The notes beneath the pieces were generated by a model. That model did not search any database and was not told the DNA's origin. It was given only the letters and a program-made list of their open reading frames with translations. A stretch of 34,746 nt of DNA, from the NCBI GenBank assembly GCA_021443825.1, contig JABUTE010000040.1, positions 1 through 34,746 of the forward strand, given 5' to 3'. This document shows, in pieces, positions 1 through 34,746 of this stretch; position 1 is the first letter of the stretch; every line of letters begins with the position of its first letter. This DNA is from Bacillota bacterium. GTDB taxonomy: Bacteria; Bacillota; Clostridia; Peptostreptococcales; Anaerovoracaceae. Both the position numbers and the translations under genes were made by a program.

Positions 1-136
1 TGAGAAGGATCCTTCTCAGCGCATTTCCGAGGGTGTTTCCGTAGCCTCTTTCGAGGGGTTCAACGATAAATTTTCCGTAGCAAGGATCATCTTCAGCGCA
101 TTCGCTCATGATGTTCGGCTTTTCAATTTCTATCAC
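1..136 (-). CDS. rpoA: DNA-directed RNA polymerase subunit alpha, N-terminal fragment (runs off window)
   Basis: Minus-strand GTG start at 136 after AAGGAGGG; translates [45 protein letters not shown], the typical RpoA N-terminus; follows rpsD. Confidence 0.95.
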
Positions 137-187
137 TCAAAATCCCTCCTTGTTCCTTTCATCTGTTGATTTATCGGTTCAAGCTAC

Positions 188-808
188 TTATTTTGAGTAG
201 AGCTCGACGATCAGGTGCTCAGCAACAGGTGTATCGATCATTGCACGAGTGGGGAGAGAAAGTACCTTTCCTTCCAGCTTCTCGGTGTTGATGGTGACCC
301 ATTCGGGAGTGCTGATGGTCATTTCCTTCATTTCTTTGAACTTGAGAGATGACTGGCTCTTTTCCTTGACTGCGATTACATCGCCGGCCTTGACCAGCTG
401 AGAGGGAATGTCGACCTTCTTGCCGTTAACGGTGAAGTGACCGTGAGTAACCAGCTGTCTTGCTTCCTTTCTGGAGGAAGCAAAGCCCATTCTGAATACG
501 GTGTTGTCAAGTCTGCTCTCCAGCATGATGAGCAGGTTTTCACCGGTGATACCGGGCTTGGCAGCTGCCTTTTCAAAATAGTTTCTGAACTGAGTTTCCT
601 GCAGTCCGTAGAAACGCTTGGTCTTCTGCTTTTCGCGAAGCTGGAGACCATAGTTGGAGTTCTTCTTTCTATCCTGTCCGTGCTGTCCGGGAGCATAAGC
701 TCTCTTCTCCATAGCGCACTTGCTGCTGTAGCAGCGTTCGCCCTTGAGGAACAGCTTGCATCCTTCTCTTCTGCAAAGCTTGCAGGAAGGTCCTGTATAT
801 CTTGCCAT
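188..808 (-). CDS. rpsD: 30S ribosomal protein S4
   Basis: [16 protein letters not shown]...; S4 domain; operon position. Confidence 0.98.
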
Positions 809-827
809 GTTGTTTGTCCTCCCTTAA

Positions 828-1223
828 CTACACTCTTCTTCTCTTCGGCGGTCTGCAGCCATTGTGAGGAATAGGAGTGATATCCTTGATCATAGTAACT
901 GTAAGACCGGCGCTCTGCAGAGCTCTGATAGCAGCTTCTCTGCCGGAACCGGGGCCCTTTACATAAACTTCTACGGTCTTGAGTCCCTGATCGATCGCGC
1001 CCTTGGCAGCTTCTTCAGCAGCCATCTGAGCAGCAAACGGGGTGGACTTTCTGGATCCCTTGAAACCGAGGGAACCGGCGCTGCACCAGGAGATCGCATT
1101 TCCGGAAAGGTCGGTGAGGGTTACCAGGGTGTTGTTGAAGGATGCCTGAATATGTGCCTGACCGGCTTCGATATTCTTGCGTTCTCTCTTCTTCTTGCGT
1201 ACAGTCTTCTTTACTGTTGCCAT
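828..1223 (-). CDS. rpsK: 30S ribosomal protein S11
   Basis: S11 sequence ending [16 protein letters not shown]. Confidence 0.98.
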
Positions 1224-1240
1224 TCTAGCTTACCTCCTTA

Positions 1241-1612
1241 CTAATCCTTCTTCTTGCGGCCGACAGTCTTCTTGGGGCCTTTTCTGGTGCGAGCGTTATT
1301 CTTGGTGTTCTGGCCGCGAACGGGAAGACCTCTTCTGTGGCGAACGCCTCTGAAGCATCCGATCTCCATCAGACGCTTGATATTGAGAGCGGTGTCTCTC
1401 TTCAGATCACCTTCGACCATGTATTCGCTGTCGATGATCTTTCTGATCGCACCTGCTTCATCTTCTGTAAGATCCTTTACTCTGGTATCCGGATTTACGC
1501 CGGCCTTCTCAAGGATGGCCTTTGCAGTGGGCTTTCCGATACCGTAAATGTAGGTAAGTCCGATTTCGACCCTCTTTTCTCTGGGCAAATCGACACCGGC
1601 TATACGAGCCAT
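1241..1612 (-). CDS. rpsM: 30S ribosomal protein S13
   Basis: [26 protein letters not shown]... Confidence 0.98.
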
Positions 1613-1729
1613 AAATTATACCTCCTGATTGTACTGCAACTATAAATTATAATTTGACGTGCCAACCGCGTGAGTGCGCCGGCACACAATACCTATTGGA
1701 AGATGTCTGATCCTGTTGATCTGATCATC

Positions 1730-2076
<347 letters not shown>

Positions 2077-2084
<8 letters not shown>

Positions 2085-2877
2085 GAACAGCGTCCTCCTT
2101 GTTGGAACTCAAATTTGTTTCTTCCGCACCCAGAAGCGTAAGGATCCTGGGCTCGCCTTCGGTGATAACGACGGTGTTTTCGTAATGGGCTGCCCAGGAG
2201 CCATCACAGGTGACGGCTGTCCAGTCGTTGGACAGGACCTTTACATCATAAGCGCCGGTGCAGATCATGGGCTCGATGGCCAGGGTCATACCCGGGGTCA
2301 GGAGCGGACCGCGACCGGCCTTTCCGTAATTGGGGATCTGGGGATCCTCATGAAGATTTCTGCCGACACCGTGGCCCACGAAATCGCGGACGACGGCAAA
2401 GCCTGCGGATTCAACACATGTCTGGATCGCATGGGATACATCTCCGAGGCGGTTGCCCTTTCGGCAGAACTTGAGTCCTTCGAAAAAGCTTTCCTCGGCG
2501 ACCCGGATCAGCCGGGCATGTTCATCGCTGATCGTGCCGACCGGATAGGTCCTTGCGGCATCGGAGTAATAGCCGTTGCAGACGGTTCCCAGATCGACAC
2601 TGACGATATCACCCTCGCGAAGCAGCCGCTTCTTCGAGGGGATGCCGTGAACGACTTCCTCATTGACAGACACGCAGGCAGCGGCGGGAAACCCGCCGTA
2701 GCCCTTGAATGCGGGAAGCATTCCGTGATTGCGAATATAAGCTTCGCACCAATGGTCGATATCCTTTGTGCTGATACCGGGCGCGATGATCGAAGGCAGC
2801 TCGTCGAGCATGGCTGCGGTGACGGCTGCTGCTTTTTTCATTTGCTCGATCTCATGCGCGGATTTGAGCACGATCAT
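2077..2877 (-). CDS. map: Type I methionyl aminopeptidase
   Basis: MetAP motifs ([54 protein letters not shown]). Confidence 0.97.
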
Positions 2878-2879
2878 GG

Positions 2880-3527
2880 TTATTCTCCCAATACTGCACA
2901 GATCGCGTTCAGTACATCCTGTACAGAACCGGCTCCGTCGATGGGCGCCAGCTTACCGCTGCTGCGGTAGTAATCGGTGAGAGGACTTGTCTGAGCCTGA
3001 TAGACTGCAAAACGATTTTTAACGGTCTCTTCCGTATCGTCTGCTCTCTGATAGACTTCGCCGCCGCAGACATCGCAGACGCCCTCGACCTTGGGGGGCA
3101 TGGAAACGACGTGATACGGCTTTCCGCACTTTCTGCAGACTCTTCTTCCGACCATTCGGGGAAGGAGGATAGCTTCATCTACTTCGATATCTATTACTTT
3201 ATCCAGCTCCTGACCGTTCTTTGCCAGATATTCGTCAAAGAACTTTGCCTGGGCGACGGTTCTGGGGAAGCCGTCCAGAAGATAACCGTTCGCGCAGTCG
3301 CTCTTCTGCACTCTGTCTGCCACGACCTCGCATACCAGCTCGTCGGGAACAAGCTGACCGGCTTCCATAATGGAGCTGATCTTTACCCCCAAAGGAGTAC
3401 CTTCCTTGACATTTGCCCGGAAGATATCTCCTGTGGAGATGTGCGGGATGTTATATTTTGTGGAAATTCCTTCGGCCTGGGTGCCCTTTCCGGCGCCCGG
3501 GGGGCCTAATAAAACAACACGCTTCAT
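2880..3527 (-). CDS. adk: Adenylate kinase
   Basis: GPPGAGKGTQ P-loop, LDGFPRT, Cys4 lid (CRKCGKPYH...CDVCGG). Confidence 0.98.
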   Translation of the reverse strand: MKRVVLLGPPGAGKGTQAEGISTKYNIPHISTGDIFRANVKEGTPLGVKISSIMEAGQLVPDELVCEVVADRVQKSDCANGYLLDGFPRTVAQAKFFDEYLAKNGQELDKVIDIEVDEAILLPRMVGRRVCRKCGKPYHVVSMPPKVEGVCDVCGGEVYQRADDTEETVKNRFAVYQAQTSPLTDYYRSSGKLAPIDGAGSVQDVLNAICAVLGE

Positions 3528-3543
3528 TTTCGTACCTGTCCTC

Positions 3544-4827
3544 CTACTTAAGGAATCCGCTGTAGTTGCGCATTACCATCATGGTCTCGATCTGCTTCAT
3601 GGTATCCAGGGCAACGCCGATCGCAATGATAACGGAGGTGCCGCCGAAGCCGATGGACAGGGTGGTAAGCTGCTGCAGAATGGTGGGCAGAGTCGCTACG
3701 ACCGCAAGGAAGAGGGCGCTTACCACATTCAGTCTGCTGCTGACCTTCTGGATATATTCCGCAGTGGATCTGCCGGGACGGATTCCGGGAATGAATCCGC
3801 CGTTGGACTTCATCTGCTCAGCAATTTCAACAGGGTTGAAGGTGATGGCAGCATAGAAGTAGGTGAATCCGATGATGAGCAGGATCTCCAAAACGCCCAT
3901 GATGTAGACACCGGGGTTTCCGGAGGTGCTCAGGTACTTGGTCACAAAGTTTGCGAATCCGGTGTTGGGAGCCATATATGCGATGGTATTGGGCAGCTGC
4001 AGAATGGATACTGCGAAGATGACGGGAATAACGCCTGCCTGATTTACCTTCATGGGGATATGGCTGCTCTGTCCGCCGTAGACCTTGCGGCCGACGACTC
4101 TCTTTGCGTACTGTACGGGGATCTTGCGGGTACCCTCGGTAACGAGGATGATGCCCACGATGATCAGCAGTGCAAAGATCAGGAAGAGCACAACGGAGAT
4201 GATTCCGACGCTGCCGCTTGCGACCTTGCTGACAGTCTTGGAAATGGTGGTGGGGATTCTGGAAACGATACCTGCGAAGATGATCAGCGAGATACCGTTG
4301 CCGATGCCCTTATCGTTGATCCGTTCGCCCAGCCACATCAGGAAGATGGTGCCGGCGACCAGAGTCAGAACGATGACGATCTTGGAAAGGATGCTGTTGT
4401 CAGACAGCACGTTTCCGAACAGACCGAAGGTGTAGCCGATGGCCTGGATCAGAGCCAGACCGACGGTGATGTATCTTGTGAGAGCAGCCATCTTACGTCT
4501 TCCCTCTTCGCCCTGCTTGGTCAGCTCTTCCAGCTTGGGGAAGGCAACTGCCAGCAGCTGCAGAATAATGGAGGATGTGATGTAAGGAGTGATGCTCAGC
4601 GCGAAGATGGTGAAGTTGCTGAAGGATCCTCCGGAGAACAGATCGAACAGACCAAACAGTCCGGCTTCGTTGGAATCGAACATGTTGGTCAGCAGTGCTC
4701 TGTTGATACCGGGGACGGGGATGTTGGAGCCGAGGCGGAAGACTACCAGCATAGCGAAGGTATAGAGAATTTTCTTTCTCATTTCAGGAATCTTCCAGGC
4801 CTGCTTCATAGTCTGCAGCATGCCCAT
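3544..4827 (-). CDS. secY: Preprotein translocase subunit SecY
   Basis: SecY sequence with multiple TM segments, GIRPGRSTAEYI. Confidence 0.98.
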   Translation of the reverse strand: MGMLQTMKQAWKIPEMRKKILYTFAMLVVFRLGSNIPVPGINRALLTNMFDSNEAGLFGLFDLFSGGSFSNFTIFALSITPYITSSIILQLLAVAFPKLEELTKQGEEGRRKMAALTRYITVGLALIQAIGYTFGLFGNVLSDNSILSKIVIVLTLVAGTIFLMWLGERINDKGIGNGISLIIFAGIVSRIPTTISKTVSKVASGSVGIISVVLFLIFALLIIVGIILVTEGTRKIPVQYAKRVVGRKVYGGQSSHIPMKVNQAGVIPVIFAVSILQLPNTIAYMAPNTGFANFVTKYLSTSGNPGVYIMGVLEILLIIGFTYFYAAITFNPVEIAEQMKSNGGFIPGIRPGRSTAEYIQKVSSRLNVVSALFLAVVATLPTILQQLTTLSIGFGGTSVIIAIGVALDTMKQIETMMVMRNYSGFLK

Positions 4828-5267
4828 TAGATCACCTCAGCCTTTCCTCCTGCTGCAACGATCTTGTCGATCGCGCTGTTGCTGAACTTCTGTGCCTGTA
4901 CGGTCAGCTTCTTGGTCAGCTCGCCGTTTCCGAGAATCTTGATGCCGTCGGATACGCCCTTTGCAAGGCCCAGATCCATCATCATTTCGGGAGTAACGGT
5001 GGTTCCGTCTTCAAAGACATTGAGTGCATCTACATTGACGCCAACGTAGGTAACGCTCCAGTGATTGGTGAATCCTCTCTTGGGGATTCTTCTGTAGAGA
5101 GGCATCTGGCCGCCTTCGAAACCGAGACGGAGCTTGCCGCCGCTTCTGGACTTCTGACCGTTCATACCACGGCCGGCGGTAGTACCATTTCCGGTACCGG
5201 TACCTCTGCCCTTTCTCTTGCCCACGAAAGTGGAGCCTTCGGGCTTCTTTAATTCATGAAGTTTCAT
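4827..5267 (-). CDS. rplO: 50S ribosomal protein L15
   Basis: [44 protein letters not shown]. Confidence 0.98.
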
Positions 5268-5282
5268 TGATTCGTCCTCCCT

Positions 5283-5456
5283 TTAGCACTCTTCAACCTT
5301 TAAGAGGTGAGAAACCTTCTTTACAGCTCCCCAGGTCTGAGGAGTGTCGGGCAGCTCTACAGTGTGATGGAGCTTTCTCAGTCCGAGAGCTTCAACAACC
5401 TTCTTCTGATAAGGAGTAGCGCCGATCGTGCTCTTTACTAATGTGATCTTAAGCAT
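5283..5456 (-). CDS. rpmD: 50S ribosomal protein L30 (57 aa)
   Basis: Not in ORF track; reads MLKITLVKSTIGATPYQKKVVEALGLRKLHHTVELPDTPQTWGAVKKVSHLLKVEEC*. Confidence 0.97.
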   Translation of the reverse strand: MLKITLVKSTIGATPYQKKVVEALGLRKLHHTVELPDTPQTWGAVKKVSHLLKVEEC

Positions 5457-5468
5457 TTATTTCTCCTC

Positions 5469-5969
5469 CTATCCCAGAATCTCTTCCTTGCTCAGTCCTC
5501 TCAGAGCTGCGACCTGTTCAACAGTTCTCAGCTGCTTCAGGCCTGCGAGAGTTGCATGCGCAACGTTTCCTGCATTGCTGGAGCCCAGGGACTTTGCTCT
5601 TACGTCAGTAACACCGGCAAATTCCAGCACGGTACGTGCAGAACCACCGGCAATAACTCCGGTACCGGGAGCGGCGGGCATGATGAGAACCTTGCCTGCG
5701 CCGAAGACACCGAGGGTCTTGTGGGGGATGGTCGTTCCTACGAGGGGAACGGTGATCAGGGACTTCTTTGCATCCTCGGTAGCCTTTCTGACGGCTTCGG
5801 GGATTTCAACGGACTTGCCGAGACCCAGGCCTACATGACCTGCATTGTCACCTACAACGACGGTGACGCTGAATCTGGAGTTCTTACCACCCTTAACAAC
5901 CTTGGTAACTCTTCTGATGTTAATGATGGATTCCTTCAGATCGAGCTTGGTTACGTCAATATTACGCAT
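5469..5969 (-). CDS. rpsE: 30S ribosomal protein S5
   Basis: S5 sequence ([23 protein letters not shown]...). Confidence 0.98.
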
Positions 5970-5984
5970 TCAGATAACTCCTCC

Positions 5985-6359
5985 TTAGAAATTCAGGCCG
6001 GCAGCTCTTGCGCCATCAGCCAGTTCCTGTACTCTTCCGTGATAGAGGTATCCGCCTCTGTCGAAGCATACAGTTTCAACTCCAGCTTCCTTAGCTCTCT
6101 TGCCGACCAGCTCGCCGACCAGCTTGGCAGCAGCCTTGTTGCCGCCGTAAGAGACCTGTTCCTTGATCTCCTTGTCAAGGGTGGATGCTGCACAGATGGT
6201 CTTGCCGTTTACATCGTCAATGACCTGTGCGTAGATGTTCTTGGAGCTTCTGAATACACACAGTCTGGGCATCTCGGGAGTTCCGAAAACGCTCTTTCTT
6301 ACTCTGGCATGTCTGGCCAGACGATTATCATTTCTGCTTCTGTTAGCCATTTCGTTCAC
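5985..6359 (-). CDS. rplR: 50S ribosomal protein L18
   Basis: L18 motifs ([43 protein letters not shown]). Confidence 0.98.
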
Positions 6360-6367
6360 TCCTTCCT

Positions 6368-6907
6368 TTACTTACCGGTCTTGCCTTCTTTTCTGCGTAC
6401 ATGTTCACCTGCGTAGCGAATACCCTTGCCCTTATAGGGTTCAGGCTTTCTCCAGGAGCGAATGACTGCAGCGTAGTTGCCGACGAGAGCCTTATCAGCG
6501 CCCTTGACAACGATTTCGGTAGCAGAGGTGCAGGCAGTTTCAATGCCTTCGGGGTCAGTCATGATAACAGGGTGAGAGTAACCAAGCTGCATAACCAGGT
6601 CCTTGCCCTTCTTTTCGGCCTTGTAACCAACGCCGATCATTTCCAGCTTCTTTTCGTAACCCTGGGTTACGCCGATTACCATGTTGTTGACCAGGGTTCT
6701 GGACAGACCGTACTTCATTTCTGCGTCACGGCTGCTTTCTGCGGTGGTCAGGGTAACGACACCGTTTTCCTGTTCAATTTTGATGAGGGGGCTGATCTGC
6801 TCGCTGAGGGTACCCTTGGGTCCCTTTACGGTAACCAGGTTCTTGTCACTAACGGTGACTTCGACGCCGGCAGGAACAGTCACAGGCAGTTTTCCTATTC
6901 TGGACAT
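6368..6907 (-). CDS. rplF: 50S ribosomal protein L6
   Basis: [17 protein letters not shown]...[14 protein letters not shown]. Confidence 0.98.
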
Positions 6908-6925
6908 TTGTTTCTCCTTTCCTAA

Positions 6926-7324
6926 TTACCAAACGTAGCAGATAACTTCGCCGCCAACGTTCAGCTTGCGAGCTTCCTTATCGGTGATAAGGCCGTTGGA
7001 GGTGGAGATGATAGCAATACCCAGGCCGCCCAGGACCTTGGGAACTTCATCCGCTTTTACATAGACCTTGAGTCCGGGCTTGGATACTCTCTGAATACCG
7101 GTGATGACTCTGGTCTTATCGCCTGCATACTTCATCTGGATCTTGATGGTGTTCTGAACGTCACCTTCAACGATCTCGAAGCTCTTGATATAGCCTTCCT
7201 TCAGAAGGATTTCAGCGATATTCTTCTTGAGCTTGGATGCGGGGATTTCAACACTTGCATGACCTGCAATGTTGGCATTTCTGATTCTTGTAAGCATATC
7301 TGCTACAGGATCTGTCATAGTCAT
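6926..7324 (-). CDS. rpsH: 30S ribosomal protein S8
   Basis: [18 protein letters not shown]...GGEVICYVW. Confidence 0.98.
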
Positions 7325-7349
7325 TGTGAGTATGCCTCCTTCCTTCGAA

Positions 7350-7535
7350 TTACCAGCTTGCCTTCTTTACGCCGGGGATCTGTCCCTTGTAAGCAAGCTC
7401 TCTGAAACAAATACGGCAGATACCGTACTTTCTTAAATATGCATGGGGTCTTCCGCAAATCTTGCAGCGGTTGTAAGCCTGAGTGGAATGCTTGGGAGCT
7501 CTCTGCTGCTTAACCTTAAGAGATGTCTTAGCCAT
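7350..7535 (-). CDS. rpsN: 30S ribosomal protein S14 type Z (zinc-binding)
   Basis: 61 aa with CKICGRPH...[22 protein letters not shown]. Confidence 0.98.
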
Positions 7536-7544
7536 TGTGACCTC

Positions 7545-8087
7545 CTACTTCTCAAACGGCATGCCGAGCATTTCGAGAAGAGCCTTTGCTTCTTCGTCGG
7601 TCTTAGCCGTGGTGGTGAAAATAATGTCCATACCTCTGACCTTTTCGACCTGATCGTAAACGATTTCGGGGAAGATCAGCTGTTCCTTTACGCCCATGGA
7701 GTAGTTGCCGCGGCCGTCGAAGGAATTCTGCTTAACGCCCTTGAAGTCTCTTACTCTGGGCAGTGCGATGTTGAACAGCTTATCAGCGAATTCATACATG
7801 TTGTCGCCGCGCAGGGTTACCTTGCAGCCGACAGCCATGCCTTCTCTGATCTTGAAGTTCGCGATGGACTTTCTGGACTTGGTGACTACGGGAGCCTGTC
7901 CGGAGATCATGGCCATTTCCTTAACAGCCAGTTCCTGCAGCTTGGCGTTGTCTTTGCAATCGCCGAAGCCCATGTTGAGGGTGATCTTCTCAAGCTTGGG
8001 AACCATCATAACGTTCTCGTACTGAAACTTTTCCTTGAGTGCGGGGAAAACTTCAGCGGTGTACTTTTCTTTCAGTCTTGCCGACAT
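7545..8087 (-). CDS. rplE: 50S ribosomal protein L5
   Basis: L5 motifs ([23 protein letters not shown]). Confidence 0.98.
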
Positions 8088-8105
8088 TGTGTTTTCTCCT
8101 TTCTA

Positions 8106-8411
8106 TTAGTCAATGACCTGACCGGACTTCTTGGAAACTCTCTTCTTTACGCCGTTTTCTACGACATAACCGATCTTGGTTGCAGCCTTGGCCTTGGTGT
8201 CGTAGTACATAACGTTGGAAACATGGATGGGTCCTTCGACCTTGCGGATCTCGGCAGGCTGATTCTGCTGTGCCTTCGCATGCTTGGTCTGAATGTTTAC
8301 GCCTTCTACATAAACGCGCTCGTTCTTGGTGTCAACACGGAGAACCTTTCCCTTCATGCCCTTGTCTTTGCCGGCAATTACCAGGACGGTATCATCTTTT
8401 TTGATTTTCAT
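8106..8411 (-). CDS. rplX: 50S ribosomal protein L24
   Basis: KOW domain MKIKKDDTVLVIAGKDKGMKGKVLRVD. Confidence 0.98.
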   Translation of the reverse strand: MKIKKDDTVLVIAGKDKGMKGKVLRVDTKNERVYVEGVNIQTKHAKAQQNQPAEIRKVEGPIHVSNVMYYDTKAKAATKIGYVVENGVKKRVSKKSGQVID

Positions 8412-8424
8412 TAATCTGAACCTC

Positions 8425-8793
8425 CTACAGAACTTCAGGAGCCAGGGAAACGATCTTCATGAATCCCTTGTCTCTCAGCTCTCTTGCTACCGGTCCAAAG
8501 ATACGGGTTCCGATAGGTGTCTTGTCATCCTTAATAATAACAGCAGCATTCTGATCGAACTTTACATAGCTTCCGTCCATTCTTCTTGCGCCGCTTGCGG
8601 TTCTTACGATGACAGCCTTAACGACGTCACCCTTCTTTACCTGACCGCCGGGGGTTGCATCCTTGACGGCACATACGATGATGTCGCCGATGTTTGCATA
8701 CTTACGACCGGTGCCGCCGAGAATACGGATGCAAAGGAGTTCCTTTGCGCCGGAATTGTCAGCAACCTTCAGTCTTGTTTCATTCTGAATCAT
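8425..8793 (-). CDS. rplN: 50S ribosomal protein L14
   Basis: [27 protein letters not shown]...[12 protein letters not shown]. Confidence 0.98.
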
Positions 8794-8804
8794 CTGGTGC
8801 CTCC

Positions 8805-9065
8805 TTACTTGACCTTCTCGACGATTTCAACAAGTCTCCATCTGCAGTTCTTGGACAGAGGTCTTGTTTCCATGATCTTTACCTTATCGCCGATCTGGCA
8901 CTCGTTGTTTTCATCGTGTGCCATGAACTTCTTGGTGATCTTTTCAGACTTACCGTAAAGAGAATGGCGACGGGATTCTTCGATTGCAACGACGATCGTC
9001 TTGTTCATCTTGTTGCTAACTACAAAACCAACCTTGGTCTTTCTGAGATTTCTTTCATCAGACAT
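8805..9065 (-). CDS. rpsQ: 30S ribosomal protein S17
   Basis: [21 protein letters not shown]...[23 protein letters not shown]. Confidence 0.98.
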
Positions 9066-9084
9066 TTCTGCATCCTCCTTTCGA

Positions 9085-9288
9085 TTACTTTTCTGCTGCC
9101 TTGAGCTCGTTCTCTCTCATGACAGTCTTGATTCTTGCGATGTCTTTCTTAACTTCTTTCATCTTGAGCGAGTTCTCAAGCTGGCCGGTAACATGCTGGA
9201 AGCGGAGGTTGAACAGCTCCTTCTTCAGCTTCAGTTCCTCAGCTGCAAGCTCGGTCTGGCTCATCTTCTTGATTGCTTCAATTTTCAT
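9085..9288 (-). CDS. rpmC: 50S ribosomal protein L29
   Basis: [39 protein letters not shown]. Confidence 0.97.
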
Positions 9289-9707
9289 TATGCTTCTTCC
9301 TTCTTAACGAACTTGCACTTTACGGGGAGCTTGTGGGAAGCGAGACGCATAGCTTCTCTTGCTGCTTCTTCGGAAACTCCGCCGATCTCAAACATAACTC
9401 TGCCGGGCTTTACAACTGCTACCCAATATTCGGGAGAACCTTTACCGGAACCCATACGAACTTCAGCAGGCTTCTTGGTTACAGACTTGTGAGGGAAGAT
9501 CTTGATGTAGACCTCGCCGCCTCTCTTGATATATCTGGTCATTGCGATACGAGCAGCTTCGATCTGGTTAGCAGTGATCCAACCGCATTCCATGGACTGG
9601 AGACCATAGGTACCGTAGGTAACGGTGTTACCCTTGGTTGCAATGCCCTTCATTCTGCCTCTGTGAAGTCTTCTGTACTTCACGCGCTTTGGCATTAACA
9701 TTGGCAA
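9288..9707 (-). CDS. rplP: 50S ribosomal protein L16
   Basis: [29 protein letters not shown]... Confidence 0.98.
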
Positions 9708-9721
9708 ATTCCTCCTTCTTG

Positions 9722-10603
9722 TTACTCTTCTGCGGGTGCAGCTTCTTCAACTGCAGGAGCAGCTTCAACTACTTCGGGTTCGGCAGCCTTAACGGGGCGC
9801 TTGCGAGGATTCTCGAACTTCTTGACTTCTTTTTCCTCGAATCTGCCGCCTCTGCGCTGATCGCGATCGGTTCTTTCACGGCGTTCTCTTCTTTCGCCGT
9901 TTCTGCGATCGCCGCGCTTGCCGCGTTCTCTCTTGGTTTCAGTCTCTTCGGGAATGGCAGGAACCAGATCCTTGCCCAAAACTTCGCCGACGTTGACCCA
10001 AACCTTTACACCGATTCTTCCGTACTGGGTATCCGCTTCGGTGAAACCGTAGTCGATATTGGCACGGAGAGTGTGAAGGGGAACATTACCTTCGCTGTAC
10101 TTTTCGCTTCTTGCGATTTCAGCACCGCCTACACGGCCGCTGATGACGACCTTGATACCCTTGGCACCGGCCTTCATGGCTCTCTGGATCGCCTGCTTCA
10201 TGGCTCTTCTGAAAGAGGTTCTCTTTTCCAGAGCCTGTGCAATGCTTTCTGCAGTCAGCTGAGCATCGGCGTCGGGGCGCTTCAGCTCTACGATGTTGAG
10301 GGAGATCTGCTTGCCGGTCAGCTTTTCGATCTCGCTCTTCAGCTGATCGATGCCGTCGCCGCCGCGTCCGATGACCATACCGGGCTTTGCGGTGAGCACG
10401 CTGATGCGCATGGTGTTCTCTGCAGCTCTTTCAATGACGATCTTGCTGACGCCGGCTGCATAGAGCTTCTTCTTGATGTATTCTCTGACCTTGTTGTCTT
10501 CTACCAGATAATCAGAGAAGTTCTTCTTATTAGCGTACCACTTGGAATCCCAATCCTGGATAACGCCGACTCTGAATCCATGGGGACTTACTTTCTGACC
10601 CAT
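9722..10603 (-). CDS. rpsC: 30S ribosomal protein S3 with a long charged C-terminal extension
   Basis: [26 protein letters not shown] domain; 293 aa, ending in an R/E-rich then A/E/P-rich tail. Confidence 0.97.
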
Positions 10604-10618
10604 TTTATTTCCTCCTGA

Positions 10619-10951
10619 TTATCTTTCCTTAAGTACAACACCGATGTGAGAGCTTCTCTTGAGAATTCTGCCTGCTCTGCCCTGAGAACCGGCTCTCCAA
10701 CGCTTCATGGTGGGGCCCTGGTTTACATAGATCTCAGCGACATACAGCTTGTCGAAATCCATATCGAAGTTGTTTTCTGCGTTTGCGCGGGCAGAGATGA
10801 CAACCTTTTCAACAAGTTCAGCGCTCTTTCCGGGGGTGAACTTTAAGATGGTAAGTGCTTCCTGAAGGCTCTTGCCTCTGACCAGGTCAGCTACAGGCTT
10901 GAGCTTGGAGGGAGACATTCTTACGTATTTAGCAATTGCTCTTGCTTCCAT
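10619..10951 (-). CDS. rplV: 50S ribosomal protein L22
   Basis: MEARAIAKYVRMSPSKLKPVADLVRGKS... Confidence 0.98.
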   Translation of the reverse strand: MEARAIAKYVRMSPSKLKPVADLVRGKSLQEALTILKFTPGKSAELVEKVVISARANAENNFDMDFDKLYVAEIYVNQGPTMKRWRAGSQGRAGRILKRSSHIGVVLKER

Positions 10952-10970
10952 TTTTTATCTCCTTCCTTTC

Positions 10971-11243
10971 TTACTTTACCTTGGAGGAACCGGCGTGGCC
11001 TCTGAAGGTTCTGGTGGGTGCAAACTCGCCCAGCTTATGACCGACCATATCTTCGGTTACATATACGGGGATGTGCTTGCGGCCGTCATATACGGCAATG
11101 GTGTGTCCGATCATCTGAGGGAAAATGGTAGAAGATCTGGACCAGGTCTTTACGACCTTCTTATCGTTGGCTGCGTTCATTGCTTCGATTGCCTTCAGAA
11201 GCTTTTCGTTTACGAACGGGCCCTTCTTTAATGATCTGCTCAT
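10971..11243 (-). CDS. rpsS: 30S ribosomal protein S19
   Basis: [16 protein letters not shown]...[18 protein letters not shown]. Confidence 0.98.
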
Positions 11244-11260
11244 TTAGTTATCCTCCCTGA

Positions 11261-12094
11261 TTACTTCTGATTTCTTCTCTTAACAATGTACTTGTCGGAA
11301 GCCTTGTTCTTCTTTCTGGTCTTGTAACCGAGAGCAGGCTTGCCCCAAGGAGTAACAGGTCCGGGACGACCAACGGGTGCCTTACCTTCACCACCGCCGT
11401 GGGGGTGATCATTGGGGTTCATTACAGAACCGCGAACGGTAGGACGGATGCCCATGTGTCTGGTGCGGCCGGCTTTACCGATGTTGACCAGCTCGTGATC
11501 GCCGTTGCCGACTTCACCGATGGTCGCTCTGCAAAGCATGCTGATCTTGCGAACTTCGCCGGACGGAAGTCTTACCTGTGCATAGTTGCCTTCCTTTGCC
11601 ATGAGCTGTGCAGCGTTACCTGCGGCTCTGCAAAGCTGAGCACCCTTGCCGACCTTGAGCTCTACATTGTGGATCAGAGTACCGAGAGGGATATTTGCAA
11701 GGGGAAGAGCGTTTCCAACCTTGATATCTGCGTCTGCACCGCTGTACAGTACATCGCCGACCTGCAGCCCGTTGGGAGCGATGATGTAGGTCTTTTCGCC
11801 GTCTGCGTAGCAGAGCAGTGCGATGTTTGCGCTTCTGTTGGGATCGTATTCGATGGTCTTAACAGTTGCGGGGATGCCATCCTTATTTCTCTTGAAATCG
11901 ATGACTCTGTACTTGCGTCTGTTGCCGCCGCCTCTGTGGCGAACGGTGATGGCGCCGCGGTTATTTCTTCCTGCGTTCTTCTTCAGAGAAACGGTCAGGG
12001 ACTTTTCCGGAGTGGAAGAAGTGATCTCTTCGAAGGTGGAGACGGTCATTCCTCTCAGACCCGGAGTAGTCGGTTTATACTTTTTGATTCCCAT
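11261..12094 (-). CDS. rplB: 50S ribosomal protein L2
   Basis: [25 protein letters not shown]...[22 protein letters not shown]. Confidence 0.98.
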
Positions 12095-12110
12095 TTTAAT
12101 CTCCTCCTAA

Positions 12111-12401
12111 TTACATGCCTTCGAAGAATTCGATGGTCTTGCTGGTTTCAGAGATGAATACAACTGCCTTCTTGTAAGCAGGAGTTCTGCCTACGTTGAC
12201 GCCCTGTCTCTTTACCTTGCCGTCGTAGTTAACGGTGTTGACTCTTACTACGTCTACGCCGAATGCTTCTTCAACAGCTGCCTTGATCTGAGGCTTGGTA
12301 GCCTTAACGTCTACCTTGAAGGTGTACTTTCTTTCCTGTGCGTCGTCCATGCTCTTTTCGGAGATCACGGGGCACTTGATAATGTCATAAGCGGTCTTCA
12401 T
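12111..12401 (-). CDS. rplW: 50S ribosomal protein L23
   Basis: L23 sequence; operon position. Confidence 0.97.
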   Translation of the reverse strand: MKTAYDIIKCPVISEKSMDDAQERKYTFKVDVKATKPQIKAAVEEAFGVDVVRVNTVNYDGKVKRQGVNVGRTPAYKKAVVFISETSKTIEFFEGM

Positions 12402-13024
12402 TATGCGTATACCTCCTCAAGCTTCTTAGCAGCATCCTGAGTCAGGATGAGGCTGGTATGGTTGATGATCTCATATACGTTGACCTGACCGACCCAGGTT
12501 ACCTGGACGCCGGGGATGTTTGCTGCGCTGAGCATAACGTTTTCGTCAACGTGGTCGGTAACGATCAGAGCCTTCTTGGCGGCGCCGATGTTAGCCAGGA
12601 CCTTGATCATTTCCTTTGTCTTTGCGGTCTCGAAGGACAGGTTGTCGAGAACGATCATTTCGTTGTCGGCCAGCTTGGAAGAGAGCATGGACAGCATTGC
12701 CAGTCTCTTTACCTTCTTGGGGATCGCATATCTGTAGCTTCTGGGCTTGGGTGCGAATGCTACGCCGCCGCCTACCTGAGTAGGATCAACAGTGGAGCCC
12801 TGTCTGTGACGACCGGTACCCTTCTGCCGGAAGGGCTTTCTGCCGCCTCCTCTGACGTCGCCTCTGGTCTTTGCGGACTGGGTGCCCTGTCTCTGATTTG
12901 CTAAATAATTCTTAACATATGCATGTACTGCGAATTCATTGGGCTCGATCGCGAAAACGGCATCGTTCAGTTCGATGGTTCCGGCTTCTGCGCCGAGCAT
13001 GTTCAGCATTTTTAATTCTGCCAT
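12401..13024 (-). CDS. rplD: 50S ribosomal protein L4
   Basis: QGTQSAKTRGDVRGGGRKPFRQKGTGRHRQGS. Confidence 0.98.
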   Translation of the reverse strand: MAELKMLNMLGAEAGTIELNDAVFAIEPNEFAVHAYVKNYLANQRQGTQSAKTRGDVRGGGRKPFRQKGTGRHRQGSTVDPTQVGGGVAFAPKPRSYRYAIPKKVKRLAMLSMLSSKLADNEMIVLDNLSFETAKTKEMIKVLANIGAAKKALIVTDHVDENVMLSAANIPGVQVTWVGQVNVYEIINHTSLILTQDAAKKLEEVYA

Positions 13025-13047
13025 TGGACTACCTCCTTTCAGTCGCG

Positions 13048-13680
13048 CTACTTACCAACCTTGACTGCTGTACGGATACGGAGGAGACCTCCCTTGTTTC
13101 CGGGAACAGCGCCCTTAACGAGCATCAGGTTTCTGTCAGCAATAACTTTTACCAGTTCGAGGTTCTGCATGGTGACGGTATCTCTACCGGTTCTTCCGGG
13201 AGCCTTGTTGCCAAGGAATACTCTGGAGGGGTAGGTTGCAGCAGCCAGACCGCCGGGCAGTCTCTTGTGCTTGGAACCGTGAGTCATAGGTCCTCTTCTG
13301 TGGTGGTTTCTCTTGATGTTACCCTGGGTACCCTTACCTTTGGAAGTACCGGTAACGTCCAGCTTGATGCCGGCCTCGAAGTCTGCGACGGTGATGACCT
13401 GTCCGACCTCGTAGGTATCGCCCTCTTCCGGTCTGAATTCGGCCAGGTGCTTCTTGTAGCCTACGCCGGCCTTATCGAAGTGAGCCTTGGCAGGCTTGTT
13501 CATTCTGCAAGCCTTCTGGTCTTCAAAACCGATCTGTACGCCGTAGTAGCCATCATTTTCAACGGTCTTGATCTGGGTTACCACTGCGGGGCCAGCTTCA
13601 ATGACAGTTACAGGAATGATTTCTCCTGCTTCGGAAAAGATCTGGGTCATGCCGATCTTCTTTCCCAAAATTGCTTTCAT
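13048..13680 (-). CDS. rplC: 50S ribosomal protein L3
   Basis: [15 protein letters not shown]...; start trimmed from 13722 to the RBS-preceded ATG (TTAGGAGGAAAAAGA-ATG). Confidence 0.97.
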
Positions 13681-13762
13681 TCTTTTTCCTCCTAAGTTCT
13701 TACAGCGGATTGCGTTGTGCAATCATACTAAGTCCGTTAGTAATCTATGTTACGTCTGGTAC

Positions 13763-14071
13763 TTACAGCTTAATTTCGATATCCACACCTGCGGGCATGT
13801 CCAGCTTCATGAGAGTGTCCATGGTCTTTGCGGTCGGGTTGAGGATATCAATCAGTCTCTTGTGGGTCCTCTGTTCGAACTGTTCACGGCTGTCCTTGTA
13901 CTTGTGAACGGCTCTCAGGATGGTAACGACTTCCTTCTCGGTGGGGAGAGGGATGGGTCCGGAGACCTCAGCGCCGGTCTTCTTTGCAGCTTCTACGATC
14001 TTTGCTGCAGACTGGTCCAGAGCCTTGTGGTCGTAAGCCTTGAGTCTGATTCTGATTTTCTGACTACTCAT
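13763..14071 (-). CDS. rpsJ: 30S ribosomal protein S10
   Basis: [29 protein letters not shown]...; start trimmed to the ATG after AGAAGGAG. Confidence 0.97.
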
Positions 14072-14397
14072 TTGATTTTTTTCTCCTTCTGTGTTTGCTT
14101 TGCGAAGCGGAATGCTTCGCGGTTTACACGCATTTTCGCTATATCTGCGTGAGGTTGTTCCATCGTGTTTTCGTTGGAACTTCAACGGTTTGTTGTCTTG
14201 CCCCTGCAACTCTTAGGGGTTCGGTACACGCTGCCGCGTGTTCCCTGCTTGATCGCTCAAGCGAAAATCACGAGAACGCCTTCGCCCATCTCAAGGATGG
14301 ACAGTTCTCCCCAGGAGTTCCCTGATAGCACAGCAACCTCCTGCGTCTTGGCTGGTAAGGGCGGATTCTTTGCGGAATTTCCCTTCCGTAAGCAAGC
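14072..14397 (-). ncRNA. Structured 5' leader of the S10 operon (candidate autoregulatory r-protein leader)
   Basis: About 326 nt non-coding between the candidate promoter and rpsJ, with several perfect or near-perfect inverted repeats: 14102-14108/14114-14120, 14127-14132/14146-14151, 14158-14165/14172-14179 (one mismatch), 14201-14205/14215-14219, 14226-14231/14236-14241, 14247-14252/14257-14262, 14272-14277/14304-14309. Confidence 0.6.
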
Positions 14398-14403
14398 CTA
14401 ATC

Positions 14404-14432
14404 AATATACATCATGAAACATCGATATGCAA
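14404..14432 (-). promoter_or_regulatory. Sigma-A-like promoter of the S10 operon
   Basis: Minus strand TTGCAT-17 nt-TATATT, with A/T-rich tracts just upstream (GAAAAAAAATCGGAAATTTTCAAAAAAGG). Confidence 0.65.
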
Positions 14433-14570
14433 CCCCTTTTTTGAAAATTTCCGATTTTTTTTCAGGCCCCAAAAGCCTTGTGTTTTAACGGTTTCGGGCA
14501 TTTACGCAAAACCGTCGAAAAGCCGTTACCTCGCCCACGCGTCCGTGCGTTTCCACGTATGAAAATATTT

Positions 14571-14599
14571 AAAATAAATTATCGCAGAGCCCGTTTCAA
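14571..14599 (-). promoter_or_regulatory. Possible second upstream promoter
   Basis: Minus strand TTGAAA-17 nt-TATTTT. Confidence 0.35.
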
Positions 14600-14745
14600 T
14601 GACGACTTTTTTCGCATATTTTTATAGGAAACACTGTAAAAATATATATATTTTATAGTATTTTTCCGTTTCACCGCCCTTCCTGTCACTTTTCATTTCG
14701 TAAGGACGCAAGCTGAGCTGTACGCAAAAAATTTTTCTGTATATT

Positions 14746-14776
14746 AAAAAAAGAAGACCCGGCAGGGAGTCTTCTT
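14746..14776 (-). terminator. Intrinsic terminator downstream of birA
   Basis: Minus strand AAGAAGACTC-CCTGCC-GGGTCTTCTT, 10 bp stem followed by a T run. Confidence 0.85.
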
Positions 14777-14834
14777 GAAAAAAATATTTTTTCACCCGGA
14801 TCCGAAAGGGTCTTTCCGGGCCGGAAATTGCTCA

Positions 14835-15638
14835 TCAGACGTAGCCGCAAAGGCCGCGCACCGACACCTCGCCGGTGCTGACATGCTGAACCTGGCCGTC
14901 TGCCATACGCACCACCAGACGAAAATCGTCATCGATGGCAAGGCCGTAGGCTTCCTCACAGGTGCCGCCGGCATAATGGAGCATCAGGGGGATGCCGACG
15001 GTGCAGCAGCGCTGCCGGTATTTCTGCAGGTACTCCTCTTTCTGCGCGGGAAAGACACTGTACAGCCGGTCCAGGTGCCTGGTCAGAGCAGCGGCCAGCG
15101 CGGTGCGGTCTACCTCATGGCCCAGGTGCATGGCAAGAGATGTGGCGATGGGGCGGATGGAAGGCTCCAGATCCTCTTCCCGGTGATTGACGTTGATGCC
15201 GATGCCGGGCACGATATAGCGGACCGTTCCCGTTTCTGCATCCACCTCCATCTCGGTGAGAATGCCGCACAGCTTTTTCCCGTCCAGAATGATGTCGTTG
15301 GTCCACTTGATCTGCGTGCTGACGCCGCAGGTCTCTTCGATGGCGTCGCAGACAGCCGCCGCGATCCAGGCCGTCAGGTTCACCGCCTCTTCGGGGCGAA
15401 GCTGCGGGCGAAGCAGGCACGAATAGTAAAGGCCCTTGCCCTTGGGCGAATGAAAGCTGCGCCCGTAGCGGCCTCTTCCTGCGGTCTGTTCTTCTGCGGT
15501 GATCACCAGGCCCTCCGGCTCTCCGGCCAGGGCGCGGCGCTTGCACTCGGTGTTGGTGGAATCGATGGTGTCAAGGCACTGGAAGCGGCGGCCGATCACC
15601 TGCGTATCCGAAAGGCGCTCTAAGGTATTGCTGTTCAT
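14835..15638 (-). CDS. birA: Biotin--[acetyl-CoA-carboxylase] ligase, catalytic domain without N-terminal HTH
   Basis: STNTECKRRA, EEQTAGRGRYGRSFHSPKGKGLYYS, IKWTNDIILDGKKLCGILTEM; ATG at 15638 preceded by AAAGGGAG. Confidence 0.93.
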   Translation of the reverse strand: MNSNTLERLSDTQVIGRRFQCLDTIDSTNTECKRRALAGEPEGLVITAEEQTAGRGRYGRSFHSPKGKGLYYSCLLRPQLRPEEAVNLTAWIAAAVCDAIEETCGVSTQIKWTNDIILDGKKLCGILTEMEVDAETGTVRYIVPGIGINVNHREEDLEPSIRPIATSLAMHLGHEVDRTALAAALTRHLDRLYSVFPAQKEEYLQKYRQRCCTVGIPLMLHYAGGTCEEAYGLAIDDDFRLVVRMADGQVQHVSTGEVSVRGLCGYV

Positions 15639-15657
15639 GATATGGCTCCCTTTCATT

Positions 15658-15687
15658 GAAAATGCCCCGGTAAAAGAACCGGGACAT
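15658..15687 (-). terminator. Possible terminator/attenuator between PHP gene and birA
   Basis: Minus strand ATGTCCCGGT-TCTTTT-ACCGGGGCAT (10 bp stem with one G-T pair) followed by TTTC only. Confidence 0.45.
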
Positions 15688-15692
15688 GCACA

Positions 15693-16523
15693 TTATAACA
15701 TACGATAGAACCTCTCCATGACCTCCGGCTGAGGATCGTTGGTGCTGCCAAGGGGCGAGCGGCCCGCTCCGTGGTAATCGCTTCCGGCGGTCACCGCCAG
15801 ATCGTAAAGGCCGGCAAGATACAAAAGCCGGTTTTCTTCTTCATCGGAAAAGGTGGGATAATAGCATTCCATGCCCTGCAGACCGTCTTTTTTCAGGCGG
15901 AGGATCCGGTCTTCCATCTCGCGCCAGTCCAGCCGCTGCGAACCGTCTCCCAAAAGCCCGTGGGCCAGAACGGGAATGCCCCCGCTTTCCAGAATATAGC
16001 GGATCGCCTCCTGCGGGGTCAGATAGAAGCTGTTGCCGCCAAGGCCCGACACCAGCTGAAAGGCGCTCTCAAAATCGGGCGCCAGCTTCTTTTCCAGCAT
16101 CAGGCGGGCAAAGTGAGGCCGCCCCGGGTTATTTTCCGCCAGGATGCGGCTCTTTTCTTCTTCGGTAAAGGGAACACCTGTCTTTTCTTCGATATAGGCA
16201 AAGCGGCGGATCGCTTTTTCGATGCGCTCGGCGTGGGTCATGATGGCAGCCCTCTCCACGGAAGAGCCCTCCTCCTGAAAGCGGTAGCCCAGAATGTGAT
16301 ACTTTCCCAGGTCGTCTTTGCAAGAAAACTCAATGCCGTTAACAAAGGCCGGGTCGCCGGGTCGCAGGGCCTCCCGGATCTCTTTGCAGCCGCCAAAGCT
16401 GTCGTGATCGGTCAGCGAAAAGATGTCGAGTCGGTTTTCTCTTGCCTTCTGAAGCACCTGCAGGGGCGTGTCCGAGCCGTCGGAATAGACGGAATGCATG
16501 TGAAGATCCGGTCTGCTGTACAT
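15693..16523 (-). CDS. PHP domain-containing phosphoesterase (RNase AM/TrpH-like)
   Basis: PDLHMHSVYSDGSDTP, SLTDHDS, VLAHG, VTAGSDYHG. Confidence 0.9.
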   Translation of the reverse strand: MYSRPDLHMHSVYSDGSDTPLQVLQKARENRLDIFSLTDHDSFGGCKEIREALRPGDPAFVNGIEFSCKDDLGKYHILGYRFQEEGSSVERAAIMTHAERIEKAIRRFAYIEEKTGVPFTEEEKSRILAENNPGRPHFARLMLEKKLAPDFESAFQLVSGLGGNSFYLTPQEAIRYILESGGIPVLAHGLLGDGSQRLDWREMEDRILRLKKDGLQGMECYYPTFSDEEENRLLYLAGLYDLAVTAGSDYHGAGRSPLGSTNDPQPEVMERFYRML

Positions 16524-16528
16524 CGCCC

Positions 16529-18154
16529 TTATTCCTTCAGATCGGCGAAGGCTTCCGCAACATTGACCGCGTGGTCGGAGCAGCGCTCCAGATCGGAGGC
16601 CATATCGGTAAAGAGAACGCCGCCCAGAGGATCACAGCGCGATACCATGAGCCTTTGGATATGGTTGTTGACGATCTCCTTCTGGATGGCGTCGACCTTT
16701 TCTTCCTGACGGTCCACATCGGGGATCCGGTCGAAATCTTCGCTTTCGAAGACCTCCATCGACATCTGCACCGACTTGAGGGTCTCTTCGGCCAGATGCT
16801 TCAGCTCGCGAAGGCCTGTCTCGGAGATGATGGCCTTCTTATTCTTATAATCCAGCGCGTATTCGGCGATGTTTTCAGCATGGTCGGAAATACGCTCGAT
16901 ATCGGAGACCACCAGCATCATCTTGGAGATCATCGACGATACCTTGGGGGTAAAGTCTCTGGACCTCATGATGATCAGACGCTCCTGGATCTTGTCGGTC
17001 AGGATATCGACGGTCACCTCACCCTCCATGGAACGCTCTGCCAGCTTCTCGTTGAGATTGAAGAAGGCATCGACGGCATCCTGCAGGCTGTCGATGGCGA
17101 TCTGGCCCATGCGCACGATCTCAAGGCGCGCCTGGTGCAGCGCTACGGAAGAAGGCAGATTGGTCTGTACCATGTAGTGCAGCTTGCGGTCTTCCAGCTG
17201 CTTGCTTTCGTCGGGGCGAACAGCGATGATCTTTTCGGACAGGGAAACGATGAAGCGGGCGAAGGGATATTCGACAATGACCGCCACGATGGAGAAGATG
17301 GTGTGGGTATTGGCCACCTGACGGGCGATGCTGTTGGGGGTCAGGCTGTGGATCAGATTCAGGGTCTGGGGGAATACATTGATGATCAGAATGATGATGG
17401 CGGCGCGGAACAGGTTGAACAGCAGGTTCAGAACAGCCGTCCGCTTGCCGTTGCGGTTGGTGGTAAGAGACGCCAGAATGTTGGGGGTTACCGAACCGAT
17501 GGCGGCGCCGATGACCAGGTAGACGGTGATCTCATAGCTGATGAGACCCTCTACGGCAAACGCCTGAAAGATGACGACCGACGAAGAGGAGCTCTGCAAA
17601 AGAGCGGTAAAGCCGATGCCGAACAGAACGGCGATGGCGGGGTTGGCCAGGGTGCTTAAGAACGTGATAAACTGATCGCTTTGCGACAGAGGCGCGATAG
17701 CGGCTTTGATCAGCGAGATGCCGAAGAACAGCATACCGAAGCCCATGATGATGGAACCGATGTGCTTGACGGTATTGCGCTTTAAGAAGATATACATGAT
17801 CGCGCCGATAAACAGGATCATGGGTGCGTAGGCACCTAAATTGAAGGCGGTGATCTGCGCGGTGATGGTGGTACCGATGTTGGCGCCCATGATGACGCCG
17901 ATGGCCTGCATCAGGGTCATCAGGCCGGAGTTTACAAAGCTGATGACCATCATGTCGGTAGCCGACGAGCTCTGCACCAGCAGAGTAACGAGAATACCGA
18001 CCATTACGGCAACAAAGCGGTTTGAGGTGGCATGCTCAAGGATGCCTTTCAGATTGTCTCCTGCGGCGTTTTTCAGGCCGGTGGACATGATGCTCATGCC
18101 GTAGAGGAACAATCCGACGCCTCCCAGCAATGAGAACAATTCGTACATTGTCAT
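16529..18154 (-). CDS. Na/Pi cotransporter family protein with PhoU-like C-terminal domain
   Basis: SSSATDMMVISFVNSGLM, GANIGTTITAQI, LLQSSSSSVVIFQ, then a helical PhoU-like region; RBS AAGGAGA. Confidence 0.93.
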   Translation of the reverse strand: MTMYELFSLLGGVGLFLYGMSIMSTGLKNAAGDNLKGILEHATSNRFVAVMVGILVTLLVQSSSATDMMVISFVNSGLMTLMQAIGVIMGANIGTTITAQITAFNLGAYAPMILFIGAIMYIFLKRNTVKHIGSIIMGFGMLFFGISLIKAAIAPLSQSDQFITFLSTLANPAIAVLFGIGFTALLQSSSSSVVIFQAFAVEGLISYEITVYLVIGAAIGSVTPNILASLTTNRNGKRTAVLNLLFNLFRAAIIILIINVFPQTLNLIHSLTPNSIARQVANTHTIFSIVAVIVEYPFARFIVSLSEKIIAVRPDESKQLEDRKLHYMVQTNLPSSVALHQARLEIVRMGQIAIDSLQDAVDAFFNLNEKLAERSMEGEVTVDILTDKIQERLIIMRSRDFTPKVSSMISKMMLVVSDIERISDHAENIAEYALDYKNKKAIISETGLRELKHLAEETLKSVQMSMEVFESEDFDRIPDVDRQEEKVDAIQKEIVNNHIQRLMVSRCDPLGGVLFTDMASDLERCSDHAVNVAEAFADLKE

Positions 18155-18205
18155 GTTATCGTTTTCTCCTTTGCAACGATCTTTCTTTTTTAAACCAATT
18201 TTCTA

Positions 18206-18234
18206 CGAATATATGCTAACACCATTTCCGTCAA
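18206..18234 (-). promoter_or_regulatory. Candidate promoter of the Na/Pi cotransporter gene
   Basis: TTGACG with either a 15-nt spacer to TATATT or a 17-nt spacer to TATTCG. Confidence 0.45.
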
Positions 18235-18252
18235 AATAACAGGTAAGGAGCT

Positions 18253-18269
18253 TGTAAAATTTCTGTAAA
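18253..18269 (-). promoter_or_regulatory. PHO-box-like direct repeat TTTACA-N5-TTTACA
   Basis: Minus strand TTTACAGAAATTTTACA; two hexamers with 11-bp period upstream of a phosphate transporter gene. Confidence 0.4.
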
Positions 18270-18341
18270 TTAGCCTATGCTAACTCGTTTACAAACTTTA
18301 CAATGCACGACCTGTCGGGCCCGCCCGTCTTGCCGGAGCAT

Positions 18342-18375
18342 AAAAAACAGGCACCGGGAACCTTCCCGATGCCTG
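18342..18375 (-). terminator. Intrinsic terminator downstream of the flavodoxin-like gene
   Basis: Minus strand CAGGCATCGGGAAGGTTCCCGGTGCCTG followed by TTTTTT; long near-perfect stem. Confidence 0.88.
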
Positions 18376-18439
18376 CTGCTGTTGGTATTGAAAAGCCGTC
18401 TTTGCGGGGAGTTCTTCCCCGAAGACGATTTTGGCGCTG

Positions 18440-18964
18440 CTACATAGCCTCGCCGATCAGACGCAGCTCTTCCATCGCTGCTTCGTTGAACATGATCTCT
18501 TCGGGCTTGGTGGCACTGTAGGACTTGTGGAACTTGATATCCCAGTTGAGGTAATTGCCCATCATGCGGAACTGGTCCTCGATCAGCTTATACTGCTCGC
18601 TGTCGGTATTGGCACCGCCGACGACGATGACGCCGATCTTCTTTCCCTTCATCTGAGCAGCCTTGCAATACATCTTGTCGATGACCAGCTTCAGCTGGGC
18701 AGAAAGGCCCCACCAGTAGACGGGAGATGCAAATACGATCATGTCGGCTGCCACCAGCGTGTCGACGATCATGTTGCTGTCGTCTTTTTCGATGCAGCCT
18801 TTGGTGTTCTGGCACTGCAGGCAGGCAACGCAGGGCGATACCTTCAGCTTATAGGTATCGATGATCTCAAAGGAATGCTGAGGGCCAAGGGCGGTGGTAA
18901 AGGCCTTGGCGGCAGCCAGCGTATTGCCCTGTCTGGGGCTTCCGTTCAGTACTACGATCTTCAT
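18440..18964 (-). CDS. Flavodoxin-like fold NAD(P)H-dependent FMN reductase
   Basis: MKIVVLNGSPRQGNT, CVACLQC, MIVFASPVYWWGLSAQLKLVIDK; start trimmed to RBS (TGGAGGAG)-preceded ATG. Confidence 0.88.
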   Translation of the reverse strand: MKIVVLNGSPRQGNTLAAAKAFTTALGPQHSFEIIDTYKLKVSPCVACLQCQNTKGCIEKDDSNMIVDTLVAADMIVFASPVYWWGLSAQLKLVIDKMYCKAAQMKGKKIGVIVVGGANTDSEQYKLIEDQFRMMGNYLNWDIKFHKSYSATKPEEIMFNEAAMEELRLIGEAM

Positions 18965-19018
18965 TATAAACTCCTCCATTTGATACAAAGCAAGTGCGCC
19001 CTCGGGCACACCATCGGT

Positions 19019-19047
19019 ATTCTAATACAGCGAAAGACTTCTGTAAA
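19019..19047 (-). promoter_or_regulatory. Candidate promoter of the flavodoxin-like gene
   Basis: TTTACA-17 nt-TAGAAT. Confidence 0.5.
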
Positions 19048-19100
19048 CATATTTTTGTTACATTTCTGTCAATCTCTGCATAAGGCGGAAAACCGCCGGT

Positions 19101-19571
19101 CTATTTGGTTCTGGCCTTGGCGGAAAACTCGTCGGCGGTGAACTTCAGCACGTTGATGGGCGCCGCCATTGTCTCGTCGAAGGCAAAGTCTTTTCCGGAC
19201 TGCTGCTTCATGATGCGCTGAAGGCCGTGGATCTTTTCTTCCGGGGTCTGTAGCAGCTGCACCCTTCCTCTTGCGACGACGGAAGAGAAAATGGCACCGA
19301 ATTTGCAGGGCACCTCGGCACCGATCACCTTCATCTCACCCTCCACCTCAACACAGGCATGGGGATCTTCTTTGATCAGATCCAGCTTATGGCCCTCCTT
19401 TGCGCAATGCATATAGAAGACGAGGCGGTCTTCCTCATATTCGTAGCCGAAATGCAGGGGCACGATGTAAGGATAGGCGCCGTCAAACAGGGCCATGCGC
19501 AAAACCCGGGCCTCATCGATCACGGCCAGGATCTGCTGCAAATCGGTGATCTCTCTGTCTTTTCTTCTCAT
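19101..19571 (-). CDS. Pyridoxamine 5'-phosphate oxidase-like (Nim-type) flavin-binding protein
   Basis: MRRKDREITD...VPLHFGYEYEEDRLVFYMHCAKEGHKLDLIKEDPHACVEVEG; AGGAGG RBS. Confidence 0.87.
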   Translation of the reverse strand: MRRKDREITDLQQILAVIDEARVLRMALFDGAYPYIVPLHFGYEYEEDRLVFYMHCAKEGHKLDLIKEDPHACVEVEGEMKVIGAEVPCKFGAIFSSVVARGRVQLLQTPEEKIHGLQRIMKQQSGKDFAFDETMAAPINVLKFTADEFSAKARTK

Positions 19572-19631
19572 ATTGACCTCCTGTAAGTTTTTCTTTCATT
19601 ATAGCATACGGCGGCGCCGCTTGCGCGGGGC

Positions 19632-20126
19632 TTACCGGACGGTTTGCTGATAGCGGGCGCGGCATTCCCCGATCACCCGGGCAGCATCCTCGCGCCCCCG
19701 GTAGGCACCGGTGGTCACATCGACCCCCTGCAGCACCTTGTAATTGTCGAAGAAATTGGAGATCTCTTTCAGTTTGAAGCCGGGCAGGTCGCTGAGGTGC
19801 TGCACATCGTCGTAGCGGGGATCGCAATCCACGACGGCGATCAGCTTGTAGTCGGCATCTCCCCCGTCGGTCATCTCCAGATAGCCCAGAACCCGGGCCG
19901 GAACGATGCAGCCGGCAAAGGTAGGCTCGGTGCCGATGACGAGAATGTCCAGCGGATCGCCGTCGGGCGCCAGGGTGTTTTCGATGATGCCGTATTCGGT
20001 GGGATACCGCATGGCCGCATATAAGACCCGGTCCAGGCGGATCCGCCCGGTGGCATGGTCTTTTTCGTATTTATTCATGGAGCCGAGAGGGATCTCGATC
20101 AATGCATCGACCAGTATCTTATCCAT
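19632..20126 (-). CDS. ppa: Inorganic pyrophosphatase (family I)
   Basis: IEIPLGSMNKYE, RYPTEYGIIENTLAPDGDPLDILVIG, DPRYDDVQHLSDLP. Confidence 0.93.
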   Translation of the reverse strand: MDKILVDALIEIPLGSMNKYEKDHATGRIRLDRVLYAAMRYPTEYGIIENTLAPDGDPLDILVIGTEPTFAGCIVPARVLGYLEMTDGGDADYKLIAVVDCDPRYDDVQHLSDLPGFKLKEISNFFDNYKVLQGVDVTTGAYRGREDAARVIGECRARYQQTVR

Positions 20127-20155
20127 AATCGTATTCCTTTCCGCAGAACATGGCA

Positions 20156-20338
20156 CTACTTTGTGATGATGGGCTTTCCGTCGGCATCGAGCAGAGGGGT
20201 GATACCGGCGCCGTAGCCGGCCTTCCAGAGCAGATAGCTGACGCCGGTCTGCTTGTCGACCAGGATCTGGCGCAGACCTTCGTTCTTCATCTCGCTTCCG
20301 TCTTTATAGATCACCTCGAAGCGGGTCTCTTTATTCAT
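20156..20338 (-). CDS. DUF6440 family protein
   Basis: 60 aa; VDKQTGVSYLLWKAGYGAGITPLLDADGKPI; AAAGGAGG RBS. Confidence 0.8.
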   Translation of the reverse strand: MNKETRFEVIYKDGSEMKNEGLRQILVDKQTGVSYLLWKAGYGAGITPLLDADGKPIITK

Positions 20339-20451
20339 TGGTATACTGCCTCCTTTTTCTTTTCAGTGTATCACAGGCCGGGATGAAATAAAAGCCGCCT
20401 TGCAGAATGCCCCGGGCGTACGCAGGTTCTTACGGGGCGGTTCTTTCGCAT

Positions 20452-20478
20452 AAAAAAGCCGGGAGGCTTTCTCCCGGC
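20452..20478 (-). terminator. Intrinsic terminator (minus-strand transcript)
   Basis: Minus strand GCCGGGAG-AAAGC-CTCCCGGC followed by TTTTTT. Confidence 0.88.
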
Positions 20479-20551
20479 GATGATCTTTTCCCTTTGGTTT
20501 TTATTTTGTTAAAGAAAGGAACAGCGTGAAGAGTGAAAGGAGGCAAACACC

Positions 20552-20761
20552 ATGATAGACAGAAGGGAAAAGAGCGGCTTTAATGTTCTGCGTGTCTACA
20601 TGCTTATTGTAGCAGGCAGCCTATGCATATTTTTGTACAGAAAAGCCCAATTTCTCATCTTTTCCCGAAGCATCGCGGTTTTTCGGCAGGCCATCCTCTG
20701 CTCTTCTTCTCAGATAAACAGATCCTTATTGATGAGCAGCAGGATCAGGATGGTCACGTAG
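20552..20761 (+). CDS. Small single-TM membrane protein (69 aa), possibly a diverged CD1871A-like protein
   Basis: Strong RBS AAAGGAGG 8 nt before ATG; MIDRREKSGFNVLRVYMLIVAGSLCIFLYRKAQFLIFSRSIAVFRQAI...; the only plausible plus-strand gene. Confidence 0.5.
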   Translation: MIDRREKSGFNVLRVYMLIVAGSLCIFLYRKAQFLIFSRSIAVFRQAILCSSSQINRSLLMSSRIRMVT

Positions 20762-21144
20762 CAGACCGCCTTCAGAATGGGGAAGGCATTGATCTTTCCC
20801 TTCAGCTTAACGGCTACCGACGCGATGGAAAACAGGGTGAAACCGACAGCGACGGCATAGAGAAGGCTGCTTCCGCCCTTCAGGATCGCAAAGGAGGTGA
20901 TGCCCTGCACGATGCCAACCCAGAAGGTGACCTTGCCCATCTTTCTGGCAAAGGCGTCTTTTTTCTCTTCGGTGTTAAGCTTTTGAACGGTCTTTTCCGA
21001 CAGCTCCAGCGGATTCAGCTGCCGCTTTCCGGCAGCATAGATGATGCCGGTCACGATGCTGAACACGCACAGCAGAGCGTAAAACAGACCGCATAAAATG
21101 AGAAGCAGATTGTCTGCATTGCTGATGATCCAGGTATTTTCCAT
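20710..21144 (-). CDS. DUF3784-like four-TM membrane protein
   Basis: Hydrophobic segments LLLILCGLFYALLCVFSIVTGIIYAAGK..., FPILKAVCYVTILILLL; GGAGAACTC-ATG. Confidence 0.7.
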   Translation of the reverse strand: MENTWIISNADNLLLILCGLFYALLCVFSIVTGIIYAAGKRQLNPLELSEKTVQKLNTEEKKDAFARKMGKVTFWVGIVQGITSFAILKGGSSLLYAVAVGFTLFSIASVAVKLKGKINAFPILKAVCYVTILILLLINKDLFI

Positions 21145-21217
21145 GAGTTCTCCTTTCGGGCAGTGCCCGTCTTACTTTTTATGCTTATGCACATTTCCGG
21201 TGTGGTAGCCGCTGTGT

Positions 21218-21610
21218 TCAGATCCACCAGTGGGGAGTGAGCTCGCCCAGTGTCACAACGGTCTCGTTCTCAAGATCCAGCAGGATCTCAATGCTTTTAT
21301 ACGCTTCCGGCATCAGCTGGGTCATCAGCTCCCGGCAGGCGCCGCAGGGAGCCCCTGTCTTGCCGTTCGGCATCAGGGCAACGACTCTGCGGATCCGGTG
21401 CTCACCATTGGTGATCATATTGAAAATGGCATTCCGCTCTGCGCAGATGCCCAGGGTGCAGGCCGTGTCGACACAGACGCCCACATAGATGGTTCCGCTA
21501 TCTGCCTCTACGGCAGCGGCGACACCGCCCGCCGAGACAAAAGGCGATAGATCTCGCCCTTTTTGCACAGCTCTGGCAGCCTCGATCATATCGATCCAGA
21601 TCTTTTCCAT
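21218..21610 (-). CDS. cdd: Cytidine/blasticidin-S deaminase family protein
   Basis: CAERNAIFNMI and PCGACRELMTQ zinc motifs. Confidence 0.88.
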   Translation of the reverse strand: MEKIWIDMIEAARAVQKGRDLSPFVSAGGVAAAVEADSGTIYVGVCVDTACTLGICAERNAIFNMITNGEHRIRRVVALMPNGKTGAPCGACRELMTQLMPEAYKSIEILLDLENETVVTLGELTPHWWI

Positions 21611-21631
21611 AGGGTTGCTCTCCTTTGCTTG

Positions 21632-23248
21632 CTACTCCATATACAGGCTCTTAAAATCCTGCGCCAGATGGGCCCGGTCTTCTTCGCTGAGGTCCAGAAT
21701 CATTTTAAAGGCTTTCAGTGAGAAATGGGAGAACGAGAACAGCAGCTCGGTGTAGGTCTTCTTATCGAAGCCGTATTCGTCTTCCCAGTCGCAGAGCTTT
21801 TTCATGCCGTAGTAATAGCAGGTGAAGTAGCCGGGCATATCCAGCTGGGCCTGCACCTGGCCCCGGGCGGTTCGCTGATCGAAGCCAAGCTCCTGCATGT
21901 ATACCTCGGTGGCCTGCTGCAGGGTGCAGCCGTAATAGCGCAGCAGCAGATCCGCATGGATGCGCACGGCGGTGTGGTGCCTGCGGTAGGCGGCAAAGAG
22001 CTCAAAGAACGGGTCTTCTTCGTAAATAAAGGCAAAGGCCTTCTCGGTGCGGTGGGCCATGCCCTCCAGCACGGGAATATACTTGGCGCCGATCTTGACC
22101 GTTTCGGGGGCCGGATCGCCGGCATTGCGCACAAACTGGCAATGGTGGCCCGGATAGGCCTCATGCAGGCAGTTCATCTTGAGCCACCCGTCGGTCACGT
22201 TTTTAAAGTTGTACTGATTTAAAAACATGGTGCCGGTAAAGGGTCTTACCTCGTCGTCGCCGTCGGAGTAGCCGCCCCAGGGGAAGGAATACCGCAGGCT
22301 GTAGGGCACCTCTTTGATAAGGCACTGCTCGTCTTTTGGAAGCTTTACGTATTGGTGGGCAAGGGCACGGGTGCGCTTCATATAGTCGGCGGCTCTTGCA
22401 AACATCTCTTCGGCGCTGCCACAGGGGCCGGCATACTTGTTCAGAAGATCGTTCACCTGGCCCATATGAGTGACCGCAGGCTCTCCCTTTTCTTTTGCCA
22501 GGCGGTTTGCCAGTTGGAAGCACTCGGAGCGGGTCTTTTCCATCTCGGTCTTTTCCCACAGCAGCAGCTCGTCAAGCTCGACGCCCCGAAGGTCGCTGAG
22601 CAGGGTGCGGTATTCGGCTTCTTCCATTTTGGCGGTGGCGACCGCATCGTCTACCTCGATACTCTCTTCGGAGGGAAGGTGCCGCTGCAGCTCTTCGGCA
22701 AAGCCTTGCATTTTGGCTGCGGCCCCTTCCATGAAGGAGGATGCCTCTTCAGTCATATACGTCTCGTGGCGGATCTCGTCGGCACAGCTTACCAGGCGAC
22801 GGCAAAGAGCGGGAGCATTGGTTATGGGAACCGCCTGCAGGGCTTCCTCCAGCCGGCCGTAGATGGCTTGGGTGTTCTGCCACTCGGCTTCGCCCTTTTC
22901 GGCAAGGCGGCGGTATTGACGAAAGAAGGCCGAAAGCCCCCGCACCGGATCGTTAAAATAATCGGCGAGCTCATAGCGCAGCGCATCGCAGAAATCCTTC
23001 AATTGGTGCTTCATCACGGTAAAATAAGGAGCCGGTGTATCCAGCCTATCCACCTGCGCCGAAAGCGCTTCGTATTCGGCAAGCAAAAGCTGCCGGTTTT
23101 CTTCGGAGGGGATCACCACCTGATCCTTTCTTCCCTTGCCCGAATGGAGCTGGTAATACATGTCGGCCAACGCCCGATCGAGCTTTCGGTAGGTCGTTGT
23201 CAGTTCTTCTTTATATTCTTCTGCCTTTTGGCCACCGTACGTTGTCAT
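21632..23248 (-). CDS. DUF885 family metallopeptidase-like protein
   Basis: MNCLHEAYPGHHCQFV (HEAxPGHH); start set at MTTYGGQK, where ATGA overlaps the upstream stop. Confidence 0.88.
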   Translation of the reverse strand: MTTYGGQKAEEYKEELTTTYRKLDRALADMYYQLHSGKGRKDQVVIPSEENRQLLLAEYEALSAQVDRLDTPAPYFTVMKHQLKDFCDALRYELADYFNDPVRGLSAFFRQYRRLAEKGEAEWQNTQAIYGRLEEALQAVPITNAPALCRRLVSCADEIRHETYMTEEASSFMEGAAAKMQGFAEELQRHLPSEESIEVDDAVATAKMEEAEYRTLLSDLRGVELDELLLWEKTEMEKTRSECFQLANRLAKEKGEPAVTHMGQVNDLLNKYAGPCGSAEEMFARAADYMKRTRALAHQYVKLPKDEQCLIKEVPYSLRYSFPWGGYSDGDDEVRPFTGTMFLNQYNFKNVTDGWLKMNCLHEAYPGHHCQFVRNAGDPAPETVKIGAKYIPVLEGMAHRTEKAFAFIYEEDPFFELFAAYRRHHTAVRIHADLLLRYYGCTLQQATEVYMQELGFDQRTARGQVQAQLDMPGYFTCYYYGMKKLCDWEDEYGFDKKTYTELLFSFSHFSLKAFKMILDLSEEDRAHLAQDFKSLYME

Positions 23249-23442
23249 CGCTCGCTCCTTTCTGCTTCGCGCAGCAGATCCTTTACCAGATATTCGATAA
23301 ATTCCCGGCACCGGCCGCAGCTTTTGGCGCAGCCGGTCATCTGCTGCACCTGGGCAAAGGAGGAGGCTCCCGCCCTGACGGCATCCTCGATCTCGCCGTA
23401 GGTGATGTGCCTGCACTCGCAGGCGATCTTGTTTCTGTTCAT
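23245..23442 (-). CDS. BFD-like [2Fe-2S]-binding protein
   Basis: MNRNKIACECRHITYGEIEDAVRAGASSFAQVQQMTGCAKSCGRCREFI; CxC and CxxxCGxC. Confidence 0.85.
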   Translation of the reverse strand: MNRNKIACECRHITYGEIEDAVRAGASSFAQVQQMTGCAKSCGRCREFIEYLVKDLLREAERSER

Positions 23443-23482
23443 GATAGTCGAACCTTTCTTTTATCGCATGAGCAGCCGCTCT

Positions 23483-24688
23483 TTATGCAGGGCTGCCTTT
23501 TTGAGCGGCTTTCTTTTCTTTGCGGGCGAAGACCGCCATAACAGGGATCGAGACCGCCTCCAGGCAGAGGAACATCACAAACAGGAAGTTGTAATTTCCG
23601 GTTGCCTCGTACAGGGGGCCGATAAACGAAGACAGGGTCGCGGTGATGATATTGGTCGCCGCCGTGAGGTAGCCTCCGTATTTCTTGTAGCCGTTTGCCC
23701 CGAACACCCGGATGGCAATGCGCGCCACGCCAACGGCGCTCTGCGAAAAGACAAGCGAATAGAAGGCCGCCGACAGGAACAGCGCGCCAAGAGTCTTTCC
23801 AAAGAACACGAAGCCGATAAACGACAGCGAGATCATTACGTAAGCGCCCATGCAGGTCTTCCAGGGGCCGATCTTATCGATGCACCAGCCGAACACGATC
23901 TTCCACAGCATGTTGCCGATCTGGCTGGTAGATGACACCAGGGTGGCCGAAGCCAGCGGAAAGCCCATGTCGGTAACGTAGTTGGTCATGTAGCTGGAAA
24001 ACATCCAGGTGCTGCAGGGCGCCAGAATGGCCAAAAGCACGAGAAGAAAAAGCCTGGTATTGAAGGGCTCCTGTTTTTGCTGTGCAAGGTCTTTGCCGGC
24101 AGGTGCGGGTTCGGTTTCTGGAACCGGCCTTCCCAGCATCATAAGGATTCCGGGAATCGCCAGCACGGCGGTGGAGATGCTCATCACCCAGAGGGCCCCC
24201 TGCCAGCCGAAGGCAGCCGTTGCCTTAGCGATGATGGGATTAAAGACGGTTCCCGCAAAGCCCAGCATGGCCATGGCGATGCCTGTGGCCGTGCCTGCAA
24301 AATCCGGCATCCACTGGTTCAACACGAAGGGGACCGCCAGAGCAAAGGTGCTGTTGCCCAGAGAGTAGACGATGGCCGCCAGCGCCCACATGGGAGCGCC
24401 GGTGCCCAGCAGAAACAGCATGTGGCCCGCGATGTTGAAAAAGACGCAGACAAAGGCAAACAGCCGCTTGTCGACCTTAAAGAAATAGCGGGCAAACAGA
24501 GCCGCAAAGAGGGCTCCTGACAGGCCCTTTACCGAAAAATAGGTGGAGACCCTGGTGAGGGGAAAGCCCAGCGAAAGGCGCATGGCCGTAAACAGAGTGC
24601 CCTCTGTGTTAGAGAAGATGCCCGCAGAGACCTCGTAGATCAGCGCGCCGATAAACACGGTCAGCTGCTGCCGGTTCAGTTTTTTCAT
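23483..24688 (-). CDS. MFS transporter (OFA/oxalate-formate antiporter-like)
   Basis: About 400 aa with many TM segments; MFS-type signature blocks. Confidence 0.85.
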   Translation of the reverse strand: MKKLNRQQLTVFIGALIYEVSAGIFSNTEGTLFTAMRLSLGFPLTRVSTYFSVKGLSGALFAALFARYFFKVDKRLFAFVCVFFNIAGHMLFLLGTGAPMWALAAIVYSLGNSTFALAVPFVLNQWMPDFAGTATGIAMAMLGFAGTVFNPIIAKATAAFGWQGALWVMSISTAVLAIPGILMMLGRPVPETEPAPAGKDLAQQKQEPFNTRLFLLVLLAILAPCSTWMFSSYMTNYVTDMGFPLASATLVSSTSQIGNMLWKIVFGWCIDKIGPWKTCMGAYVMISLSFIGFVFFGKTLGALFLSAAFYSLVFSQSAVGVARIAIRVFGANGYKKYGGYLTAATNIITATLSSFIGPLYEATGNYNFLFVMFLCLEAVSIPVMAVFARKEKKAAQKGSPA

Positions 24689-24722
24689 CGATCATTACCT
24701 CCCGGAACTTCCCGGAGTCTGT

Positions 24723-25859
24723 TTACTGCTTCTGCTTTTGCGCGATCAGGTCGAAGAGACGCTGCTCGTTTTGCGCATCCAGCTTGTTGGGATAGTTTTT
24801 TACGGACTTTGCAAATTGCTTTTGGTATTTTTCGGCCTGCTTTGCATCGGGCTCCACCAGGGTATAGTAGGCGCAGTAAATGCGCTGCATGGAGATAAAG
24901 GTGCGGATGGCCTTAAATTCCTTTTTATGGGCAGCGAAGATGGTCTTTGCGGTGTCGACGTCGCCCTGCAGCGATGCGATGAACAGCAGCTCTCCGCAGA
25001 TCAGCTTTTCGTGCAGCTGGTGGATGCACGTCGCATGGCTGAGAATAAAGGCACCCGTCTCTTTGGCCTCGTCGAAGCGGAAGAGGTTGACCAGGTAGTT
25101 AAAGCGGTTGAAGGCCTGCGACGAGGTGATGGGGTCATCAAGAGGCATCGCCCGGTCGAGGAAAAACAGCTCTTCGGGCATGTCTTGCAGCTGCACCTGA
25201 CGGTCAAGCAGCTCCAGAATGCGAAGAGAATTGGCAAAGGGAACGCGAGCCGCCTTGTTTTTGCAAAGGATCACTGCGTTGGCCCCGTCGGTGCCCAAAG
25301 AGGTAAAGGGAAGGCCGTTGGTGATCAGGAGGGTCAGGTTGAGAAGCCCTGTCAGCAGAGCCGCGGAGGAAGCCAGCGGCGCCGTATTTTTCAGGCAGAA
25401 AAAGGCGATGGCGCCGGCCAGCGCAAGGATCAGATTCATCAGCAGGCCGCCCAGGTTGTAGAGCACCACAGGCATGTCTTTGGGATCGACCTCGGGCGCC
25501 AGCATCAGGCACTGACCGCCGGTGCCGGGCATGCTGTATCTGGCCAGCCTGAGCCTTCCGTTTTCGTTTTGAAAGACCACCTTGCCGAAGCGGATGGAAA
25601 GAAACCGGTAGCCCGACAGCAGCCCGCCGATCAGATGGCCCACTTCATGAAGCCAGATACTGACGAAATAGCAGGCATAGAAACCGGCCATGGCGCACAG
25701 CAGCAGCAGAAACGACTTCGCACCGCCGGACGCAGCCGCCTGCCGCTTTTCCAGCGTGGCCAGCAGAAACCCTGCCGCCCCGCCGCAGCCGGTCAGGCAG
25801 ACAAGATTGAGCGCGTAGAATATGAAGCTTTGAAGCTTGGATTTTTTGCGTGAAGACAT
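24723..25859 (-). CDS. M50-like (site-2 protease family) membrane metalloprotease
   Basis: VSIWLHEVGHLIGGLLSGYRF (HEXXH) and several TM segments; start trimmed to MSSRKK. Confidence 0.78.
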   Translation of the reverse strand: MSSRKKSKLQSFIFYALNLVCLTGCGGAAGFLLATLEKRQAAASGGAKSFLLLLCAMAGFYACYFVSIWLHEVGHLIGGLLSGYRFLSIRFGKVVFQNENGRLRLARYSMPGTGGQCLMLAPEVDPKDMPVVLYNLGGLLMNLILALAGAIAFFCLKNTAPLASSAALLTGLLNLTLLITNGLPFTSLGTDGANAVILCKNKAARVPFANSLRILELLDRQVQLQDMPEELFFLDRAMPLDDPITSSQAFNRFNYLVNLFRFDEAKETGAFILSHATCIHQLHEKLICGELLFIASLQGDVDTAKTIFAAHKKEFKAIRTFISMQRIYCAYYTLVEPDAKQAEKYQKQFAKSVKNYPNKLDAQNEQRLFDLIAQKQKQ

Positions 25860-25890
25860 AGGTGAACCGCCTTTCTGCATCGCAGCCACT

Positions 25891-28500
25891 TTACCTTGGC
25901 TTTTGGGAGTACCATCCGGGGCGGTGGGAAGTTGCCCTGCTGCCTCTTGGCGTAAAGGAAAACTTCAAGCCATATGTACCAAGCTCATTGATAAGGGATT
26001 TGCACTCTGACTCTCCACCGATGATCCAAAGGCTTCCTCCATTATTCCGCTTATCGACGTATTCAAATCCGGATGCTTCAATTACTTTTATTACATCAAC
26101 CTCCTGCGCAGGTACTGCATGTGCGTCAGTTGGGAGATCCCATGTTGCATCACTAACATATTCATAGACTTCAATTATCGGAGTGCCTTTCGCTGCAAAG
26201 TAACTATTGCGATGGTCATCCTCTACCTTTAAGTACCAGCCGCTTTTACGCCCTAATGCCCTTACATTTTCTGCAAATGAAAGAACGCATCCGAATTTCC
26301 TGCATTCTCTGACAAAATCGTTCATAACCTCATCCGAACGAGTTCCTTCAAACCAGATAGCGCCTCCCCTATCGACGTTATCGATCGGCAATAGATTGTA
26401 GTCATTTATCAATTCAAAGAACTTTTGATAATCCGGTTCGGGCAGGGGCGTCCGCACAAAAGAAATATACGGGGCATTCGGGATGAGTGTATATGTTCCT
26501 CTTTCATCTGTTGCTGTCTGATTAGCCAGTAATTCCCGCATCGTTATTGAGCCCAGATATGGATGTGATCCCCTAACTATTTTATAGATCTTTCGAAAAC
26601 CGCAAGCCTTATTCACGCAATAGTACGAATTTTCATATTCCCGCACCATATTACCACACAAAGGACATCTCCCTACGCTATTCGCATTCTTTATACCGGT
26701 ATTTCCTTTTTCAAGAGCATATGCAACAAGCTGTTCTGTTAAGTCATTGATCCCCCTTCTGAATGTCCTTGGATTACCAATTCCTTTGCTGATCTTATTC
26801 AGCGTCGCTTCCCATTGTCCGGTCATATCCGGTCTTGTTAAATACTCCGGAAGGATGGAGATCAGTTTGACACCGTATTCCGTAGGCTGCAGCGTGCGCC
26901 CTTTCCGCACCACCATTTCTTTTGTAATCAGAGTTTCAATTGTGGCCGCTCTGGTCGCAGGAGTACCAATGCCATACTCTGTTTCCTGTACGTCGGCATC
27001 CTCTTCCGCATACGTTCCTGCATGCTCCATTGCAAGCAATAAAGATGCATCGGTATGGTGCGGCGGCGGGGTCGTTTGATCATGCCGTACTCTAAGGTTC
27101 GTAACGTTATAGAATTCCCCTGCTCTACATCTTTTCTGCGGGGTATTTTCTAACCTGCGGCTTTTATCAACAGCACTCCATCCCTCAACCACAACTATAT
27201 CTCCGCCGGCGATAAAAGAATTTTCGCCTAACTGCAGCTCATATTCCTGATGGATCACGACTGCATCCGGAAGGAACATACCCACAAAACGATTCGCAAT
27301 AAGACCATAGACAAGCCTTTCATACTTTGTCCATGTTTCTATTTGTTTTGCCTCGCCCGTCGGAATGATCGCATGATGATCGGATACACCTTTGTTATTT
27401 ATAAAACGACCAAACAGATCTTTTTGACTGGCCTTCGCTTCTTCTACCCCTGCGGACCATTCCGTTTGTTCCAGACTCTCTAACCGCTTTTGTAAGGTTG
27501 ACGCCAAGTCTGAAGACAAAAACCTCGAATCGGTCCTGGGATATGTAATTGCTTTATATTTTTCGTACAGAGACTGCGCCACATCCAGCGTTGTCTTCGA
27601 TGGGATCCCGTATAACCGATTGGCATCTCTTTGTAAAGATGTCAGGTCGTATAATAATTGAGCCGGCACCGATTCTTCTGTCTCTTCAGCGGTTTTGACG
27701 ACCGCCTTCCCATTTTGATTCTTTAAAATAAAGACTTCTAATGCTTTCTTTGTCTCTTCTGTCGCAGGAAATCTCGTGGGATGTACAGCAGTCTCAGCCA
27801 ATTGTTCATTGAGCATTTTTGCATTGATTCCGGAAAAATCAGCCGCAAGCTCATAATATTCCTCTGGCACAAAGTTTCGGCGTTCAAGTGCCCTTTGTAC
27901 AAGGATCGCCAGTGTGGGAGACTGCACTCTGCCTACAGAGAGTCTCCTCATATCGTTGACGATCGCATAAGCCCGACTTCCGTTCATACCGATCAGCCAG
28001 TCGGCTTCTGCCCTGCATCTGGCGCTTTCGTACAGATCATCGTAATCAGAAGCAGGATTCAGGTTTTCAAAACCTTTTTTGATGGCACTAAAAGTCAGCG
28101 ATGAGATCCAAAGACGTTCTACCGGTTTCGTGCACCCGGCCATCTGATAGATATAACGAAAGATCAATTCGCCTTCTCTTCCGGCATCTGTCGCGCAGAC
28201 GATCCTGTCGACCTCCGGGCTATTCATCAGATCTTTTACGATCTCAAACTGTTTTTTTCCTGACTCTATTGGCTTCAGGAAAATCTCATCAGGAATGATC
28301 GGAAGTGTCGATATCGACCATTCCTGATATGCCGGATCCAATTCATCCGGATAGCATAATGTTACCAAATGACCAATTGCCCATGTGACGATATCTGTAT
28401 CGCCGATCTGGCAGCCTGCTCCCTTTTCACGACAGCCAAGAACTTTTGCAATATCTCTGCCTACAGCAGGCTTTTCTGCAACGATAAGTCTTTTTCCCAT
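25891..28500 (-). CDS. topB: DNA topoisomerase III (type IA) with C-terminal zinc ribbon and tandem accessory repeats
   Basis: Toprim MGKRLIVAEKPAVGRDIAKVLG, SVGRVQSPTLAILVQR, catalytic ITYPRTDSRFL, CPLCG...C...C; GGAGG RBS. Confidence 0.95.
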   Translation of the reverse strand: MGKRLIVAEKPAVGRDIAKVLGCREKGAGCQIGDTDIVTWAIGHLVTLCYPDELDPAYQEWSISTLPIIPDEIFLKPIESGKKQFEIVKDLMNSPEVDRIVCATDAGREGELIFRYIYQMAGCTKPVERLWISSLTFSAIKKGFENLNPASDYDDLYESARCRAEADWLIGMNGSRAYAIVNDMRRLSVGRVQSPTLAILVQRALERRNFVPEEYYELAADFSGINAKMLNEQLAETAVHPTRFPATEETKKALEVFILKNQNGKAVVKTAEETEESVPAQLLYDLTSLQRDANRLYGIPSKTTLDVAQSLYEKYKAITYPRTDSRFLSSDLASTLQKRLESLEQTEWSAGVEEAKASQKDLFGRFINNKGVSDHHAIIPTGEAKQIETWTKYERLVYGLIANRFVGMFLPDAVVIHQEYELQLGENSFIAGGDIVVVEGWSAVDKSRRLENTPQKRCRAGEFYNVTNLRVRHDQTTPPPHHTDASLLLAMEHAGTYAEEDADVQETEYGIGTPATRAATIETLITKEMVVRKGRTLQPTEYGVKLISILPEYLTRPDMTGQWEATLNKISKGIGNPRTFRRGINDLTEQLVAYALEKGNTGIKNANSVGRCPLCGNMVREYENSYYCVNKACGFRKIYKIVRGSHPYLGSITMRELLANQTATDERGTYTLIPNAPYISFVRTPLPEPDYQKFFELINDYNLLPIDNVDRGGAIWFEGTRSDEVMNDFVRECRKFGCVLSFAENVRALGRKSGWYLKVEDDHRNSYFAAKGTPIIEVYEYVSDATWDLPTDAHAVPAQEVDVIKVIEASGFEYVDKRNNGGSLWIIGGESECKSLINELGTYGLKFSFTPRGSRATSHRPGWYSQKPR

Positions 28501-28536
28501 TGGGTCCTCCGGAATAACCAGATCTAAAGTGATTCT

Positions 28537-31500
28537 TTATACCAGAAAGCCATCATTCTTTTTTTCCAGCCCATCCAGAAGCTTCTTCAGATTCTTCGGG
28601 GTGATGTGGACTTTGTAATTTCTGCCTTCGGGGGTGGGATGCAGAACCGGATATTGAGCTTTCGTCTGCAGAATAAAATGCTGCTCGATGCACCACTCGA
28701 TGATATACACGAGATCCGCCTTGCTCAACCGACACAGGCTTCCATATTCTGCAATCTCGTTAAGCTTTGCGTTGCTAATCCGGTTGTTTTTGGAACCTCT
28801 AAGCACATCGGCCAGCATATGCACGCCATAGTAATGCGTTTTACTGACATGCTCCAGCCCCTGCAGCACGGTTTGCACTACATCATTCAGCGCCAGGCCC
28901 TTATAGACATATTCCTTTTTGATTTCTGCCTTTTCGATTTCAACGACGGGCTCCGAATCCCTTGCCAAGACAGGCTTTTTTGGCGCCTGCGCCGGATACG
29001 TGATCGTCTTCGGCTTTGGCTTTCGTGTTTCGGCCTCTTCCTGCGAATCTTCCAGCCCGAACATCATGTTGTATTCTGCCATACTGATCCGCTTGAAGCA
29101 GCCGGTCCCGTTCCTTCGGTAGTTCGTACAGCCAAGTAAATATCCTCCGTTGCCTTTGCCTGGTTTGACGATCAGATATCCATCCCGGCATTTGTCGCAT
29201 TTCATGATCGAAAGTTTTCCGGCCTTCGGTTCGTTAGTCATAAAGCCGCAGATCTCAGGTTCGTTGGTGCAGATATAAAGGCGAAGCCCGAATGCATTCT
29301 TATACCGATACTGCATGGGATATCCGCAGATCGGACAGGACTTTCTGCCCAATCGGGGCTGAGGGTCTTCTTCGTTCCACTCTCCTCGCAGCACTACATT
29401 CTTGTGGTCTCGCTTGAGCTCCAGTAAAAACTCCGACGGATTCTGCTCCGGTGCGATAAAGAACACCCTGTTTTTCGTACGGGTCATGGCCACATAGAAC
29501 AGACGCCTCTCTTCCGCGTAGTCGATGGATCGGTCTCCCTTGATTACAAACGCCAGCACAGGATCGTCCTCGATCTTCGACGGAAAACCATATGTCTCGT
29601 TTCTGCCGTTGACAACGATCACATTGTCATATCCCAGTCCTTTTGAAGCATGAGCCGTCATAAAGGTGATATCCAACTGCGGATAATTTACCGAACGCAG
29701 CTTTCCCCCGCGATTCTTGAATTCAAACAGTCCTGACCGTTCCAACTTATCGCCGTCAAAGCCAAAGCGGCCAAGAAGAAGGATCTTCGATCCGTCAGGC
29801 TTACCCTCCGCCTTGTTATAGACAACGATCTGCTCCAGCGCCGTCTCGACCGCATGGGCCATGGCATAATTGGCACCGCTGCGCCGGTCTGCATTCTGTT
29901 CCTTGCGAGAATTGTCATAGGTGTAGATGATCACCGGATCCTCCAGATGCTTCGGAGATCGCAGCTCTTTGCGGATCTGCGCCGTGTTTTTCTGGATAAA
30001 GCCTCCTGCGATGTCGATCACTTCCTGCGAATTGCGATAGGTGTTTTCGATTTTAAGAAGCTTTGCATAGCCCATCGATTCCGCAAAGTGGGTAAAGAGG
30101 CTGATATCCGACCCGCTGAAGGCATAGATCGACTGCCAGTCATCACCCACCGCCATGATCTTCGCATCAGTCACCTCCGAAAGGGCCTTTGTCAGATCGA
30201 ACCGCTGTCTCGAGATATCCTGATACTCATCGACGATGATGTATTTAAAATCCAGCTTCTGCTTCATCTCCTGAACTTCATGAAGCACTCTGGCCGACTC
30301 ATTGATCATGTCTTCAAAATCGACCGCGTGGTTCGTCTGCAGATACTGCTGATACTCAAGATAGCACTCGCGGCAGATCTCAAGAAACAGCTGGGTGCGC
30401 ACATTCTGGGTGGAACGATACATGCGGCTGAATTCTTCGACCGTATACCCATTCGTCTTGAAATTGGTGATAAATCGGCAGATCAGATTTACCAGCTTTC
30501 GGATATACCGGTTTTCTTCGTCGGAAACAAGCTTTTTGAGCACCTCTTCGTTTGGCCGGGGCTTAAGAACAAATCCATGCCTTTCCAGTTCTTCCTTCAG
30601 ATGCACCGTCAGCGCCCGCCCGTCGTTATACGCCGAGTAGGTGTAGAGCAGTGTCGTTCCGTGCTGCTTGTGCTGGCGGATCTTATCATCAATAGCCGAT
30701 CGATATGCCTGCAGTTCTTCCTGAGTAAACCGGTTGCTGCGACCATCCTCCGTGATGCCAAAATGTTCGATATAAGCAGTCTTTTCGCCCTGCCGGATCA
30801 GAAAATCGGGCGTGTAGGGCTTTTTCGCATACTGAATATCGTAGCGATAGAGGGGCTCGTACTCGTAGTCCAGATTATTCAGGTAGAGGAAGTTGGCGAT
30901 CTCCACCTCCTGGGCTGAACGCATATATTCGCCGTGAATGGTGATCTTCTTTTGGCTTCTGCGGTCGATAATCTGATGCTGATATTCATCGAAATCGCTC
31001 TTCATGGTTGAATAATTAGCTTTCGCCAGTTTATTCAACAGTTCCCTGATGTCACTGCCCTCATAGGGCTCATCGAAATAGGAAGCAAAGAACAGGATCA
31101 GTTTTTCGACCATGCTCTCATTTTTCAGGATAGAATGCTTAAAGTAATCTTGTACCACAAAGTAGAGCTTGCTTTGTTCTACGATATTCAACTTTTCTGG
31201 ATCCTGTTTGCGCAGAATGGCATTGCCTGTGGAATGGAATGTAGCGATAGGGCAATCCAACTGCAGGTCTTTGTTGATCTTATCTCTGAGCTCGCCCACC
31301 GCCTTATTGGTAAACGTGATGATGAGGATCTGCTTCGGGTCGATGCCCTGCTGCTCGACCAAATATTTTACTTTTGCCGCCACCGTAGTGGTCTTTCCTG
31401 CACCGGCACCGGCAACCACCAGGCAGTAATCTTCGTCATTGAGAACGACCCTGCGCTGATCGTCATCCAGCTGAATGTCCGGATCCACATCCTTGAGAAT

Positions 31501-31860
31501 ATCATCCAGATACGACTTCTTTTCGACAAACGAATTCGTGATGTAGGACTCGTTGTGAACATCTGCCAAAGCTGCCATGCTTTCGTAATCGTGAAGCGCT
31601 TTTTCTACCCGTTCCTGTGCAAACCGATTCTTTTTGCAGTAATCGGCCAAAAGATCGCTCTTAACAAGCACCTGAAAAAAATCGATCACCCCAGCATAGT
31701 CTTCAGCCAGCTTCGAATACTCGCTTTTTGCGATATATCGGTTCTCCGAAAGCAACTCGCTCAGGCGCAACGCAAAATCAGCCAGTGCCTTGTATTCGGC
31801 AGAAACTGGCTGCACAGGAGATGTTGTTTTCTTTTTGAACAGGGAAGTAAAAATGCTCAT
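28537..31860 (-). CDS. UvrD/Rep-type superfamily 1 helicase with nuclease-like insertion, topoisomerase-type zinc ribbons and RQC-like C-terminus
   Basis: Walker A VVAGAGAGKTTT, Walker B IIVDEYQDIS, VGDDWQSIYAFSGSD, FMTAHASKGLGYDNVIVVNG, LFYVAMTRTKNRVFF; two Cys4 clusters; C-terminal HYYGVHMLADVLRGSKNNRI...YPVLHPTPEG; start trimmed to MSIFTSLF. Confidence 0.92.
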   Translation of the reverse strand: MSIFTSLFKKKTTSPVQPVSAEYKALADFALRLSELLSENRYIAKSEYSKLAEDYAGVIDFFQVLVKSDLLADYCKKNRFAQERVEKALHDYESMAALADVHNESYITNSFVEKKSYLDDILKDVDPDIQLDDDQRRVVLNDEDYCLVVAGAGAGKTTTVAAKVKYLVEQQGIDPKQILIITFTNKAVGELRDKINKDLQLDCPIATFHSTGNAILRKQDPEKLNIVEQSKLYFVVQDYFKHSILKNESMVEKLILFFASYFDEPYEGSDIRELLNKLAKANYSTMKSDFDEYQHQIIDRRSQKKITIHGEYMRSAQEVEIANFLYLNNLDYEYEPLYRYDIQYAKKPYTPDFLIRQGEKTAYIEHFGITEDGRSNRFTQEELQAYRSAIDDKIRQHKQHGTTLLYTYSAYNDGRALTVHLKEELERHGFVLKPRPNEEVLKKLVSDEENRYIRKLVNLICRFITNFKTNGYTVEEFSRMYRSTQNVRTQLFLEICRECYLEYQQYLQTNHAVDFEDMINESARVLHEVQEMKQKLDFKYIIVDEYQDISRQRFDLTKALSEVTDAKIMAVGDDWQSIYAFSGSDISLFTHFAESMGYAKLLKIENTYRNSQEVIDIAGGFIQKNTAQIRKELRSPKHLEDPVIIYTYDNSRKEQNADRRSGANYAMAHAVETALEQIVVYNKAEGKPDGSKILLLGRFGFDGDKLERSGLFEFKNRGGKLRSVNYPQLDITFMTAHASKGLGYDNVIVVNGRNETYGFPSKIEDDPVLAFVIKGDRSIDYAEERRLFYVAMTRTKNRVFFIAPEQNPSEFLLELKRDHKNVVLRGEWNEEDPQPRLGRKSCPICGYPMQYRYKNAFGLRLYICTNEPEICGFMTNEPKAGKLSIMKCDKCRDGYLIVKPGKGNGGYLLGCTNYRRNGTGCFKRISMAEYNMMFGLEDSQEEAETRKPKPKTITYPAQAPKKPVLARDSEPVVEIEKAEIKKEYVYKGLALNDVVQTVLQGLEHVSKTHYYGVHMLADVLRGSKNNRISNAKLNEIAEYGSLCRLSKADLVYIIEWCIEQHFILQTKAQYPVLHPTPEGRNYKVHITPKNLKKLLDGLEKKNDGFLV

Positions 31861-31932
31861 AGGGGAGTCTTCTTTCGATGCAAATGATCGCAGCAAGTCA
31901 GGGAGTTCTCGGAATGAGATCGATACCAAGAG

Positions 31933-32176
31933 CTATTTGATGAACCCGTATTCAGCAAGTCTGTCGCGGCAGATGTTGTGTTCTTCTTCGGTAAAGAGGG
32001 ATTCGTATTCCGGCTTCAACACATGGGATTCGATAGAAAGATCCAACCTTTTATACAAATACAAGGTCGCAAACCCTTCTGTGCCGTCCTCTTTGCTTAC
32101 GAGCGGTTTAGCTGCAGCCGATCCACCGATACTGTTTATTAATTGCAGAAATCGGGTGGCATTGACCGATCCCCCT
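31933..32176 (-). pseudogene. 3' remnant (or frameshifted copy) of an unknown protein gene
   Basis: Long open minus frame with no usable start: ...GGSVNATRFLQLINSIGGSAAAKPLVSKEDGTEGFATLYLYKRLDLSIESHVLKPEYESLFTEEEHNICRDRLAEYGFIK*; absent from ORF track. Confidence 0.55.
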
Positions 32177-33992
32177 AAAACGGCAGCGGCTCTTCCGCTT
32201 TTACCGCTTTTTTGTAGCGGTCGGACGGAAGGCCAAGCTCCGATTCATACTGCTCGAACACACGCTCCACCGTAACGAAGGTATCGCCGTTATAGCCGGG
32301 CACCACGACAGTGTCGCCCTCCCGCACCGTCTCATCGTCGCACAGATAATCGTAGGTGCGCCCGCCGGACTGAAAGCGGATCGATATCAGACGCAGCTTT
32401 CTTCCGGACGGCGCTTCTTTTTTCGGTGCCTTCACCACATACGAAGAGCAGCAGATCCATCCGATCCGTTCGTTGTCGAAGAAGAGCTCTACCTGCTGCT
32501 CTTCGTCGTTCCACTCGGCCCAGTCGATCACCACGGGGCCATCTTTTTTTGAGGGAAGATAATAGGTCGCATCGATCAGGGTAAACTCGATTTCGGCAGT
32601 CAGCAGGCACAATTCCAGCCTCGCCATGGTGAGCAGAATGGGACGCACCCTCTGCCCAGCTCTGACGGGAACGCGAACAGCCCTGAGCACGCTGTACTTG
32701 TCGAATTTTTCGATAGAGACCGCTACCCGGTTGTTTTCCTGCAGCAGGCTGTAAAGCAGCCAGGGCTGGGGCGAGTTCAGGCTGTCGGTGAAAAAGTCGT
32801 TTTCCAGCTGTGTTTTCGTTTCATCCAGCGCTTTTCGGATGTTAGCCGCTACCGTGGTATCACCGTAGAACGAGCCCCGGGCGGTTCGCATGCGGTGAGC
32901 CAGTTCTGCCTGCAGATAATAACCGTAGGCTCTGCCGGGATCTTTTTCTTCGCCGATGCCCTTCAGATATACATTGCCCATGCGGATGGCTGCATCAGCA
33001 AAGGGAGAATTCTTGCCGTTCAGAAAGCTTTCGTAACACTGATCATAGACCATACCGTACATACTGCGGGCTGCTTTCGCACTTTTTCTGCAGCCGTAGC
33101 CGTGCGCATACATATCAGCCAGCTTATAGATGCTCTCGTAGTAGCCGTTGGCTGCCCCAAAAGAAAACATCTCGCGGGCCTTGTCGTATTCCGGCTTGCC
33201 GCCGGTGCAGCGCCCGTAATAATAAATATAGCCCAGAGTGTTGGCATACATGGGGTCGTCTGTTTTTTCCAGCAGGGCCAGCATGCAGTCGCGGGATGCC
33301 TTCCAGTCGCAGTCGTACAGCCGGTTTCCGCCGTAGCAGGCATAGCCCTTCATACGAAGCGCCTCTTCCTGACCCATCTCGCACAGCTCGTCGGTAAACT
33401 GCCGGCAGAGGGCAAGCTCGGCCTGCGTTGCGTGATCCAGACGGTCGTCCGAATCGAACTCCTCGATAAAACACGTCTTCTGCCATTGGGAAAACTGCCA
33501 CTGACTGAGGGACTTGCCGCAGTTTTCATAATACCAGTCGATATCGCCCAGGTAATCATTTTCCAACAGGGTACCTGCCGGGGCATCGTCGTCTTCCGCC
33601 TCCGACCAGAAATCCTCCAGCGCATCCCAGATCCGGGCGAACATGGACTCCTCCGTTACCGGAAGGCCCCGCACAAGGCCGGGCTCAGCCTGGTCATAAT
33701 AAGAAACGTCGCCCTTTTCGTAGATGGCATCGATGCCGAAGTCTTCTCCCAGCTGCCGGATCGGGTAAAACCAGTTTTCTGCGAATTCTTCTCCGGAGGG
33801 ATCCTTTTCGATCAGGTTGCCCAGGGCGGCGTAAAGATCCCGCAGGGTGTATTGATAAGTCTCCTGCAGGGTGAAGATATCTTCGATGATATCAAAGCTG
33901 TCTGCTCCGGGCGCAAGGTCCGCAAAATCCAGCTCATAGCGGGCAAGAGCCTTCAGATGCGCTTTGGTCAGTACGATCTTTTTATCGCTCAT
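32175..33992 (-). CDS. Sel1-like (SLR/TPR) repeat protein
   Basis: Repeats such as MYANTLGYIYYYGRCTGGKPEYDKAREMFSFGAANGYYESIYKLADMYAHGYGCRKS; start trimmed to MSDKKIV. Confidence 0.85.
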   Translation of the reverse strand: MSDKKIVLTKAHLKALARYELDFADLAPGADSFDIIEDIFTLQETYQYTLRDLYAALGNLIEKDPSGEEFAENWFYPIRQLGEDFGIDAIYEKGDVSYYDQAEPGLVRGLPVTEESMFARIWDALEDFWSEAEDDDAPAGTLLENDYLGDIDWYYENCGKSLSQWQFSQWQKTCFIEEFDSDDRLDHATQAELALCRQFTDELCEMGQEEALRMKGYACYGGNRLYDCDWKASRDCMLALLEKTDDPMYANTLGYIYYYGRCTGGKPEYDKAREMFSFGAANGYYESIYKLADMYAHGYGCRKSAKAARSMYGMVYDQCYESFLNGKNSPFADAAIRMGNVYLKGIGEEKDPGRAYGYYLQAELAHRMRTARGSFYGDTTVAANIRKALDETKTQLENDFFTDSLNSPQPWLLYSLLQENNRVAVSIEKFDKYSVLRAVRVPVRAGQRVRPILLTMARLELCLLTAEIEFTLIDATYYLPSKKDGPVVIDWAEWNDEEQQVELFFDNERIGWICCSSYVVKAPKKEAPSGRKLRLISIRFQSGGRTYDYLCDDETVREGDTVVVPGYNGDTFVTVERVFEQYESELGLPSDRYKKAVKAEEPLPF

Positions 33993-34041
33993 CGTTTGTT
34001 CCTTTCTGTTCGAGCTGCACCGCCGGGAAGATCCGGCCTTC

Positions 34042-34746
34042 TTACACCTCAAAGGTCTTTCCCGCGGCCATGGGCTGCAGGCGGTCTTTCATGACCTCCT
34101 TCATCCAGGCGAAGGCCACGGTTCCGGTGCAATGGCCGGAATAAAATACCGCGTCGCTGCTTTTCATCAGCTGCTGTGCCAGCGACTCCACCTCTTTTCT
34201 GCTATAGCCGCAGGTGCCTGCACCCAGCAGGCCCATCAGATGAAAGCCGCCGAAAAAAGCCTTGATCCGTTTTCCGGCATACTGCTGCCGAACCTCTTCG
34301 ATGATCTGTTCTATCCCTGCATGGGAACAGCTGTTGATGCATACCAGGCCATCCTCTTCTTCGAACACAACCGTCTGCTCGTGGCTGAAATCGTCGAGGG
34401 AGAGCCTGCCGTTTCGCCGGGTATACATATGGGTCTGCCTTGCCCGAAGAAGGCACCGTTGCAGATCGCTGTGGGGAACGATGCGGATGCCGTTTTCCAC
34501 ATTCAAAGCTCCGTCGACGTATACAAACCGGTCGGCATAGGTATCCAGAATGCCGGCGGGAATGCCGATATTCTCCCGCAGAACGAAGACCTTGAACAGG
34601 TAGTCACGCTCCGAGCCCTGCTGCAGATAGACCTTCGCCGTCTGATTCGCCGCAAAAAACGCAGGAAACCCGCCGGCATGGTCGTTGTGGGCATGAGAAA
34701 GAAAGGCTGCCTTTACCCCGGAAAGCTCCAGCCCCATGCGGGCCGC
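34042..34746 (-). CDS. MBL-fold metallohydrolase, 5' end outside window
   Basis: AAFLSHAHNDHAGGFPAF (HxHxDH); reading frame open to the window edge. Confidence 0.85.
   Translation of the reverse strand, partial: AARMGLELSGVKAAFLSHAHNDHAGGFPAFFAANQTAKVYLQQGSERDYLFKVFVLRENIGIPAGILDTYADRFVYVDGALNVENGIRIVPHSDLQRCLLRARQTHMYTRRNGRLSLDDFSHEQTVVFEEEDGLVCINSCSHAGIEQIIEEVRQQYAGKRIKAFFGGFHLMGLLGAGTCGYSRKEVESLAQQLMKSSDAVFYSGHCTGTVAFAWMKEVMKDRLQPMAAGKTFEV

Follow-up and report, generated by a model that had tools for sequence, protein, structure and literature searches.

How a UvrD-type motor comes to carry a domain that has been called unique to RecQ in a review (PMC4212688), and what the resulting protein might do, is the question raised by one gene of the window, i.e. 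the whole stretch of 34,746 nucleotides that was analysed. In the preliminary description, this gene had been read as a composite. All four of its domain calls were upheld on testing, and it is confirmed that the product is a real SF1A motor into which a nuclease-like domain is inserted and which also bears two Cys4 clusters and a genuine RQC. The gene and the landmarks of its motor are the following.

28537..31860, minus strand: complete ORF of 1,107 aa (P0001), SF1A helicase with RQC tail (ORF and Pfam)
31390..31410, minus strand: motif I (Walker A), GAGAGKT, residues 151-157
30211..30234, minus strand: motif II (Walker B), VDEYQDIS, residues 543-550
29635..29658, minus strand: motif V, TAHASKGL, residues 735-742
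29473..29493, minus strand: motif VI, VAMTRTK, residues 790-796

The start of the ORF, an ATG at position 31860, agrees with the N-termini of relatives; an alternative TTG start gives a longer reading, to 31929. The complete series of SF1A motifs that had been claimed was indeed observed. In addition to those listed above, ITFTNKA (residue 181), TFHSTG (207), QSIYAFSG (576) and TYRNS (607) are all intact, and Pfam detected UvrD-helicase (3e-53) and UvrD_C (2.1e-14). By its motifs I-VI and its UvrD_N and UvrD_C domains, the protein belongs to the UvrD/Rep/PcrA-like SF1A helicases. The same Pfam analysis showed neither DEAD nor Helicase_C, the motor being of the UvrD type and not an SF2 DEAD/DEAH motor. 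Among the NCBIfam models, the motor most resembled DNA helicase IV (PRK11054, 3.4e-87), but its score of 293.5 bits against a curated cut-off of 543 places it outside helicase IV (HelD) proper. Furthermore, inspection of the E. coli HelD sequence revealed no nuclease-like insertion, no zinc ribbons and no RQC, and the insertion is thus not a feature of helicase IV proteins in general.

The C-terminal region had been described as a RecQ-type winged helix.

28564..28905, minus strand: RQC winged-helix domain, residues 986-1099 (Pfam PF09382, model and Foldseek, family tree)

In agreement with this description, PF09382 was detected at residues 995-1082 with an E-value of 3.2e-13 (49.9 bits, cut-off 23). 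When modelled with 51 relatives, the domain gave a confident winged helix (pLDDT 92.6). The best 18 matches of this model in the PDB, searched by Foldseek, were all RecQ-family chains (probability 1.00), including CsRecQ, WRN, E. coli RecQ, DrRecQ and BLM, and the sole matches of the sequence profile among PDB sequences were the RecQ proteins of C. sakazakii and E. coli. Two stretches are conserved among relatives: the loop that follows RQC helix 2, VLRGSKNNRI, with the pattern L-x-G-x4-(R/K)-I, and that of the wing, T-K-x-x-Y-P-V-L-H. In WRN, the duplex end is held by the alpha2-alpha3 loop and the wing (PMC4212688). Neither of the outcomes set beforehand as speaking against the description was encountered: the C-terminus did match PF09382 and was modelled as a winged helix, and the insertion, discussed below, did adopt a restriction-endonuclease-like fold. 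The NCBIfam model RQC-minor-1 (NF041107) matched the window RQC at 6.7e-9, with a score of 35.6 for a cut-off of 115. Like the window helicase, RQC-minor-1 proteins carry an RQC outside RecQ; unlike it, they have no SF1 motor attached. RQC-like domains were also seen on the non-helicase proteins L129 (201 aa) and L128 (548 aa), the latter being followed by a second uncharacterised ORF.

Between the motor and the RQC domain lie the two Cys4 clusters, which had been likened to topoisomerase zinc ribbons.

29248..29337, minus strand: Cys4 cluster 1, C842/C845/C864/C871
29098..29199, minus strand: Cys4 cluster 2, C888/C891/C911/C921, topoisomerase-type zinc ribbon

Both clusters are clean, and the likeness was upheld as the weakest of the four domain calls, Zn_ribbon_Top1 being detected below the Pfam cut-off (5.3e-4). 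The relative L022 came just short of the threshold (1.4e-7; 31.6 for 32 bits). RecQ_Zn_bind (PF16124) gave no match in the window helicase at E<=1, whereas the same search found it in RecQ proteins. Thus, the window helicase shares with bacterial RecQ the RQC domain, the order motor, zinc, RQC and optional HRDC, and the 3'-5' polarity expected of its motor; it differs by its SF1A motor and topoisomerase-like zinc clusters, where RecQ has an SF2 DEAH motor and RecQ_Zn_bind.

The closest published precedent is mycobacterial UvrD2, which has a Cys4 region and, as in the window helicase, combines an SF1A motor with a C-terminal RecQ accessory domain. This accessory domain is HRDC in UvrD2 and RQC in the window helicase, where Pfam found no HRDC. 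UvrD2 was described as an SF1 helicase with HRDC, and M. tuberculosis as devoid of RecQ (PMC2734928). In a literature search with most subscription journals outside its reach, no description of RQC on an SF1 helicase was found; the architecture is probably listed automatically in domain databases.

That RQC on an SF1 motor is an unusual fusion had been proposed from the sequence of this one gene. When 84,980 species genomes were scanned, 198 stretches proved related, and 80 of these were taken for analysis. RQC was present in 57 rows of the tree, the window included. The fusion therefore characterizes a real family, with more than 50 independent RQC-bearing relatives; as some of these come from isolate genomes, an assembly chimera was ruled out. 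The family is nevertheless rare and patchy: full-length SF1-RQC genes were found in about 3 of 60 genomes of the taxonomic family and 2 of 148 of the class, and, apart from the window's own, in none of 399 genomes of the phylum at SF1-type scores. In another group, for the most part from Bacteroidales, the proteins have about 940 aa and stop behind the zinc ribbons. L073, L080 and L082 carry HRDC in place of RQC, and the SF1 helicase of G003 (L138:8025-11645) bears two RQC stretches, one after the other.

The motor tree was compatible with one RQC-bearing clade and several independent losses of RQC; having been built by a quick method with long outgroup branches, it leaves both gain and loss possible at the base. 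In the RQC tree, the SF1 and RecQ domains were separated by a 96/97 branch, which rules out recent copying of RQC from a neighbouring RecQ. A single SF1 RQC clade was not rejected (AU p 0.41), the few misplaced rows being long-branch ones. These trees fit a reading in which the SF1 RQCs would form one lineage apart from the RecQ RQCs, with several later losses. As it was lost several times, RQC is not essential to the motor.

A RecQ gene lies directly downstream of the helicase in L024, L025, L036 and L044, with gaps of 6, 17, -47 and 20 bp. In L032 (positions 1713-7706, a single MAG), one ORF of 1,997 aa comprises SF1 motor, zinc, RQC and a complete RecQ with its own DEAD, zinc, RQC and HRDC, so that two motors of different superfamilies stand in one chain. 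Of the 74 loci that could be assessed, 5 thus have RecQ as next gene or in the same ORF, and these are spread over four branches of the tree; about 0.05 would be expected by a rough estimate from two recQ per 3,000 genes. These RecQ proteins, adjacent or fused, group as one RecQ subclade in the RQC tree; A. aminovalerica and the L025 genome each encode a canonical RecQ elsewhere as well. At the family cut-off, no RecQ was detected in G591, G594 and G596 (E. oxidoreducens, Blautia sp. P3087 and the L041 genome, which is G594), and the SF1 protein is the sole RQC protein of all three. The window's own genome also encodes an ordinary RecQ (L001, G000:C38); its RQC is very divergent and forms the longest branch of the RQC tree.

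Furthermore, a partner gene of about 185 aa, without Pfam match, is located directly downstream of the helicase in ten loci (e.g. L041:11273-11824 and L003:3323-3910), often overlapping it by about 10 bp. The C-terminal half of this partner recurs in the tails of RecQ proteins (L024, L025, L044, L126) and is fused in the SF1 protein L022; therefore, by Rosetta-stone logic, SF1-RQC, the partner module and RecQ are tied together. Taken with the HRDC-bearing relatives and with topB, described next, this recurrent link goes beyond what the preliminary description had seen, and the evolutionary coupling of the SF1-RQC family to RecQ is established. The same coupling, together with the replacement of RQC by HRDC, is left unexplained if the protein is regarded as an ordinary accessory UvrD-like repair helicase whose RQC would only anchor it to duplex DNA in a general way and would imply nothing RecQ-like. 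The repeated loss of RQC from a motor that was kept, and the occurrence of RQC-type domains on small non-helicase proteins (L129, L128 and RQC-minor-1), agree with that reading, which we consider quite improbable.

In the window, the gene that follows the helicase on the same strand, 36 bp after its stop, encodes a topoisomerase.

25891..28500, minus strand: topB, DNA topoisomerase III, 869 aa, possible functional partner (PRK07726, 3.2e-188; adjacency)

The last 230 or so residues of TopB, beyond the topoisomerase domain (window 25891-26590), have no Pfam match. In L041, whose genome is without detectable RecQ, topB is upstream of the helicase. This adjacency was observed in 2 of 74 loci, the window and L041 (p about 0.005, uncorrected); topB was absent near the helicase in G034, G003 and G185, and a conserved helicase-topB operon is unsupported beyond the two loci. 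Since the pairing of RecQ with topoisomerase III is a classic one, the adjacency is suggestive of a functional link.

The remaining neighbourhood bears on the main rival to the explanation that we favour, namely that the gene is a mobile accessory of defence islands and that its product, a helicase for defence or genome conflict, would attack foreign DNA during replication or recombination, with RQC and the nuclease-like domain sensing phage forks. The patchy distribution of the gene suits such a role, as do several neighbours: a TOTE-type primase-helicase-PLD protein 3 bp after the SF1-RQC gene (L018:11385-14399), type IV restriction-like genes (L019 and its cluster in L026, L031 and L033), GmrSD (L051), a Schlafen-type helicase (L078), an AAA_13 ATPase (L024), HNH (L028) and Fic (L037). 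PADLOC also reported similarity to GajB and RTasHel; however, its matches, those to GajB models included, cover the generic UvrD motor only. Among the neighbours that were identified, none resembled GajA, the partner of GajB in Gabija. No fixed defence operon was found, as the neighbours vary from locus to locus while RecQ and the 185-aa partner are recurrent. In G034 and G003, the neighbours read from the sequence are glmM/glmS-like and ATP-synthase-like genes. As for the window, positions 188-13024 hold a ribosomal-protein cluster with SecY, adenylate kinase and methionine aminopeptidase, which identifies the window as core chromosome; with ribosomal-protein and housekeeping genes making up the remainder, a mobile-element setting is unsupported. 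We regard a defence role as rather unlikely.

The last of the four domains is inserted between motifs Ib and II of the motor.

30571..30924, minus strand: T7-endonuclease-I-like PD-(D/E)XK insertion in motor subdomain 1B, residues about 313-430 (model, PDB matches, profile)

A PD-(D/E)XK-like fold had been suspected here, and the model of the insertion (pLDDT 86.9) bore this out: its secondary structure, in the order a-b-b-b-a-b-a, contains the a-b-b-b-a-b core, and its top PDB matches were mostly PD-(D/E)XK proteins (Bax1, R2 and cap-snatching endonucleases, RecU, Hjc, McrC). The E-values of single matches are marginal (1.2e-3 in the PDB, 1.1e-5 in a viral library) and the fold class is consistent. 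When the sequence profile of the insertion was compared with PDB sequences, T7 endonuclease I alone was found (E 0.0012-0.67), and Pfam Phage_endo_I (PF05367) was detected in 46 of 54 members (best 1.6e-5), the window protein itself falling below the cut-off. This apparent kinship with T7 endonuclease I, a Holliday-junction resolvase of the same fold class, is new relative to the preliminary description. In the profile alignment, E20, D55 and E65 of T7 endonuclease I correspond to E318, D352 and E365, whereas the catalytic K67 is matched by F367 in the insertion, which moreover sits within a helicase. PDB 2pfj, one of the profile matches, carries Ala at position 67.

The complete E, D, ExK active site of T7 endonuclease I is thus absent from all 54 sequences. 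The insertion had been called possibly degenerate, which is fair as a possibility: the canonical lysine is replaced by Phe throughout, and the acidic triad and the adjacent His are invariant. E318, D352, E365, H366 and K393 are unchanged in the 54 sequences, an outlier of 29% identity included. Loss of nuclease activity may be one possibility only, since His366 beside the triad resembles the Vsr/EDxHD nucleases. If His366 in this style, or Lys393, replaced the missing ExK lysine, the protein would be an active helicase-nuclease cutting branched DNA. This invariance, and the presence of VSR-type homing endonucleases and DUF2726 among the viral structural neighbours, argue for cleavage; the Phe found in every member at the K67 position argues against it, and we hold it to be unlikely. 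Since endonuclease I retains its docking on junctions when catalysis is abolished by D55A (PMC9547003), a docking role of the insertion is plausible.

The presence and conservation of all four parts, the motor, the zinc clusters, the insertion resembling T7 endonuclease I and the RQC, have been shown. On balance we favour a 3'-to-5' SF1A (UvrD/Rep/helicase-IV-like) helicase that has been remodelled to deal with branched DNA, either alongside RecQ or in its stead. The motor, as an SF1A enzyme, would translocate 3'-5' on single-stranded DNA. The insertion would dock on four-way or flap junctions; with Phe at the place of the catalytic Lys, it would more probably bind them than cut them. RQC and the zinc ribbons would grip the duplex arms and help to open the fork, as in RecQ. 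Its substrates, whether RecQ is also present or is absent and replaced by it, would be intermediates of recombination or of stalled forks, which could be finished by a type IA topoisomerase, in the window TopB. Against this helicase for branched DNA, it must be considered that RQC was lost several times and is not essential to the motor, that RecQ adjoins the gene in a minority of loci and topB in two, being absent near the helicase of G034, G003 and G185, that the window genome also has an ordinary RecQ, and that a rare, patchy gene with many defence-type neighbours is compatible with a defence role.

A more speculative and, to us, doubtful extension would be a separately evolved SF1-based counterpart of RecQ-TopB. 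A UvrD-type motor would have acquired the C-terminal toolkit of RecQ (RQC, HRDC), and a cleavage-impaired junction-resolvase fold would serve as Holliday-junction sensor. In gut Clostridia, some of which would use it in place of RecQ, this counterpart would dissolve or remodel the junctions formed in recombination, either in concert with TopB or as half of a twin helicase of SF1 and SF2 (L032). Independently of this extension, a stable RQC module on an SF1 motor offers a natural test of what RQC contributes apart from the SF2 core. As sister proteins have HRDC in its place, and one species has a full RecQ joined behind it, questions of the grafting type on RecQ substrate choice become open to direct test. 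The SF1-RQC protein is also a candidate for RecQ function in Clostridia without RecQ, and L032 provides a two-helicase (SF1 and SF2) polypeptide.

Some minor observations were made on individual loci. In G185 (L140:8583-11669), the N-terminus of the helicase ORF reads like an IS256-type transposase, reflecting either an insertion in the gene or a misassembly. L009, a MAG labelled Alphaproteobacteria, encodes a helicase nearly identical to the Clostridia ones and is probably a binning error. Finally, a Myb/SANT-like helix-turn-helix of about 50 aa is common to the C-termini of SF1-RQC proteins (L038, L058, L060, L022) and of neighbouring RecQ proteins.
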